Positions 1 through 64,000 of a stretch of DNA of 64,000 nt are shown here, in pieces. Position 1 is the stretch's first letter; the number at the start of each line of letters is the position of its first letter. The translations under genes were made by a program, and so were the position numbers. The notes beneath the pieces were generated by a model that was not told the origin of the DNA, did no database searches, and saw only the letters and a list, made by a program, of their open reading frames with translations. Source of the DNA: Candidatus Latescibacterota bacterium (GTDB lineage: Bacteria > Latescibacterota > UBA2968); NCBI GenBank assembly GCA_022821275.1, contig JAJEDY010000002.1, positions 92,561 through 156,560 of the forward strand. Direction: 5' to 3'.

Positions 1-952
1 GTTCAGATATCCGATAGTTTGCCTCGGCTGAATTCTTAATCCCGAGTGCCCTTTTGTAGGAAGCAACGGCATTTGTGTACTGCCTACCATCTGAGTAGGC
101 TTTGCCAAGTGCCGTGTGGACATCTGCATTTTTAGGATCGACCTGTGCCGCTTTTGAAAGCACGGAAATCGCTTTGCTATTTTGCTTCATCGCCTGGTAG
201 ACTGCGGCCAAGTTCAAGCGGGACCTCGTATCTTTTGCGTCGGCTTGAATCGCCTTTAGGTACGCGCTTGCTGCACTGCTATTTTTGCCGGTTGCCCTGA
301 AGAGATCTCCCAAACCGCGATGAGCTTTGCCATAGTTCGGATCCAGCTCAATGGCGGTTTCAAGTGCTTCGCGTGCGGCATTTACACTGCGAGCACTTCT
401 ATGAGCCAATCCCAAATTGTAGAATACGGTCGCATCTGAAGGATCGACTTGCGTGGCACTTTCATACTGAGCCGCGGCTGCCTTGTAATTGCGCCGCCTG
501 AACAATGTAGTGCCTTCTTGAAGATAAGCCACCTTTAACCTGCTCCGTGCTTTGCCTTCTGCAAAATTGGGATCAATCGCCAGCACCTTTTTCATACTTG
601 CCTGGGCACCTGTATAGTCTTTGGTCTGCAATTGCAATTCGCCCATCTCAAAATAAGCGGCTGCGTAATCCGACTTAATTGAAGTCGCCATTTGATAAGC
701 TTCAATGGCCTTTGAGTAATTGCGGAGCTTCCGATATGTCGTACCTATCGCGCGATATGCCTGCGCGTTTTTGCCATCGATTTTTACAGCCTCTTCAAAG
801 GCTACAAGTGCTCTTTGATACTGTCTTTTTTTGTATAACTCTTGCCCGGAATTGTACTTTTCAGCCGATTCGGGACTCACTCCCTGTGCAAGGGCAGAAC
901 CGGCCATCAGCACAGACAATGAAAGCATCGCAAGGAAGGAACGCATTGGCAT
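1..952 (-). CDS. Exported TPR-repeat protein (3' part outside window)
   Basis: The minus frame is open from an ATG at 952 to the left window edge, giving at least 317 residues, so the C-terminus is missing. Translation starts MPMRSFLAMLSLSVLMAGSA followed by LAQG, a signal peptide with a likely cut after LA. The rest is consecutive tetratricopeptide repeats of about 34 residues (for example YNSGQELYKKRQYQRALVAF, and AYRAIGTTYRKLRNYSKAIE). The start at 952 is chosen over the in-frame ATG at 946 because AGGAGA lies 7 nt upstream. TPR arrays are protein-protein scaffolds; here probably periplasmic. It follows the TonB operon after a terminator and is a counterpart of the TPR gene at 3290-4486. 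The exact partner is unknown. Confidence 0.85.
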   Translation of the reverse strand, partial: MPMRSFLAMLSLSVLMAGSALAQGVSPESAEKYNSGQELYKKRQYQRALVAFEEAVKIDGKNAQAYRAIGTTYRKLRNYSKAIEAYQMATSIKSDYAAAYFEMGELQLQTKDYTGAQASMKKVLAIDPNFAEGKARSRLKVAYLQEGTTLFRRRNYKAAAAQYESATQVDPSDATVFYNLGLAHRSARSVNAAREALETAIELDPNYGKAHRGLGDLFRATGKNSSAASAYLKAIQADAKDTRSRLNLAAVYQAMKQNSKAISVLSKAAQVDPKNADVHTALGKAYSDGRQYTNAVASYKRALGIKNSAEANYRISE

Positions 953-1060
953 GGAAAATCTCCTGTATTGTGAACCTTTACAAAGACTTAAAATTCGGAT
1001 TAGGCAATATATATTGTAAAATTTCGGCGTATCTGTCAAGCATTGTTTGCATATTTACAC

Positions 1061-1098
1061 AAAAAAGGCCATTGTACGCCCTGCACAATGGCCTTTTT
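1061..1098 (-). terminator. Rho-independent terminator of the ExbB-TonB operon
   Basis: Inverted repeat GGCCATTGT (1067-1075) / ACAATGGCC (1085-1093) with a 9-nt loop. It is flanked by A and T runs, so the minus-strand transcript ends in a U tract. It lies 20 nt past the tonB stop codon and before the next minus gene. Confidence 0.85.
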
Positions 1099-1117
1099 GC
1101 AAACCAAAATAGACACC

Positions 1118-1765
1118 TCAGTTCAAGCGGAAAGACATCGGCTGTGTCATCCAAACAGAAACCGGCTTGTCATTTTGTTGGGCTGGTTCAAACCTGAATT
1201 GCAGAACAGCATCAATCGCCGCTTGACGGAAAATTTCTTGGCCTCTAAGTATGGATACATTGCTCACCCGACCATTCTTATCAACCAAAAACTTCAAAAA
1301 CACTTTGCCTGTCAACCCGGCTTTGCGGGCGATTTCGGGATATTTGGGATTTACCTGCTTTATAACTTTTGGTTTCTGCTCAACCATATAAAATTCGAGG
1401 ATTTCTTCTTCTTCCTCATATGCACCCGGCGGCGGTGGCGGCGGCATATCGACCATTGCATCGTCAAAATCGAGATCTGTGCTCTCAATAGTCACGTCGT
1501 CGGGCACATCGTCGCTCTCTGTTTCAATTGGCACAGCAGGTCGCGGCGGCGGTGGTGGACGTTTGATCTGACGGGTTTCTGGAATATCCACATTTTCAAT
1601 AATGATCTGTTTCTTCTGGCGATTACTTGCAGAGGCTTCAAAAGTTGGAAAAATCACAGCCACGGCGGTGTGTACGACAAACGTGATCAATGTGCAATAT
1701 CCCATAACCTTATTATAAGAGCGTCGCAAATCGGCTTCTGGAGCTTTTCCCCGAATCATTGCCAT
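1118..1765 (-). CDS. tonB: TonB-family energy transducer
   Basis: 215 residues. One N-terminal membrane segment (about 22-42) is followed by proline-rich periplasmic stretches (RPPPPPRP, MPPPPPPGAYEEEEE) and a C-terminal TonB domain (about 130-215) with the family hallmark PKYPEIARKAGLTGKVFLKF. TonB proteins carry proton-motive energy from the ExbB/ExbD motor to outer-membrane transporters. Last gene of the exbB-exbD-exbD-tonB operon, 3 nt after the second exbD. The acidic insert between the two proline blocks (DDVPDDVTIESTDLDFDDA) is unusual in composition but compatible with a periplasm-spanning linker. No TonB-dependent receptor is in this window, so the substrate is unknown. Confidence 0.92.
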   Translation of the reverse strand: MAMIRGKAPEADLRRSYNKVMGYCTLITFVVHTAVAVIFPTFEASASNRQKKQIIIENVDIPETRQIKRPPPPPRPAVPIETESDDVPDDVTIESTDLDFDDAMVDMPPPPPPGAYEEEEEILEFYMVEQKPKVIKQVNPKYPEIARKAGLTGKVFLKFLVDKNGRVSNVSILRGQEIFRQAAIDAVLQFRFEPAQQNDKPVSVWMTQPMSFRLN

Positions 1766-1768
1766 AGC

Positions 1769-2176
1769 TTACCCCTCTCGGTTGGTCGCAAAGTTGATGC
1801 GCAGCGCATCGGCTTTGCGCAATTCTTCCATCACACTGCTGATCAATCCATAAGGCGCGCGGTAGTCACATTTGAGTGACACGATCATGCGAGGATCTTT
1901 GACGCGGCGATCGTAAAAAATCCCGGCTACCTGATCGATAGTCGCCAGCTTGTCGTCAATATAGATTTTGCGATCAGCAGAAACCCATAAATAGTTGATG
2001 TGACGACGTTTCTTGAGCTCTTCAATTTTTTCGGCCTTGGGCATAATAATACCCGTCACGCGGTAGCGGACAAAAACCGTAGAGACCATAAAGAAAATGA
2101 GCAGCAAAAAAGTAATGTCGGCCATAGACCCGGTAGGGATACTATGTGAAACACCACCTTTTTTCTTAAAATTCAT
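1769..2176 (-). CDS. exbD: ExbD/TolR biopolymer transport protein (second copy)
   Basis: 135 residues. Starts with a short cytoplasmic segment, then SIPTGSMADITFLLLIFFMV, a single membrane helix with the conserved aspartate that carries protons through the ExbB-ExbD motor. A periplasmic domain of about 90 residues follows. It is 15 nt downstream of another exbD and the two share the IPTGSMADI motif, but their periplasmic parts differ, which suggests a heteromeric ExbD pair, as found in several FCB-group operons. A good ribosome site (GGAGGTT) precedes the ATG. Confidence 0.93.
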   Translation of the reverse strand: MNFKKKGGVSHSIPTGSMADITFLLLIFFMVSTVFVRYRVTGIIMPKAEKIEELKKRRHINYLWVSADRKIYIDDKLATIDQVAGIFYDRRVKDPRMIVSLKCDYRAPYGLISSVMEELRKADALRINFATNREG

Positions 2177-2191
2177 GAGAACCTCCTGAAC

Positions 2192-2596
2192 TCATTCACT
2201 GGGCGAGGCGAGCGAAATTTTATCTGCCCCTGACAATTTAATCTCGTCGAGCACATCGATAAATTGCTCATAGGGCGTTTCTTCGTCTGCCTTTAATGAA
2301 ATGATCAGCTTATCATTTTGCGCCAATCGCTGCTCAATATCTGCTCGAAGCATATTCAACGGCACACTTTGTTCCAAATTGATGAGAATCTCCCCATTGA
2401 CATTGACCCAGATGTTGCAAATGTTCTTCTTCTGGATCTTCTTGGACTCGCCCGGCGGGGGCAAGTGCATGCCAATACCCTTATCCTGGTTCATCGTGGT
2501 GGTCACCAGAAAAAATACCAGCAGCAAAAACACGATATCAGCCATAGACCCGGTGGGGATTTCAGGTGAAGATTTTTCGCGTCGCTGAAGGGCCAT
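2192..2596 (-). CDS. exbD: ExbD/TolR biopolymer transport protein (first copy)
   Basis: 134 residues with the membrane helix EIPTGSMADIVFLLLVFFLV containing the proton-carrying aspartate, then a periplasmic domain. The stop lies 15 nt before the second exbD and the start lies 3 nt after exbB, so the genes are translated as one operon. The periplasmic domain contains a proline/glycine patch (MHLPPPGESKKIQKKN) just after the membrane helix. Function: with ExbB it forms the proton-driven stator that energises TonB. Confidence 0.93.
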   Translation of the reverse strand: MALQRREKSSPEIPTGSMADIVFLLLVFFLVTTTMNQDKGIGMHLPPPGESKKIQKKNICNIWVNVNGEILINLEQSVPLNMLRADIEQRLAQNDKLIISLKADEETPYEQFIDVLDEIKLSGADKISLASPSE

Positions 2597-2599
2597 GTT

Positions 2600-3220
2600 T
2601 TAGTCCTCCTTGCCGTAACCCAACTGAATCAGGTCATCGACAAATTGATTGGAGCTTTCCTGGAGATCGATGATGATCTTGTCAATTTTTGACAGGAAGA
2701 AGTTGTATGCCGCCTGTACTGGAATAGCAACCACCAGGCCCGAAGCCGTTGTAATCAAAGCTTCAGAAATACCACCGGCCACAACACTGGGATCGACATC
2801 GCCAGCAGCGGCAATATCGTTAAAAGCCCGGATCATACCCGACACAGTGCCGAGGAAGCCGACAAGAGGTGCCAGGTTTGCGACCGTGGAAAGCCACACG
2901 AGACCGCGCTCGAGAAAAGCCATTTCGATAGCACCGGATTCTTCAATCGATTTTTCCACATTCTCAATACCGCGATCCAAACGCAACAGCCCTGCATGCA
3001 GAACCGTGGCGACCGGGCCGCGCGTATTGGAGCACAACTCGGCAGCACCTTCTGGCCCATTCTGCTTGAGGGCATCCTGAAGCTCTACCATAAACTCTTT
3101 GGCATTGATATGTGCCTTAAAAAGCGTGTAAAAGCGCTCGATAATCACCACAACACCAAAAAACAACATCACCAGCAACGGATACATAAAGTTTCCGCCT
3201 TTAATAAAAAGATCAACCAT
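2600..3220 (-). CDS. exbB: MotA/TolQ/ExbB proton channel protein
   Basis: 206 residues, typical ExbB length, with three membrane segments: about 11-30 (MYPLLVMLFFGVVVIIERFY), about 110-132 and about 150-172. The family core LAPLVGFLGTVSGMIRAF and the SEALITTASGLVVAIPVQAA segment are intact. It forms the pentameric channel into which ExbD helices insert. First gene of a four-gene operon; the 69-nt gap upstream to the TPR gene could hold a promoter or simply link the two. It could equally be called TolQ, but the neighbouring TonB favours ExbB. Confidence 0.94.
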   Translation of the reverse strand: MVDLFIKGGNFMYPLLVMLFFGVVVIIERFYTLFKAHINAKEFMVELQDALKQNGPEGAAELCSNTRGPVATVLHAGLLRLDRGIENVEKSIEESGAIEMAFLERGLVWLSTVANLAPLVGFLGTVSGMIRAFNDIAAAGDVDPSVVAGGISEALITTASGLVVAIPVQAAYNFFLSKIDKIIIDLQESSNQFVDDLIQLGYGKED

Positions 3221-3289
3221 GCCACATCTCCCGGGTTAGGTTATGAATTGCGAAAAATGGATTAACGATTAACAACGACATAAAACCTT

Positions 3290-4486
3290 TTACTTCTTAC
3301 CTTCTGTTTCCACCTCCTCCTTTTTCTTTTTACTACCTTCAAAAAATTCTCGACGCTTCTTTTCTTCTTCTGTCAAGGGTGGATCAAGTGTTTGGATCAT
3401 TGCGTTGGCATTGCCCTTCCACTGCGGGTCTTTCAACGCCCTTCTATACCAGGTCAAGGCATTGATCGAATCCTGTTTTGCACCTGAATTTTCCCACCTG
3501 TTAAAATAATGGTCGCCCCTCATATAGGGGTACCTGCCATTTTGGGGATCTTGTCTCAGACCTTTATTGACCCACTTGAGGCTCCCGGTCAACTCGGCCA
3601 GTTCTTCGATCACGCCCAAATTATCGGACTGCATAGCGTGTAATTTTTCAAGCCGACTGACGATCCAGCTCCTGGATTTCCCTATCCTCTTCCCCAATTT
3701 AATGGTCTCTTCCAGAAAGAAAACACTCGAGTCATCATTTTGATACAATTTTTCAAAGGCATCAAAGGCTTTATCATCATCGCCTCTTTGATCATACATA
3801 CCCGCCAATTTTTCCAGCGTAGCATAATCATCGGGATTTAACGCCAGCACTTTTTCCATTTCGGCCAGAGCTTCGTCCTCGCCGCCTGTTTGCAAATGTA
3901 ATTTACCAATCATATCCCGCACATCGGGATCATCGGGAGACAATTCACCCCACTTTTTGGCATACTCCAATGCTTGTTCATAGTCTTCAGTTTCAACATT
4001 CAAGCTGACCAGCGCGTGATAATACTTAATTTTTTCTTCTGCCGTAAGATCAAATTCCAATAACGCCTCATAACTTCCAATGGCTTTATCGGGTTGCTCC
4101 TGTATAATATAGATACGTGCTAATGCAACGTGTGCTCCCCTGGTGTATTTGCTTGTGGGATCGAGTTCAACAGCTTTTAGGAACCAGGTAATCGCATCTT
4201 CGTATCTTTCTATTTCTTCGTACAATCTGCCCAGATATCGAGCGGTAGTTGCTCTTTTGGGATTAAAACCCCACGATTTCAAAAATTGTGTTTCGGCATC
4301 TTCATATTGCTTGCTCTTGAGATATCGAGCACCAAAAGACAGATGTTGGCCAGCCTTCTTAATAGAATCCGCCTGTGTCATCTCGGGTTCGCCATCTTCG
4401 GCAAAACAAAATGACGCTGTACTCAAAAGAAAAACACCGCAAAACAAAGCCAAAAAACCAGATCGGAATTTCAAATCCAAAATCAT
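3290..4486 (-). CDS. Exported TPR-repeat protein
   Basis: 398 residues from the ATG at 4486 (MILDLKFRSGFLALFCGVFL). This start is preferred to longer ones at 4501 and 4576 because GGAG lies 9 nt upstream and the signal peptide then begins correctly; cleavage is likely after CFA. About eight TPR units follow (for example YLKSKQYEDAETQFLKSWGF, YEQALEYAKKWGELSPDD). The C-terminus is strongly charged (EEKKRREFFEGSKKKKEEVE). It lies directly upstream of exbB on the same strand, so it probably acts with the energy-transduction complex in the periplasm, as TPR proteins beside Tol/Ton genes often do. That link is inference from context. Confidence 0.85.
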   Translation of the reverse strand: MILDLKFRSGFLALFCGVFLLSTASFCFAEDGEPEMTQADSIKKAGQHLSFGARYLKSKQYEDAETQFLKSWGFNPKRATTARYLGRLYEEIERYEDAITWFLKAVELDPTSKYTRGAHVALARIYIIQEQPDKAIGSYEALLEFDLTAEEKIKYYHALVSLNVETEDYEQALEYAKKWGELSPDDPDVRDMIGKLHLQTGGEDEALAEMEKVLALNPDDYATLEKLAGMYDQRGDDDKAFDAFEKLYQNDDSSVFFLEETIKLGKRIGKSRSWIVSRLEKLHAMQSDNLGVIEELAELTGSLKWVNKGLRQDPQNGRYPYMRGDHYFNRWENSGAKQDSINALTWYRRALKDPQWKGNANAMIQTLDPPLTEEEKKRREFFEGSKKKKEEVETEGKK

Positions 4487-4875
4487 GGTCCTAATCTCCA
4501 TATTATATGGGGATAAAAATCCGCAGAAAACGACACATAACAGGCCGTTTCCCTGTTGAGAGTAATTTATATCCAAAAATCATTGCGATTACAGGTATCA
4601 GGGCTGAAGAATCTAATGAATGAAAAAAACCCTGTCAAGCCAAAATCTGCTTCAAATTAAACGAAATATAAATCAGTAGAGTTCCCGGTATATCCAACGC
4701 TGCAACAACATCTTATGAAAATTGTTAATTATTCCAGTTTTAAAATTTAAGATAACTAATTAACTCAGGGCGATATTAGAAGTTTGAGTTAATAAAAAAT
4801 AAAATATAAGCCGTAAAGATTGATGTCAACCCCTTTTCCAGAGACCATTGAGAACAAAATTCTATTTCACGCATA
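4487..4875. other. AT-rich intergenic region between divergent operons
   Basis: About 390 nt without a convincing gene. It must hold the promoter of the leftward TPR/exb operon and ends at the rightward promoter at 4876. The sequence is clearly AT-richer than its surroundings (4660-4800). I see no repeat, tRNA or open frame with a ribosome site in it. Confidence 0.6.
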
Positions 4876-4904
4876 TTGACAGAACAAAAGAGAAACGGTA
4901 TATT
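4876..4904 (+). promoter_or_regulatory. Housekeeping-type promoter (-35 TTGACA, -10 TATATT)
   Basis: TTGACA at 4876-4881 and TATATT at 4899-4904 with a 17-nt spacer, an almost consensus sigma-70 promoter. Start of transcription is expected near 4911, so the mRNA would begin about 27 nt before the micro-ORF at 4938. Confidence 0.8.
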
Positions 4905-4937
4905 TGGCAAATATAGTCGCGATTTTGGAGAACCATC

Positions 4938-5036
4938 ATGCACCAGAGGTTTTACACTTATTGTTGTCGCAAAAAACGGCGGGTTACACCTCCGCCAGGC
5001 CTCAGAGCGGAGTGTGTAACTGTGCCTGCCTCCTGA
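4938..5036 (+). CDS. 32-residue basic cysteine-containing micro-protein or leader peptide
   Basis: An ATG at 4938 with GGAG 7 nt upstream opens 32 sense codons ending in TGA at 5034-5036. The product begins MHQRFYTYCCRKKRR, then V-T-P-P-P-G, and ends ECVTVPAS. It is very basic in the middle, with three cysteines (9, 10, 26) and a triple proline. It has its own near-consensus promoter (4876-4904), and the stop codon abuts a strong terminator (5036-5070). The coding region also contains an RNA hairpin: GTTACAC plus CTCCGC (4983-4995) pairs with GCGGAG plus GTGTAAC (5007-5020) with one bulged T. I do not recognise the product. It is either a free-standing micro-gene or a leader peptide whose translation controls read-through into guaB 100 nt downstream. 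Confidence 0.6.
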   Translation: MHQRFYTYCCRKKRRVTPPPGLRAECVTVPAS

Positions 5037-5070
5037 ATCCCCTTGATGTGTCTGCGTCAAGGGGATTTTT
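5036..5070 (+). terminator. Rho-independent terminator after the micro-ORF, upstream of guaB
   Basis: Perfect 11-bp stem AATCCCCTTGA (5036-5046) / TCAAGGGGATT (5057-5067), 10-nt loop, then a run of T. It overlaps the last base of the micro-ORF stop codon, so a ribosome at the stop would cover its left arm. It ends 65 nt before the guaB start, so it either ends the micro-gene transcript or works as an attenuator. Confidence 0.85.
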
Positions 5071-5123
5071 GTATTCGCCCCAAAGAGAGAAAATAATCCT
5101 CATCGGCTTTCTCGACTTTATAG

Positions 5124-6620
<1,497 letters not shown>

Positions 6621-6622
6621 TC

Positions 6623-8281
6623 ATGCCAGATCGCCCCAACATTCTCGTCCTCATGACCGACCAGCAGCGCGCAGATGCCCTGGGCTGTGCTGGAAATACA
6701 ACAATCCGCACGCCCAACCTCGACGCACTCGCCAATTCAGGTGTACGTTTTACACAGGCCGTCACGCCTACCCCCGTCTGCGTTGCCGCGCGCATGAGTT
6801 TCATCACCGGTCACAGAATGTCCCGGCACCACTGGACAGACAACAGTGCACTATCTGGTCCCTTACCCGAACTCCCCACCATCATGACGCTTCTTCTGCG
6901 CGCGGGGTACTGGACACAGGGCATTGGAAAAATGCACTTTCACGGTCGGCACTACGGCTTCCAAAATCTCCTCACAATGGAAGAATGCATCGATCACCGG
7001 GTCGATGACGACTACCTCCGCTATCTGCGAGAAAACGGCGTCCGCACCCGATTTCCCAAAGGCATTCGCGACCTGCTCTTTTTCCAGCCCCAAACCTGTG
7101 ACATACCCGTTGAACACCACAAAAATACCTGGGTCGCCGACCGGTCCATCGACTTTCTCCGCGAACACACGCGCTACCGCGCCAATCAACCCTTCTTCCT
7201 GTGGAGTTCCTGGATATCACCGCATCCGCCCTTTGCGCCCTGCGAACCGTACGACGACATGTACGATCCCGCCGACATGGAACTCCCCCCCTTTGCCGAT
7301 CGCCCTATCGAAACCCTGCCACCCAATTTTTACGGCAGCCGAGGACGCCTGGATGGTGTCCACCGCGACCCCGACCGCCTGCGCCGCCTGCGCGCCCTTT
7401 ACTATGGCCTCATCTCCCATGTTGACGACGGTATCGGTCGCATTTTAAACGAACTCGAAACCCTCGGCCTATCCGATAACACGGTCGTCCTCTTTGTCTC
7501 AGACCACGGCGAAATGATGGGCGAACACGGCCTCTCACAAAAAAACTGCCCTTATGAATCCTCCGTCCGCATTCCATATCTCCTCCGCTGGCCCGGCAAA
7601 ACGCGAGCAGGGCAACAATGCGATGACCTCGTCAGCCTGCTCGACTTCTTTCCCACCCTCATAGAAGAACTCGACCTCCAATATCCAGAAGAACATGGCC
7701 CATTGTCAGGGGCGAATCTCCTGGGCGCAACAGGTGGCGGCCTGTCTCAGCCTCGAGAATTCGAAATTATAGACTACGGCAAGGGCAAAGGACGCTGGAT
7801 TTCAGCGCGCAACCAAAAACACAAATACGCCTTCTTTGCCCACGGCGGCATCGAAGAACTCTACGACCTTGAAAACGATCCACACGAACAACACAACCTC
7901 ATCGCCGAAAACCCCGCATTGGCGGCAACATTTCGCAACCAAATCATCGCCTGGGAACGACAATACGGCCTGAGTGATTCGCTTGACGACGATAGGCTCC
8001 GCTCTTTTCCCGGTCCAGACCGCATTCCCACAGAAGAAGAATGCCGCACGGTCAACCTCAACGATGGCCCCTGGCCCAAACGCTTACCCGATGATGAAAA
8101 AAACAGCATCGAAACCTTTGCCGAAGCATTTACCCGCGCCATCAGCAAAGAAACCTCCTTATCGCCCGACAAATTGAGCATTGAAAAATACAAAGAACAA
8201 GTGCTCAAACGCAGTCCCAGAGATATCGCCGCAGAATCGCTCGAAGGTACGCCCTGGGAAGACGCATGGAATAACGCCTGA
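6623..8281 (+). CDS. Type I sulfatase (formylglycine-dependent)
   Basis: 552 residues from the ATG at 6623, two bases after the guaB stop. The N-terminus [20 protein letters not shown] carries the first metal ligands. The active-site motif is CVAAR (Cys53), matching C-x-P/A-x-R, in which the cysteine must be converted to formylglycine by a maturase not seen here. [11 protein letters not shown] is the second metal-binding block. Family role: hydrolysis of sulfate esters or sulfamates. No signal peptide is visible, so it looks cytosolic. The following SGNH hydrolase, oxidoreductase and amidotransferase run in the same direction with tight spacing, which suggests a small catabolic operon. The substrate is not predictable from sequence. 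Confidence 0.93.
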
Positions 8282-8304
8282 ACAAAATAAAAAAGGAGAA
8301 CCAC

Positions 8305-8919
8305 ATGAATAACCCTGCATTTAAACCCATTGAAGATGACCCCGGCCTCCCCCGCGTACTGATCATTGGAGACTCCATCTCCATTGGCTATACCCTGCCC
8401 GTGCGCGAATTACTCAAAGGCAAAGCCAATCTCCACCGCCCGCTCACCAACTGCGGACCGACAAAACGCGGCATAGAAGAAATCGAAAATTGGCTCGGTG
8501 GCGGTTCCTGGGATGTCATTCATTTCAACTGGGGATTACACGACATCGTCTATATGACAGAAAACGGAGAACGCGTCGATCCACCGCAAGGCCAACACCA
8601 GGTGCCTGCCGACCAATACGAACAAAACCTCGACACCCTCGTCAAACGCCTCAAACAAACCGGTGCCAAACTAATCTGGTGTGCCACCACACCGGTTCCC
8701 GAAGGCACTTCCATCCGCAAACCCGGCGACGAAATTGAATACAACGCCATCGCACAAAAAGTCATGGACGCACACGGCATTCCCACACATGACCTCTATG
8801 GATATGCTATAGAACGCCTTGACGATATACAACTCCCCGCCAACGTGCATTTTTCAAAAGAAGGCTCTGCCATACTGGCCGAATCTGTTGCGCGACATAT
8901 ATTGGATACATTGGGCTGA
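8305..8919 (+). CDS. SGNH/GDSL-family hydrolase
   Basis: 204 residues, ATG preceded by AAAGGAG. Block I is [12 protein letters not shown] with the nucleophile serine (about residue 24). Block III is [11 protein letters not shown], in the place of the usual GxND. The terminal dyad block is [17 protein letters not shown], with the catalytic histidine. These enzymes are esterases or acyl-hydrolases, often acting on acylated sugars. No signal peptide. It lies 23 nt after the sulfatase and 22 nt before an oxidoreductase, so joint turnover of a sulfated or acylated carbohydrate is a reasonable inference. Confidence 0.88.
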
Positions 8920-8941
8920 GAATCTTTTTCAGGAGTTTTAC

Positions 8942-9940
8942 ATGTCTTATCGCATTGGAATTGTCGGTGCTGGCGGTATCTCGCGTGCCCATGGTCGGGC
9001 TGCTGCGCAATCCGACCGCGCAGAAATCGTTGCCATCTGCGATGTCTTACCCGAAGCAGTTGAGAGATACCGGGGCGAATTTGACGTCCGAAAAGGTTAT
9101 ACAGACCTCGACCTGATGCTCGACAATGAAAACCTCGACATCGCCATCATCTGCACCTGGGGCCGCTTTCACGCCAGCCTGAGCAATCAAATCGCAAAAT
9201 CGCAAAAAGTTCGCGCCATCCTCTGTGAAAAACCCATCACACAAACCGCTGCAGAATGCCGAGAAATGGTCGCATGCGCCAAAGCCAACAATATCCTCCT
9301 CGCCGAAGCCTTCAAATTTCGCCATCATCCTCTTCATCTCAAAACCAAAGAAATTCTCGACAGTGGAAAAATCGGCACTCTGAGCAACATACGCAGCACC
9401 TTTTGCACAGGCGTTTCAGACGACCGCCGAAAACCCGAACTCAACTGGCGTTTTAACAAAGAAAAAGGCGGTGGTGCGGTCTATGATCTGGGTTGTTACA
9501 ATACCCATCACGCCCGCTTCATAGCCAACGCCGACCCCATCCGCGTCTATGCCACGGGAGAATTTGGTCGAGAAGTGGATGAAACAATTATCGCCATCTA
9601 CGAATTTCCCAATCACGTCACCGCCCAACTCACATTTAGCTTCAAAATGTCCTCCTCACAATACTTTGAAATCTCAGGCACCGATGGCATGTTGCGAACA
9701 GAACGCGCCTGGAACAACGAAAACCAGCCCACGACCCTCGAAGTTCACACCCGCGATGGCATTGAAACCCATGAATTTGAACCCATCTTCCAATTCCTGA
9801 ATCAACTCCATCATTTGTGCGATTGCCTCGACACCGGACAGCCGCACCGCATCCCGCCCGAAAATAGCATCGGCAATATGAAAACAATGGACGCCATTTA
9901 CGAATCCATGAAAACACAACAACCCATTGACATTTCTTAA
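8942..9940 (+). CDS. Gfo/Idh/MocA-family oxidoreductase
   Basis: 332 residues from the ATG at 8942 (CAGGAG 7 nt upstream). MSYRIGIVGAGGISRAHGRA is the Rossmann NAD(P)-binding start. CEKPITQTAAECREMV is the family EKP motif, and GGGAVYDLGCYNTHHARF matches the conserved C-terminal domain. The family oxidises or reduces sugars, inositols and similar polyols with NAD(P). A longer frame reaching back to 8819 overlaps the SGNH gene and lacks a ribosome site, so it was rejected. Confidence 0.93.
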   Translation: MSYRIGIVGAGGISRAHGRAAAQSDRAEIVAICDVLPEAVERYRGEFDVRKGYTDLDLMLDNENLDIAIICTWGRFHASLSNQIAKSQKVRAILCEKPITQTAAECREMVACAKANNILLAEAFKFRHHPLHLKTKEILDSGKIGTLSNIRSTFCTGVSDDRRKPELNWRFNKEKGGGAVYDLGCYNTHHARFIANADPIRVYATGEFGREVDETIIAIYEFPNHVTAQLTFSFKMSSSQYFEISGTDGMLRTERAWNNENQPTTLEVHTRDGIETHEFEPIFQFLNQLHHLCDCLDTGQPHRIPPENSIGNMKTMDAIYESMKTQQPIDIS

Positions 9941-10637
9941 ACTACATTATCTCCAGCACGTGCCCTTCGAAGGGCTGGGTAGCATTGCATCCTGGGCAAA
10001 AACGCGTCGCGCTCAAATCTCACGCACGCGCCTCTTTGCCGACGAAGCATTGCCCTCAGCCGATGAAATAGACCTGCTGGTCGTCATGGGGGGACCTATG
10101 GGCGTCTATGACGAACGCGACTGCCCCTGGCTCGTACGAGAGAAGGAATTTTTGAAACAGGCTATAGACACCGGTACACCTGTACTGGGCATTTGTCTGG
10201 GTGCTCAACTCATTGCCGACGTGCTCGGTGCCAGAGTCTATCCCAACGACCAGAAAGAAATCGGCTGGTTTCCCATCCAAGGTGTGCAAGCACCTGGAAA
10301 AATCGGGTCATTGCTCGCACGGGCTGGCAAAGTTTTTCACTGGCACGGCGACACATTTGACCTTCCCGCAGGCGCAACGCACCTTGCCAAAAGCCACGCC
10401 TGTAAGAACCAGGCATTCTCGGTAGGCGATCAGATCCTCGCATTGCAATTCCACCTGGAAACAACGCCCAATGCAGCCCGGGCATTGATCGATAACTGCG
10501 GGCATGAAATCGTCGATGCGCCCTATATTCAGCCACCTCGCGAAATACTGACAGATCAACGCGAATTTGAACGCATCAATATCCTCATGGCAGAATGTCT
10601 TGACCTGTTGCTACCAAATAAAAAAAGCGACCATTAA
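9927..10637 (+). CDS. Class I glutamine amidotransferase (GMP synthase-like domain)
   Basis: 236 residues from a TTG at 9927 that overlaps the end of the oxidoreductase gene. The translation KLHYLQHVPFEGLGSIASW is the usual beginning of this family, which supports the start despite the rare codon and weak ribosome site. The glutaminase nucleophile is in GICLGAQ (about Cys90) and the His/Glu pair in LQFHLETT (about 172-174). VVMGGPMGVYDE is the oxyanion region. These stand-alone proteins resemble the GATase half of GMP synthase and YfeJ-like proteins, and may hydrolyse gamma-glutamyl compounds. The real substrate is unknown. Confidence 0.9.
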   Translation: MTFLKLHYLQHVPFEGLGSIASWAKTRRAQISRTRLFADEALPSADEIDLLVVMGGPMGVYDERDCPWLVREKEFLKQAIDTGTPVLGICLGAQLIADVLGARVYPNDQKEIGWFPIQGVQAPGKIGSLLARAGKVFHWHGDTFDLPAGATHLAKSHACKNQAFSVGDQILALQFHLETTPNAARALIDNCGHEIVDAPYIQPPREILTDQREFERINILMAECLDLLLPNKKSDH

Positions 10638-10644
10638 GGTCGCT
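10614..10644 (-). terminator. Terminator for the leftward EF-hand/YVTN gene
   Basis: Stem AAGCGACC (10624-10631) / GGTCGCTT (10637-10644). On the minus strand it is followed by a long U run. It lies inside the last codons of the amidotransferase gene and 29 nt past the end of the minus gene. The same 8-bp stem sequence recurs in the terminator at 43409-43449. Confidence 0.75.
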
Positions 10645-10654
10645 TCTCGTCTCT

Positions 10655-10685
10655 TCATAGATCACGCTGATCTCACTGAGGTTCC
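10655..10685. repeat. Fragment of a dispersed AGATCACGCTGATCTCACTGAG-type repeat
   Basis: The segment around 10658-10682 reads like the short interspersed GAT-CGCTGAT-TCAC-GAGG motif that recurs between genes in many environmental genomes. That is memory, not a search. It supplies the last codons and stop of the minus gene ending at 10673. A related class is at 25438-25470. Confidence 0.35.
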
Positions 10686-11875
10686 GTCATCCTCGGCACA
10701 GTCCGAAACGCGATCTCCCTCGGGTAAAAGAATCCCCGTATCCGTCCGAGAATCCGCCACTCATTCAAATCCACCACCGTAAGTCCCGGCCCGCCAGCCT
10801 GTCGCACAAGCGTTGCAACATAAGCCCGAGCGCCATCGGGCGAAACCCCGAGCACCGTCGAATCATTCCCCAATCGCAATGTGCGAACAATCAAATTGTG
10901 CGCTACATCAATTTCCAGCAACACGCCCTGCGCGCTCACGTACAATGACTTTTTATCGGGCGAAAACTCTGCGCCAAACGCCCCTCCCTGATCAATCTGA
11001 AGCGCGCCCACCACCTGATTGGTATTGAGATCCAAAACAGAAATCACACCGCGACTCCAATTTGTCACATAAGCGCGCGCGCCATCCTGCGTAATTGAGA
11101 TCTCTAACGGAATATCACCGATAATTATCCTCGCCGTAACCGTCATCGTTGCCAGATCGACAACGACCACATTTTGATCGGTTTGATTTGCCACATACAA
11201 CTTTGTGCCATCGGGCGCAAGCGCGACGTCAATTGGTCGATTTCCCACCAGGATAGAATCTATGGTAACGCCATTCACCACATCCACCACGCGGACTAGG
11301 TCCTGTACTTGATCGGCCACATAAGCCCGCGTCTGATCGGGACTCAGCACCGCTTTACCCCGCGATTCAACAGGCACGCTAAACTGCACCTCATGGCGCG
11401 TGTCCATCTTGAAAAAACCAAACACCTCCGCCACATAAATCGACTGCTGATCCGCCGATACCATCACCCCACCCGGACCGCGGTAGGGCAGATAATCGAG
11501 TATCAGATGGGAGTCGGAATCCAGTGCCATAACCGAACTATCATCTACATCCGCCACATAGATAATATATCGATCTCCGCTCGGTTCAGCAGGTGTCTTC
11601 GCTTGACCATAAGAAGAACTAAATGCCAAAAAATCGTTAAAATTCGTGGCCCCGTCCTCGTTCAAATCCGTGCGGGGATCATAGTTCTCATCCTCTGGAT
11701 TCGCATTAAAATTATTGACAAAGTACAAAAAATCGGTAAACGTCACCTCGCCATCGCCATCAAAATCCGATGCCATAGGGCCGTTAGCCACCCAAAACAC
11801 GTTCGTTTCAGCCCGCAGTTCCTCTCCACTCAGGGCCATAAGCATACACAGCACAGCGCAAAAGCGTAAATTCAT
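10673..11875 (-). CDS. Secreted EF-hand (dockerin-like) plus YVTN beta-propeller protein
   Basis: 400 residues. Signal peptide at the N-terminus (MNLRFCAVLCMLMALSGEEL), then two calcium-loop motifs about 40 residues apart (SDFDGDGEVTFTDFLYFVNNF and DLNEDGATNFNDFLAF) like a type I dockerin. A propeller of about seven YVTN-type units follows (YVADVDDSS, YVANQTDQNVVVVDLATMTV, YVTNWSRGVISVLDLNTNQV). Such proteins are exported and probably bind other surface proteins through the EF-hand module. The same EF-hand module occurs in the genes at 15907 and 58836, marking a set of proteins with a shared attachment domain. Ligand and partner unknown. The last residues MTEPQ derive from an intergenic repeat fragment. 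Confidence 0.85.
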   Translation of the reverse strand: MNLRFCAVLCMLMALSGEELRAETNVFWVANGPMASDFDGDGEVTFTDFLYFVNNFNANPEDENYDPRTDLNEDGATNFNDFLAFSSSYGQAKTPAEPSGDRYIIYVADVDDSSVMALDSDSHLILDYLPYRGPGGVMVSADQQSIYVAEVFGFFKMDTRHEVQFSVPVESRGKAVLSPDQTRAYVADQVQDLVRVVDVVNGVTIDSILVGNRPIDVALAPDGTKLYVANQTDQNVVVVDLATMTVTARIIIGDIPLEISITQDGARAYVTNWSRGVISVLDLNTNQVVGALQIDQGGAFGAEFSPDKKSLYVSAQGVLLEIDVAHNLIVRTLRLGNDSTVLGVSPDGARAYVATLVRQAGGPGLTVVDLNEWRILGRIRGFFYPREIAFRTVPRMTEPQ

Positions 11876-11938
11876 CGGGATATGTCCTTTCTCAATTGTC
11901 GGTAGCCAGTTCGCTCAACCCCACTTCCCAAAAGTATA

Positions 11939-12439
11939 TCACTCCCTATCTCGTTGCCCCTCAAAAACGGACAACAATTCATAAAGCATAACCCCTGCAG
12001 CTACAGACACATTTAGAGACACTTTTGTTCCCAACATTGGAATATGTACAACGCCATCGCACAAACAAAGTGTCTCAGGACGCACCCCCGTCACCTCATG
12101 GCCCAAAATCACAGCCGCTGGCCAGCGATAGCAAAAATTTCGAAAATCGACACTATTTGACGTTCGCTCTAATGCAACCACCTGTACACCCTGTGAGCGC
12201 AAACCGCCAATGACTTCTTCCGTATCCCGTTCATAATGCCAGGGCACGGCTTCTTCTGCGCCCAACGCCACGCGACTGATCTCCTTGCGCGGGGGACATC
12301 CCGTAAATCCCGTCAAATAAACGCCCGATGCATTGACCCCATCTGCCGAGCGAAAAATCGCGCCCACATTAAACAGTGAACGAACATTTTCCACAACCGC
12401 ATAAATGGGATATCCATCGGGTTTGAAAAGCAAATTCAT
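11939..12439 (-). CDS. SpoU/TrmH-family RNA 2'-O-ribose methyltransferase
   Basis: 166 residues, a stand-alone SPOUT domain without an extra RNA-binding domain. Motif 1 is NVRSLFNVGAIFRSAD, motif 2 ILGHEVTGV and motif 3 IPMLGTKVSLNVSVAAGV, which together form the knotted SAM site. Family role: methylation of ribose in tRNA or rRNA. The exact target cannot be read from sequence; the length resembles TrmL-type enzymes, but motif order is common to all. It is monocistronic or loosely linked to the downstream minus gene. Confidence 0.93.
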   Translation of the reverse strand: MNLLFKPDGYPIYAVVENVRSLFNVGAIFRSADGVNASGVYLTGFTGCPPRKEISRVALGAEEAVPWHYERDTEEVIGGLRSQGVQVVALERTSNSVDFRNFCYRWPAAVILGHEVTGVRPETLCLCDGVVHIPMLGTKVSLNVSVAAGVMLYELLSVFEGQRDRE

Positions 12440-12443
12440 CAGA

Positions 12444-12490
12444 TATAAAAACGCAAGAAGTAAAAACGCTCTCGCGTCTTACTTCTCGCG
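12444..12490 (-). terminator. Terminator of the small membrane-protein gene
   Basis: CGCAAGAAGTAA (12452-12463) pairs with TTACTTCTCGCG (12479-12490) with one G-U pair. On the minus strand it is followed by a U run (12451 downward). It separates the gene at 12533-12751 from the methyltransferase gene. Confidence 0.75.
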
Positions 12491-12532
12491 TCTCACCTTT
12501 CTACTCGGGTCGTTCAACACCCACCTTTTCTT

Positions 12533-12751
12533 CTAATCTATATATCCCGCTTCAGCAGGTGATTCCTCAGATTTTGCGGAACCATTAAAACGGCTCCGCA
12601 CGCGCTGAACGGCCTCTCCCAGGCGCGAGCGCGTATTTTGCCCTGCTTCCGTTTTCAACAAAAATCCCAGAATAGCGAGAACACCAAGAGCGAGACCAAC
12701 AGAAAGCCCTATCCAGAAAAAGTCGCGATGCACTTCTTGTCGTCGCCACAT
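12533..12751 (-). CDS. Small membrane-anchored protein (YtxH-like organisation)
   Basis: 72 residues, ATG preceded by AAGGAG. One membrane helix (about 11-32, FFWIGLSVGLALGVLAILGF) then a basic amphipathic tail with TRSRLGEAVQRVRSRFNGSA and an acidic end. The layout (helix plus charged coil) resembles YtxH/DUF small stress proteins, but I do not recognise a specific family. Own terminator downstream. Confidence 0.7.
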   Translation of the reverse strand: MWRRQEVHRDFFWIGLSVGLALGVLAILGFLLKTEAGQNTRSRLGEAVQRVRSRFNGSAKSEESPAEAGYID

Positions 12752-12920
12752 AATACACTCCTTAGAAATATCTCCCGATTATTTAGCCTGCAAAATTAAA
12801 ATGCCCGTCTAATTTCAACCATACGCGACGCGAAGTCAAGTGGAAATAGACATTCAAGGGCAGGCGAACCGACCGAAACAATTTATAGCGCAAAAAAAAA
12901 TAATTCCTATTTTAAGGTAT

Positions 12921-14141
12921 ATGCCCAATAAATGGACACAAAAACTCGACCGTGCCATTGACGCTCAACAAAAAGAAATTGTACGCGTCCGCCGCGATCT
13001 GCACATGTATCCCGAACCCAGTGGTCGCGAAGTGGAAACCACGCGCTATCTCGTCAAATTATTACAACAGACCGGGTGCCATGTACAGATAGGTCCCAGA
13101 GGTTGTGGCGTTATAGCCGACAATACATTGGAAAAAACGCGTATAGGCCTGCGAGCCGATATCGACGCACTTCGCATACAAGATGCCAAAAACGCACCCT
13201 ATCGCAGCCGCGTACCAGGCGTGATGCACGCCTGCGGACACGACGGTCATACAGCCACCGTGCTCGGTGCTATTTTGGGCCTTTTGGAATGCGACCGGGT
13301 ATTGCCGTGGCCTGTACACTGGCGCGCCATCTTTCAACCTGCTGAAGAAACCAATCGCGGTGCCAAGGACATGATCGCCTTTGGTGCTCTCAAAAATGTC
13401 TGTGGCCTGCTCAGTCTTCACCTCGACCCCTCGCGTCCAACAGGTACTGTGGGCACACGCCAGGGCGTACTCACAGCCAATTGTGCCGAAATAGAAATTT
13501 GCATCCAGGGGCGGGGCGGACATGCCGCGCGCCCCCGGGAAACGCGAGACCCCATCGTCGCTGCTGCTCAGGTCATCACTGCGCTCTATCAATCATTGCC
13601 TCGCAATGTAGATACCTACGACCCGGTTGTCATATCAATTGGGCATATCTCTGCAGGCGAAAATCCCAACGTCATACCCGGCCATGCCCTGCTCCGCGGC
13701 ACCCTGCGCACCCTCAGTGGCAGCTCTCAGAGCCATGCCATGGACCACATTCTCAAAATAGCCAATGGCATAGCCAATCTCACCGACACGCAAATCGATG
13801 TTCGTTTTATCACTGGTCCCTCATCGGTCAATAACGATCCCGTGCTCACAGACTTGATCCGCCAAAATGCCATCGATTTATTGGGCCAAACACACGTTCA
13901 GACCATTGCCAAACCGAGCATGGGGGGCGAAGACTTTGCCAATTATCTCGACCACGTACCCGGCAGCCTGTTTCGCCTGGGGTGCATGCCCGCCCGGGGC
14001 AGTGCTCCGCCCTTGCATGCACCAGACTTCGACATCGATGAACGCGCCCTGGTCATAGGCGCCAAAATACTCGCGCGCAGTGTCGTCAACTATTTTGATC
14101 CATCGCGAAAAAAGAATGGAGATTGCCATGACCCGACTTGA
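12921..14141 (+). CDS. M20-family amidohydrolase (carboxypeptidase/aminoacylase type)
   Basis: 406 residues from the ATG at 12921; upstream in-frame GTG codons lack a ribosome site. The metal site is built from MHACGHDGHTATVLG, PAEETNRGAKDM and LHLDPSRPTG, with SMGGEDFANYL near the C-terminus, all typical of M20D hydrolases such as hippurate hydrolase or N-acyl amino acid deacylase. These cleave N-acyl amino acids or related amides with two metal ions. The next gene, a GCS2-type ligase, overlaps the 3' end by 14 nt, so the two are probably one functional pair. Confidence 0.92.
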   Translation: MPNKWTQKLDRAIDAQQKEIVRVRRDLHMYPEPSGREVETTRYLVKLLQQTGCHVQIGPRGCGVIADNTLEKTRIGLRADIDALRIQDAKNAPYRSRVPGVMHACGHDGHTATVLGAILGLLECDRVLPWPVHWRAIFQPAEETNRGAKDMIAFGALKNVCGLLSLHLDPSRPTGTVGTRQGVLTANCAEIEICIQGRGGHAARPRETRDPIVAAAQVITALYQSLPRNVDTYDPVVISIGHISAGENPNVIPGHALLRGTLRTLSGSSQSHAMDHILKIANGIANLTDTQIDVRFITGPSSVNNDPVLTDLIRQNAIDLLGQTHVQTIAKPSMGGEDFANYLDHVPGSLFRLGCMPARGSAPPLHAPDFDIDERALVIGAKILARSVVNYFDPSRKKNGDCHDPT

Positions 14142-15243
14142 ATTTAATCCCAGTACTCAACCCACCCTCGGCGTGGAAATAGAACTGGCTCTGGTCGATG
14201 CCAACACCATGGCTTTGTGCAGCAAAAATGCCGCAATCCTCAATCGCATTCCCAGCGAATATGCCGACAAAATCAAGCCCGAATTGATGCAGTGCTATGT
14301 TGAAATCAACACCGATATATGTGAAAGTGTCAGCCATGTAGAAGCCGACCTCAAGCCCAAACTCCAGGTATTATCCAGCGCAGCGGCCATTGAAAATGTC
14401 CAACTCTACTGGTCGGGCACACACCCATTTTCCACCTGGCGCGAACAAAAAATCACACCCAACGATCGATACATGGGCCTCGTTAACCTCCTCCAGGACA
14501 CCGCCCGACAACTGGTCACATTTGGCCTCCACGTACACGTGGGCGTCAACAGCGGCGACAAAGCCATAATGATATGCGACCGAATACTGCGCTATTTGCC
14601 CGTCTTGCTGGCGCTTTCTTGCAACAGCCCATTCTGGGAAGGTCGGGTCACGGGCTTGCACTCGTGGCGATCAAAAGTAATGGAGGGCCTCCCCACTGCT
14701 GGGCTGCCCCCCTTAATGCGCAACTGGAGCGAATACGTCTGGCTGATCAACCACCTCATCGACACCGGCTATATCGAATCCATCCGAGAAATCTGGTGGG
14801 ACGTGCGCCCCCACCACGCATTTGGCACCGTTGAAGTCCGCATTTGCGACATTCCCGGCACTCTCGAAGACACATTGGGATTGGTCGCCCTGATCCAGTG
14901 TTTAATTTGCAACCTGTCCGACGAAATCGACCGGGGAATCTATCAACACGACAGCCATCCCATGCTCATCCGCCAAAACAAGTGGCACGCCTCGCGGTAC
15001 GGCATCGCAGCACAACTGGTAGATTCCACCTCTCACGACCTCAAATCCGTCCCGCAAATAACCGAAGAACTCGTCGAAAAACTGCTCCCCATGGCCGAAC
15101 ATCTCAATTGCGTACCCTATCTCAAACACATCCGAGACATGGCGCACCAACCCACCTGGGCACAGCGACAGATGGACCTCCTCGCCCTCACCGGCGACCC
15201 CGCCGAAGTCGTTCGCCGTCTGATTAACGATTCTTCACATTGA
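14128..15243 (+). CDS. Carboxylate-amine ligase of the GCS2 (YbdK) family
   Basis: 371 residues from the ATG at 14128 (GGAG 7 nt upstream), overlapping the M20 gene. PTLGVEIELALVD is the first ATP/metal block, ELMQCYVEINTDICESV the second and FGLHVHVGVNSGDKAIM the third, matching the glutamate-cysteine ligase type 2 fold. TVEVRICDIPGTLEDTLGLV closes the site. Family members form gamma-glutamyl-cysteine or other amide bonds. Coupled with an amidohydrolase, the pair could make and break the same amide. Whether the product is gamma-glutamylcysteine is not decided by the sequence. Confidence 0.9.
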   Translation: MTRLEFNPSTQPTLGVEIELALVDANTMALCSKNAAILNRIPSEYADKIKPELMQCYVEINTDICESVSHVEADLKPKLQVLSSAAAIENVQLYWSGTHPFSTWREQKITPNDRYMGLVNLLQDTARQLVTFGLHVHVGVNSGDKAIMICDRILRYLPVLLALSCNSPFWEGRVTGLHSWRSKVMEGLPTAGLPPLMRNWSEYVWLINHLIDTGYIESIREIWWDVRPHHAFGTVEVRICDIPGTLEDTLGLVALIQCLICNLSDEIDRGIYQHDSHPMLIRQNKWHASRYGIAAQLVDSTSHDLKSVPQITEELVEKLLPMAEHLNCVPYLKHIRDMAHQPTWAQRQMDLLALTGDPAEVVRRLINDSSH

Positions 15244-15399
15244 AATCTCCCGTACTCCATGTTTCGTATCGTCCGGTCTCGCCGCGTTTCATAGAGAAGC
15301 ACCTTGTTAAGCATAACTTAATAGCCACACACTTATTAAGACTTATGCATAAAATCTTAATTAGACCATATAAAAACGCAATTACGGTTTCTTCTTAAG

Positions 15400-15801
15400 C
15401 TACTTGCCCACAGACTGCAGAAATTTCACCACTTCTGCCGCCTCCTTGCCTCCCTTTTTAGCATGGGTCATCAGCGGGATCCCGTGTGGTCCCCTTTCAT
15501 TGACAACCGCGGGATTGTCGCTCACCACCGCCTGTACGATTTCGAGCTTACCCAGCATGGCCGCCGCAAACAAATCGATACGCGCGCCCTTGTTCAGCAA
15601 AAACTCGGCAATGTCCTTGCGTCCCATGTGCGCTGCTGCGCCCAGTCCTGTTTCCCAGTCGCCGCTTCCCCAATCCCAGCAAGAATTGACGAGTGCCGGT
15701 TCTTTCTCGAGGAGCTTTTTTACACTGTCGAAGTCGCCGTGGGCATCTTGGACAAATTGGTTGACGAGTTCTGGTGCAATAGCAGAATTATTTTGTGACA
15801 T
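15400..15801 (-). CDS. Ankyrin-repeat protein
   Basis: 133 residues with about three ankyrin repeats, for example GLGAAAHMGRKDIAEFLLNK and MLGKLEIVQAVVSDNPAVVN. No signal peptide or membrane helix. AAGGA precedes the start. A protein-interaction module of unknown partner. The 156-nt gap to the ligase gene on its other side holds no recognisable feature. Confidence 0.85.
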   Translation of the reverse strand: MSQNNSAIAPELVNQFVQDAHGDFDSVKKLLEKEPALVNSCWDWGSGDWETGLGAAAHMGRKDIAEFLLNKGARIDLFAAAMLGKLEIVQAVVSDNPAVVNERGPHGIPLMTHAKKGGKEAAEVVKFLQSVGK

Positions 15802-15906
15802 GTTTTCCTTCCCCTCTTGTCGCGGTGCAATAATCAGTAGTCAGTATCATGCTCAACTCTCCTCCCAACACACGCCTTACTTTGGTCGGCATCCATTACT
15901 GATCTA

Positions 15907-17157
15907 TCAATCGTCGTCATCATTGTCGTCAAGATCTAAAAAAATGATAACCTCCGAGCCATCGGAAGACCAGGCGAGATATTCAATGTCGTCATAGCTC
16001 TGCGTCAATCGGATGGGGTTGCTGCCATCGGCATTCATCACATAAATCGCATCATTATCTCCACGCTCTGAAACAAACGCAATCTGAGAACCATCGGGAG
16101 AATACGCCAAGTATTCCACATCGTCATAATTCTGCGTCAATCGGATGGGATTGCTACCATCGGCATTCATCACATAGATCGCATCATTATCTCTACGCTC
16201 TGAAACAAACGCAATCTGAGAACCATCGGGAGAATATGCCAGATATTCCACATCGTCATAGCTCTGCGTCAATCGGATGGGGTTGCTGCCATCGGCATTC
16301 ATCACATAAATCGCATCCCTATCGCCGCGCTCCGACACAAAGGCGATCCGAGAACCATCGGGAGAATACGCCAGGTATTCCACATCGCCATAATTCTGTG
16401 CCAATTTCAGGAGACGGACTTCTGGCATCGTCACTGAACCAATAGGCGGGGGCACTGGAGGAGATACGGGTGATGATACTCGTTTGCCAAAATCGCTTAC
16501 GAAGATCAGAAAATCGGAAATTCCAATCACACTATCGCTATCCAGATCGTACAGCGTTTCGTACATCCCATCACCTTGACGTGACCCAAATCTGGATACA
16601 AACAGCAAAAAATCGGCAAGATTGACTATCCCATCGCCATTAAAGTCCGAAGAAGGCGCGTCAGAAACTTGCAACGCAATGCGTATATTCAGGACCACAG
16701 TCTCAATTTGTCCACCCCGGACAAAGTCACCACGCACCAGACGAATCTCAGTGCCTGAAAACGCGGCTGTCGTGCGAAAGCGAATGGTGCCAACCAAACC
16801 GCTGTTGACAGTGACTTGACTTCCAAAAGACGTCATGCCAATCCCTACAAAGGTCGGATTGGTGCCTTGCTCTGAAAGCACATGGGCATTCGGCAAAACA
16901 CTTCCCGCATCAAACCCTTCGTAAACAACTTGACTCGCATCGTATTCAAAGCGCGTGGTAATGCCATTTGTATTCTGAACACCTCTACCAAAAATTTGAA
17001 TGGCAATCACTTCATTTGTAGACACATCCAAAGATGTGACTGCTTGATCGCCTGCAGAACCATCCACATCCAGCGACAGGGAAAAGTTGTTCTGTGCAGA
17101 CAGCGGGTAAATCAACAGTGAAATCAGGAATAAGGTGAACAGCATCCATTTCCACAT
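15907..17157 (-). CDS. Secreted cohesin-like, EF-hand and PD40-repeat protein
   Basis: 416 residues from the ATG at 17157 (AAGGAGG 6 nt upstream). A signal peptide (MWKWMLFTLFLISLLIYPLS) is followed by a beta-rich domain like cohesin (about 30-165). Then come two EF-hand dockerin-like motifs (SDFNGDGIVNLADFLLFVSR; DLDSDSVIGISDFLIFVSDF), a proline linker and three and a half PD40/TolB-like repeats (LAYSPDGSQIAFVSER... AIYVMNADGSNPIRLTQ). The last repeat breaks off into an acidic tail, so the propeller seems incomplete. A cohesin-like and a dockerin-like module in the same protein would allow chains of such proteins; this is inference. It lies 73 nt after the caspase gene and may be read with that operon. 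Confidence 0.82.
   Translation of the reverse strand: MWKWMLFTLFLISLLIYPLSAQNNFSLSLDVDGSAGDQAVTSLDVSTNEVIAIQIFGRGVQNTNGITTRFEYDASQVVYEGFDAGSVLPNAHVLSEQGTNPTFVGIGMTSFGSQVTVNSGLVGTIRFRTTAAFSGTEIRLVRGDFVRGGQIETVVLNIRIALQVSDAPSSDFNGDGIVNLADFLLFVSRFGSRQGDGMYETLYDLDSDSVIGISDFLIFVSDFGKRVSSPVSPPVPPPIGSVTMPEVRLLKLAQNYGDVEYLAYSPDGSRIAFVSERGDRDAIYVMNADGSNPIRLTQSYDDVEYLAYSPDGSQIAFVSERRDNDAIYVMNADGSNPIRLTQNYDDVEYLAYSPDGSQIAFVSERGDNDAIYVMNADGSNPIRLTQSYDDIEYLAWSSDGSEVIIFLDLDDNDDDD
15965..16400 (-). repeat. Tandem 132-bp DNA repeats encoding PD40 units
   Basis: Three nearly identical 132-bp units (for example the segment starting TGCGTCAATCGGATGG occurs near 16000, 16132 and 16264) followed by a diverged half unit. 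Near identity at DNA level implies recent duplication or gene conversion, so copy number may vary between strains. Confidence 0.85.
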
Positions 17158-17230
17158 GATTTCCTCCTTATAGCAGTGAGTGAACAAACTACTCTTGCGG
17201 ATAGGGTGGACTGCATCCGTATCCACATAT

Positions 17231-18940
17231 TCATCTGCGGATACTGTTAGCCTTACCCACATCTTTCCCCCACAACAAACTCAAACTAATGCTCAATTCT
17301 GGACCGCTGAAATTTTTGCGATTTCTTATTGGCTCTGCAAAATCCGCAACCAGATGATAGCCTGCGCTTGCGCCGAGCATCAAATACCTTCCGATAGCAA
17401 AATCAACACCGCCTCCCACATACGTTCCGATAGTGGCGTGCCCCCTCACCTCTTGCACCAATTGTCCTCTATATTCTCGGTCGTCTTCTTCGTCTTCTTC
17501 GTCTTCTTCATCTCGTTCATATTGCCAACTACCTTGATCATCTTGCAAAATATCTTGCAAAAAATACGGCCCCGCACTTGCGACAACATAAGGGCGAAAA
17601 GGGGATGGCGCTAAAGGCCAGTAGTAGCGTACACCAAAAAGCAGAGGCGTAATAATGACAACGCTCTGGGATGTGCCCAAAACACCCACATTTTGTTTTA
17701 CTTCTGCAATCAACCCCGCCCATCGAACCATCAGTGCCAAATTTTCGTTTAGCTGATAGGTATAAGCGAGGGACCCCATCAAGTTCTCTACACTTTGCCG
17801 CGCCAATCCGCCTGTGATTGTCGTAGATTCTCCGCCTGGACTCCAATACCCCCCGCGCAATTCAACCCGAGAGCGTTTTACGCTATACTTGATCCCACCC
17901 CGCATTGTGGTGCTTTCTCGCGCAATAATTTCAAAATGAGCTTCGTCAAGCACCTCACGTTGTCCTATCTCCAATTCGACCGAAGCAGTAGCCGATTGGA
18001 TCTGACGAGCCATGTGAACGCGATACTTCCCCGGTTCCAGCCCCAACTCAACGCGCCGTCCAGCGGGCTTAAACAACTCTGCGATCAATTGTCGATTGGC
18101 ATTTCGAATAAAAAATCGCCCCTGAAGTGCCTCCGACAAAATCAGTCCCGCCGACGTTTGTCGCACATCCGTCATCACCACATCGCCTGTACCCGTCATC
18201 TTGATATCATAAGCTGGATGCTGTGCCCCACCCTGTGTGCGCTCCGTACCCTCCAATGTATTTTGAAACGCGAAGTGATAGGCCTCATTCAACGTAACCC
18301 GTCCATCCCCGGTTACATCGGCTGCGCCGCGCAATCCCGACACCAGATAATGCGAAAAAAACGACGCCCCAATCGCATCCGACTCCTGCGCCGCTTCATC
18401 TTCGGAACTCGACGTCAAAAACGCATACCCCCGCATATCCGACGACGCATCCACCATAAACGCCTTTTGACGGCGTCCGCCCTTCAATCGCGTAATCGCA
18501 CCAGAAGCACATGCATCCAAAATAGCAATATGCACTTCGGCTTCCATCCTATCCATTGCACCGCGAAGACGTGCGTAGGAAAAAAGCGATTCACCCAACC
18601 GAAGGCCATGCTCATCGGCGTGGCCCGAATAATAGATAATGACCTCTCTCCGCGCAGCTTCAGCAGATGCGACCCGATTGTGCAATGCGTGCAAAGCCTC
18701 CTCAAGATGTTCAATGCCGGGATCGGATAACAAAACACCGGCATCAACACCGCCCATTGTTTCCATGACCTGCACAAAATTTTGAGCATCCGATACAGCA
18801 TATTGCAAAGTCTCGCGCTTTGCCCCGCCATCATTGGCACCCACCGCCAGCACCCACCGCTGCACGCCATCTACAGCAAACAGATCTTGAACAATCAGAA
18901 CACAGAGTCCCACCATAAGAGCCAAAACGCGACCAGGCAT
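17231..18940 (-). CDS. Exported caspase-like (C14) protein with C-terminal beta-barrel, copy A
   Basis: 569 residues from the ATG at 18940 (AGGAGG about 10 nt upstream). A hydrophobic signal is followed by a caspase p20-like domain (about 25-250). The histidine is in YYSGHADEHG (about 107) and the cysteine in ILDACASGAI (about 144), the catalytic dyad of the C14 family. An EF-hand-like loop DVTGDGRVTLNEA and a conserved block HPAYDIKMTGTGDVVMTDVR follow, then a beta-rich domain. The last 190 residues alternate like an outer-membrane barrel, with a highly acidic loop (DEEDEEDEEDD). It is a paralogue of 20659-22236 and the last caspase of the sigma/anti-sigma operon. The fusion of protease and barrel is inferred from sequence pattern only. 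Confidence 0.82.
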   Translation of the reverse strand: MPGRVLALMVGLCVLIVQDLFAVDGVQRWVLAVGANDGGAKRETLQYAVSDAQNFVQVMETMGGVDAGVLLSDPGIEHLEEALHALHNRVASAEAARREVIIYYSGHADEHGLRLGESLFSYARLRGAMDRMEAEVHIAILDACASGAITRLKGGRRQKAFMVDASSDMRGYAFLTSSSEDEAAQESDAIGASFFSHYLVSGLRGAADVTGDGRVTLNEAYHFAFQNTLEGTERTQGGAQHPAYDIKMTGTGDVVMTDVRQTSAGLILSEALQGRFFIRNANRQLIAELFKPAGRRVELGLEPGKYRVHMARQIQSATASVELEIGQREVLDEAHFEIIARESTTMRGGIKYSVKRSRVELRGGYWSPGGESTTITGGLARQSVENLMGSLAYTYQLNENLALMVRWAGLIAEVKQNVGVLGTSQSVVIITPLLFGVRYYWPLAPSPFRPYVVASAGPYFLQDILQDDQGSWQYERDEEDEEDEEDDREYRGQLVQEVRGHATIGTYVGGGVDFAIGRYLMLGASAGYHLVADFAEPIRNRKNFSGPELSISLSLLWGKDVGKANSIRR

Positions 18941-18969
18941 TGCGATTCTTCCTCCTTCTGAGCTATAAT

Positions 18970-20646
18970 CTAAAATGCCCTGCGAAACCGCACCCACACC
19001 CGCCAATCGACAGGATCATTCGCATCCAGCGGACGGGCAAAAAACACGCGCAAATTATCGGTCTTTAATCCCAATCCCGCGCTCGTCACAACCCGTGTCC
19101 CAACAGGCTCTCCATCTGCAAACCACGCCTTACCCGCATCAAAAAACACACCGATGCCAACATCATCCAGAGGCCAGTCATCTCTGAAATGGGCTTCGCC
19201 ATCGACCCAATAAATCGCATTAAACAACACCATGCGATCTCCCTCATAAGCATTCAATCCATACCCTCTAAGCGAAGAAGGACCTCCGAGACGATAGAGA
19301 AATTGCACGGGCACACGTCCTCGTCCAGTACCTGCGCGAACGCGCAAATTCAACTGGGTTCCACGCCCCGCATACTGATACCGGCGCACATCTACGATAT
19401 ACCGTTCAAAATCAAAATCGCCTCCCAAAATACCACCTGCTTTCTCAGCCTGTGCCATTAAACGCCATCCCTGTCGAGACCGTCGGCTCGCACGACTATC
19501 TAACTGTAGTGTACCCATTACATTCCGCATTTGCCCGGCATCAATCTCAGGATTGGGGCGAAAATCCATCCGGCTACCCCATCGATCGCCAAATAGATTC
19601 CAGGAAACGCTATTGGGCATCGACTCGAAAACATCTACACCCACTTGTCCTCGAACCTCTACCATGCGATCGAAATCCCGAAAAATATAAGTACTGACCC
19701 CCTCCCGACGATAATAGTCTCTAAAATCGCGTCGCAACAAAAAGGCAAAAATCGAATTTTCTATCTCATCAATTCGCCAATTATCTTGCGTATTTGTCAA
19801 CCCATGTAGTTCAAAACCCAGCGCAACTATGTTGTCCTTTGACGCACCAGAAAAAGTAAAAAACTCTGCACCAGCCTGATAATCCCATCGATTACTCCCA
19901 AATCCATACCCCACTTCGCCATAGTGCGCCACGCCGCGCGAGGCGCGGTATTTCAATGGCAATCGCCAGCCAACAAAAACGCCATCCACTCGATTGTAAC
20001 GCACCAAAAAATCTTCGTGATCAACGCGCCAAATATTCGAAAATGGCGCAATACGCGCCTTCCATGACCACAGACGGTGGTGTACGTTAGAGACAGACGG
20101 TTTATATCCGGGCAATAAACGAGCAACGCGATCAAAAGCCTCCACCTCTAATTCTCGACCAACAGTTCCCATTTTATCAACCTGAACAACGCCTACCACA
20201 TTGACCAGCGTTAAAGTGCCAGCCTTGCGATCATGGACCATTGCAAACAGACCAACAGTATCATCTGCTTCCTTCTGCAAATACACCGACACGCGCTCGC
20301 GTTTTTTCCGTGATTGAACGGTTATCTCCCAACCCGTCGCATCTAAATATCGCGCAATTTTGTCCATACGCATTTCAATCTCATCAACCGCCAGAACATA
20401 TACGCGCACCAGCTCCAGATCTGATAAGACTTCACCAATTTTTTCATTTTTACTCCTGACCCTTTCAGCGACCTGCTTCAACATCAATTGGCCAATAGAC
20501 ACATCCACATTGACATCTTTGGGCTCAAACACATCCAGCACCTCAACCTCCACATAACCCAAATGACCGGTAATACCTTCTTGTGCATTCGCGGATTCAA
20601 AAATGAAAAAACAAATGACAATCGCGTACAAAATCATCCGGCACAT
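18970..20646 (-). CDS. DUF4252-like domain fused to an Omp85-type outer-membrane barrel
   Basis: 558 residues from the ATG at 20646 (GGAGG just upstream). Signal peptide MCRMILYAIVICFFIFESAN, then an N-terminal domain of about 150 residues resembling DUF4252 (VYVLAVDEIEMRMDKIARYL; VSVYLQKEADDTVGLFAMVH). A barrel follows with the Omp85 signature LYRLGGPSSLRGYGLN and the last strand WRVWVRFRRAF ending in an aromatic residue. Omp85 proteins insert or export proteins at the outer membrane. Sandwiched 12 and 29 nt from the two caspase-barrel genes, so the three exported proteins probably act together. No POTRA repeats are obvious. DUF4252 proteins are often encoded next to ECF sigma factors. Confidence 0.8.
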   Translation of the reverse strand: MCRMILYAIVICFFIFESANAQEGITGHLGYVEVEVLDVFEPKDVNVDVSIGQLMLKQVAERVRSKNEKIGEVLSDLELVRVYVLAVDEIEMRMDKIARYLDATGWEITVQSRKKRERVSVYLQKEADDTVGLFAMVHDRKAGTLTLVNVVGVVQVDKMGTVGRELEVEAFDRVARLLPGYKPSVSNVHHRLWSWKARIAPFSNIWRVDHEDFLVRYNRVDGVFVGWRLPLKYRASRGVAHYGEVGYGFGSNRWDYQAGAEFFTFSGASKDNIVALGFELHGLTNTQDNWRIDEIENSIFAFLLRRDFRDYYRREGVSTYIFRDFDRMVEVRGQVGVDVFESMPNSVSWNLFGDRWGSRMDFRPNPEIDAGQMRNVMGTLQLDSRASRRSRQGWRLMAQAEKAGGILGGDFDFERYIVDVRRYQYAGRGTQLNLRVRAGTGRGRVPVQFLYRLGGPSSLRGYGLNAYEGDRMVLFNAIYWVDGEAHFRDDWPLDDVGIGVFFDAGKAWFADGEPVGTRVVTSAGLGLKTDNLRVFFARPLDANDPVDWRVWVRFRRAF

Positions 20647-20658
20647 ATTCCCCTCCAA

Positions 20659-22236
20659 TCAGAATAACAACAAACCCAACCCCACGCTGTACTCCATTCC
20701 ACTATAATTCGTTTGCCCATTCACCGGCACAGCAAAAGGCTCGACAAACCGATTATAGCCTATACGTCCACCCAGAACAAAAGACTTCAAAAACGGCACA
20801 TCCAGCCCACCGCCCCAATACAATCCATTCACCTCATCGACATTCACATCCAATACTTTACCCGTGTACCGACCAACACCTCCTTCGGCATAAGGGCGCA
20901 AAGGGGAACGCCACATATTCAAAGGCATATAAATACGCAGGCTGACCAGTTCCGATGACACGCCCGTTTTGGTATCGTCGGTCAAGTCGGCAAACGAAAA
21001 TCCCGAACGAGAATAATTGATCGAAACATGTTCTGTGGGCCAGAATCCAAAAATCCAGGCTTTGCTATCATCTCCCAGTTGCCAGACACCCCTGCTGCGT
21101 TCAAGACGCCATCTGCCGGATAGCCTGTGTGGATAGCGATGTCGGACAGATTTCCCAGTTGCTGGCTTCCTCAACGCAGGTCCTCGGCTCGTGGTTTTTT
21201 CGCGCACTTGAGAGCGAAAATGCCGATTCTCAAGCAAAAACCGCTCACCCTTTTTCAATGCGATCTTTGAATGCAACAATTGCGTCCGCTGTTCAAAATG
21301 AATGTCATAAACCTCGGGTTCTAATCCCAACTCGAGCGTTTGCCCGGCGGTCTTATCCAGCTCTGCCACCAGTTGCTCCTGTGAATTGCGCACAAAAAAT
21401 CGGCCATTCAACTCATCTGATAGAATCAAACTCGCCGATGTCTCTCGCACATCCGTCATCACAACATCGCCCGTACCCGTCATTTTAATATCATAAGCCG
21501 GATGCTGTGCCCCTCCCTGTGTTTTCTCCGTTCGCTTCAATGTATTGCGAAATGCAAACGCATACGCTTCGCTGAGTGTCACCTTGCCATCCCCAGTCAC
21601 ATCTGCTGCACCCCGTAAGCCCGACACCAGATAATGCGTGAAAAACGATCCGCGAATGCGATCCGATTCTTGTGCCGCCTCATTTTCTGAACTCGAAGTC
21701 AAAAACGCATACCCCCGCATATCCGACGACGTATCGACCATAAAGGCTTTTTGCCTTTGCCCCCCTTTCAGGCGCGTAATAGCGCCCGAAGCACACGCAT
21801 CGAGCACAGTAATATGCACATCCGCCTGAATGCGATTCATTGCATCGCGCAAAGCGCGATAGGTCAACCGATCTTCTCCCAATAGCAACCCATTTTCATC
21901 GGCGTGTCCCGAATAATACAGGACAACTTCGATGCGACTCGACGATTGGGATGCTTTTACAACCCGGGTTTGCAAATCCATCAAAACCCGTTTAAAATTT
22001 TCCAAACTCGGCTCGGACAACAAAAATTGATCCTCCGATTCAACCCCACCCATCATCTCTAAAACGCGAGCAAAATGCCTTGCATCCGATACGGCATAAC
22101 GCAAAGGTATGCGTTTCTCCCCACCAAAATTTGCGCCAGCCGCCAGCACAAAACGCCGCACAACTTGCGTTGCCTCAATTCCCTGAGCACATAACAGCAG
22201 ACCGATCCCCAACAACATTATCCATTGACGCAACAT
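20659..22236 (-). CDS. Exported caspase-like (C14) protein with C-terminal beta-rich domain, copy B
   Basis: 525 residues from the ATG at 22236, whose start overlaps the anti-sigma stop codon. The signal peptide is followed by the same caspase-like domain as copy A: VVLYYSGHADENG (His about 111) and TVLDACASGAI (Cys about 148). The EF-hand-like loop DVTGDGKVTLSEA and the HPAYDIKMTGTGDVVMTDVR block are also present. The C-terminal barrel-like part differs strongly from copy A and ends in a short strand YSVGLGLLLF with terminal Phe, as in outer-membrane proteins. The two caspase domains are much more similar than the two barrels, which suggests domain-level duplication with divergent anchors. 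Confidence 0.82.
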   Translation of the reverse strand: MLRQWIMLLGIGLLLCAQGIEATQVVRRFVLAAGANFGGEKRIPLRYAVSDARHFARVLEMMGGVESEDQFLLSEPSLENFKRVLMDLQTRVVKASQSSSRIEVVLYYSGHADENGLLLGEDRLTYRALRDAMNRIQADVHITVLDACASGAITRLKGGQRQKAFMVDTSSDMRGYAFLTSSSENEAAQESDRIRGSFFTHYLVSGLRGAADVTGDGKVTLSEAYAFAFRNTLKRTEKTQGGAQHPAYDIKMTGTGDVVMTDVRETSASLILSDELNGRFFVRNSQEQLVAELDKTAGQTLELGLEPEVYDIHFEQRTQLLHSKIALKKGERFLLENRHFRSQVREKTTSRGPALRKPATGKSVRHRYPHRLSGRWRLERSRGVWQLGDDSKAWIFGFWPTEHVSINYSRSGFSFADLTDDTKTGVSSELVSLRIYMPLNMWRSPLRPYAEGGVGRYTGKVLDVNVDEVNGLYWGGGLDVPFLKSFVLGGRIGYNRFVEPFAVPVNGQTNYSGMEYSVGLGLLLF

Positions 22237-23000
22237 CACTCGACTCCTTTATAAAGCGTAATGGCAAATTGCTCAAACCCTCTTCCCACTTGCAATGAAT
22301 CGGGACCGCCCTTTGCCGCTTGTGCCACATCGCGCACGTCAAAAGACGTATCTGCTGTCAAAAAATAAAACCGTTCCCACTTTGGGGCATCATCCAGTTC
22401 GTAAGAATAATCCAGCGGCACGGGATCGCCCTGCATCAAGCGCACGGATCTCGTTCCCGAAGCGGGCAAATGCCGCGTCACAGTACCGCGTCCATCCACA
22501 GACACAATCGTCCCGAAAGGCTTGCCAGCCGCGCGATAAAAAATCTGAATCAAATCGCCAGCATAAGCCACACTGCTATCCGCCAATTGTTCAACCTCAG
22601 ACGCCCTTTTTCGATACAACAACAAATCCGGCTTTACGCCTTTTAACCGAATGCCATCCATACCTCTCCGATCCCAGGTCGGTGGCACCTCAGGCCCCGG
22701 CAAATAGATCGAAAAAACAACGGCGAGCAACACCACCGCGGCCAATGCCAAACGCGGACCGAACCGCGATATACTCGGCACCCTTCGCCTCTCCAATCGG
22801 CGCGCAATCTGCCGCGCCACCCAATCAGCCGAATAAGACCCGTAAATTTCTCGATCTGACCCCTCCAACGCCTCCAGGCGCGCGCTCAAATCCGGATCCT
22901 CATCCAGCGCCCTTTGAATAGCTCTCATTTCTTCTTCCGGCAGTTCTTCCAGCCGGAAACGCTCCAGTTTCCAATCGGAAAAATCGCGTTGTCCAGTCAT
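22236..23000 (-). CDS. Anti-sigma factor with DUF4384-like C-terminal domain
   Basis: 254 residues. The N-terminal 75 residues are a charged helical segment (FRLEELPEEEMRAIQRALDE) typical of sigma-binding domains, lacking the zinc-finger cysteines. One membrane helix follows (about 85-102, LALAAVVLLAVVFSIYLPG), and then a periplasmic domain of about 120 residues. That domain, with DLIQIFYRAAGKPFGTIVSV, HLPASG and a terminal AP...FYFLTADTSFDV, resembles DUF4384, which is frequently coupled to caspase-like proteins (established pattern as I recall it). ATGA overlaps at both ends (sigma before, caspase B after) show tight translational coupling. Proposed role: membrane-bound switch for the sigma factor. 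Confidence 0.78.
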   Translation of the reverse strand: MTGQRDFSDWKLERFRLEELPEEEMRAIQRALDEDPDLSARLEALEGSDREIYGSYSADWVARQIARRLERRRVPSISRFGPRLALAAVVLLAVVFSIYLPGPEVPPTWDRRGMDGIRLKGVKPDLLLYRKRASEVEQLADSSVAYAGDLIQIFYRAAGKPFGTIVSVDGRGTVTRHLPASGTRSVRLMQGDPVPLDYSYELDDAPKWERFYFLTADTSFDVRDVAQAAKGGPDSLQVGRGFEQFAITLYKGVE

Positions 23001-23464
23001 AATTCCTCCAACTTCTCCAGCGATTCTCGCAACCCCCGCAACCGTTTTCGCACCCCAGAAACCGACATCCCAACCTCCCGAGCGACTTCCGCCAATGTGA
23101 AACCATCCACAAAATGCAAAACCGCAATTGTTCGCGTCGAATCTCTGTGCCGGGCAAAAAGCCGGTCGAGCATCGCCCGAGCATCCAACCGCGATTCCAG
23201 ATCTTCAATCCCAGCAATACGTATCAACACCTCATCGCCCGGCAGATCGAGTCTCTGATCGCGAATGCGATTCAAACACACATTGGTCGCAATGCGATAC
23301 AGCAAACTCGACGGATAGGTCGCTTTCAGATGATCCCGGCGTTGCAATACCCGCACGAAAACATCTTGCATGGCATCCAGGGCGCGATCTTCATCTCGCA
23401 ATAACCGCCGACAGCGCCGCAACACCATGGGACCGTATTTTCGATATAAAAATTCGACATTCAT
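22997..23464 (-). CDS. ECF-type RNA polymerase sigma factor
   Basis: 155 residues from the ATG at 23464. Region 2 is at the N-terminus (MNVEFLYRKYGPMVLRRCRR ... ALDAMQDVFVRVLQ) and region 4 at the C-terminus (FVDGFTLAEVAREVGMSVSG with the helix-turn-helix). It is shorter than most ECF factors. It is the first gene of the operon and overlaps the anti-sigma gene by 4 nt, so it presumably controls this operon. I could not identify its promoter with confidence in the 190 nt upstream. Confidence 0.87.
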   Translation of the reverse strand: MNVEFLYRKYGPMVLRRCRRLLRDEDRALDAMQDVFVRVLQRRDHLKATYPSSLLYRIATNVCLNRIRDQRLDLPGDEVLIRIAGIEDLESRLDARAMLDRLFARHRDSTRTIAVLHFVDGFTLAEVAREVGMSVSGVRKRLRGLRESLEKLEEL

Positions 23465-23662
23465 AAACAACCCATCGCTTTATTTTTTAACACATCACAC
23501 AGATCAAAATGTTACTTTTTTTTCGCAAACACAAGATCGGGATGAATTCAAACGCCCGCCTGAGGAGGAAAATTTGGTTGCTTATTTTCTATATCCTTTA
23601 TAGATTATTTGTTCTGTCTAACAATCCCCGTCCATTAAAAACGATTTCACAGGTCATAAACT

Positions 23663-24940
23663 ATGAGTACCCCCAACACAACACCCGAAACCACTGGCGA
23701 CACACCATCTCAAGCCCCTTCAGACGACGCGCCCACTGTCGAAGAACTCGACAAAAAATACGCTGAAGACACACCTGATACCGAATTTGCCACATTGCTC
23801 GAAGAAAGCGACAAGCAGAATTATCGCGAGGTCTCTACTGGCGATAAAGTCACTGGAACCATCCGCGAAATTGGTGACTCCGCAGCATTTATCGACTTTG
23901 GCGGGCGCAGTGAAGCATCGATAGACATCCAGGATCTACGCGACGAATCGGGCGAATTGAAATACGAAACTGGCGATACCATCGAAGCCTTTGTCGCCAG
24001 CACCGATGGCGAAATACGCCTGGCATTTTCGCTGCGCGTTTCCAGCCGTCAACTCCTGCGTCAAGCACATCAAAACGACATGCCCATCGCCGGCAAAGTC
24101 ACCGGCTTCAATACCGGCGGCCTCGTGGTAAATATCGGCGGTCTTCGCGCATTTTGTCCCATGTCGCAAATCGACACGGGATATTGCGACGACCCGGCCT
24201 CGTACGCGGGCCAGACCCACAACTTCAAAATTGTTGAACTGCGGGGACGCAACAACGTCGTCGTTTCACGCCGCGCTTATCTGGAAGAAGAAAATCGCAA
24301 AAAAGCCGACGAGGTACGCCAAAAACTCTCAGAAGGCGAAGAAAGAACGGGAACCATTACACGCATAGAACGCTTCGGCTCTTTTGTTGATCTCGGAGGC
24401 GTTGAAGGCCTGGTACACGTCTCGGAAATCAGCCACACCCGCGTAGAAGACCCACGCAGTGTCCTGAAAAAAGGCGAAGAAGTGCGCGTCAAAATAATCG
24501 GCCTCAAGAATCTGGGGAAAAGAAATGAGCGCATATCGCTCTCCATCAAAGCACTGGAAAAAGATCCCTGGGATACGGCAGCAGAACAATACCATTCGGG
24601 CAACATCATCACCGGCAAAATCGTTTCAATCCAAAATTTCGGTGCCTTTGTCGAAATTGAACCCGGTATTGAGGGGCTGATCCACATCTCGCAGTTCGTT
24701 TCGGGAAAACGCATCTCAAACCCCAGCGAAGTCGTTTCAGTCGGTCAAGAAGTCAAAGCCCTGATCCGCGAAATCGATTCGGGTAAAAGGCGCATTTCAC
24801 TCTCAATGCGCGCCGTTGAAGAACAAGATAGGCAAACGGCTGAAATTGAGGACATGGCCGCATTTAAGTCCAAACAAACGCAAGAGTCTCAAAGCGACAA
24901 TGCCATGGCCGACGCCCTTCGCCGTGCAGGACTGGCCTGA
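23663..24940 (+). CDS. rpsA: Ribosomal protein S1 (four S1 domains)
   Basis: 425 residues. A disordered acidic N-terminus (about 1-55) is followed by four S1/OB-fold domains: about 57-125, 139-207, 226-305 and 313-387. Typical signatures are GSFVDLGGVEGLVHVSEISH and GAFVEIEPGIEGLIHISQF. S1 binds mRNA on the small ribosomal subunit and helps initiation. Proteobacterial S1 has six domains; four is usual in several other phyla. The C-terminus is a short charged tail ending DALRRAGLA. A divergent promoter region of about 190 nt separates it from the sigma-factor operon, and a strong terminator follows. Confidence 0.9.
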   Translation: MSTPNTTPETTGDTPSQAPSDDAPTVEELDKKYAEDTPDTEFATLLEESDKQNYREVSTGDKVTGTIREIGDSAAFIDFGGRSEASIDIQDLRDESGELKYETGDTIEAFVASTDGEIRLAFSLRVSSRQLLRQAHQNDMPIAGKVTGFNTGGLVVNIGGLRAFCPMSQIDTGYCDDPASYAGQTHNFKIVELRGRNNVVVSRRAYLEEENRKKADEVRQKLSEGEERTGTITRIERFGSFVDLGGVEGLVHVSEISHTRVEDPRSVLKKGEEVRVKIIGLKNLGKRNERISLSIKALEKDPWDTAAEQYHSGNIITGKIVSIQNFGAFVEIEPGIEGLIHISQFVSGKRISNPSEVVSVGQEVKALIREIDSGKRRISLSMRAVEEQDRQTAEIEDMAAFKSKQTQESQSDNAMADALRRAGLA

Positions 24941-24956
24941 GAGGTCATTAAAATTT

Positions 24957-25020
24957 AGCGGTCAGTTTTGCGCCATCACGTCTCATGGGGTGATCGTTAA
25001 AAACTGACCGCTTATTTTTT
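24957..25020 (+). terminator. Rho-independent terminator after rpsA
   Basis: Long 13-bp stem AGCGGTCAGTTTT (24957-24969) / AAAACTGACCGCT (25000-25012), with a smaller ATCAC/GTGAT stem inside, followed by a run of seven T. Confidence 0.9.
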
Positions 25021-25031
25021 TATAATCCAAA

Positions 25032-25373
25032 ATGCCTAAAAACACCGACAAAAACGCGCTCTTGAAGGATGTCCAATTTCAAACCATGCGCGGGTCTGGC
25101 CCCGGCGGTCAACATCGCAACAAAGTTGAAACCGCCGTACGCGCGACCCACATACCCACGGGTATTACAGCCATCGCCACAGAACACCGCTCGCAGCACC
25201 GCAACAAACAACTCGCCCTCGAGCGCTTGCAAAACCGCTTGAGCGAACGCAACAAAAAGCGCAAACCGCGCATCAAAACCCGCCCCAACCGATCTTCAAT
25301 TGAAAAACGTCTCGAAAAAAAACGCCAGCGTTCAGAAAAAAAACGCCAGCGACAACGCGTGGTCAACAGTTAG
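25032..25373 (+). CDS. RF-1 domain peptidyl-tRNA hydrolase-like protein (GGQ)
   Basis: 113 residues, much shorter than a release factor. It contains the catalytic GGQ in RGSGPGGQHRNKVETAVRAT, then HIPTGITAIATEHRSQHRNK, and a highly basic C-terminal tail (KRLEKKRQRSEKKRQR). This matches the class of small codon-independent factors such as ArfB (YaeJ) that rescue stalled ribosomes, where the basic tail enters the empty mRNA channel. It lacks the stop-codon-recognition domains. Position after rpsA with its own terminator suggests independent transcription. Confidence 0.88.
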   Translation: MPKNTDKNALLKDVQFQTMRGSGPGGQHRNKVETAVRATHIPTGITAIATEHRSQHRNKQLALERLQNRLSERNKKRKPRIKTRPNRSSIEKRLEKKRQRSEKKRQRQRVVNS

Positions 25374-25437
25374 CTCGCCCAGTTCCAATCCTTAATTCTC
25401 AATTCATCAGTTCTTAGTCCTCTCCTCTCACATCCCC

Positions 25438-25470
25438 ATCTCTGTGTTCATCCGTGTTCATCTGTGGTTG
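25438..25470. repeat. Dispersed ATCTGTGTTCATCCGTGTTCATCTGTGG repeat fragment
   Basis: The sequence TCTGTGTTCATCCGTGTTCA followed by TCTGTGGTTGC is a near-perfect tandem of the TTCATCYGTG word, a short interspersed element seen in many environmental genomes (recollection, not a search). It overlaps the last codons of thiL, whose terminal N-H-R-stop is encoded by it. A similar AGATAGGCACAGATAAAA word is at about 60985-61005. Confidence 0.45.
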
Positions 25471-26471
25471 CTTTTGCCTTTCCCAAAATGATCATATCCC
25501 AACTCCTCCAATAGCGCGCGCTTTCCATCCCCATCTTCTATCATCACACGGCCATCGCCTGCCACAATCTCGCCAATGCGACAAATAGAATACTGCTCTG
25601 CCAATGCTTCAACCTTATCGATCTGTGTATGAGACACAGAAAACAGCAACTCAAAATCTTCTCCTCCAGTAAGTGCCAGATCTAATTTTTTTTCACCACT
25701 CACCTCGCAAAATTTCTCAAACGCCCGCGACATGGGAATCGCCGCTGCTCGAATCACAGCCGACACACCACTTTGCCGGCAAATATGACTCAAATCCGAA
25801 GCCACCCCATCCGACACATCAATCATCGCCGTCACCGCACGGGTCTCCGCCAACGCCTGTCCCAAATCCAACCGAGGCTCGGGCTGATAATGACTTTGTA
25901 ACAACGCGGTTCGCACCTTGCCCGGCAGATCGACATCACCCACCACCACCCCCAACCCCCCCGCAGCATCGCCCAACGTACCCGATACATAAACCGCATC
26001 ACCCTCTCGTGCGCCAGACCGATAACACACCTGATCTCGCGCCATCTCACCCGTAAGCGTCAAACTCAAAACCAGCGCACCAGATGTGCGCGTTGTATCA
26101 CCACCGACAACAGCCACACCAAACCGATCTGCACAGGCAAAAAGCCCGTTATAAATCCGCTCCACATAACCCGCATCACAATCACCCGACGCGCTGACCG
26201 CCACAACCGCATCCGTCGGTTTCCCACCCATAGCAGCCACATCGGACAAACTCGCAGCCAGTAATTTGTACCCCACACCTTCTGGCGGTGCTTGCGGCAC
26301 AAAGTGTACGCCCTCAACCATTGCATCAACAGTCACCAGTCGCACGCACCCCTGCCCAGCAGCCATAACCGCGCAATCATCCCCAATCCCACACAGAACC
26401 CGATTGCGCTGTGCGTGCTCAGCAATGCGGTCAATAAAACCGAACTCACCTATGTCCGAAAAACGATCCAT
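25458..26471 (-). CDS. thiL: Thiamine-monophosphate kinase
   Basis: 337 residues from the ATG at 26471 (MDRFSDIGEFGFIDRI; GGAAG upstream). ThiL phosphorylates thiamine phosphate to the active diphosphate with ATP. Motifs: CGIGDDCAVM (metal and phosphate), VTVDAMVEGVHF, KLLAASLSDVAAMGGKPTDA, VGGDTTRTSGALVLSLTLTG and LTGGEDFELLFS. Overlapping long frames to 26561 were rejected because the start at 26471 has the ribosome site and the family N-terminus. It starts two bases after the HisA stop, so both share a transcript. The last three residues come from an interspersed repeat. Confidence 0.93.
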   Translation of the reverse strand: MDRFSDIGEFGFIDRIAEHAQRNRVLCGIGDDCAVMAAGQGCVRLVTVDAMVEGVHFVPQAPPEGVGYKLLAASLSDVAAMGGKPTDAVVAVSASGDCDAGYVERIYNGLFACADRFGVAVVGGDTTRTSGALVLSLTLTGEMARDQVCYRSGAREGDAVYVSGTLGDAAGGLGVVVGDVDLPGKVRTALLQSHYQPEPRLDLGQALAETRAVTAMIDVSDGVASDLSHICRQSGVSAVIRAAAIPMSRAFEKFCEVSGEKKLDLALTGGEDFELLFSVSHTQIDKVEALAEQYSICRIGEIVAGDGRVMIEDGDGKRALLEELGYDHFGKGKSNHR

Positions 26472-26472
26472 C

Positions 26473-27249
26473 TCACTTCTTCCTTCCCACTTCCCCTCTC
26501 GCCCATGCCACAACATCGCGATACGCCACATCGCCCCCAAAAATATCCAGTGCACTGCCAATCGTCAGATCTACCCGGCCCTGGCCCAGCACATTGACGC
26601 GGTGCAAATCCGATAGCTCTCGCACCCCGCCTGCATAAGTTACCGGCACGGGTGACCATTTGCCCAATATTTCCACCAGAGGTTCTTCTACACCTGCTCG
26701 TTTGCCCTCAACATCAACCCCGTGTACCAAAAATTCAGCACAGTAACCGGCCAATGCGCTCAAAGTCTCCTCGCCGACAGTCACATCCGTAAATCTTTGC
26801 CAGCGATCCGTTACAACAACATAATCATCACCGCGCTTTCGACAACTCAAATCCAGAACCAAACGCTCTCTACCCACAGCCCGTATCATCTCATCCAACC
26901 GCCTCATATCAATTTGCCCATTGCGAAAAACATAAGACGTCACAATCACATGGCTCGCACCCGCGCGCAAAAATTTTTCCGCATTGCGCGGCGTGATACC
27001 CCCGCCCATGTGCAACCCCCCGGGAAATGCCTCCAGAGCCTCCAGTGCCGCCGCTTCATTGCCCGGGCCAAGCGCAATCACATGGCCACCCCAAAATCCG
27101 TCCTCGCAATACAGCCGTGCATAATCTGCAGGAGAGCGTTCGGTCTCAAAATTGGTCACCGTGTGCTGGGCATCCCCATCGCGCAACGTGCCCCCTACGA
27201 TTTGTACAACCCGGCCATTTTTCAAATCAATACACGGTCTAAATCTCAT
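26473..27249 (-). CDS. hisA: Eukaryotic-type HisA (ProFAR isomerase)
   Basis: 258 residues. The reaction is the Amadori isomerisation of ProFAR to PRFAR in histidine synthesis, in a TIM barrel. The sequence follows the yeast HIS6/plant HisA pattern rather than the common bacterial one: PCIDLKNGRVVQIVGGTLRD, LHMGGGITPRNAEKFLRAGA, LVLDLSCRKRGDD, LVHGVDVEGKRAGVEE and LTIGSALDIFGGD. The eukaryotic-type family (TIGR02129) is known from some bacteria. It is not beside other his genes here but directly upstream of thiL, so a role outside histidine synthesis cannot be excluded. Confidence 0.88.
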   Translation of the reverse strand: MRFRPCIDLKNGRVVQIVGGTLRDGDAQHTVTNFETERSPADYARLYCEDGFWGGHVIALGPGNEAAALEALEAFPGGLHMGGGITPRNAEKFLRAGASHVIVTSYVFRNGQIDMRRLDEMIRAVGRERLVLDLSCRKRGDDYVVVTDRWQRFTDVTVGEETLSALAGYCAEFLVHGVDVEGKRAGVEEPLVEILGKWSPVPVTYAGGVRELSDLHRVNVLGQGRVDLTIGSALDIFGGDVAYRDVVAWARGEVGRKK

Positions 27250-27348
27250 GTAATCTACCTGTTTTATTTTATTAATGGCTTACAAACACATCATGTGTTA
27301 TTTTTCTCTCCATATCAACATCAACCGCAATCATCTCGAGGAGACCTC

Positions 27349-28467
27349 ATGCAAGATCCCCGTCTTGAAAAACTCGCCGACGTCTTAATTCGCCATTCCA
27401 CAAAGTTACAAGCGGGCGAAACCGTCCTCATTCAGGGCTACGACATGCCCGAAGACATGATCATTGCACTCATTCGCAAAGTACGCGAAGTCGGCGGCAC
27501 TCCCCTAATATCCATGAAAAACAACCGCATCCAACGCGAACTCATCCAGGCAGGCGATATCGCCACCATGCAACAAGCGGGCAATTATGAAGCCTTCCGA
27601 ATGAAGCGCGTACAGGCCTATATCGGTCTGCGCGGCAGCCGCAACATCTCAGAATTATCAGATGTATCCAGCACCGCGATGAATATTTACGAAAAACACT
27701 GGCTCAAACCCGTGCATTTTGCCATCCGCGTGCCGCATACCAAATGGGTAGTCTTGCGATGGCCCACACCTTCTATGGCACAACAGGCGCAACAAAGTAC
27801 CGAAGCTTTTGAAGATTTTTACTTTGACGTCTGCACGCTCGACTATGGCAAAATGGCCGAAGCGGTCGTCCCCCTCCAAAAACGCATGGAACAAACCGAG
27901 CGCGTGCGCATCACAGGCGTCGATACCGATCTATCCTTTAGCATCAAAAACATACCCGTCAGGCCCTGTACGGGACTTCGGAACATCCCCGACGGCGAGT
28001 GTTTCACCGCGCCAGTTAAACATTCCGTAAACGGTCACATACATTACAATGTCCCCACCATCTATCGCGGCACGACGTTTTCAGATATCAAACTGACCTT
28101 TCAAGCGGGTAAAATCATCGACGCGACCGCAAATGATACCGATAAACTCAACGATATTCTCGACACCGATGCAGGCGCGCGTTATATTGGGGAATTTGCC
28201 ATCGCATTCAACCCCTATATCACATCGCCTATGCTCGATATTCTCTTCGATGAAAAAATATCGGGATCATTCCACTTTACACCCGGAAATGCCTATCCCG
28301 ATGATGCCGACAACGGCAACCGCTCTGCCATACACTGGGACATGGTCTTCATCCAAACCCCCGAATACGGCGGTGGAGAAATCTACTTCGACGACGAGTG
28401 CATTCGCAAAGATGGGCGTTTTATCGCAGAAGACCTCAAAGGGCTAAACCCCGAAAACCTCAAATAA
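27349..28467 (+). CDS. M29-family aminopeptidase
   Basis: 372 residues from the ATG at 27349 (GAGGAGACC upstream); the longer frame from 26722 overlaps hisA on the other strand. Sequence landmarks of thermophilic-type M29 aminopeptidases: [20 protein letters not shown] at the start, [19 protein letters not shown], and [10 protein letters not shown]...IHWDMV near the C-terminus, which supply the two-metal site. The enzyme releases N-terminal residues from peptides in the cytosol. Its stop is 2 nt before the copper ATPase start, which is probably co-transcribed. Confidence 0.88.
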
Positions 28468-28469
28468 AC

Positions 28470-30656
28470 ATGACAAAAACCGAACATTCCATGCAAACCC
28501 TTACCCTCTCCATCAAAGGCATGAGTTGCGCCGCGTGTGTGGCGCGGGTTGAAGATACCCTCAAAACCGTCCCCGGCGTCTCAGATGCCCAGGTCAACTT
28601 TGCCACCCACCAGGCCACGGTTCATCACAATGCCGTCCTGATAGACACACTCGTGAATGCCGTCTCAAGCGCCGGTTACGAAGCCTCCCCTCATATTTCT
28701 GAAGACGCCGAGCAAATCGAACGCACAACCGAATATCGCAATCTGCGTTCTCTATTCACAGTCGCCGCCATCCTCTCCGCACTCATCATGGCAACGGGCA
28801 TGACCCGCACCATGTGGGGCGCGCACATCCCTCCCTATCACATTCACATATTGCTCTTTGCGTTGGCCACACCGGTTCAATTCTTATGTGGCTGGCGTTT
28901 TCTCAAAGGGGCATGGGCTGCACTGCGCCATCGCACGGCCGACATGAACAGCCTGATTGCCGCAGGGACTCTCGCCGCCTATTTTTACAGCATCGCAGTA
29001 ACCTTTGCCTCGGTCGGCACGCAGAATATCCAGACCTACTTCGACACCTCCGCCATGATCATTACACTCGTCCTGCTCGGTCGCCTGCTCGAAACGCGCG
29101 CCAGAGGCCAAACATCATCAGCCATCCGAAAACTCCTTGACCTGCGCCCCAAAACCGCCCGCGTCGTCCGCAACGGTCGGGATGTTGAAACACCCATTGA
29201 ACACATCCAGGTCGGCGATCACATTCGCGTACGGCCCGGTGAAAATATCCCGGTTGATGGTCTCATACAAAACGGACAATCCGCAATCGATGAATCCATG
29301 CTCACAGGTGAATCCCTACCCGTTGACAAACAGCCCGGCGACAAAGTCATAGGCGGTACGCGCAACACAACCGGTAGTTTTATCTTCCAGGCAACACAGA
29401 TCGGTGCCGATACAGTCTTGTCTCAAATCATTGATCTCGTGCGACAAGCACAGGGATCCAAAGCACCCATACAACATCTCGCCGACCGCGTCGCCAGTAT
29501 CTTTGTCCCGATAATATTCGCCATCGCCCTGCTGACCTGCGCCCTGTGGTGGATTTTGGGATTTGGAATCGAAACCGCTCTCATCAATGCCGTAGTCGTC
29601 CTCATCATCGCATGCCCTTGTGCAATGGGATTGGCCACGCCCACCGCCATCGCAGTCGGCACAGGACGGGGCGCGCAACTCGGCATCCTCATAAAAGGAG
29701 GCGATGTGCTCGAAAATGCACACCGCCTCAATGCCATTGTACTGGACAAAACAGGCACGCTAACAGAGGGCAAACCCACTGTTAGCGATATTATCCCCGC
29801 AGAAAATTACCACCGCAATCACATACTCAAACTCGCAGCTTCTGCAGAAAAAGGATCGGAACACCCCCTTGGCGAAGCCATTGTTCGCGCCGCGCAAGAA
29901 GCCAGCCTCTCCCTGCAGCCAACCACAGATTTTGAAGCCATACCCGGTGTAGGCATCGCCGCTACAATTGACGGACAGCGCATCGTGCTCGGCAACCCAC
30001 GCACCATATCTGATCGCGCAAAATATCCAGCAGAAAAACTCGAAGCCGAGGGCAAAACCGTCGTATTTGTCACCGTCGATCATCAGCCCGCGGGCCTCAT
30101 CGCCATCTCAGACAACCTGAAAGCCGACGCCGCCCAAGCCGTTCAAGACCTCCAGCATCTGGACCTTGAAATCTCCCTCGTGACAGGCGACAACGCACGC
30201 ACGGCCAAAGCCATTGGACAACAGCTCAACATCGATCAGGTCATTGCCGAAGTTCTGCCCCAGGACAAAGCCAAAAAAATCGCGCAACTCCAGAAAAAAA
30301 ATGTAAATGTAGGCATGGTTGGCGATGGCATCAACGACGCCCCCGCACTCGCCCAGGCCAATGTCGGCATCGCCCTGAGTTCGGGCACAGACATTGCCAT
30401 AGAAAGCGCGGGCATGATCCTCATGTCGGGCAACCTATCGACCATAGCCACATCTATCCGACTATCGCGGCAAACCATGCGCGTCATTCGCCAAAATCTC
30501 TTCTGGGCATTTGCCTACAATACCCTTCTCATTCCCATTGCTGCCCTGGGCCTGCTCAATCCTTTGGGCGGTCCCATGCTCGCCGCAGCCGCTATGGCCC
30601 TCTCTTCTGTCTCCGTTGTCACCAATGCCCTGCGCTTAAAGCGATTTTGTCCGTAA
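28470..30656 (+). CDS. copA: Copper-translocating P1B-type ATPase
   Basis: 728 residues from the ATG at 28470. One N-terminal heavy-metal domain ([20 protein letters not shown]), then a membrane domain with the ion motif [15 protein letters not shown]. The phosphorylation site [11 protein letters not shown], the HP-type motif ([13 protein letters not shown]), the ATP-binding [15 protein letters not shown] and the terminal helices are present. The CPC motif and GMSCAAC indicate Cu(I)/Ag(I) export from the cytosol. No chaperone or CueR/CsoR regulator is visible nearby. Complete, no frameshift. Confidence 0.95.
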
Positions 30657-30660
30657 TATT

Positions 30661-32121
30661 CTAATACCTCTTCGCGTAATTTAATATCCCGCGAAAAATG
30701 CGATCCGCATCGGAGTCGCGTATCTTGTGAGAACGCAATGCCCATGCTTCGCCCTTATCGTGTACATTGCGTATCTCCACCAGAATTTCTGCCTGCGCCA
30801 GATTGCCCCGCAACACCGCCAAATTGCGCCCCCCAATTTGAGCGGGCACATCTGGCAGATCGAGTGCCCTTTCCATAATCCGCGCAAATGACCGGGACCG
30901 GGAATCGATCTTCCCGCGCCTGCTCCAATAAATAACCAGCGGACCCTTTGGACGACTGGGAGTGTTGTCTGCATGCAACGATATAAACAGAGTCTTCCCG
31001 CGCCTTGCAAAGAAACGGTTGGCTATTTTTACCCGCTGTACAATATTGTGAAGCCCCGGACGCACTGAAAAACTATTTCTTCTGTTGACACTTACATCGT
31101 TATAGACTTCGTTTTGTTCGTGTACAAACGTCCTTGCAGGCGGATTATTTTCCCGAATGAGATGATTTGGACTAATCACCGTCATCTCCACCTCGGCACC
31201 TGCAAGCCTCAGCTTTTGGTACAAACGCAACGCAATATCGTAAACAAATTCGTCTTCAACCACATAAACCGAACGGTTGTTACCATCTAAATTGGAAACA
31301 ATAGCACCCGGATCGCGCCCCCCGTGCCCAGGGTCAAGCACAATGCGCCAGCCTCTCAACGTCTGTGATCTGCTATCTCGACGCATAGTAATACTTGCAT
31401 TAAACACGCCCATCAAATTTTGGGCACTTCTATAATCTTCAATCGGCTTTTGGGGGGACACTTCTCGATATCCCCGACTGCGTTGCACAGCGGCTTTGGG
31501 ACGAGAAAAATAATACGGTCCATTATCCATTGCGATCTTTTGCAGCCGAGTCCGTATCTTTAACCTTTGGCCCACATAAATGCGATCCGACCGGATGCCA
31601 TTGCTCCGCTTCAGTTCGGTCACACTCATAGAATACTGCGCGGCGATTTTAGAAAGCGAATCTCCCCTTCTCACCACATAGTCCATTTCTACCTGGCTAA
31701 GAGAGGGACGGGTGCGAGGCTGTTGCGCTACATAAGCGCGAGTACGCAGCTTTTGCCCGGGATAGATTTGATTCGATCTCAATTCATTGATCCGCTTCAG
31801 TTCGGTCACACTCATAGAATACCGCGCGGCGATTTTAGAAAGCGAATCCCCCCTTCTCACCACGTATTCTACCCCACTGGAGGAGCGAGTGCTACGCCCT
31901 TGTGAGCGAATGAGCAGTCTTTGCCCGGGATAAATGTGATGCGACCTCAACCCATTGCTCCGCTTAAGTTCAGTCACACTCATGGAAAACTGATCGGCAA
32001 TTTCCCACAGAGAATCCCCTCTTTGCACCACATAAGTCTCTGTTAAAGCAGGCGCATGTGCCGCACACGACAACAAGAGGCAAGCCAATAAAGACACTCG
32101 GATATATCGAAACATGATCAT
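30661..32121 (-). CDS. N-acetylmuramoyl-L-alanine amidase with three LysM domains
   Basis: About 486 residues from the ATG at 32121 (a second in-frame ATG is at 32115; neither has a clear ribosome site). MFRYIRVSLLACLLLSCAAH is a lipoprotein-type signal with lipobox LLLSC. Three LysM repeats (TYVVQRGDSLWEIADQFSMS and two similar) bind peptidoglycan. The Amidase_3 domain follows with IVLDPGHGGRDPGA, YVVEDEFVYD, LFISLHADN and ILVEIRNVHDK, i.e. the zinc histidines and glutamates. It cleaves the glycan-peptide bond during cell division or wall remodelling. It is divergent from the pspA promoter and its 5' end faces that regulatory region. Confidence 0.92.
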   Translation of the reverse strand: MIMFRYIRVSLLACLLLSCAAHAPALTETYVVQRGDSLWEIADQFSMSVTELKRSNGLRSHHIYPGQRLLIRSQGRSTRSSSGVEYVVRRGDSLSKIAARYSMSVTELKRINELRSNQIYPGQKLRTRAYVAQQPRTRPSLSQVEMDYVVRRGDSLSKIAAQYSMSVTELKRSNGIRSDRIYVGQRLKIRTRLQKIAMDNGPYYFSRPKAAVQRSRGYREVSPQKPIEDYRSAQNLMGVFNASITMRRDSRSQTLRGWRIVLDPGHGGRDPGAIVSNLDGNNRSVYVVEDEFVYDIALRLYQKLRLAGAEVEMTVISPNHLIRENNPPARTFVHEQNEVYNDVSVNRRNSFSVRPGLHNIVQRVKIANRFFARRGKTLFISLHADNTPSRPKGPLVIYWSRRGKIDSRSRSFARIMERALDLPDVPAQIGGRNLAVLRGNLAQAEILVEIRNVHDKGEAWALRSHKIRDSDADRIFRGILNYAKRY

Positions 32122-32156
32122 AAAATCTGTATATAGAGAGAAGAGTGATGTCATTT

Positions 32157-32245
32157 GAGACCAACTTGCGACAAACCGATAGATAATAGACCTTTTAGAA
32201 AAAAAAGACAAGATAGGGCCCTCTAAAAATGGTAAATTTGGTCTC
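32157..32245. promoter_or_regulatory. Inverted repeat upstream of the sigma-54 promoter (possible activator sites)
   Basis: GAGACCAA (32157-32164) and TTGGTCTC (32238-32245) are perfect complements about 74 nt apart, with a nested TTTTAGA/TCTAAAA pair between. They lie about 105-195 nt before the sigma-54 promoter, where enhancer sites of NtrC-type activators usually sit. The activator encoded at 38618 is the obvious candidate. This is inference from position and symmetry only. Confidence 0.4.
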
Positions 32246-32350
32246 TTTCGCCAGAACACATGGGGATTTTTACCAACTTTAACGCTCTATCCTATTTCTT
32301 AAAAATACCTATGTATATAAAAAACAACACTTAACATCACATCGCACACC

Positions 32351-32366
32351 TGGCACAGACTTTGCA
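32351..32366 (+). promoter_or_regulatory. Sigma-54 promoter of the pspA island
   Basis: TGGCAC, five bases, then TTGCA: the -24 GG (32352-32353) and -12 GC (32364-32365) are 10 nt apart, exactly the spacing required for RpoN. Transcription should begin near 32377, about 60 nt before the pspA start codon. An NtrC-type activator is encoded in the same cluster. Confidence 0.85.
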
Positions 32367-32435
32367 TAAAAAGAGTGCGACAACAAAAAACATCAGAATC
32401 CCCATAAATGCAGCACCTTGTGAAAGGAGAAGATC

Positions 32436-33113
32436 ATGGCACGCGGAATTTTTTACAGAATGGCCGACATCGTCAAAGCCAACGTCAACGACCTGATTAC
32501 CCGCGCAGAAGACCCCGAAAAAATGATTCGCCAGATGATTCTGGAAATGGAAGAAGCCGTCAACAAAGCCACTGCCTCGGTCGGCACGGCTGTTGCCAAT
32601 GAAAAACGCCTGGAAAGACAATATCTCGAAAAACAAGATCAGATCGAAGCATGGCAAAAAAAAGCCGAAATGGCCGTTGAAGCTGGCGAAGACGACCTTG
32701 CCCGCCGCGCGCTCGAACGCAAAGCTGCAAATCAGGAAGCCACGCACGATCTCGAAGTAGCCCTCGAAGAAAGCCGTAAAACCTCGTCCCAACTCAAACA
32801 ACAACTCACCCAACTCAAAGCCAAACTCGACGAAGCCCGCACCCGCCAGGGCACCCTGATTGCTCGCCGCCGTGCAGCAGAAGCCCGCAAGCAAATCGCC
32901 AGGGGCCTCTCGGGAGTGGGTGAAGACGCATTTTCGAGCTTTGAACGGTTCCGCCAGCGCATCGAAACCGAAGAAGCAGAAGCAGAAGCCCATCAAGAAA
33001 TGGCGAGTGCTGACCCCTCTCTGGAAGAAGAATTTTCCAAACTCGAACGCAAAAGCACAGTCGAAGACGAACTCAGTGCACTAAAAAAGAAAATGGGACA
33101 AAAAGATGCGTGA
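32436..33113 (+). CDS. pspA: Phage-shock protein A / IM30-family membrane-stress protein
   Basis: 225 residues, almost entirely charged alpha helix, as in the ESCRT-III-like PspA/Vipp1 family. N-terminal amphipathic start MARGIFYRMADIVKANVNDL ...ITRAEDPEKMIRQMILEMEE matches the family. PspA polymerises at damaged inner membrane and, in enterobacteria, restrains the sigma-54 activator PspF. AAAGGAG precedes the ATG. It follows the sigma-54 promoter at 32351 and is the first gene of a run that includes further membrane proteins, flotillin and a two-component pair. Confidence 0.93.
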   Translation: MARGIFYRMADIVKANVNDLITRAEDPEKMIRQMILEMEEAVNKATASVGTAVANEKRLERQYLEKQDQIEAWQKKAEMAVEAGEDDLARRALERKAANQEATHDLEVALEESRKTSSQLKQQLTQLKAKLDEARTRQGTLIARRRAAEARKQIARGLSGVGEDAFSSFERFRQRIETEEAEAEAHQEMASADPSLEEEFSKLERKSTVEDELSALKKKMGQKDA

Positions 33114-33777
33114 CCTGGAAAAACTCGCCGATGAAATCGCCAGCAAAATTGACCACGCGGTCAACAATGCGGAGCGAAAAATAAAAAAGAAATGGAAGGG
33201 AAACTGGGAGGCGCGCGTTCACAGTGCGAGCAGCGATTTCCAAACCGCAACCAATTCATTCAAGCGCGTGCCCGACCGCCTCTCTGACCTCGCCACCGAT
33301 GGGAGTTGTGCCATGCGTTATCTCTTCGCTTATGGTTTAATAGGAATGGCCGCACTGATGGGATTTTGCGGCCTCGTACTCGTACTCATGGTATTGATAG
33401 AACATCCCCCCTGGATCAACGGCACAACCTCATTCATGCACGAAGAACTCAGTGGCGGTCTTGCGCTCATCGTCTTCTCTCAACTTATATGGTGGGCAGG
33501 TCGCAGGGTCAAAAGATCGGGAGACAAAAAAGCACATGCCAAAAATCAGCACCGCATACTCCGTCTCGCCCGGGACAAAGGGGGCAGCCTCACCGTGACA
33601 GAAGCTGCTATGGACACCAGAATAACAGTTGAAAAAACCGAAGAAATCCTGCGAGAATTAACCATAAGTGGTCATGCGGAAATGCGAATCTCAGATTCGG
33701 GACTGGTCGTTTACCATTTTCCAGAAATCGAATGCTGGGATGAAATATACCGCGCGAGACCCGTCGATGAACTCTAA
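33106..33777 (+). CDS. Membrane protein with winged-helix-like C-terminus (Psp operon)
   Basis: 223 residues, overlapping pspA by 8 nt. The basic, coiled N-terminus (SKIDHAVNNAERKIKKKW) precedes two membrane helices (about 67-92, about 110-130). The cytoplasmic C-terminus of about 80 residues includes RILRLARDKGGSLTVTEAAM and DTRITVEKTEEILRELTISG, which looks like a small winged helix. I do not recognise the full-length family, but pspA-coupled membrane proteins with 2 TM helices are common (PspC-like roles). Function: likely membrane partner of PspA. Confidence 0.78.
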   Translation: MRDLEKLADEIASKIDHAVNNAERKIKKKWKGNWEARVHSASSDFQTATNSFKRVPDRLSDLATDGSCAMRYLFAYGLIGMAALMGFCGLVLVLMVLIEHPPWINGTTSFMHEELSGGLALIVFSQLIWWAGRRVKRSGDKKAHAKNQHRILRLARDKGGSLTVTEAAMDTRITVEKTEEILRELTISGHAEMRISDSGLVVYHFPEIECWDEIYRARPVDEL

Positions 33778-33798
33778 TGTGTATGGGAGGGCAAAATA

Positions 33799-34002
33799 AT
33801 GGTAATGTTTGAAATTGGAATGATGGTAGCAGTAATCATTCTCGCATCAGCGGCATACAAATACATTGAGCAACGCACCAGAAGGTCCATACCCAGCGAT
33901 GCGGAAGAACGGATCAACGCCAGAATGGACGAACTCGACCGCAGGCTCACAGACATTCAGGACGTCATGATCACCATTGACGAAAAACTCAGCAGAAAAT
34001 AA
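33799..34002 (+). CDS. PspB-like small membrane protein, copy 1
   Basis: 67 residues with GGAGG 8 nt upstream. An N-terminal membrane helix (MVMFEIGMMVAVIILASAAY) is followed by a coiled coil with the block SIPSDAEERINARMDELDRR, the arrangement of PspB. It is a paralogue of the next gene, sharing SIPSDAEER and ELDRRLTDIQD. Confidence 0.75.
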   Translation: MVMFEIGMMVAVIILASAAYKYIEQRTRRSIPSDAEERINARMDELDRRLTDIQDVMITIDEKLSRK

Positions 34003-34013
34003 GGAGGGGTAAC

Positions 34014-34286
34014 ATGACTAATGTTATTGGTGTCACTATGGGTGGCATATTGATGATCATCATTGTAGGCGCCATTGCATCAGCGGTACACAAATACATT
34101 GATCGCCGCACCAAAGGGTCCATCCCCAGCGATGCAGAAGAACGCTTGAATGCGAGAATAGATGAACTCGACCGCAGGCTCACAGACATTCAGGACATCC
34201 TCATCACCAACGACGACAAACTCGAGCGTCTCAACAGCCAATCCCGCGTCGAACTGCCCACGCCCCCGCGGACCATCTCGGATTGA
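34014..34286 (+). CDS. PspB-like small membrane protein, copy 2
   Basis: 90 residues, AAGGAGG upstream of the ATG. N-terminal membrane helix (GVTMGGILMIIIVGAIASAV), then the same coiled-coil block as copy 1 (GSIPSDAEERLNARIDELDR), with a longer C-terminal tail. The pair arose by tandem duplication, judged by DNA-level similarity over the coil segment. Confidence 0.75.
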   Translation: MTNVIGVTMGGILMIIIVGAIASAVHKYIDRRTKGSIPSDAEERLNARIDELDRRLTDIQDILITNDDKLERLNSQSRVELPTPPRTISD

Positions 34287-34322
34287 CGGACAACCTCACA
34301 CCTCCTGAAAAAAGGACATCCC

Positions 34323-34493
34323 ATGTTGGCAAAACTCATCGGCATCGTGCTCATCATCATCGGCGGCATTTTCGCCATCCAGGTTCTCTTCCCGCTCATC
34401 GGCTCTCTATTTGGGCTACTCTTTCTCCTGCTCAAACTCGCCATCGCCGTTATATGCATTGGGATCGGTTATCGCTTGATCAAAAGAGACTGA
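34323..34493 (+). CDS. 56-residue membrane protein at the end of the Psp run
   Basis: An ATG at 34323 with AAGGA upstream opens 56 codons that are almost all hydrophobic. It begins MLAKLIGIVLIIIGG and ends RLIKRD. Two hydrophobic helices are separated by a PLIGS turn. Too short to be found by a simple ORF length cut-off. It may act like PspG or PspD as a small Psp regulator or membrane partner; that role is inferred from position only. Confidence 0.6.
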   Translation: MLAKLIGIVLIIIGGIFAIQVLFPLIGSLFGLLFLLLKLAIAVICIGIGYRLIKRD

Positions 34494-34512
34494 CGGAAAA
34501 ATCCGTCTTGTT
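34492..34512 (+). terminator. Weak hairpin after the Psp run
   Basis: GACGGA (34492-34497) / TCCGTC (34502-34507) with AAAA loop, followed by TTGTT. Short stem; termination would be partial, so the ECF sigma gene downstream may still be reached. Confidence 0.45.
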
Positions 34513-34551
34513 ACAATCAAGAGAGTAGCTATAAGTGAATTATCTTAATGA

Positions 34552-35142
34552 ATGGAGAAAAAAGTGAAAACACAGGATCAAAATCTGATTCGCGCATCCC
34601 TCTCGGGCGACCGCCGGGCATTTGAAACGCTCTACCACAAATACCAGAACCAGATCTACGGCACCCTCGCACAGCGCATCTCGGACCGCGACACCGTTGA
34701 CGACCTGATGCAAGACACATTTTTCCGCGCCTATCGCTCGCTCCACACATTCAAAGGCCAGGCAGCATTTTCGACCTGGCTCACGCAAATTGCCCTCAAC
34801 GTCTATCGCTCGCACCTGCGCTCGCAACAAGTTCGGCAAAACTGGGTCTATCAAACCGAAGACCCCGAAGTCGTTCGCAACGTCATCCGCGACATCATCC
34901 CCGGTACACTACCAGACCAAATAGTCGAAAAACGCGAACGCATACAATTGGTCCACAAAAGCATTCAAAACTTACCCGAACGCTATCGCAAAGCCATGTG
35001 GCTGCGCTACGTCATGGACTGGTCCTACGAAGAAATCACACAGGCACTTCGCGTTCCGCTTGGAACCGTCAAAACATGGCTGTGTCGCGCCCGCCGCCAA
35101 CTCAAAAGCGAATTTCGCAAACTCGGCCTACAGCCTGGCTGA
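34552..35142 (+). CDS. ECF-family sigma factor
   Basis: 196 residues. Region 2: DRRAFETLYHKYQNQIYGTL and DDLMQDTFFRAYRSLH. Region 4: LPERYRKAMWLRYVMDWSYE and TQALRVPLGTVKTWLCRARR. An alternative GTG start at 34564 has a better ribosome site (GGAG 6 nt upstream) than the ATG at 34552. No anti-sigma gene follows; instead the next genes are NfeD-like and flotillin. It could be an extra regulator of the membrane-stress island. Confidence 0.88.
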   Translation: MEKKVKTQDQNLIRASLSGDRRAFETLYHKYQNQIYGTLAQRISDRDTVDDLMQDTFFRAYRSLHTFKGQAAFSTWLTQIALNVYRSHLRSQQVRQNWVYQTEDPEVVRNVIRDIIPGTLPDQIVEKRERIQLVHKSIQNLPERYRKAMWLRYVMDWSYEEITQALRVPLGTVKTWLCRARRQLKSEFRKLGLQPG

Positions 35143-35234
35143 GAAATAACCCTTGCTTTTCGCTTCTCTCATGGACAAATTTAGAAACATAAAGATCAGT
35201 TAATGGAACGCGCAATCGATTTCTGGAGGTCAAT

Positions 35235-35837
35235 ATGCAGGCATGGTGGTCAGAACTCGCGCCTCTCAATCAGGTGTTCTATGGCGTTGCCGTCTTTTTC
35301 AGTGTCCTATTTCTCTGGCAATTTATCACGACACTCATCGGCCTGAGTGATTCGGCAGATGGCATTGCCCAGGACGATCTCAGCGCCGACGATGTGGGAC
35401 CAGATGTGGATGGTGGCCCCCACGATCATGGCATCGTCGCCTTTAAGTTGCTCTCCGTGCGTTCTGTGATCGCCTTTGGGATGCTCTTTGGATGGGCCGG
35501 TGCCCTCTATCTCGACGCGGGCCTCTCCATCGAAGATTCGGTTTTACGTGGCGTTATATGGGGCGGCGCAGGCATGGCCCTGGTGGCTTACTTCTTCTAC
35601 AAAGTGCAACACCTCTCTGAATCGCATAACCGAAACCTATCGTCCTGCATTGGCAATGAAGGCGAAGTCTATATCGACATCCCCGAAAATGGCGCCGGTC
35701 AAATCCGTGTAATGGAAAGCGGGGCTGTCAACTACATATCTGCGCGCAGCAAAGACGGGCAGCCCATCCAGAACAAAACGCCGGTTCGCGTACTGCGAAC
35801 ACTCGACACAATCACCGTCGAAGTAGAACCCATTTAA
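35235..35837 (+). CDS. NfeD/YqiJ-like membrane protein
   Basis: 200 residues, GGAGG upstream. N-terminal helix (about 14-38), two further helices (about 76-95, about 103-122), then a C-terminal OB-fold-like domain (GNEGEVYIDIPENGAGQIRV). This is the NfeD/YqiJ type usually encoded immediately before flotillin, as it is here (22 nt gap). It presumably helps anchor or organise flotillin in membrane domains. Confidence 0.82.
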   Translation: MQAWWSELAPLNQVFYGVAVFFSVLFLWQFITTLIGLSDSADGIAQDDLSADDVGPDVDGGPHDHGIVAFKLLSVRSVIAFGMLFGWAGALYLDAGLSIEDSVLRGVIWGGAGMALVAYFFYKVQHLSESHNRNLSSCIGNEGEVYIDIPENGAGQIRVMESGAVNYISARSKDGQPIQNKTPVRVLRTLDTITVEVEPI

Positions 35838-35859
35838 TCCTGAACAAAGGGAGGGATCA

Positions 35860-37371
35860 ATGCCTACTGAACTCTTACTCACCATCATCCTCGCAGCCGT
35901 TGTCTGTCTGCTATTCCTCACATTCATCTCGCGTTACAAGCGCTGTCCATCCAACAAAATTCTCGTCATCTACGGCAAAACAGGGAGCGGAGCCGCAAAA
36001 TGTGTACACGGTGGTGCAGCTTTTGTCCTGCCCCTTTTGCAGGACTACGAATACCTCGACCTCGAACCCTTTGTCGTGCCTATCGACCTGGACAACGCAC
36101 TATCACAGGAAAACATCCGCGTATCCGTGCCCACCACAGTCACAGCAGCTATCTCCAACCAACCCGGCATCATGCAAAACGCGGCCATCCGCCTCCTGGG
36201 CCTTTCCCGCGATCAAATTCAGAGCCAGGCACAAGACATCATCCTCGGCCAGATGCGCGCAGTCATTGCAACCATGCAAATCGAAGAAATCAATCAGGAC
36301 CGACAGGCATTCATGACCAAAGTAAATGAAGCCGTCTCCACTGAAATGGAAAAAGTTGGCCTATCTGTCATCAACGTCAACATCAAAGACCTCGACGACG
36401 AAAGCGGCTACATCAAAGCCATCGGCCAAAAAGCAGCGGCTGAAGCCGTAAATCAGGCATCTATCGACGTAGCCGAGCAAGAACGGCACGGACAGGTCGG
36501 CGTGGCCGAACGCGCACGCGATCGCCGTCGGGATGTCGCCGCAGCCGATTCAGAAGCTGAAGTTGGCGAAGCCGAAGCCGCGCGAAACAGACGACGACAG
36601 GTTGCCGCACTCGAATCAGAAGCTGAAATTGGCGAAGCTGAGGCAGGACGAGACAAACGCCAAAATGTCGCGGCTCTCGAAGCAGAGGCCGTACAGGCAG
36701 AAACAGAAGCAGAAGCAAAAACAGCGGGCTATCGCGCACAACAACGCGTAGCAGAAGAAGAAGCGCGCCGAAAAGCAGAAGAAGCAGCCAAAGGGACCGA
36801 CGGGGCTATTCGCGTCGCCCAGGAAACCGCGGAAAAAGCAGCGGAAGAAGCCCGAGCACTGCGCGAAGAAGCGCGCCTGCGCGCAGAAATCGTCGTTCAG
36901 GCAGAAGCCGAAAAACAGCGCAAAGTCGTTCAAGCAGAAGCCGAAAAAGAACAGCGACGACTTGTTGCCGAAGGTGAAGCCGCAGCCATTCTCGCACAAA
37001 AACAGGCCGAAGCTCAGGGGACTCAGGCCATCCTCAATGCGAAAGCCGAAGGATACAGACAACTCGTTGAAGCCTGTGGCAGCAACGACCAGGCAGCAGC
37101 GGCCTTCCTGATCATCGAACGCCTCACCGAAGTCGCCAATATTCAGGCCGAAGCCATTAGCAACCTGCCCATCGACAAAGTAATGGTCTGGGATAGCGGC
37201 AATGGCGAGAGTGGCATGTCCAACCTGGGACAACGCCTCATGGGTGCCATACCGCCCATGCACGATCTGGCGCGTCTGGCAGGGCTTGAATTACCCGAAT
37301 TTCTGGGCAAAATGAACGGCGAACAAGCATCTGGAGAAAACGGCAAATCCGATACATCAAATGGTGAATAA
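35860..37371 (+). CDS. Flotillin (YqiK/FloT-like)
   Basis: 503 residues with an N-terminal membrane hairpin (about 5-25), an SPFH/band-7 domain (about 30-205; KILVIYGKTGSGAAKCVHGG; SVINVNIKDLDDE) and a long Ala/Glu-rich coiled coil (about 205-430) with repeats such as ADSEAEVGEAEAARNRRRQV and ALESEAEIGEAEAGRDKR. Flotillins oligomerise at the inner membrane to organise fluid domains and stabilise it. It is directly after the NfeD-like gene, and its stop overlaps the kinase gene start. Confidence 0.9.
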   Translation: MPTELLLTIILAAVVCLLFLTFISRYKRCPSNKILVIYGKTGSGAAKCVHGGAAFVLPLLQDYEYLDLEPFVVPIDLDNALSQENIRVSVPTTVTAAISNQPGIMQNAAIRLLGLSRDQIQSQAQDIILGQMRAVIATMQIEEINQDRQAFMTKVNEAVSTEMEKVGLSVINVNIKDLDDESGYIKAIGQKAAAEAVNQASIDVAEQERHGQVGVAERARDRRRDVAAADSEAEVGEAEAARNRRRQVAALESEAEIGEAEAGRDKRQNVAALEAEAVQAETEAEAKTAGYRAQQRVAEEEARRKAEEAAKGTDGAIRVAQETAEKAAEEARALREEARLRAEIVVQAEAEKQRKVVQAEAEKEQRRLVAEGEAAAILAQKQAEAQGTQAILNAKAEGYRQLVEACGSNDQAAAAFLIIERLTEVANIQAEAISNLPIDKVMVWDSGNGESGMSNLGQRLMGAIPPMHDLARLAGLELPEFLGKMNGEQASGENGKSDTSNGE

Positions 37372-38594
37372 TGGAAACCCATTTCCAAATGGCCCTGCAA
37401 CACGCACGCGGGGCAGCGCCAGGCTCAGACGACTACAAAAAAGCGGTTGAACACCTCGAACACATTTTGTCTGTCGATGACCAGAGCGAAGAAATGGACC
37501 GCGTCTGTTTTTTATTGGGCAGCCTGCTCGATGACTTTCCGGAAAACACATCTCGAGCCATTGCCGTTTACCGCCGGGGTTTAGAAGCCGATCCCCTCTT
37601 TGCGCCCGGGCATAACAACCTGGGCGTTTTGCTCATGCAAAATGGGCAAATCCTATCGGCTCTTGGCGAACTTAAAATCGCCATACACCTCGAACCCGAC
37701 TACATGCTACCTTATCGCAACCTCGCCCGATTGCTCTTTCAACACATGAGTTCGGCACAAATGGAACGCGAATACGCGAGCATCACCGAAGAATTTGGCG
37801 TTAGAGCATCGAGCATTCTCGCCCGCCTATCTCTCGAACTCATAGACCTGGGGCGCGCACAGGTCTATGAAAGCCTCTACACGCACGGCCATCGCATCAA
37901 AAACCTGATGGGTCTCTCCGGCAGCCGAATGCGCCGCGCCATACGCAATTTACCGCCAAATACCGACGGACTGGATGACCTGCAAGACATCGCACACGAA
38001 CAAGAACACATCTACAATCAGTGGGTCGCCTACTTGCGATCTATGAAACAAGACACCATGAACCCCGCGCTGGTCGATGTCCCACAACTCATCAAAAAAA
38101 TGACCCACAAACTCTCTGCACGAGCGGGGAACAAAGAACTCATCTTTGCTGCCGAACCGCATGTACCTCAGGTAATAGCAGACGCTGGCATGTTATCTGA
38201 AGCCGTCACAAACCTGACCCTCAACGCCATCGAAGCCACTGAAGACAATGGCAGGGTAACAGTACAGGTAGGCGCCGATACAGAGCGCAGTTCGGTATAT
38301 ATTGAAGTGGAAGACAATGGTCCCGGCATTCCCGAAAATTTGCAAACCCGTATATTTGATCCCGGATTTTCAACGCGGGAAAGGGGCAATGGCTATGGGC
38401 TGAGTATCTGCTCTCGCATAGCAGCGGCACACCGCGGCACGTTGCGCGTGATCAGCCGCCCGGGCGCAGGCGCAGTTTTTCGCATTGACCTGCCCGTCGA
38501 TTTTGAAGTCTCAACACAACAAGACAGCATTGGACTGCAACGCAGAGTACCCGACACCTCACGCGATCCAATAGCTGAAGAATTTATTCAATAA
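37371..38594 (+). CDS. TPR-containing histidine kinase
   Basis: 407 residues. N-terminal TPR-like helical domain (about 1-140), then a histidine region with YTHGHRIKNLMG (about residues 170-181), and an HATPase domain (N box LTLNAIEATEDN, G1 VEDNGPGIPENL, G2 GNGYGLSI). There is no membrane helix, so it is a soluble kinase that senses through its TPR segment. Its start codon shares a base with the flotillin stop, and it precedes the NtrC-type regulator by 23 nt. Prediction: it phosphorylates that regulator. Confidence 0.86.
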   Translation: METHFQMALQHARGAAPGSDDYKKAVEHLEHILSVDDQSEEMDRVCFLLGSLLDDFPENTSRAIAVYRRGLEADPLFAPGHNNLGVLLMQNGQILSALGELKIAIHLEPDYMLPYRNLARLLFQHMSSAQMEREYASITEEFGVRASSILARLSLELIDLGRAQVYESLYTHGHRIKNLMGLSGSRMRRAIRNLPPNTDGLDDLQDIAHEQEHIYNQWVAYLRSMKQDTMNPALVDVPQLIKKMTHKLSARAGNKELIFAAEPHVPQVIADAGMLSEAVTNLTLNAIEATEDNGRVTVQVGADTERSSVYIEVEDNGPGIPENLQTRIFDPGFSTRERGNGYGLSICSRIAAAHRGTLRVISRPGAGAVFRIDLPVDFEVSTQQDSIGLQRRVPDTSRDPIAEEFIQ

Positions 38595-38617
38595 GTCCCT
38601 TTTTCAATATTTCTCCC

Positions 38618-40021
38618 ATGACCGAAATTATCGTTGCTGACGACCAGATAGAAGTCCTCGACATGCTAATTCGAAGCCTGCGAGACGACGCGCGCAAGGT
38701 CCATGCCTTCTCGACCGGACGCGAAGCGCTATCATATCTACAACAGCATCCCGATCAGATTAGCCTGGCCATTCTCGACCTCGATTATGGCCCCAATGAA
38801 CCCGATGGCCTCGAAATTTTACCGCAAATGCTCGGAACGGTTCCCGACCTGCCCGTCATTATGCTCACCGGACAGGGCACAATAGACACTGCCGTGGCTG
38901 CATTGCGACTGGGCGCAACAGACTTTATTGAAAAAGACTTTTATATCGAAGACAAAATCGAACTCAGCCTTGAAAAACTCGACCGCGTGTATCAAGCACT
39001 TAAGGAAAACGCCCAACTGCGGGCCGAAGTTCAGGACCTGGGGCGCGAAAACCAATTCTACCGAGACGAATTTGGCAAGCGCTATCAAATCATCGGATCC
39101 AGTCCCAAACTCCAGCAAATTCTCCAGCGAGCGCGAACCGTAGCCCCCATCCCCAGACCCGCGCTCATCACGGGCGAACCCGGAACGGGCAAAGAACTCG
39201 TCGCCGCTGCCATCCACTATGGCAGTGACCGCAAAGACCGCCCCTTTGTCAAAGTCAACTGCGCCGCCATTGCCGACCAGTTGCTCGAAAGCGAACTCTT
39301 TGGACACGAAAAAGGGGCTTATACGGGCGCAACAGAAGCCCGCACGGGCAAATTTGAAGCCGCGAGTGGGGGCACCCTATTTCTCGATGAAATCGGCAAC
39401 ACCACCCCCGAATTTCAGCAAAATGTGCTGCGCGCCATAGAATATAGCGAAATACAGCGCGTGGGCAGTGCGACACCCATCTTTATCGACGTACGCGTTA
39501 TTGCCGCCACAAATACCGATCTCGAAACGGAAATAGCCGAAGGCCGATTCCGGCAGGACCTCTACGACAGATTGCGCTTTGAAGTCTTGCACATGCCCCC
39601 ATTGCGCGAACGCCGAGAAGACATTCCCGCATTAGCCGATTATTTTGTCGCGCAAATCGTCGAGGAAGTACCGGGCCTTCAAAAACGCGATTTTTCCGAT
39701 GCGGCAATAGAACGCCTGATGACATATCGCTGGCCGGGCAATGTGCGCGAACTCAAATTTGCGGCTGAACGCGCGGCCTGTGTCGCCCGTGGGACAGAGA
39801 TCGAACCCGATGATCTGCCCCCCGAAGTTTCTCGACAAGCATCCCAATCATCCGAATTGAGCGACGGCTTTGAATCACAAGTGCAATCCTTTGAACTGAG
39901 TCTATTGCGGCGCATCCTCAATAATGTCTCCTGGAACCAGCGCGAAGCCGCCAAACAACTCAAACTCAGCTACGACCAATTTCGCCACCTGTACCGCAAA
40001 TACAAACTCAAAAAACCTTAA
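38618..40021 (+). CDS. NtrC-family sigma-54-dependent response regulator
   Basis: 467 residues. Receiver domain about 1-125 with Asp54 in SLAILDLDYG. AAA+ domain about 155-395 with Walker A GEPGTGKEL, the sigma-54 contact loop GAYTGA, Walker B GGTLFLDEIGN and RERREDIPALADYF. C-terminal Fis helix-turn-helix (NQREAAKQLKLSYDQFRHLY). The loop reads GAYTGA rather than GAFTGA; Tyr is accepted in several working activators. With the kinase upstream and the perfect sigma-54 promoter at 32351, it should activate the pspA island. Confidence 0.95.
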   Translation: MTEIIVADDQIEVLDMLIRSLRDDARKVHAFSTGREALSYLQQHPDQISLAILDLDYGPNEPDGLEILPQMLGTVPDLPVIMLTGQGTIDTAVAALRLGATDFIEKDFYIEDKIELSLEKLDRVYQALKENAQLRAEVQDLGRENQFYRDEFGKRYQIIGSSPKLQQILQRARTVAPIPRPALITGEPGTGKELVAAAIHYGSDRKDRPFVKVNCAAIADQLLESELFGHEKGAYTGATEARTGKFEAASGGTLFLDEIGNTTPEFQQNVLRAIEYSEIQRVGSATPIFIDVRVIAATNTDLETEIAEGRFRQDLYDRLRFEVLHMPPLRERREDIPALADYFVAQIVEEVPGLQKRDFSDAAIERLMTYRWPGNVRELKFAAERAACVARGTEIEPDDLPPEVSRQASQSSELSDGFESQVQSFELSLLRRILNNVSWNQREAAKQLKLSYDQFRHLYRKYKLKKP

Positions 40022-40033
40022 GAGCACGCACAG

Positions 40034-41200
40034 ATGACCAACGACCACTTCATACTCATACACTATCACGAAATTGGCCTCAAAGGCAAAAATCGGGGCA
40101 GATTTGAACGGCGTCTGATGACCAACATCACCCGTGCACTCAAAGACGTACCCTGTGGAAAGGTCGAGCGCCTATCGGGCCGCATGATGCTCTCACTCAC
40201 CTCAGAATCGCCGATAGATGTAATCCGAGAACGACTCTCAACAGTCTTTGGCATCGCCAACTTTTCCGAAGCAGTGGTCGCCAAACGCAATATCGAAGCC
40301 ATTCGAGAAACAGCCTGGGCACTTGCACAAAAAGCCGACTTTCAATCCTTCAAAATTGTCACCAGACGCGGCGACAAAACCTTTCCGCTCAATTCGGATC
40401 AAATCAACCGGGATGTGGGCAAGCATATTCAAACCCTGTCCGGTGCCCGCGTCCTCATGGACAATCCAGATCTCACCTGCTTTATTGAAATTGCCCCACA
40501 ACGCATATTCATCTACGCCGAAAAAATTCCGGCACCAGGGGGTTTGCCCGTCGGGTCCAATGAAAGCGCGGTAAGCCTCATCTCTTCGGGCATTGACTCA
40601 CCCGTGGCCTCTTACAAAATTATGAAACGCGGTGTCAAACTCACCTATGTGCATTTTCACAGCCAGCCCTACACCAATCGCAACTCCCAGCGCAACACCG
40701 AAGACCTCGTGCAACTCCTCACCAGGCATCAATACGTGTCGGACCTGTACCTGGTGCCATTTGTCGAAATACAACGCCACATCATGATGCGAGCACCCGC
40801 GAGCTATCGCGTCATTCTCTACCGCCGCGCCATGCTGCGCATTGCAGAAGCCATAGCCGAGAAAGTAAATGCCCTGGCACTCGTCACAGGTGAAAACGTC
40901 GGACAGGTCGCCTCGCAAACCCTGTCGAACATGCGCGTCATCGAAGATGTTACCCCACTCCCCATCTTGCGTCCCCTCGCCGGTGACAACAAAGAAGAAA
41001 TCATCAACGAGGCACGGCGCATTGGCACATATCAAATCTCCATAGAACCCTACGAAGATTGTTGTTCTGTCTTTGTACCCAAACACCCCGAAACGCGCGC
41101 CAATTTAGAAAAAGTCCGCGAAATTGAATCCACGCTCGACCTCGCCCCCCTCATCGAACAAACTCTTGAACAAACCGAACGCAAAATATTCAAATTTTAG
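40034..41200 (+). CDS. thiI: tRNA 4-thiouridine synthase ThiI
   Basis: 388 residues. ThiI makes 4-thiouridine at U8 of tRNA and can pass sulfur to thiamine thiazole. N-terminal ferredoxin-like and THUMP parts (about 1-165), then the PP-loop ATPase with SLISSGIDSPVASYKIMKR and the C-terminal ITVEPYEDC-like segment SIEPYEDCCSVFVPKHP. It has no rhodanese domain. The 12-nt gap after the response regulator may place it on the same transcript. Confidence 0.92.
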   Translation: MTNDHFILIHYHEIGLKGKNRGRFERRLMTNITRALKDVPCGKVERLSGRMMLSLTSESPIDVIRERLSTVFGIANFSEAVVAKRNIEAIRETAWALAQKADFQSFKIVTRRGDKTFPLNSDQINRDVGKHIQTLSGARVLMDNPDLTCFIEIAPQRIFIYAEKIPAPGGLPVGSNESAVSLISSGIDSPVASYKIMKRGVKLTYVHFHSQPYTNRNSQRNTEDLVQLLTRHQYVSDLYLVPFVEIQRHIMMRAPASYRVILYRRAMLRIAEAIAEKVNALALVTGENVGQVASQTLSNMRVIEDVTPLPILRPLAGDNKEEIINEARRIGTYQISIEPYEDCCSVFVPKHPETRANLEKVREIESTLDLAPLIEQTLEQTERKIFKF

Positions 41201-41205
41201 CATAC

Positions 41206-42129
41206 TTATTTTGCAATTCCCACCTTCTTTTCCCAGACCTCCAGCCCCTGGTATGCTTCAAAAATCGCCTCAATCAAATATCGAATCGCCGCGCTAAAAT
41301 AGCGCCCCCGCCTCCACGCCACGCCGATCTCGCGGCTAAATGCCACCCCCGCCACATCCACCACCTTTAACGCCCCGGCATTTAGGGACTCCTGCACAGT
41401 TAACAAAGGCAGAAACGAAATCCCAACACCAACCTCCACCAGCTTTCGCATTGCCTCTGGGCTTCGCATCTCCATCACCACCCCGGGAGACACGCCCGCT
41501 TCGGCAAATCGCTCATCCACAATTTTGCGCGATATGGAATCCGTGTGAAACAGGATCAGCGGCTCTTGCACCACCTCCTGCAAAGTTGCGTTTTTTTGCG
41601 CGGCAAAAGGATGAAATGCCCCCACCACAAGCGGCATAGAATCCCGATAAATCGACACCGTCTCCACGCGCGGATGATCATAAGGCAGTGAAATAACCGC
41701 AAATTCGGAGCGATTCATCAGCAGATCATCCACCAGATAACGCGATGGCGCCACCTGTGCGGACAGAGAAACACTGGGATAAGCACGCCTGTAATCCTTC
41801 AAAATATCCGGCAACAAATACGTCACAGCCGCATCAATTGCGCCAAACTGAAACCCCTCTCCCGGCAACACATCGCGCCGCTGCAAGTGGTCTTCAACCT
41901 CTTCGACCAGATCCTGAATCTGCATCGCATAATTCACCAGCGTACGCCCTTCCATTGTCAGCACCACGCGCTTGCCTCCCCGGTTAAAAAGCCTCACACC
42001 CATCGTCTTTTCCAATTCAGCAATACCACTGCTCACCGTTGGCTGTGTCACATGCATCTCCCGGGCTGCCTGGCTAAAACTCCCGGTTTGGGCAACAGAC
42101 AGAAAATAGCGCAAATGATAAAGATTCAT
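41206..42129 (-). CDS. LysR-family transcriptional regulator
   Basis: 307 residues from the ATG at 42129 (GGAG 6 nt upstream). N-terminal helix-turn-helix MNLYHLRYFLSVAQTGSFSQ AAREMHVTQPTVSS, then the ligand-binding domain (about 90-295). It is divergent from the inositol-1-phosphate synthase gene, with 139 nt and clear palindromes between them, so it probably controls that gene and itself. A longer upstream frame lacks a ribosome site. Ligand not predictable. Confidence 0.9.
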   Translation of the reverse strand: MNLYHLRYFLSVAQTGSFSQAAREMHVTQPTVSSGIAELEKTMGVRLFNRGGKRVVLTMEGRTLVNYAMQIQDLVEEVEDHLQRRDVLPGEGFQFGAIDAAVTYLLPDILKDYRRAYPSVSLSAQVAPSRYLVDDLLMNRSEFAVISLPYDHPRVETVSIYRDSMPLVVGAFHPFAAQKNATLQEVVQEPLILFHTDSISRKIVDERFAEAGVSPGVVMEMRSPEAMRKLVEVGVGISFLPLLTVQESLNAGALKVVDVAGVAFSREIGVAWRRGRYFSAAIRYLIEAIFEAYQGLEVWEKKVGIAK

Positions 42130-42151
42130 ATCTCGCTCCAATCCAAAATGC

Positions 42152-42235
42152 AATCTATAGATTTTATCTATACATAATATAGTAATTATTGATTTGTCGA
42201 ATAAATAAAAATCACTGACATTTTGTCCGACAAAT
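42152..42235. promoter_or_regulatory. Palindromes in the divergent LysR / inositol synthase promoter
   Basis: AATCTATAGATT (42152-42163) is a perfect 12-bp palindrome. ATTTGTCG (42192-42199) and CGACAAAT (42228-42235) are a perfect 8-bp inverted repeat 28 nt apart. The region is AT-rich. Such symmetric pairs are typical LysR binding sites upstream of the divergently transcribed target. Confidence 0.55.
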
Positions 42236-42268
42236 TTATAAATACCTTTCACCGCAAGGAGAAGAATT

Positions 42269-43354
42269 ATGTCCTCCAAAGTCCGAGTCGCCATCATCGG
42301 TGCAGGCAACTGTGCATCCTCTCTCGTACAGGGCGTCGAATACTACAAAAACGCTTCTGAAGATGATTTTATCCCCGGATTGATGCACCCCAATCTGGGC
42401 GGCTATCACATCCGCGACATTGAATTTTCTGCTGCCTTTGACGTCAATGCAGAAAAAGTGGGCAAAGACTTGAGCGAAGCCATCTTTGCCCACCCCAACA
42501 ACACCATCAAATTTGCCGATGTCCCCCACCTCGACGTTCCCGTTTACCGCGGCATGACCCACGATGGACTGGGCAAATACCTCGATCAAGTCATCACAAA
42601 AGCCGAAGGCGACACCGTTGACATCGCCGAAATCCTCAAAGCCACGCGCACAGATGTCGTCGTCAATTATCTGCCCGTTGGCAGCGAACAGGCCACCAAG
42701 TGGTATGTGGAACAAGTCCTGCAAGCCGGATGTGCTTTTGTCAACTGCATGCCCGTCTTTATCGCAAGTGCCGGACACTGGCCCGAGCGCTTTGAAAAAC
42801 GCGGCCTGCCTCTCATCGGTGACGACATCAAATCGCAGGTTGGCGCCACAATCACCCACCGCGTTCTCACCCGCCTGTTCCGCGAACGCGGCGTCAAACT
42901 CAGCAAAACGTATCAACTCAATTTTGGCGGCAACACCGACTTTTACAACATGCTCGAACGCGAACGCTTAGAATCCAAAAAAATCTCCAAAACACAGGCC
43001 GTCACATCCCAACTCGACTACGACCTCGGAGAAGACAATATTCACGTTGGTCCCAGCGACCACATCCCCTGGCTGGAAGACCGCAAATGGTGTCATATCC
43101 GCATGGAAGGCGAAACCTTTGGCGGCGTGCCGCTCAATCTGGAACTCAAACTCGAAGTATGGGACTCACCGAACTCAGCAGGCGTCGTCATCGATGCAGT
43201 CAGGCTCTGCAAACTCGCCCTCAATCACGGCATCAAAGGCCCCTTGATGGGACCATCGTCTTACCTGATGAAATCGCCACCCAAACAATTCAGCGACGAT
43301 CAAGCTCGCGAAATGACGAGTGATTTTATTCGCCAATACGGCTTGAAAGAGTAA
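42269..43354 (+). CDS. ino1: Myo-inositol-1-phosphate synthase
   Basis: 361 residues with the Rossmann start [20 protein letters not shown] and family landmarks [60 protein letters not shown] and [19 protein letters not shown]. It converts glucose-6-phosphate to inositol-phosphate with NAD+. This is the short bacterial/archaeal-type enzyme, not the longer yeast form. The ATG has AAGGAG upstream. Divergent from the LysR gene. The product would supply inositol for phospholipid or solute synthesis. Confidence 0.93.
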
Positions 43355-43408
43355 GCTTCCTCCACCAACACAGTACTTGTCATTTGGCAGGCACTGTGTT
43401 TATATTTT

Positions 43409-43449
43409 AAGCGACCCCGGGCTTTTGCCCCTGGTCGCTTATTTTTTTT
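43409..43449 (+). terminator. Terminator after inositol-1-phosphate synthase
   Basis: AAGCGACC (43409-43416) / GGTCGCTT (43433-43440) with extra pairing CGGGC/GCCC inside, then TTTTTTTT. Its outer stem sequence is identical to that of the terminator at 10614-10644. Confidence 0.9.
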
Positions 43450-43451
43450 AA

Positions 43452-43577
43452 ATGCCCCCTGGCGTTCCCTATGAGAAACAACAGACTAAGGCCATCAGCA
43501 CACGCGAAGGGATTTTGGATATTTCTGAAAATGAAATGGAAGCACTCGCTGACCAAATACGAAGGGCGATGGAGTAG
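43452..43577 (+). pseudogene. Short ORF, possible gene remnant between terminator and toxin-antitoxin pair
   Basis: ATG at 43452 opens 41 codons ending at 43577 (MPPGVPYEKQQTKAISTREG, then a helical acidic stretch to RRAME). No ribosome site; it starts in the U tract of the previous terminator. It may be a decayed fragment. The remaining 116 nt to 43693 hold only the upstream region of the antitoxin, including a GGAGG site. Confidence 0.25.
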
Positions 43578-43693
43578 TAAACTATATCATCAATGTGATA
43601 ATTTCTTGACTCCTGAGTGCATCATAGTAGATTTACACAATGGGAATTCCCGTATTATTTCTGCTGTTCTAAAATAATTGTCGGAGGTAAGCT

Positions 43694-43963
43694 ATGGGAC
43701 ACACCCTTACATTAGAAGTACCGGAGAAAGTGTATGATTTGTTAAGAAAATCAGCGGCGCATGTTGGGCAACTCCCAGAAGTTTTAGCTGCTAATCTCTT
43801 GGCTGAGGCAACTGAGCGTCTTGGAGATGATCCATTGGAGGAGTTTATAGGAACATTAAAAGGGTCTATTCCAAATTGGGCAGATCATCACGATCAATAC
43901 ATTGGAAAGTCAGTAAGAGATTCAATGGATGACACGAAATACAACAAATCTTCAGACGTCTGA
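43694..43963 (+). CDS. Antitoxin partner of a PIN toxin (VapB-like)
   Basis: 89 residues, GGAGG upstream. The N-terminal part (MGHTLTLEVPEKVYDLLRKS) looks like a small ribbon-helix-helix-type DNA-binding segment, followed by a C-terminus with a Trp-containing helix (FIGTLKGSIPNWADHHDQY). It overlaps the PIN gene by 35 nt, typical for antitoxin-toxin pairs. The exact antitoxin class is not certain. Confidence 0.6.
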   Translation: MGHTLTLEVPEKVYDLLRKSAAHVGQLPEVLAANLLAEATERLGDDPLEEFIGTLKGSIPNWADHHDQYIGKSVRDSMDDTKYNKSSDV

Positions 43964-44375
43964 TATTTTTGCTGACACAGCAGGTTGGGGCCACCTTGTT
44001 GACGCCAGTCAGCCGTATCATTCTCAAGCTGCATCAATCTATCGCAGGGCTCGGCAGGAAAAGCGTAGATTCATTACCACTAACTATATCCTGAACGAAT
44101 TGGTCGCTTTACTGATCAGTCCACTACGAGTACCCCGACCAAGAATTGCTGCATTCGTGGAGAGTTTGAAAGCCTCTCCAAACGTAGAAATCATCCACAT
44201 AGACGCTGCTCTTGATAGGCAATCGTGGGAATTTTTCAAACAACGAGATGACAAGGAGTGGACGCTTGTAGATTGCTCGAGTTTCGTACTGATGCAAGAG
44301 CGTCACCTGACAGAGGCATTTACGACAGATCATCACTTCGAACAAGCAGGTTATATATGTTTGTTGAAGCCATAA
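43929..44375 (+). CDS. vapC: PIN-domain toxin (VapC-like ribonuclease)
   Basis: 148 residues. PIN motif residues: DIFADTAGWGHLVDASQPYH (first Asp), FITTNYILNELVALL (Glu), WTLVDCSSFVLMQERH (Asp) and FTTDHHFEQAGY (last Asp). Family role: Mg-dependent cleavage of tRNA or rRNA. It overlaps the preceding antitoxin gene. The pair sits alone between a terminator and gene scars, consistent with insertion as a module. The start at 43929 keeps the antitoxin overlap; later starts are possible. Confidence 0.82.
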   Translation: MTRNTTNLQTSDIFADTAGWGHLVDASQPYHSQAASIYRRARQEKRRFITTNYILNELVALLISPLRVPRPRIAAFVESLKASPNVEIIHIDAALDRQSWEFFKQRDDKEWTLVDCSSFVLMQERHLTEAFTTDHHFEQAGYICLLKP

Positions 44376-44383
44376 TATTTTTT

Positions 44384-44460
44384 TTATCTCTCCTCTCGTA
44401 GCATTTCTTTATACCCAACCTCTTCTCCTCTGAAGATCGCATCCCTGATCGTCACATCCG
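44384..44460 (-). pseudogene. C-terminal scar of a lost minus-strand gene
   Basis: The minus frame reads CSDVTIRDAIFRGEEVGYKE MLREER then stop at 44384. It is a plausible C-terminus without an upstream gene; about 20 residues in, coding character ends. It borders the plus-strand scar at 44464. I cannot name the parent gene. Confidence 0.35.
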
Positions 44461-44463
44461 AGC

Positions 44464-44523
44464 AAGGCCAACGCCATCGTGCGCTCTGCCCAGGAAAACA
44501 AAACCATCCTCGTCGATATTTAA
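44464..44523 (+). pseudogene. C-terminal scar of a Gfo/Idh/MocA-type gene
   Basis: The plus frame reads KANAIVRSAQENKTILVDI then stop TAA at 44521. It resembles the last helix and strand of Gfo/Idh/MocA oxidoreductases, and upstream sequence in this frame has no coding continuation. Directly before the DJ-1 gene ribosome site. Confidence 0.35.
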
Positions 44524-44537
44524 CAAAGGAGACCGTC

Positions 44538-45128
44538 ATGGACAAAGTACTCATCATCGTTGGAGACGCCACAGAAACCGTCGATACGCTATACCCATTT
44601 CTCAGAATACAGGAAGACGGATTCACCCCCGTTGTTGCCGGTCCAGACAAGCGACGTTATCAAATGGTACTCCACGAAATCTCCCCTGGCTGGGACATCA
44701 CTGAAGAATGGAAAGGGTATTCGATCAACGCCGACATCGCCTTTCGAGACGTTGACCCCTCCGAATACGTCGGCATCTTCTTCTCTGGCGGACGCGCCCC
44801 CGAATACATCCGCGACAACCCCGACCTCATTCGCATCACGCGCTATTTCTTTGAACACAACAAACCCGTTGCCAGCGTCTGCCACGGCGTTGAAATCCCG
44901 TGTCGTGCAGGCGTGGTCAAAGGACGTCGCATGGCCTGCGTTTGGAAATGCCAATTTGACCTCGAAGTCTGCGGCGGCATCTTTGTCGATGAACCGTGCG
45001 TCATCGATGGCAATCTGGTCAGCGGCCGCGTGTGGAACGACCACGGCCAGTACATGAAACACTGGATGAACCTGCTCATCGAAGAGCGCGAAAGAATGAA
45101 AACCCGCGAAACAGTCGCCGCCGATTAA
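44538..45128 (+). CDS. DJ-1/PfpI-family protein
   Basis: 196 residues, AAAGGAG upstream. MDKVLIIVGDATETVDTLYP starts the alpha/beta fold; the nucleophile elbow is VASVCHGVEIPCRAG, with the reactive cysteine before His. FFSGGRAPEYIRD is the glycine-rich block. The family includes proteases, glyoxalases and deglycases, so the activity is open. Followed 11 nt later by a cupin and then a GH-like gene, perhaps a small catabolic operon. Confidence 0.9.
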   Translation: MDKVLIIVGDATETVDTLYPFLRIQEDGFTPVVAGPDKRRYQMVLHEISPGWDITEEWKGYSINADIAFRDVDPSEYVGIFFSGGRAPEYIRDNPDLIRITRYFFEHNKPVASVCHGVEIPCRAGVVKGRRMACVWKCQFDLEVCGGIFVDEPCVIDGNLVSGRVWNDHGQYMKHWMNLLIEERERMKTRETVAAD

Positions 45129-45139
45129 AGGACCCCGAC

Positions 45140-45580
45140 ATGATCATCTCAGACCTGCGCGAGATTGAAGGCCGACAATTTCCCGCACGCAGAAGAACAC
45201 AGCCTGTTGCAGGTGCTGGCACCCCCATCCCCACAGAGGAATTCTCCGTTGGATTCGTCACCTTTGAACCCAACGGGGGACAGGTGCCCTGGCACAATCA
45301 GGCACAGGAAGAAATCTACTTCGTCATCGAAGGCGAAGGCGAAATGTGCCTCGGCACCGAAAGACAAACCCTGAAAGCCGGTCAGGCCGTGTACATCCCC
45401 CCGGGAGAATATCATCAACTCACCAACACGGGCGACGTACCCCTGAAAATGATCTACTGCTGTGCTGCGGGCTTTATTGCACACCCGCAGCAGGAAATGA
45501 CCGGCACCCTGCCGAAGGCAGGCATCGACGTACCCCCACTACCCGATGGCGCGCAACCGCAACGCACAGCCCCACCATAA
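45140..45580 (+). CDS. Cupin-domain protein
   Basis: 146 residues from the ATG at 45140. The two cupin motifs are PWHNQAQEEIYFVIEGEGEM and AVYIPPGEYHQLTNTGDVPL, providing His/Glu metal ligands. Single-cupin proteins are dioxygenases, isomerases or sugar-binding proteins. It overlaps neither neighbour and its longer frame from 44996 is a shadow of the DJ-1 gene. Substrate unknown. Confidence 0.87.
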   Translation: MIISDLREIEGRQFPARRRTQPVAGAGTPIPTEEFSVGFVTFEPNGGQVPWHNQAQEEIYFVIEGEGEMCLGTERQTLKAGQAVYIPPGEYHQLTNTGDVPLKMIYCCAAGFIAHPQQEMTGTLPKAGIDVPPLPDGAQPQRTAPP

Positions 45581-45601
45581 ACGCGAACAAGGACGGACCA
45601 A

Positions 45602-47182
45602 ATGCCAACTTCACAAACATCATCCCCACACCTGGGCCGCTTGCAACCCCGTGGCACACGCCGTCTTATCTACGTCAGCGACCCTTCAAACACCACCAGC
45701 CACCTCAGCGTCCCGGCGGCCAAACCCGAAGAACTGCGTCAGATCGTTCGCAATTACGCCTCTGCGGGAAGCATCGACACCCTCGTACAGGAAATCTTCG
45801 CTGAAGCAATGACCATGTTCTGGCGAACCGACAAATGTCCCTACGATATCCGGCACCAGCACCAACGCCTGGTACCCATCATGGACACGGGCGTCATGCC
45901 CGTCGAAATCTATATCGACGAATGCCATAAGCAGGGCATGGAATTTATCGCCGGTTTTCGAATGAACGACCGCCACGGCCACCACACGGAATTCTTCAAA
46001 AAACTCTGCGACGAAAAACCCGAATGGGTACTCAGAGAATACAAACCCTCCACCAGACGCGCACCGCCCGAAAGCCGCAAATACGGATGCTCCTTAAACT
46101 ACGCCATACCAGAAGTGCGCGCCTTTCTCCTCGACATCATGGAAGAAGTCGCCAACCGCTTCGACATCGACGGCCTGGAATTTAACTTCACCCGCCTTGC
46201 AGAATGTTTTCCCAGGGCTGAACTATCACACAGCCACAGCACCATGAACGGCTTTATCCGACAAGTCCGCAACATGCTGGACAATGCCCGTTCCCCAAAA
46301 GGTAGAGACCGAAACCTCATCCTCGGCGTTCGCGTACCCCAGCAAATGGCGGGCTGCAAAAACCTGAGCTTAGACGTTCCCACCTGGATCAAAGAGGGTC
46401 TGATCGACTATGTTGCACCTGGAGATTTTGGATTTACCGACTTCAACGAAAAATACGAAGACTTTGTATCAATAGCCCGGCAACACGACTGCTATGTCTA
46501 TCCCCAGGTACAACCCAGACTCAGTATCGATACAGAATTTCTCATGGACATGCCCCAATACCGCGCCGCATTACAGAACTTCTACGCCGCAGGCGCCGAC
46601 GGATTCTCGACCCAGAATTACTTCTTTCACTGGGGACCCCAGTTTGAACCCCCGGGAACTAATGGTGCAAAAATCCCCGCAATGTATCCAGCGGCGATGA
46701 ACGACCTCAAAGAATTAAAAGACCCGCAAAGCATCGGCCCAGATCGACACTACACATTCCGTTCACTCTGGGCAAATAGCAAAAGTTTGGGCGAGGTCTA
46801 TATCAAAGAAGAACTCGTCCTCTCCCGCGAAAAAATGGGACAGCGAGACACCTTCAGATTTCGCCTGTGTGAACATCTCTCCTCAGAATCCACTCCCTCA
46901 GAAAACACCCTGACTTTCTTTGCACAGGGCTTGTCAAAAGACGACGCACTCACAGTTGACATCAACGGCACAAAAATCTCATCTCAAAACCTGAAATGGA
47001 CCTGGCCCGATAACGACCAACCTCCATCGTGTACAATCGCCCTATCAAACCCGCCATTTATTTATGGCGACAACCACCTGGGCCTGACCATCACGAAATC
47101 TGTGAAAAATATTGAAGGAGATATCATCGTCGATCACATAGAATGCGGGATACGATCTCTTTCCCAGACAGGCGACCAATAG
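45602..47182 (+). CDS. Putative glycoside-hydrolase-like TIM-barrel protein
   Basis: 526 residues, AAGGA upstream. The core reads like the family 10-type glycosylhydrolase-related TIM barrel: MDTGVMPVEIYIDECHKQGM, GFRMNDRHGH, VRAFLLDIMEEVANRFDIDG LEFNFTRLAE, and YVAPGDFGF. A C-terminal beta-rich domain of about 120 residues follows (DALTVDINGTKISSQNLKWT). No signal peptide is visible, so it may be cytosolic. The clustering with cupin and DJ-1 genes suggests sugar turnover. Activity not proven by sequence. Confidence 0.72.
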   Translation: MPTSQTSSPHLGRLQPRGTRRLIYVSDPSNTTSHLSVPAAKPEELRQIVRNYASAGSIDTLVQEIFAEAMTMFWRTDKCPYDIRHQHQRLVPIMDTGVMPVEIYIDECHKQGMEFIAGFRMNDRHGHHTEFFKKLCDEKPEWVLREYKPSTRRAPPESRKYGCSLNYAIPEVRAFLLDIMEEVANRFDIDGLEFNFTRLAECFPRAELSHSHSTMNGFIRQVRNMLDNARSPKGRDRNLILGVRVPQQMAGCKNLSLDVPTWIKEGLIDYVAPGDFGFTDFNEKYEDFVSIARQHDCYVYPQVQPRLSIDTEFLMDMPQYRAALQNFYAAGADGFSTQNYFFHWGPQFEPPGTNGAKIPAMYPAAMNDLKELKDPQSIGPDRHYTFRSLWANSKSLGEVYIKEELVLSREKMGQRDTFRFRLCEHLSSESTPSENTLTFFAQGLSKDDALTVDINGTKISSQNLKWTWPDNDQPPSCTIALSNPPFIYGDNHLGLTITKSVKNIEGDIIVDHIECGIRSLSQTGDQ

Positions 47183-47202
47183 CCTGTGACCAAATACAAA
47201 AT

Positions 47203-47246
47203 GCCCCGCTCAAAAAAACAATGGTCAAAGCGGGGCTTTTCTTTTT
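47203..47246 (+). terminator. Terminator after the GH-like gene
   Basis: GCCCCGCT (47203-47210) / AGCGGGGC (47229-47236), then TTTTCTTTTT. Strong stem, separates the DJ-1/cupin/GH run from the ATPase gene at 47340. Confidence 0.9.
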
Positions 47247-47339
47247 ATCCTGAGATATGTATCTTAACTTTATGGAATTCTGGCAATACCCTGAACAAAC
47301 ACCACAAAGCATACATCCAACTTATCAATCGAATCTGCC

Positions 47340-48674
47340 ATGGCTTTCAAAGTAAAAATCAAAAACATCGGCAAACTCAAAGATGAAGAAGTCAGCATCG
47401 GCCAGTTCACTGTATTTGCAGGACCAAACAATACGGGCAAGAGCTTTGTCTCAAAACTCCTGTATTCGCTATTTAACGCAATGAACGCGAATCATGTCGC
47501 GACACACCTAAACAACTTGATCGAACCTATTAAGCTCGATTTGTTGGGGACGAACTTATGGGTACCTTATGGTAAAGATAATCTCTCGTGGCTGCCTGCA
47601 CTAAAAAATGAGGCAAAAAAATTAGAAGCCCTTGTTAAAGTGGCTTCTGCTGACGAACTGGATGATCTTATTCCCGCCCTCATCAGTCAAACAGAAAAAA
47701 TACAGAAGCTAGTTGACACGACTCTAATGAACATAGGACATCGGACAGACCTGGAAGACATCAAAAATTTCTTGTCCGGTTTGAAAGAGGAACTTCACCA
47801 AACAAAAGCGGAAAATTTTATTGTTGCAGGTATAGGGTATGAACTTTCACAAAATCTGATTCAGAACTTTCAAGTGCCAAATGTTTCAGATCTAATAGGG
47901 GTGGAAGGAACACCATCAGAGGTTGTGGTTGAGGACTTTGGAAAGTTCGCATTCCTTGACGAGGGGGTCAGATTCGAAATAGATAGATCATGGGTAAAGC
48001 AATTGCAACAGTACTCCAGAGTAATCTATCTGGAATCACCCGTTTACTGGAAATTGAAAACCGCGTTGGAAGACACACGGAATTACTCTGTAAATTTCGG
48101 AAATAGAGAACGACTCAGTGGCGTTCCGGGATATTTTTATGATCTTGCCCGAGCATTGAAGTATGAATACACCGGGGACATAGCCTTCCCAGTTGTATAT
48201 GCAAAGCTGACCAGTAAAAATGTCATGGGCGGAAAGATTGCAATTTCCGAAACCGGCAATTTATCCTTCCAGGAAAATGGCAACAATTTCTCATTGCCTG
48301 TCACCGCTATGGGAATCGCTAATCTCGGCATCCTGGCATTGTTGATTGAGCGCAAGGTACTGGATAAAGGGACATTTCTCTTTATTGATGAGCCAGAAGC
48401 ACACCTGCATCCGGCATGGCAGGTCGTCATGGCAGAAAGCCTCTTTGAGTTGTCCCGCCAGGGCGTAAACGTCGTGATTGCCACGCACAGCGCAGATATC
48501 CTCCAATGGCTGGACGTTCATGTAAAGAAGAGCCCGGACGATGAACAACTCATTGCACTCAACCAATTTCCTGTCAAAAAAGATAAAGCCGAAGAGGATT
48601 TTGAAACAAAGATGGGAAAAATCATGCACGAATTGACCAAGCCCTTCTCTGATCTGTACATTGAGGGGATATGA
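47340..48674 (+). CDS. OLD/AAA-type ATPase
   Basis: 444 residues. Walker A FAGPNNTGKSFVSKLLYSL at the N-terminus; about 250 residues of helical insert; then the signature and Walker B GTFLFIDEPEAHLHPAWQVV and the H-loop IATHSADILQ. This is the OLD/AAA_15 ABC-type fold. Such ATPases act with a second protein (nuclease or effector) in plasmid and phage defence or DNA repair. Here the partner gene at 48671 overlaps the stop by 4 nt but is truncated. The ATP site looks intact, so the ATPase could be an orphan. Confidence 0.85.
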   Translation: MAFKVKIKNIGKLKDEEVSIGQFTVFAGPNNTGKSFVSKLLYSLFNAMNANHVATHLNNLIEPIKLDLLGTNLWVPYGKDNLSWLPALKNEAKKLEALVKVASADELDDLIPALISQTEKIQKLVDTTLMNIGHRTDLEDIKNFLSGLKEELHQTKAENFIVAGIGYELSQNLIQNFQVPNVSDLIGVEGTPSEVVVEDFGKFAFLDEGVRFEIDRSWVKQLQQYSRVIYLESPVYWKLKTALEDTRNYSVNFGNRERLSGVPGYFYDLARALKYEYTGDIAFPVVYAKLTSKNVMGGKIAISETGNLSFQENGNNFSLPVTAMGIANLGILALLIERKVLDKGTFLFIDEPEAHLHPAWQVVMAESLFELSRQGVNVVIATHSADILQWLDVHVKKSPDDEQLIALNQFPVKKDKAEEDFETKMGKIMHELTKPFSDLYIEGI

Positions 48675-48963
48675 TTGACCTCGAAAAATTCCTGGAACCG
48701 ATTGAACTTGCTGGTACACCTCTTAAAAACCACCGTGCATACCGCATGGATGGCGAATCGCCGCAACCTGATATGCGGAAAGATGTTGGTTTAGGTCCTT
48801 GTAATTGCTGTGATTATTTTTTGCTTAGCAAGGACGATACTATTATCTTGATCGAAGAAACCAGACTCATAGATCAACACAGGAATTTGCAAAACGAATA
48901 TCATTATCTCGAAAGTACCGATCAAAAGCAATGCTGCTCACAGGCCATAACGGGCCAAAATAA
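48671..48963 (+). pseudogene. Truncated partner gene of the OLD/AAA ATPase
   Basis: The frame from the ATGA overlap at 48671 gives about 80 convincing residues (MIDLEKFLEPIELAGTPLKN, then LSKDDTIILIEETRLI...NEYHYL). After about 48905 the frame loses coding character and would run on through the next gene in the wrong frame. In another frame, KAMLLTGHNGPK ends at TAA (48961-48963) like a genuine C-terminus, so a deletion or frameshift has probably removed the middle. Typical partners in this family are longer. The ribosome site of the next gene lies at its end. Confidence 0.6.
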
Positions 48964-48975
48964 AGGAGAACTGTC

Positions 48976-49395
48976 ATGGATTTACAACCAGGCAGACAAG
49001 ATCGGACGACATATCCGATACAAGACGATGTGCGACTGGAAGTCTATTGGCGGAATGACCGCGCGGGTTACGGCCCCGCAGCATCTGTGTATGCTTATAA
49101 TCAGGAAGTTTTGCGTCTGGACTGTTTTGGAGAGGCAAAAAAACACGGAGGGAAAGGTCACTGCCACATCAACTTGAAACAGACCCGGGCAAGGCAATGG
49201 ATGTACCCCCCCGGAACGGTTCGAGACCATATTGAGCACGCGATACACGACCTGACACACAACCTGCGTTTTTGTCTCACGACAAATACGGATGAAAGGA
49301 TACAGCAAATCGAGATCGATCGGGAAACACTACAACCGATTGCCCAGGAGGTTGAAGCAAAAATGCTGGCATTTGCAGACAAGCTCGACTTATAA
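48976..49395 (+). CDS. Hypothetical protein (DUF7700-like)
   Basis: 139 residues, GGAG 7 nt before the ATG. It is compact, with a conserved-looking core WRNDRAGYGPAASVYAYNQE and HINLKQTRARQWMYPPGTV, and a helical C-terminus. Resembles the DUF7700 group by memory, unproven. It follows the truncated ATPase partner and may belong to the same module, for example as an effector or a regulator. I do not assign a function. Confidence 0.6.
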   Translation: MDLQPGRQDRTTYPIQDDVRLEVYWRNDRAGYGPAASVYAYNQEVLRLDCFGEAKKHGGKGHCHINLKQTRARQWMYPPGTVRDHIEHAIHDLTHNLRFCLTTNTDERIQQIEIDRETLQPIAQEVEAKMLAFADKLDL

Positions 49396-49402
49396 TCAGG
49401 CG

Positions 49403-49440
49403 TTCCTTGTGGCTCTGAGAGGGGCTGCAAGGAATATTTG
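49403..49440 (+). terminator. Hairpin after the DUF7700-like gene
   Basis: TTCCTTG (49403-49409) / CAAGGAA (49428-49434) followed by TATTTGATC. The T run is poor, so it may be only a stabilising hairpin. Confidence 0.4.
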
Positions 49441-49493
49441 ATCGAATTCTCGAAACGCTATTGCAGAAACATCTCGAATAACCGGAGCGTACG

Positions 49494-50939
49494 ATGGGCA
49501 CCCTGCACGGACATATTATCGACAGCGCGACAGGCGAACACATCAACGCCAAAGTACACGTCCTGACCGCCAACGGCCGTTTTTGTCACCCGCGCGAAGC
49601 CATGCTCAAACGCGGACCCGGCACGCCCTTCTTCTTCTGCGATGGCGAATTTGAAGTTCAAGCCTCGCGCGGACGCACCGACATACTGGTCGAACGCGGC
49701 ACGGAATACGAGCCCATCCGCACCGTAGTCGAAATGCCGGAAAACGGCGTCAAAGACGTCGAAATCGCCCTCAACCGCTGGTATTACCCGCAGGAAAACA
49801 ACTGGTATCCGGGCAACACGCACATCCACTACGACGAAAAAGAAACCCGTCCCGACGACCGACTGGCTATCGACTGTAGCGTGGAAGGCTACAACGTCAC
49901 CGTCGTAAGCGTCCTCGACAGAAGACAACTCCCCTACGCCAGCAACAAATATCCCATCGGCGTGATGAACGAATTTACCACCGCACATCACGTACTCGAC
50001 ATCGGGGAAGAAAACCGCCACTACGGCGAAAACTCGCCCTGGGGGTTCGGATATGGGCACGTCATGTTCCTCAACATCCGCAACCTCATCCAACCCGTCA
50101 GTCGCGGCCACATCCTCACCGCGCAATTCGACCCCGACTATCCCCCGCTGTGCTTTTGCTGCGACGAAGCCCGAGATCAGGGCGGCATTGTCATATGGTG
50201 TCACAACGGTCGCGGTATGGAAGCCCCCATTGCCGCGGCACTGGGCAAACTGGACGCCTTCAACCTGTTCGATCCCTTCTGGATGGACCCCGAATACGAC
50301 CTGTGGTACAAACTGCTCAATTGCGGCATCGCCTTGCCCGCCTCCACCGGCACCGACTGGTTCGTCTGCTCCAACAACCGCGTCTATGTCAATACCAGTG
50401 GCGCGTTCTCCTACGAAAACTGGATAGACGGCATGAAATCGGGCAACACCTTCATTACCAATGGTCCCACCATTGACCTGAGTGTAAACGATCACCCCAT
50501 GGGCGCCACCGTTGAATTGCCTTCTGGAGGCTCCCTCGACATAGAATCCACATTCACATCCTATTACCCCATTCACTGCGCTGAAATCGCGATGAATGGC
50601 CGCATCATCCACAGGGAAAACTATCCCGAAGGCAAACGCGAGGGCGCCATTCGCCATCGGGTAAATATCGACCGCGACGGCTGGGTCGCAGCCCGACTCT
50701 GGGGCAACCAGCGCGACAGCTTTGACCAATCGATCTACGCGCACAGCAGCCCGGTTTATTTTGCATGCGGACGTCCACCTGCCGAGCGCAACGAATCCGC
50801 GCAGTATTTCCTCAACGGCATCGAAGACGCGCTCAAATGGATCGACACCTATGGACGCTACAATACCGACCAGCAACGCGAAGAAGTCAAAGACCTGTTC
50901 CGCCAGGGACGGGAAGCGTATGCGAGTTTAGTGAAATAA
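49494..50939 (+). CDS. CehA/McbA-family metallohydrolase
   Basis: 481 residues, GGAG 7 nt upstream. PHP-like metal site: WYPGNTHIHYDEKETRPDDR (His-x-His), VVSVLDRRQLPY, GIVIWCHNGRGME, TDWFV, MKSGNTFITNGPTIDLSVND, then a C-terminal beta domain. The family contains CehA/McbA carbaryl hydrolases and relatives acting on esters and amides. Long antisense frames here are shadows. No signal peptide. Monocistronic and convergent with the RelE toxin. Confidence 0.85.
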   Translation: MGTLHGHIIDSATGEHINAKVHVLTANGRFCHPREAMLKRGPGTPFFFCDGEFEVQASRGRTDILVERGTEYEPIRTVVEMPENGVKDVEIALNRWYYPQENNWYPGNTHIHYDEKETRPDDRLAIDCSVEGYNVTVVSVLDRRQLPYASNKYPIGVMNEFTTAHHVLDIGEENRHYGENSPWGFGYGHVMFLNIRNLIQPVSRGHILTAQFDPDYPPLCFCCDEARDQGGIVIWCHNGRGMEAPIAAALGKLDAFNLFDPFWMDPEYDLWYKLLNCGIALPASTGTDWFVCSNNRVYVNTSGAFSYENWIDGMKSGNTFITNGPTIDLSVNDHPMGATVELPSGGSLDIESTFTSYYPIHCAEIAMNGRIIHRENYPEGKREGAIRHRVNIDRDGWVAARLWGNQRDSFDQSIYAHSSPVYFACGRPPAERNESAQYFLNGIEDALKWIDTYGRYNTDQQREEVKDLFRQGREAYASLVK

Positions 50940-50941
50940 TC

Positions 50942-51202
50942 TCACGGTCTATAAGTGGCTTCATTTTTGGCACCGACATATACAATGTCGATGACTTCAG
51001 CATCAGAATCCACTTCGTAAATCATCCGATAATTGCGATCAATCCAAATCCGTAAACGGTCTTTCTGCCCACGTACCTTTTGGAACCCGCGCGGATAAGG
51101 CGCATCTTTAATCTGCAAAATAGTTCGAAACGCTTTGATCAAAATTGCATCGGGCAGTTTTAACATAGCTCGTCGCGCTGAGGATTTAATCCTGACGGTC
51201 AC
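50942..51202 (-). CDS. relE: RelE/ParE-family toxin
   Basis: 86 residues with the RelE-type fold: MTVRIKSSARRAMLKLPDAI, then RGFQKVRGQKDRLRIWIDRN YRMIYEVDSDAEVIDIVYVG. Basic surface, terminal Arg/Tyr as in ribosome-dependent mRNA endonucleases. It overlaps the antitoxin gene by 17 nt and ends just 3 nt after the CehA stop on the opposite strand. Confidence 0.88.
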   Translation of the reverse strand: MTVRIKSSARRAMLKLPDAILIKAFRTILQIKDAPYPRGFQKVRGQKDRLRIWIDRNYRMIYEVDSDAEVIDIVYVGAKNEATYRP

Positions 51203-51563
51203 GCTGCCCCCGCCGAATCAAATCGAGCTTTTCAAACAACTCATCGCAGTCTTCTAATGCCGTAGCAGGTTCTTCTGCATATTTTTCAAAAATGGCATAA
51301 TCTGGATCATCTTTTTTAACCATTTCGATTTGGAACGGCTCAGCAGGATCATCATTTGACACATATTGAATCAGATCTTCTACATTGCAGGACAACGCCT
51401 GACACAGTCGATCCAGTGTTTCGATCTGAATCCCGCTAACTTGATCTGGTCGGTTATACAGTTCATCTACCGTTTGTTTGGAAACGCCTGCATTGCGAGA
51501 CAATTCCGCAATGCTTTGGATCTGTCTCCGCCACATCATATCTTGAAGTTTAATTTTAATCAT
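51186..51563 (-). CDS. XRE-type antitoxin of the RelE pair
   Basis: 125 residues, AAGGAGG upstream. Helix-turn-helix IQSIAELSRNAGVSKQTVDE plus RLCQALSCNVEDLIQ; then an acidic C-terminal tail (YAEEPATALEDCDELFEKLD) that likely covers the toxin. It should bind its own promoter, in the 75 nt shared with the dioxygenase gene start. Confidence 0.86.
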   Translation of the reverse strand: MIKIKLQDMMWRRQIQSIAELSRNAGVSKQTVDELYNRPDQVSGIQIETLDRLCQALSCNVEDLIQYVSNDDPAEPFQIEMVKKDDPDYAIFEKYAEEPATALEDCDELFEKLDLIRRGQRDRQD

Positions 51564-51639
51564 TACTATTACCTCCTTATATCAAAATCTACTATATTGC
51601 AAATAAGGTGACAAGAGGTATATACTAAAACATAAAACA

Positions 51640-52455
51640 ATGGAACATCTTACAATGACCGAAGACGAAAAATATCTCTTTGACCTCAACGGGTATCTCG
51701 TCGTTGAAAACGTCTTGACCGAAAACGAACTCGCCCTGGCGAACGAAGCCGTTGATCGCAATCTCGACCGGGGGCGTGTTCGCCCGAGAGAACAGCGTCT
51801 CGACGGCGACTCACCAGCGCTTGAAGGCACGCATGGTCGCGGCGAGTTGGGTAGCCTTATCCACTGGGACGAACCCTGGTGCAATCCCTTTCGCGACATG
51901 CTGGCGCATCCCCTCATTGTGCCCTACCTCAACGAAATACTCGGCAAGGGCTTTCGCATTGACCACCAGATGTTTCTGCTGTGGATGGACAAAGGTGCAG
52001 AAGGTCATCGCTTCCACGGCTCCTCTGGACCTGGATTTGATCCCAACCAGTATTATATATTCAGAGATGGCAAAATGCACAACGGACTCACCGTCGTCTC
52101 CATCCAACTCACCGATGTCAACCCGGACGACGGCGGTCTCTCTCTCATCCCGGGATCGCACAAAAGCAATTATCCTTGTCCGCAGGAAATGCGTCTCTAC
52201 CAGAAACACCAGGAACACATCCGCCAGATCACCTGTAAGGCAGGCGACGCAATCATCTTCACCGAAGCCGTCACACACGGCACCCTGCCCTGGAAAGCGG
52301 ATCATCCGCGGCGGTCAACGCTCACCCGCTACACCGCCGGCAACATGGCGTATGTACGCGCCTACGACATACCCGAATGGGCAAACGAAAGACACCGCGC
52401 GGTCATGGAACCGCCCTATCACACGCGGTTAAATCGCCCAACGCTTGAAGAATAA
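51640..52455 (+). CDS. Phytanoyl-CoA dioxygenase family protein
   Basis: 271 residues from 51640; an ATG at 51655 (MTEDEKYLFDLNGYLVVENV) is the more usual family start, neither having a strong ribosome site. Fe(II)/2-oxoglutarate site residues in EGHRFHGSS and EAVTHGTLPWK, with the 2-oxoglutarate-binding R in HPRRSTLTRY. Family role: hydroxylation of acyl or other small substrates. It starts an operon with a ligand-binding protein, a HAMP sensor, an MFS transporter and a second dioxygenase. Confidence 0.88.
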   Translation: MEHLTMTEDEKYLFDLNGYLVVENVLTENELALANEAVDRNLDRGRVRPREQRLDGDSPALEGTHGRGELGSLIHWDEPWCNPFRDMLAHPLIVPYLNEILGKGFRIDHQMFLLWMDKGAEGHRFHGSSGPGFDPNQYYIFRDGKMHNGLTVVSIQLTDVNPDDGGLSLIPGSHKSNYPCPQEMRLYQKHQEHIRQITCKAGDAIIFTEAVTHGTLPWKADHPRRSTLTRYTAGNMAYVRAYDIPEWANERHRAVMEPPYHTRLNRPTLEE

Positions 52456-52491
52456 TCAAGTCTGGGCGTTCTGTGAAAGAGCATATCCCGT

Positions 52492-53814
52492 ATGAAACCA
52501 ATAACGAGAAGAGCACTCATCCGTTCCGGCCTTGCCTGTTGCGCGATCGCCCCATGGTTGAAAACTCTGATAGCGGTCGCCAACACCGGCCAGCTTGAAC
52601 CACAAACAAGGAGGCACACCATGACACAGACATCATCTGGCGTGACCGACACCGAGATTATTCTCGGCGTGTCCGCCGCGTTCTCCGGCCCGTCCCGGGG
52701 TTTGGGCATCGAACTGTATCGCGGTGCCAGTGCGTACTTCACACACATCAATCAGCAAGGGGGTATTGCGGGACGCAAAGTAGTTCTCAAAACCTATGAC
52801 GACGGCTACCAACCCGACCCCTCCGTCAAAAACACCCTGAAATTGATGTTGGAAGACGAGGTATTTTTGCTCTTCGGTTATGTCGGAACGCCCACCGTAA
52901 CCCGCGTGCTCCCCATGCTCAAAAAATTCCAGGACAGAAACATCTTCTTATTTTTTCCATTCACCGGCGCACAACCCCAGCGAGAACCGCCTTATGGCGA
53001 CTTCGCCTTTAATCTGCGCGCTTCCTACCGCCAGGAAACCGCCGGTCTCGTGGATAATTTTGTCCGCATCAACCGAAAACGCATTGCCGTATTCTATCAA
53101 GCCGATGCTTATGGTCGCAGCGGATGGGCGGGCGTGAGAAGTGCCCTGAAACGGCACGGAGAGCAAATAGTGGGCGAAGCGACATACCGGCGCGGAGAGA
53201 AATTCACCGGCAGCATGCGAAAACAGGTCGAAATACTGAAAGCATCAGACCCAGAAGCGGTGATCTGCATAGGAGCCTATGCGGCTTGTGCGGCCTTTGC
53301 GCGCGATGCCGTTAACCTGGGCCTGCGGGTTCCAATTGCCAACCTGTCCTTTGTCGGAAGCGAGAACCTCTTGAAACTCCTCACAGAAGGACAGGACAAC
53401 AGCGAGTCATACACACAGTTGCTCGTAAACTCTCAGGTCGTGCCCAGCTACGAAGAAACATCCACGCCAGCCGTCCAGGAGTATCGCGAAATGATGCAAC
53501 AATACGCCCCGCAACCACCCGAAGAACTGGTGACAGAAGACTACACACCCTTTGCGCAAAGCTTTGTCAGTCTCGAGGGATTTCTCAACGCCAAATTAAT
53601 GGTTGAAATTCTGCGCCGTCTTAGTGACGCCCCCCAGCGAAGCCAGCTCGAAGACGCGGTCTTCAGCATTCGAGATTTCGATCTGGGCATCGGCGAACAG
53701 GTCTCTTTTGGCCCAGACCGACGACAAGGCCTACAGCGAGTCTATTACACCGTTGTCGAAAACGACCGTTTTGTCACGCTGGACAACTGGGAAGACAGGT
53801 TTGGAAAAAAATGA
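52492..53814 (+). CDS. Periplasmic ligand-binding protein (Peripla_BP_6 type)
   Basis: 440 residues. N-terminal twin-arginine-like or lipobox region (MKPITRRALIRSGLACCAIA); a shorter start at 52621 is possible. Binding-protein fold: EIILGVSAAFSGPSRGLGIE, then RKRIAVFYQADAYGRSGWAG and IGAYAACAAFARDA. It resembles Leu/Ile/Val-binding proteins, but no ABC permease or ATPase is nearby. Its stop overlaps the HAMP sensor start (ATGA), so it probably presents a ligand to that sensor. Confidence 0.85.
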   Translation: MKPITRRALIRSGLACCAIAPWLKTLIAVANTGQLEPQTRRHTMTQTSSGVTDTEIILGVSAAFSGPSRGLGIELYRGASAYFTHINQQGGIAGRKVVLKTYDDGYQPDPSVKNTLKLMLEDEVFLLFGYVGTPTVTRVLPMLKKFQDRNIFLFFPFTGAQPQREPPYGDFAFNLRASYRQETAGLVDNFVRINRKRIAVFYQADAYGRSGWAGVRSALKRHGEQIVGEATYRRGEKFTGSMRKQVEILKASDPEAVICIGAYAACAAFARDAVNLGLRVPIANLSFVGSENLLKLLTEGQDNSESYTQLLVNSQVVPSYEETSTPAVQEYREMMQQYAPQPPEELVTEDYTPFAQSFVSLEGFLNAKLMVEILRRLSDAPQRSQLEDAVFSIRDFDLGIGEQVSFGPDRRQGLQRVYYTVVENDRFVTLDNWEDRFGKK

Positions 53815-54521
53815 AAATCAAAAAACTCTTTCAAAAAACGCGGTTCGGCATCTTCGCGCTATTTGGTATGATCAGCCTGTCAACATCCGCTCTGTGTATT
53901 TACACAGTCGATACACACCTGTCGGAAGAATACGAGAACAACAGCAAAAACATCGCGAAGACCATCGCCGACTCCAGTGTCGATATTCTCTTAAATCGGG
54001 ATCTCGCGGCTTTGCAATCGCTCATCGATCAATTTGTCGAAATCCAGAGCATCAAATACATCTATATCACGGATGAATCAGGTGAATTTCTCGCCCACAC
54101 ATTTGTGCCTGGCATTCCCGAAGTCATTCGAGCAGACGACCCATTTAAAACAGAAGCCATAGAACGCAATCTGCCCGGAATGGGCGATTTCGTGGAAGTT
54201 GGCAGTCCAATTCTGGCGGGAATTGCCGGCACGGTTCACGTGGGCATGGACACGGGACTGATTGCGCTCAAAATACAACGGGCAATCGGAAGACAGGTCT
54301 ATCTCATCTGCATCATACTCGTGGTCGGCTTCTTTGCTGCGATATGGCTCGTCAACCTCGCGGCAAATCCCCTCGGCGATCTCCTCGCCTATGCAGTGGA
54401 ACGCGCACGCGGTGAGGATGGCGCCTCGGACGACAAACTACTATCCCGCGACGACGAGGTCGGGCATCTGGCCAATCTTTTCTTCTATGTTTCTGAGGGG
54501 AAAGAGGCCAAAAGCGAATAG
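53811..54521 (+). CDS. Membrane sensor with HAMP domain but no kinase domain
   Basis: 236 residues. Membrane helix about 12-33, periplasmic sensor domain about 34-160 with a CHASE-like pattern (IAKTIADSSVDILLNRDLAALQ), second helix about 163-183, then a HAMP domain (about 184-236: NLAANPLGDLLAYAVERARG). The protein ends after HAMP; no histidine kinase, cyclase or methyl-accepting part follows, and the next gene is an MFS transporter. So it is either an adaptor or a truncated kinase. Overlaps the binding-protein gene by 4 nt. Confidence 0.8.
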   Translation: MKIKKLFQKTRFGIFALFGMISLSTSALCIYTVDTHLSEEYENNSKNIAKTIADSSVDILLNRDLAALQSLIDQFVEIQSIKYIYITDESGEFLAHTFVPGIPEVIRADDPFKTEAIERNLPGMGDFVEVGSPILAGIAGTVHVGMDTGLIALKIQRAIGRQVYLICIILVVGFFAAIWLVNLAANPLGDLLAYAVERARGEDGASDDKLLSRDDEVGHLANLFFYVSEGKEAKSE

Positions 54522-54535
54522 ACGGACACACAAAA

Positions 54536-55834
54536 ATGGCAAAATGGGAAATACAGATTCCGCGTTCAGTCATCGCGCTCTTATGCACGCTCCTGCAACT
54601 CTGTTTTGGCACCGTGTACGCGTGGAGCTTCTTTCAAACGCTTCTGGTCAGGCAACTCGGCTGGACATTCACAGAAACCGCATGGGCTTTTAGTATCGCG
54701 ATCTTTTCACTCGGCACATCCGCGGCCTGGGCAGGCGCAACGTTGCCCAGGTTCGGACCTCGCAAACTCGCAGTCACGGGCAGTATCCTGTTTTCCGGCG
54801 GCTATATGATCGCGAGCCTCGCCCTTCATCTGGACCTTATCCCACTCTTTTACCTGGGATATGGCGTTATCGGCGGTGCGGGCATTGGACTTGGCTATGT
54901 GACGCCGGTTGCAACCGCGGCAAAGTGGTTTCCAGATCGCAAGGGTCTGGTAACAGGCATCGTCGTGATGGGATTTGGCGTGGGTGCATTTCTCTTGAGC
55001 AAAATTTTGGCACCCTTTCTCGTGCTCCGAACAGAGTCGGACCTGACCCTCGTCTTCTTATGGCTCGGCATTGTATTTGCCTGTATCCTGTTGCCCTCCA
55101 GCTTTGTGCTGAGCGATCCCAAAGTCGCAGTTGTACCCGCTGCCGACGATGACCCCATGGAATACGAAGACACAGTCGCGCCCTATCTGCGATCTTCTGA
55201 ATTTGTCCTCATGTGGATCGTATTCTTCTTCAACATCGCCGCGGGTATCTCCGTCATCAGCTTTCAATCGGAACTCCTGCAAGAAGTTTGGGGGTTTGCA
55301 GATCCATCTCTGGAACCGGTAACACTCGCCGAGTACGGCGCCACACTCATCGCCGTTAGTTCCCTATGCAACGGCGTGGGGCGGCTCTTCTGGGGCTTGC
55401 TATCGGATCGCATAGGGCGCGTTGGCGTCTTCAGAATCTTACTCGCCAGCCAAATGATCGTCTTCGGCATATTGATGACAGAGCGCAACCCCTGGATCTT
55501 TTCCGCGCTCGTCTGTTATGTCCTGTTGTGCTTTGGCGGCGGCTTTGCCACAATGCCATCTTTTGTACTCGACGTCTTTGGCAGCAAAAAGATGTCCACA
55601 ATCTACGGAGCAATTCTAACCGCCTGGGCCGCAGCGGGCATCTGTGGTCCCCTCTACGTGGGATATCTGAAAGACCAATACCCCGACCGCGCAGTCATAT
55701 ATTGCTTCTTAATCGGAATTTTCATGCTCGGCCTCGGGTACGTCTTCTCCTACTTGTTAAACGACGACCGCATTCGCCTTAGCAGGCCAACATTGGAAAG
55801 CACCCTGCGCCAGTATGGCATTTTGTCCCGATAA
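54536..55834 (+). CDS. MFS transporter (oxalate/formate antiporter-like)
   Basis: 432 residues with 12 predicted membrane helices, beginning SVIALLCTLLQLCFGTVYAW SFFQ, which is the OFA-family start. Conserved loop WFPDRKGLVTGIVVMGFGVG and a second-half DRIGRVGVFR motif. OFA members move monocarboxylates or oxalate. Substrate here is unknown; position after the sensor suggests uptake of the sensed ligand or a dioxygenase product. Confidence 0.9.
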   Translation: MAKWEIQIPRSVIALLCTLLQLCFGTVYAWSFFQTLLVRQLGWTFTETAWAFSIAIFSLGTSAAWAGATLPRFGPRKLAVTGSILFSGGYMIASLALHLDLIPLFYLGYGVIGGAGIGLGYVTPVATAAKWFPDRKGLVTGIVVMGFGVGAFLLSKILAPFLVLRTESDLTLVFLWLGIVFACILLPSSFVLSDPKVAVVPAADDDPMEYEDTVAPYLRSSEFVLMWIVFFFNIAAGISVISFQSELLQEVWGFADPSLEPVTLAEYGATLIAVSSLCNGVGRLFWGLLSDRIGRVGVFRILLASQMIVFGILMTERNPWIFSALVCYVLLCFGGGFATMPSFVLDVFGSKKMSTIYGAILTAWAAAGICGPLYVGYLKDQYPDRAVIYCFLIGIFMLGLGYVFSYLLNDDRIRLSRPTLESTLRQYGILSR

Positions 55835-55849
55835 TTATGAGGAATACAC

Positions 55850-56821
55850 ATGTCTGAACTCCCACAGCCCACCGAAGACCTCGCACAGGTCAAAACACAA
55901 CTCGACACCTGTGGTTATGGCCTGCTCGCCAACGCGCTCAATGTAGAAGACCTGTCAAAAATTAAAACCCGTCTAAAAGAACAGGCCATTGCCGAAAAAC
56001 AACGCGGGCTCGCATTTGAAGACGGGGGTTCAAAACAAAACTGGGGGGATTTTCGAAATAAAAAAGGACAGGTACGCAAGGAGGTGTTTACACAATCTGC
56101 AGGAGGCGTCAACCAGCGCGTGTGGATGCTGATCAACAAAGGTCGGGTATTTCAAGACATGCTTTTACACTCAGGGGTTCGCAACATCGTAGATCACGCA
56201 CTCGGCAATGATTATTTGCTATCGAGTCATTCGGCCAACATCGCCAAACCCGGCGGCGTTGCCATGCGCCTGCACACAGACCAGTGGTGGATGCCCATGC
56301 CAACGCGCGCAGACCGAACGCATTTACCCGTGGGTTCTATCACCCGCGAACAAACAGATGAACCCGATACCACATCCATCTGGCCCCGCGTCGTCGTCAA
56401 CGTGGTATGGATGATCGGCGATTTCACAGCGGAAAACGGCGGCACCCGCATCGTTCCCGGCAGTCACCTGTGGGGACGACGCCCGGACAACCCCGATGAC
56501 AACGCCATCGAAACAGTCGCCCTCGAAGGGCCAGCCGGCACAGTTGGATTCCTCGACGGACGCATCTGGCACGGCACGGGATCCAACATAAGCGACCAAA
56601 TGCGCTGGGCCATACTCACCACATTCTGCGGACCTCAATTCCGTCCACAGGAAAATTTTACCATAGGCACGGATACCAGAGTGCTGGCAGATGCATCGCC
56701 CGATCTTCTCTCTTTACTCGGATTCAAAGTGTGGAATGCCTACGGACGCGTCGAAAGCCCAGCCGTAGAATATATCCAACCCGGGGAACAATCCCTGGGT
56801 GAACTGCGCCCTCACTCATAG
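55850..56821 (+). CDS. Phytanoyl-CoA dioxygenase family protein (second)
   Basis: 323 residues, GAGGA 7 nt upstream. The Fe(II) motif is clear: MRLHTDQWWMPMPT (His-x-Asp) and LDGRIWHGTGSNISD (second His), with NGGTRIVPGSHLWGRR as the usual family block and R in QMRWAILTTF. It is only distantly like the dioxygenase at 51640, so the operon carries two different oxygenases. Substrate unknown. Confidence 0.9.
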   Translation: MSELPQPTEDLAQVKTQLDTCGYGLLANALNVEDLSKIKTRLKEQAIAEKQRGLAFEDGGSKQNWGDFRNKKGQVRKEVFTQSAGGVNQRVWMLINKGRVFQDMLLHSGVRNIVDHALGNDYLLSSHSANIAKPGGVAMRLHTDQWWMPMPTRADRTHLPVGSITREQTDEPDTTSIWPRVVVNVVWMIGDFTAENGGTRIVPGSHLWGRRPDNPDDNAIETVALEGPAGTVGFLDGRIWHGTGSNISDQMRWAILTTFCGPQFRPQENFTIGTDTRVLADASPDLLSLLGFKVWNAYGRVESPAVEYIQPGEQSLGELRPHS

Positions 56822-56857
56822 AGAAACCCTTGAGCGCGCAGCTTTGTCAAAATAAGT

Positions 56858-56944
56858 AGGGGGCGAACGGTTCAAGGTGGGCCGCCTGACATTGGTCGGT
56901 GGTGCGGGCAACCGCATAGGGTTCGATTCCCTCGCCCTCTGCCA
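56858..56944 (+). tRNA. tRNA-like element, copy 1 (type II, degenerate 5' half)
   Basis: 87 nt ending in CCA. Acceptor AGGGGGC / GCCCTCT (one G-U pair), T loop TTCGATT exactly on the consensus, and a long variable arm TGCGG-GCAA-CCGCA like tRNA-Ser/Leu. The D stem can be CGG/CCG. The anticodon stem is poor: CTGAC/GGTGG with one mismatch and two wobbles, loop ATTGGTC with U33; formal anticodon TGG. Base 8 is G, not U. So it is tRNA-like at the ends but not a safe functional tRNA; possibly a pseudo-tRNA or a different structured RNA. Confidence 0.4.
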
Positions 56945-56965
56945 AGAAAACAACAGCATCAATGC

Positions 56966-57054
56966 AGGGGGTGAACACCATTTGGAATGGGGCGGAGCAT
57001 TCTGGCTTCGTGTGCGGGCAACCGCATAGGGTTCAATTCCCTCGCCCTCTGTCA
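56966..57054 (+). tRNA. tRNA-like element, copy 2 (direct repeat of copy 1)
   Basis: 89 nt. Ends are the same as copy 1 (AGGGGGT start; last 43 nt from GTGCGGGCAACC onward identical except two bases), but the middle is different, with CCATT-TGG-AATGG and CGGAGC-ATTCTG-GCTTCG hairpins. The 3' end is TCA rather than CCA. It abuts the isomerase stop codon (57057). Together with copy 1 it is a 110-nt-spaced direct repeat of unknown role. Confidence 0.4.
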
Positions 57055-57056
57055 GC

Positions 57057-57830
57057 CTACCCAAACATCTCTTTTGCAAACGCCAGATTCTTCTTTCCCG
57101 AAGCGATAGGATCAGCCCCCCCTGGCGTTTCAAAAATCAGCCAACCCTCATAACCGATCTGTGCAATCGCATCTCGGCACGCGGGAAAATCCACAGTACC
57201 TTCGCCCAGATCTGAACGCCGCGTATCCTTCAGATGAATCAATTGTGTGTGTTCAGGTAAAGTAACGAGCATATCGACCGAATCGTACCCGTATTGCAGC
57301 GCATTCGCAGTATCTTGGTACACCCCCACCATCTCAGACCCCACGCCATCGCAAATCGTTCTCAACAACCCCGGTGAAAAACTCGTCTCCAAAGCAACCT
57401 TAATACCCTCATCTTCTGCGACAGGAGCGCATCGTTTCATATCCTCAATCAACAATTCTGCATGCGCGCTCGACATATCGAGATTCTCAGCATCAAAATA
57501 CGGAAGTAAAATACCGACACCCCCCATCCCCTTACATGCGCGAATCCCCTTTTGCACGAGATCCACCACGCGGTCGCGCACAGCCTCATCTTCCTCATTT
57601 CCCTTGTATTCCCGAAACAGGGCAAAACTGATAGAACACGCTTGCGCACCCGTTTCCTGAACCCATCTCCCAACCTCCTCCCTGCCCGCCGCACTCAAAA
57701 GCCAATCCAGCCGCTCCTCCTCTCGCAGCACAATCTCCACCCCATCAAACCCAATATCCCCTGCTGTGGCAAAAGCATCTTTTCCCCAGTCCATATTCAG
57801 ACTCGCATTGCGAATCCCGTACAAATACAT
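57057..57830 (-). CDS. Sugar phosphate isomerase/epimerase (AP-endonuclease-2 fold)
   Basis: 257 residues from the ATG at 57830 (AAAGGA 6 nt upstream; MYLYGIRNASLNMDWGKD). TIM-barrel features: GFDGVEIVLREEERLDWLLS, KVALETSFSPGLLRTICDGV (Glu) and VYQDTANALQYGYDS (Asp), TQLIHLKDTRRSDLGEGTVDF. This is the xylose-isomerase-like family used for inositols and sugars. The cluster contains formamidase, Gfo/Idh, creatininase and FAD oxidase genes on the same strand. Confidence 0.88.
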   Translation of the reverse strand: MYLYGIRNASLNMDWGKDAFATAGDIGFDGVEIVLREEERLDWLLSAAGREEVGRWVQETGAQACSISFALFREYKGNEEDEAVRDRVVDLVQKGIRACKGMGGVGILLPYFDAENLDMSSAHAELLIEDMKRCAPVAEDEGIKVALETSFSPGLLRTICDGVGSEMVGVYQDTANALQYGYDSVDMLVTLPEHTQLIHLKDTRRSDLGEGTVDFPACRDAIAQIGYEGWLIFETPGGADPIASGKKNLAFAKEMFG

Positions 57831-57868
57831 AGCAAATCCTTTCATGAATGTTGTAAACCCCAAAACCC

Positions 57869-58780
57869 CTACGCTTCATACGGCACTCCGGTGCGCCGCA
57901 GATCCTTAGTCACCGCAATCTGACACGTAACATAACCGCCCATATAGCCCGTAGCATAGCCGGGCCGCGCATCGCCAATCGTGCCCACGATCATATTGGC
58001 ATGTTCGTACGTCGTATCGTAGCGATCAATAATCAGAGCCACCATCTCCAACCATGCCAGCCTGAGCGCCTCGCCCCATTCAGCAGCCCGGGCACTCGTC
58101 AGATACTCCTCAGCAGCTTCTACCACTGTAGTCGTCTCCACCACCGGACTGCTATTGGGAAACCCGGGGGAGCGATCTACCTTTATAGTAACCGCCGCGT
58201 CGATCTCGACACCGGCACCAGTCAACTCGCCATCGCCCATCCGCGCATGGACATCGCCCAGAGAAAGCAATCCCCCGGGCTTTTGGGCACGGATATGCAC
58301 AGTACTGCCCGGCTGAACCGCGTTAAAATCCATATTGCCACCGTGGTCAATCGAATGGGCAGCCCACGGTTCGAGTTGAACCACGCCAACCATAGGCCGT
58401 ACCGGCACCACAAAATCCGGCGGAAAGTGGATCAACCCATCGCGCACCGGCGCCACGCAGCGCCAGTTGCCCCAGTTGGGACCCCCATTGCGATAAAAAC
58501 CGTAGGGACCCACCTCAATATCGATAATCTCGATCGCGACCCAGTCATCGGGCGCAATCCCTTCAATGCGAAAAGGACCGCCCCGACGGGCATAGCGGCG
58601 GTGGCTCTCCCCAGACGTAATCATCCCCGCGCGGGTCTCACCAGCGGCCTCAAAATCATTATCAGCCCCCCCAATCGTCTCAATAATCACTGTCTCACCC
58701 AGAGCGAGCGTACCGCGCACCTCGCCAATAGCCGGATCATCCGGCCCACTATAATAGGGCGTGCGCGTGAAGTGACGCAT
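57869..58780 (-). CDS. Acetamidase/formamidase family protein
   Basis: 303 residues, AAAGGAG upstream. Family motifs: the PFRIEGIAPDDWVAIEIIDI block, SIDHGGNMDFNAVQPGSTVH and LLSLGDVHARMGDGELTGAG. Hydrolyses formamide or acetamide to ammonia and acid. It would fit with creatininase nearby in a nitrogen-scavenging cluster, which is inference. Confidence 0.92.
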   Translation of the reverse strand: MRHFTRTPYYSGPDDPAIGEVRGTLALGETVIIETIGGADNDFEAAGETRAGMITSGESHRRYARRGGPFRIEGIAPDDWVAIEIIDIEVGPYGFYRNGGPNWGNWRCVAPVRDGLIHFPPDFVVPVRPMVGVVQLEPWAAHSIDHGGNMDFNAVQPGSTVHIRAQKPGGLLSLGDVHARMGDGELTGAGVEIDAAVTIKVDRSPGFPNSSPVVETTTVVEAAEEYLTSARAAEWGEALRLAWLEMVALIIDRYDTTYEHANMIVGTIGDARPGYATGYMGGYVTCQIAVTKDLRRTGVPYEA

Positions 58781-58835
58781 GGAAAATCTCCTTTATCAAG
58801 GGTTCACAGCGAAGTCTAAACCCAGAAGACGCAAG

Positions 58836-61103
58836 TCATGACACTTTCTTACCAAAGGCATTGACAAAAATCAGAAAATCCCCAAATCCAATCACACCAT
58901 CTCCATTCAAGTCGAATCGCGCTTGATACGCCTCATCTTTCTCACTTAACCCAAATTTTTCCACAAACTGCAAAAAATCAAGAAAATCAACAGTCCCATC
59001 ACCATCAAAGTCGGATGCAGAGGCCAGCGTAGAAGAGGTAATATACAACGACATATCCCACAGTTTAATTGTGTCATCCCAGGACCCAGAAGCGAGAATA
59101 GCCCCATCGGGTGAAAATGACACGGAAGTGACCCCACTCCCATGCCCTGTAAGCGTAGCGATGTTTGTCCCCGTGACAACATCCCACAGTTTGATTGTGC
59201 GATCCCATGACCCTGCTCCAGAAGCGAGGATTCTGCCACCGGGCGAAAATGACACGGAAGTGACGTTACCCCTATGTCCTTCAAGCGTGGCAATATTTGT
59301 CTCTGTGATAACGTCCCATAACTTGATTGTATCATCCCAGGACCCAGAAGCGAGGATTCTGCCACCAGGTGAAAATGATACTGAAGTGACGTTGCCCTCA
59401 TGCCCTGTAAGTGTAACGATGTTTGTCTCCGTGACAACATCCCACAGCTTGACTGTGTCATCCCAGGACCCAGAAGCGAGAATAGCCCCATCGGGCGAAA
59501 ATGACACGGAAGTGACATCATCCGTATGCCCTTCAAGCGTGGCAATATTTGTCCGTGCCGCAACATCCCACAGCTTGATTGTGCGATCTTCTGACCCAGA
59601 AGCAAGGATGACCCCATCGGGCGAAAATGACACGGAAGTGACATCATCTGTATGTCCTTGAAGCGTAGTAATCATTGCCCGCGTAGCAACGTCCCACAGA
59701 TGAGTGACCCTGTCACCAGACCCAGAAGCAAGGATGACCCCATCGGGCGAAAATGACACGGAATAAACGCCTCTCGTAAATCGTGTACGCGTGGCAATAT
59801 TTGTCCGTGCCGCAACATCCCATAGCTTGATTGAGGGATCCCATGACCCAGAAACGAGGGTGGTACCATCAGGTGAAAACGTCACTGAATTGACTCTCCT
59901 CGTATGTCCTTCAAGGGTAGCGATGAGATTGTGTTGAGTCGAAATATCAAATAGCTCAAAACGCGTATTACCAGCATTCCCAAAAGAATCAACAGCCTCG
60001 ACATAAATCTGATGAGTGAGAGGATCAGAAAGACTCGTGCCGCTATTAGCTGGAAAAACGCCATCATAATCAAATTCAACAATGGCATCTCTTTCGCCTG
60101 CCAATCCACGACATGACTTCACTTCATAAGATCCAGTAGCAGGGTGGGGGGGGATTGTTGTAACAAATAAGATCACTTGATGCAGCCCATCCGAATCGCT
60201 GACTTTGAGTTGGACAGAAACGCTCTTTGAACCGGCTGGATATCCAGTCTGCGAAACGAGTTCGATAGTTGGTGGCTGCGCCTCCTCAGTTGGTATATCG
60301 GAATTGAAATAGGGATGCACGGACAAAAATTCCGCATGGCACGCAGATAAAGATCCTCGTCGGCTTTTTCCATAAGACATAATATAAGCCTCATCTCTGA
60401 AATCGTGACGCAAATCAAAAGTGTGTCCGAGTTCATGGGCCGCCGTTGTCCAGTGAAATCCGCCAGGCACGAAGCAAATGCCACCGTTTTTCCCCATCAG
60501 TCTTGCACTACCGGCCGCCTGCCCTATTTTATTCGTACTGTTGTCAACCACAATAAAGTAAACATTCTCCCTGGCATCAAACGCTTGTCCAATCTCATCT
60601 AAAACAGTATCAACTGTGTCACCAATATAGTGACTATCGGGATTCCGCCCATCCACGCGATGCACCACTGGTTCGCCCTGTGCATCGGTCTCAAAGCGAA
60701 AGGTCTTACGACCATAGCCGCGTGCCTCCATCTGCTCGGCATAAAAGGTCTGTATCTGGCGAATTGTCACTTTCATCGAATCAACCACTGCTTGCTGAAA
60801 CGGGCGGTCATTCGGCAAGAAGTAAATCATTCGCACGGTGCGCGGTTCGCCCGCATTTAATGCTTGCTTTGCAGCAGCATACAGACTATCGCGTGCCCCT
60901 ATGTCTTCGTATGGAGAAGAAGCATAGCTGACAGACAAAAAGCATCCGCAGAAAAAAACGAGAATAATTTGAGCGTTTTTCGCAGATAGGCACAGATAAA
61001 AGGCAAAAAGCGGAGAAAGACAGCGAACAATTTGAGTTGCCCCACCGCGCAGGCAGACTGCTCGCATGGCCTTTAGACGAATAACTCTAAACCAAAAAAT
61101 CAT
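58836..61103 (-). CDS. Zinc metalloprotease fused to seven WD40 repeats and EF-hand motifs
   Basis: 755 residues. After a signal-type hydrophobic N-terminus there is a protease domain (about 65-290) with the zinc motif TTAAHELGHTFDLRHDF, an Ig-like region (about 275-375), then exactly seven WD40 units (about 385-685, e.g. VTSVSFSPDGAILASGSWDD TIKLWDV), and two EF-hand dockerin-like motifs (SDFDGDGTVDFLDFLQFVEK; DLNGDGVIGFGDFLIF). An exported or surface protease with a propeller and an attachment module. The N-terminal 45 residues overlap an interspersed repeat (60972-61017), so the true start is uncertain; 61103 is coupled to the upstream stop by ATGA. Confidence 0.8.
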   Translation of the reverse strand: MIFWFRVIRLKAMRAVCLRGGATQIVRCLSPLFAFYLCLSAKNAQIILVFFCGCFLSVSYASSPYEDIGARDSLYAAAKQALNAGEPRTVRMIYFLPNDRPFQQAVVDSMKVTIRQIQTFYAEQMEARGYGRKTFRFETDAQGEPVVHRVDGRNPDSHYIGDTVDTVLDEIGQAFDARENVYFIVVDNSTNKIGQAAGSARLMGKNGGICFVPGGFHWTTAAHELGHTFDLRHDFRDEAYIMSYGKSRRGSLSACHAEFLSVHPYFNSDIPTEEAQPPTIELVSQTGYPAGSKSVSVQLKVSDSDGLHQVILFVTTIPPHPATGSYEVKSCRGLAGERDAIVEFDYDGVFPANSGTSLSDPLTHQIYVEAVDSFGNAGNTRFELFDISTQHNLIATLEGHTRRVNSVTFSPDGTTLVSGSWDPSIKLWDVAARTNIATRTRFTRGVYSVSFSPDGVILASGSGDRVTHLWDVATRAMITTLQGHTDDVTSVSFSPDGVILASGSEDRTIKLWDVAARTNIATLEGHTDDVTSVSFSPDGAILASGSWDDTVKLWDVVTETNIVTLTGHEGNVTSVSFSPGGRILASGSWDDTIKLWDVITETNIATLEGHRGNVTSVSFSPGGRILASGAGSWDRTIKLWDVVTGTNIATLTGHGSGVTSVSFSPDGAILASGSWDDTIKLWDMSLYITSSTLASASDFDGDGTVDFLDFLQFVEKFGLSEKDEAYQARFDLNGDGVIGFGDFLIFVNAFGKKVS
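59040..59925 (-). repeat. 126-bp tandem DNA repeats encoding the WD40 units
   Basis: Seven 126-bp units encode the WD40 repeats. The middle four are highly similar (for example CCGGGCGAAAATGACACGGA, GAAGTGAC recurs). Copies with GGTGGCAGAATC versus GGGGCTATTCTC variants alternate, suggesting recombination between units. Confidence 0.7.
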
Positions 61104-62048
61104 TCCAATTGACCTTTATGTCCCGCCTCAATCGCTTCGCACAACCTCATCGTCTTGATCGCATCTTCAAGCGTACTCCACGGCTGCGTATCGTTTTGGA
61201 TGCACGCCACGAAATGCCGGGTCTCGTTGAAGTCGGGACCACCGACCGATTCCAGATCCAGTTCGCCCTCAAACGGCTCTCCGTCAGCATAGATCTCACA
61301 CCTGGGGCCACTCGTGAGATCCACATACGCGCTGAAGTCTTCCGCATGCGCTTCAAACCGCTGAATGCGGTATCCAACAGCGTAGTGGCTCATCATCACG
61401 CCCCGGCAGCCGCTTTCGAACTTGATCACGGCATTGTGGCGCATCTCGGCAGGATGGGAGGGCGCAGACCACGCCTCTGAATAAACCTCGACAGCGTCAC
61501 CTGCCAACCACCGCAACAGATCCACATGGTGGATCGCGTCCAATCGGATAAGATGTCCGACATCCCGGACCTTATCCCCAATATGCGGCTTGTTATACGT
61601 CGCCGCCACGTGAACGGGTCCGCCTCGATCTTGCAGCATGGCCCGAATCGCCAGCACTTCTGGAATGTATCGCCGGTTCACAGAGACGATTGCCCTGGCG
61701 CTGGATCGCTGTTCGGCCGCCATCATCCGTCGGGTCTGATCCGAACTGATGCCCGGCGGCTTCTCCACTGAGGTATGCAGTCCGGCCTCCAGACAGTCGA
61801 TCACAATATCGGGCAATGGCTCCGGAAAGGTCACAACATAGACCACGTCCAGTTGCACCTTCTCGATCATCTCCCGGTAATCCGTAAAAAGGGACGTCAC
61901 GCCGTGCGTTTCTCGCGTATGCGCCAGTCTTTCTGGATCCAGGTCTGCAACCGCAATCAACTCCATTTCCGGCTCATCCCGGATCATCCTGAAGTGGCTC
62001 TGCGCGTGACCTCCCGCACCGATAATCCCCACTCTTAGATTTGACATC
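61100..62048 (-). CDS. Gfo/Idh/MocA-family oxidoreductase
   Basis: 315 residues from the ATG at 62048 (MSNLRVGIIGAGGHAQSHFR). The Rossmann start is followed by VEKPPGISSDQTRRMMAAEQ and the C-terminal KPHIGDKVRDVGHLIRLDAI. The EKP lysine is present. The longer frame from 62521 is a shadow of the creatininase gene. The stop codon overlaps the protease start. Polyol or sugar dehydrogenase; substrate unknown. Confidence 0.9.
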
Positions 62049-62072
62049 GTCGTACCCTCTCTCCCTGAAATT

Positions 62073-62888
62073 TCAAATACAGTGAGACCCGAACTCGCGG
62101 TATTCGCGCACGGGCAACTCGTGATACTCCCGCACCAGCTTTTCCAGGCGTTCACAAGCCAGTTCAAAAATGCGCGCGCCCTTTTCCGCACTCGCAGCAA
62201 ACGCATCGCCCATAATACCCGTATCCTTTTTCGTATCCCGCCTCCGCTCGGCAAATTCCGCAAATAACAGCTCATCGCTAAACGGTCTCGTCCCGGTTTC
62301 ATCGCTGTCAATACGGCTCTTATCAACCAGATGTTCCCGCAAATGAAGCTGCACAGCCGTCTCCCATTCCCCCGCGTGCCCCACGCCCTCATTTGTCGCA
62401 CTCCATTCCCGCAATTCCTTCTCCACCATATCCCACCAGCTAAATGACAGCGTAAAAATATTCTCCTCTGCCACCTGCCATGAAACAGCGCGACAGGGCG
62501 CGGCATTGCCCCCATGTCCATTCACGGAAATAATCCGCTTGAACCCATTCGCATAAATACTGCGAAAAATATCCGCCAGCAAATTCTGAAACGTCTCCAA
62601 ACGCAAATTAATCGTACCGGGAAATCCCATATTATAATGCGTAAACCCCGACCACACCGGCGGCGCGACAATCACGGGAAAATCATCCACGCGCTGGGCA
62701 ACAGCCACCGCCATATAGAACGGCGCCGAAATATCCACATCCATCGGACAATGCGGCCCGTGCTGCTCCACAGACCCCACCGGCACAATCACCACGGGAT
62801 CGCACTCCAAAGCATCCTCAAACTCCTGCCGCCACATCTCCTGCCACATCACCTTCTTATTGCTACCGTCATAAGAAACTCTATACAT
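62073..62888 (-). CDS. Creatininase-family amidohydrolase
   Basis: 271 residues, GAGAGGA upstream. Metal motif VPVGSVEQHGPHCPMDVD and NGHGGNAAPCRAV, and a C-terminal block with GHAGEWETAVQL. The family hydrolyses creatinine and N-formyl or cyclic amides. Same strand and 25 nt from the Gfo/Idh gene, so one operon. Confidence 0.9.
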   Translation of the reverse strand: MYRVSYDGSNKKVMWQEMWRQEFEDALECDPVVIVPVGSVEQHGPHCPMDVDISAPFYMAVAVAQRVDDFPVIVAPPVWSGFTHYNMGFPGTINLRLETFQNLLADIFRSIYANGFKRIISVNGHGGNAAPCRAVSWQVAEENIFTLSFSWWDMVEKELREWSATNEGVGHAGEWETAVQLHLREHLVDKSRIDSDETGTRPFSDELLFAEFAERRRDTKKDTGIMGDAFAASAEKGARIFELACERLEKLVREYHELPVREYREFGSHCI

Positions 62889-62917
62889 AACTGAATCCTC
62901 TCAAAAAATAACACAAC

Positions 62918-64000
62918 CTACCCAAACCGATCCACTTCTAATAATGATAGATCAACAGATGGTATCTCATCAGAAACCAGTTCTGCCACCATCTTCCCGG
63001 TAATAGGACCTAGAGAAATACCGATCATAGCATGACCGGCAGCGACGAGCACATTATCAAACCCGGGAGCGCGACCGAGAAATGGCACACCATCGGGTGT
63101 ACAGGGCCGCAAACCGCACCAAATTTCTATCATATCGAGGAAATCGGGATTCAAATCGGGAAAATACTCGGGCACAGCCTTGAGAATAGCCTGCACGCGC
63201 CGCTCGTTAATCGAAAAATCGAGACCCGCCAATTCAAGCGTACCCGCAAACCGCAGCATATCACCCATAGGCGTAACACCGACCTTGGCTTCCCCCAGAG
63301 AAAATGGCGTTGTCGGACAAACATCCGGACGCTTAAAAGTAATACTATACCCCTTGGCTGGTTGAATAGGCAAATTGATATGCAGATCATCGGCAATCAC
63401 AGGCGACCACGACCCACCCGCCAAAATAACGTGATCAGCCTGAAAATCCCCTCGAGTCGTCTGCACAGCAACCACGCGATCGCGCGCAGTCTTAAACCCC
63501 AGAACCTCTGTCTCTCTATGAATGCGAACACCCTTCCCACCGACGTACTCCGCCAATCCGCGCACAAAGCGATGCGGCACGAGATGGGCATCCTCGGGAA
63601 AATAAATCCCGCCAATTGCCCGTATCCGAATCCCGGGATTTAATGCCACAATCTCATCGGCATCGAGAACCCGTGTCTCAACCCCCATCTCCGACAAAAA
63701 ACCCGCATCTTTAACTGCCTTTGCCAAACCTCTCTCAGTTCTATATGCCGTGATCGTCCCCCTCTTCTCAAACCCAAAATCCATACCCTCGAGCGATGCC
63801 ATCTCTTCAAACAACACCACACTCGCCATATTCATCGCCCGAATAACAGGCGTTGTCCGTACAACATGCTTCTCATTGCACGCACGATAAAAATGCCACA
63901 ACCAGGCAATCAAATCCCGGTCCAAACGCGGCTTAATATAAAACGGACTCTCTGGATTCAACATCCACTTGAGACTTTGCGACACCACCCCCGGAGCGGA
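62918..64000 (-). CDS. FAD-dependent amine/amino-acid oxidase (N-terminus outside window)
   Basis: The minus frame continues to the right window edge; 360 residues visible. It belongs to the DAO family (DadA/ThiO/sarcosine-oxidase type): substrate and FAD-domain blocks VILAGGSWSPVIADDLHINL, LRPCTPDGVPFLGRA and VAAGHAMIGISLGPITGKMV. The N-terminal GxGxxG nucleotide motif lies beyond the window. Last visible gene of the minus cluster with creatininase and formamidase, which suggests oxidation of an amine or N-methyl amino acid. Confidence 0.9.
   Translation of the reverse strand, partial: SAPGVVSQSLKWMLNPESPFYIKPRLDRDLIAWLWHFYRACNEKHVVRTTPVIRAMNMASVVLFEEMASLEGMDFGFEKRGTITAYRTERGLAKAVKDAGFLSEMGVETRVLDADEIVALNPGIRIRAIGGIYFPEDAHLVPHRFVRGLAEYVGGKGVRIHRETEVLGFKTARDRVVAVQTTRGDFQADHVILAGGSWSPVIADDLHINLPIQPAKGYSITFKRPDVCPTTPFSLGEAKVGVTPMGDMLRFAGTLELAGLDFSINERRVQAILKAVPEYFPDLNPDFLDMIEIWCGLRPCTPDGVPFLGRAPGFDNVLVAAGHAMIGISLGPITGKMVAELVSDEIPSVDLSLLEVDRFG

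Follow-up and report, generated by a model that had tools for sequence, protein, structure and literature searches.

The leader that precedes guaB in one group of uncultured Latescibacterota, together with the tiny gene it carries, is probably a switch that turns guaB up or down. From comparison of MAG sequences we favor, with somewhat better than even confidence, a cis-acting transcription attenuator in which read-through of a terminator into guaB would depend on translation of a short leader open reading frame (ORF). A preliminary description of the locus had wavered between a peptide or RNA acting on its own and a translation-coupled attenuator of guaB. The comparison favors the attenuator, because the element is tied to guaB, no promoter-like site follows the terminator in the loci scanned, indels in the ORF keep the frame while its residues drift, and the stop codon sits at the terminator; it disfavors a stand-alone peptide or a trans-acting RNA.

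Layout of the leader and constraint on the micro-ORF

The window, a stretch of 64,000 nucleotides from a Latescibacterota MAG, lies in an assembly of 5.66 Mb, and the named relatives nearest to it are for the most part Candidatus Latescibacterota MAGs, with some filed under Gemmatimonadota. The promoter TTGACA-17-TATATT (4876..4904, forward strand, as are all features of the leader; -35 TTGACA at 4876-4881, -10 TATATT at 4899-4904, 17-bp spacer) would serve both the leader and guaB. It is followed by a Shine-Dalgarno (SD) sequence, GGAG (4927..4930), 7 nt ahead of the ATG of a 32-codon micro-ORF, MHQRFYTYCCRKKRRVTPPPGLRAECVTVPAS (4938..5036), whose ATG is at 4938 and whose TGA at 5034-5036 abuts the terminator. 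The terminator hairpin CCCCTTGA..GTCAAGGGG, with a U run and then GTAT, occupies 5035..5070; its stem, CCCCTTGATGT/GCGTCAAGGGG (5035-5068), has 11 bp, or up to 15 when G-U and A-U ends are counted, and is accompanied by a T run. The presumed target is the open frame at 5136..6620 (forward strand), which we take to be guaB (IMP dehydrogenase, central to making guanine nucleotides) from the earlier finding and general knowledge rather than from a family library; its product is 61-97% identical to proteins at loci from many phyla. Promoter, GGAG site, 32-codon ORF, terminator and guaB were thus all found where the preliminary description had placed them. Two other features lie within the micro-ORF, a hairpin at 4984..5019 and the element GTGTGTAAC at 5012..5020, which reads Cys-Val-Thr in the micro-ORF frame.

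The region is also present, at 77-96% identity, in ten further genomes of the genus. The preliminary description had staked its reading on conservation of the frame or the hairpin among close relatives, and the alignment bears this out: promoter, GGAG, ATG, ORF and terminator are kept in 11 of 11 genus genomes, including the divergent G008. The ORF differs in length by +3, -6 and +6 within the genus and by +21 and -12 within genus g6, so that each of the five clear indels within it has a length divisible by three; L023 has an insertion of 4 nt, which falls directly after the stop codon, outside the ORF. Comparing G008 with the other genus members gives a micro-ORF dN/dS of about 0.3, and in this most divergent pair the ORF frame was favored over random placement of substitutions (p = 0.0095; 0.84 and 0.46 for the other two frames), with one of the other four genus pairs at p = 0.036. 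Amino-acid changes in g6 were no better than random, and codon-level constraint there was not significant. These data suggest a modest constraint at the codon or protein level, and the SD sequence, the frame-keeping and the codon pattern point to translation of the micro-ORF.

The other genera of families f1-f3 show the same order upstream of guaB, namely a promoter, a short ORF (except in G021), the hairpin CCCCTTGA..TCAAGGGG and then guaB. Eight of nine genera have an ORF of 27-40 codons whose end falls between -8 and +16 nt of the stem, with an ATG and a strict SD in five of the nine (g1, g4, g6, g7 and g8) and weaker starts in g2, g3 and g5; g9, represented by G021, has no micro-ORF of this kind. 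In f1, g7 and g8 the stop codon is found at -8 to +2 nt relative to the stem; in g6 it comes earlier, 10-16 nt upstream. An ORF of at least 22 codons with ATG and SD that ends at the stem appeared in 0.5% of shuffled window leaders, and the frequency of an ORF with ATG and strict SD at the stem was 0.005-0.055 per leader in shuffles for the five genera. The peptides mostly drift between genera, yet they have basic residues and prolines in common, and a C-terminal Cys-Val-Thr-like motif occurs in five of the eight genera that have the ORF. With C[VA][TKP] in the last 12 residues, a pattern picked post hoc, none of 20000 shuffles reached five genera. Sequence related to GTGTGTAAC also stands before the terminator in several of the other genera, and the recurrence of C[VA][TKP] may mean that the RNA rather than the peptide is what is conserved. 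Neither Pfam nor NCBIfam gave a match above a cut-off for the micro-ORF peptide, and a functional peptide family was rejected on this ground.

The terminator hairpin and its tie to guaB

A covariance model of the terminator hairpin (R1) was searched over 64 genomes of the phylum. In all 22 genomes of families f1-f3, every guaB copy is preceded by one strong match (37-68 bits); these 22 include the sequences from which the model was built, and the independent results are the absence elsewhere and the absence of strong second copies. None of the other 42 genomes has a strong match (best, 25.2 bits), and none of the 64 has one away from guaB. G020, which carries two guaB copies on two contigs, has two R1 matches. 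The hairpin pattern occurs once per genome in five of six tested genomes, those that match it, indicating that it is not a generic terminator there; a generic repeated terminator was rejected on this single copy and on the lack of strong R1 matches off guaB. The divergent neighbor, presumably a TPR-like protein judging by its sequence, has likewise been retained through much of the order. Linkage by itself therefore cannot decide between the two neighbors, but the leader element points at guaB, not at the divergent gene. A divergent promoter-like site for this gene, TTGACA-17-TATTTT, is seen at 4801-4829 on the reverse strand, and its surroundings, TGTCAACCCCTTTTCC, are largely kept within the genus.

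Seven of the 12 hairpin pairs vary across sequences, two of them with two-sided changes. The outermost pair occurs as A-U, U-A, G-C and C-G, and five sequences do not form it. This variation, including the two-sided changes, suggests that the stem is selected. The inner sequence of the hairpin is conserved across families as well, not pairing alone. The terminators of g6 have a poor U-tract (TTTCCTGT), and G021, of the most distant lineage, keeps the hairpin without a T run.

From terminator to guaB the distance is 55-267 nt, 55-107 nt in most genomes and 162-267 nt, of unrelated sequence, in G008 and three g6 genomes. In G008 (L057/L030) this interval holds about 90 nt more, including a GC-rich inverted repeat (CAGGGGC...GCCCCTG), that the other genus members lack. 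When seven loci (the window, G008, G013, G015, G017, G018 and G020) were scanned for the sigma-70 consensus, no forward promoter-like site came up between the terminator and guaB; guaB is therefore most simply transcribed through the terminator and is probably expressed by read-through. The leader promoter was TTGACA-17-TATATT in six of seven scanned loci and TTGACA-17-TAGATT in L059; the scan of the window also gave two weaker 9/12 forward matches upstream of it, at 4556 and 4848.

Outside the phylum, R1 gave nothing above 16 bits at 63 guaB loci, and the presence of the same element in other phyla was therefore rejected. Other arrangements were seen there. Deltaproteobacteria-labelled MAGs (L069, L072, L084 and L094, and the incomplete L110) have a TTGTCA/TATAAx-like promoter upstream of guaB, and in four of four full loci a terminator, AAACCCAGGC...GTCTGGGTTTTTT, stands close behind the promoter, about 64 nt before guaB; this is possibly an independent promoter-proximal guaB attenuator. 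Acidobacteria MAGs (L074, L076, L077, L080, L105, L114 and L120) have guaB directly after an ORF with a SEC-C-like NDPCPCGSGKKYKKCCG tail, which we take from its sequence to be secA-like, and this leaves no leader of the micro-ORF and terminator kind there.

Leader RNA, proposed mechanism and alternatives

The leader RNA (4911-5073) folds at -63 kcal/mol, and all 200 dinucleotide shuffles were less stable (z = -4.5). The stability is largely due to the terminator, without which the leader body has z = -1.9. No fold is shared among the leader bodies of the genera (z about 0 in several). The hairpin within the coding region had been described as 13 bp; it is present, but has 12 pairs (4984-4995 with 5007-5019) and a single bulged base. 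Its conservation holds within the genus, where 98% of pairs are kept, with single mismatches in G007 and G006, and does not extend to covariation or to a shared fold in other genera; as a covarying structure it was rejected for want of compensatory changes. It may act as an RNA polymerase pause hairpin. Pairing with the 5' arm of the terminator was no better than in shuffles, and trp-type antitermination was rejected accordingly. No Rfam family matched the leader at the gathering threshold, and a relaxed E-value gave only sub-threshold matches; a riboswitch, purine or other, and a known sRNA were rejected on this basis. 6S RNA (RF00013) did not match the leader, nor did the Rfam model, which detects 6S in only 5 of 14 control genomes, find any in the whole genome G000.

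In the attenuation that we propose, polymerase would start at the promoter, with a predicted transcription start near 4911 and a leader of about 160 nt, and a ribosome would load at the GGAG and the ATG. A ribosome close behind the polymerase would reach the UGA, cover the abutting 5' arm of the terminator and physically block the hairpin, letting polymerase continue into guaB; if the ribosome lagged or was absent, the hairpin would fold and transcription would end near 5070. The lack of antiterminator pairing fits direct blocking by the ribosome. Read-through would be regulated, and two signals seem likeliest. Shortage of GTP may slow the polymerase so that the ribosome catches up, the mirror image of UTP sensing at pyrBI, a guess that fits the target gene; alternatively, the ribosome may stall near the stop codon, as set by the basic, proline and Cys-Val-Thr features of the peptide. 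A nucleotide-sensitive polymerase pause before the terminator is a candidate element of this scheme, with the internal hairpin and GTGTGTAAC as putative sites. The most specific version, a GTP-responsive, ribosome-coupled guaB attenuator in which the ribosome comes to rest on the stop codon at the sequence-conserved terminator through a nascent-peptide stall or a pause of the polymerase, is tentative, and we would call it doubtful as a whole. Work in E. coli found nearly complete repression by the ribosome where a terminator lies several bp past a stop codon; terminators within the first 100 bp of a coding region, by contrast, escape it unless the ribosome is coupled through a pause (PMC4824070). 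At the pyrL terminator, progress of the ribosome through proline codons decides termination, which is raised when ribosomes slow at these codons without EF-P (PMC5021804).

Blocking by a ribosome needs neither the conserved primary sequence of the hairpin nor the GTAT behind it, and sequence kept beyond pairing across families is not explained by it. Together with the U-poor tract of g6 and with G021, where the hairpin is present without T run or ORF, this leaves room for an attenuator run by a trans-acting protein or small ligand that recognizes the hairpin, the ORF being secondary. We regard such a factor as unlikely, since the genera share the ORF, apart from g9, and the placement of its stop, whereas the leader bodies have no shared stable fold, no mutually exclusive pairing was seen, and Rfam gave nothing beyond sub-threshold matches.

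A stand-alone micro-gene or small RNA with its own terminator, with guaB served by constant leak-through or by an unseen promoter, would agree with the completeness of the expression unit, with the long unrelated stretches before guaB in G008 and three g6 genomes, and with an AATAAT-like hexamer about 40 nt before guaB that is kept in most of the genus. It is nonetheless less likely than the translation-coupled attenuator and improbable in itself: the hairpin has no strong match away from guaB, the scanned loci have no promoter-like site after the terminator, the peptide is mostly unconserved between genera and falls in no Pfam or NCBIfam family, and the RNA body is unconserved. Least probable is a chance ORF in a structured leader of which promoter and terminator alone matter; the weak codon test in g6 and the drift of amino acids would suit it, but indels are in-frame only, the SD is kept and the stop codon is held at the stem.

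Comparison with known systems

No published counterpart of micro-ORF leader attenuation of guaB was found in the open literature searched, and several known systems share parts of it. Guanine (purine) riboswitches control purine genes through leader RNA, as is proposed here for guaB; the guaB leader differs from them in having no Rfam match and no conserved aptamer-like fold. Like trp- and his-type attenuators, it combines a translated leader with a terminator, but it has no mutually exclusive antiterminator, nor a stretch of codons for an amino acid that the regulated gene would produce. In leaders of the tnaC and speFL type, a ribosome stalled near the stop codon decides termination. The guaB leader resembles these arrest-peptide leaders in its short ORF with a candidate C-terminal motif close to the stop, and differs in that its terminator is intrinsic, not Rho-dependent, arrest is putative, and the motif occurs in five of the eight genera with the ORF. 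For comparison with this class, 3' ends linked to upstream ORFs have been described (PMC7815308).

The pyrBI operon of E. coli with its leader gene pyrL is like the guaB leader in that a gene for nucleotide synthesis follows a short leader ORF with an intrinsic terminator, and there the closeness of the ribosome to the polymerase decides read-through (PMC5021804, PMC4824070), as we propose for guaB. As in pyrBI-type control, one upstream promoter stands before leader and gene (by consensus scan of seven loci), the leader ORF reaches the terminator, and there is no antiterminator structure. The two differ in that the guaB ORF stops at the terminator and does not cross it, whereas the pyrBI terminator lies inside a 135-bp leader gene (PMC4824070), and in that guaB is a purine gene with a leader of unrelated sequence, for which GTP would be the presumed signal. 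If the proposal is right, the guaB leader would stand as the purine counterpart of pyrimidine attenuation, would give an uncultured phylum an inferred regulatory mechanism, and would offer a case of a micro-ORF, below the length of ordinary gene finders, that is retained from genus to genus for the position of its stop codon and not for most of its product.
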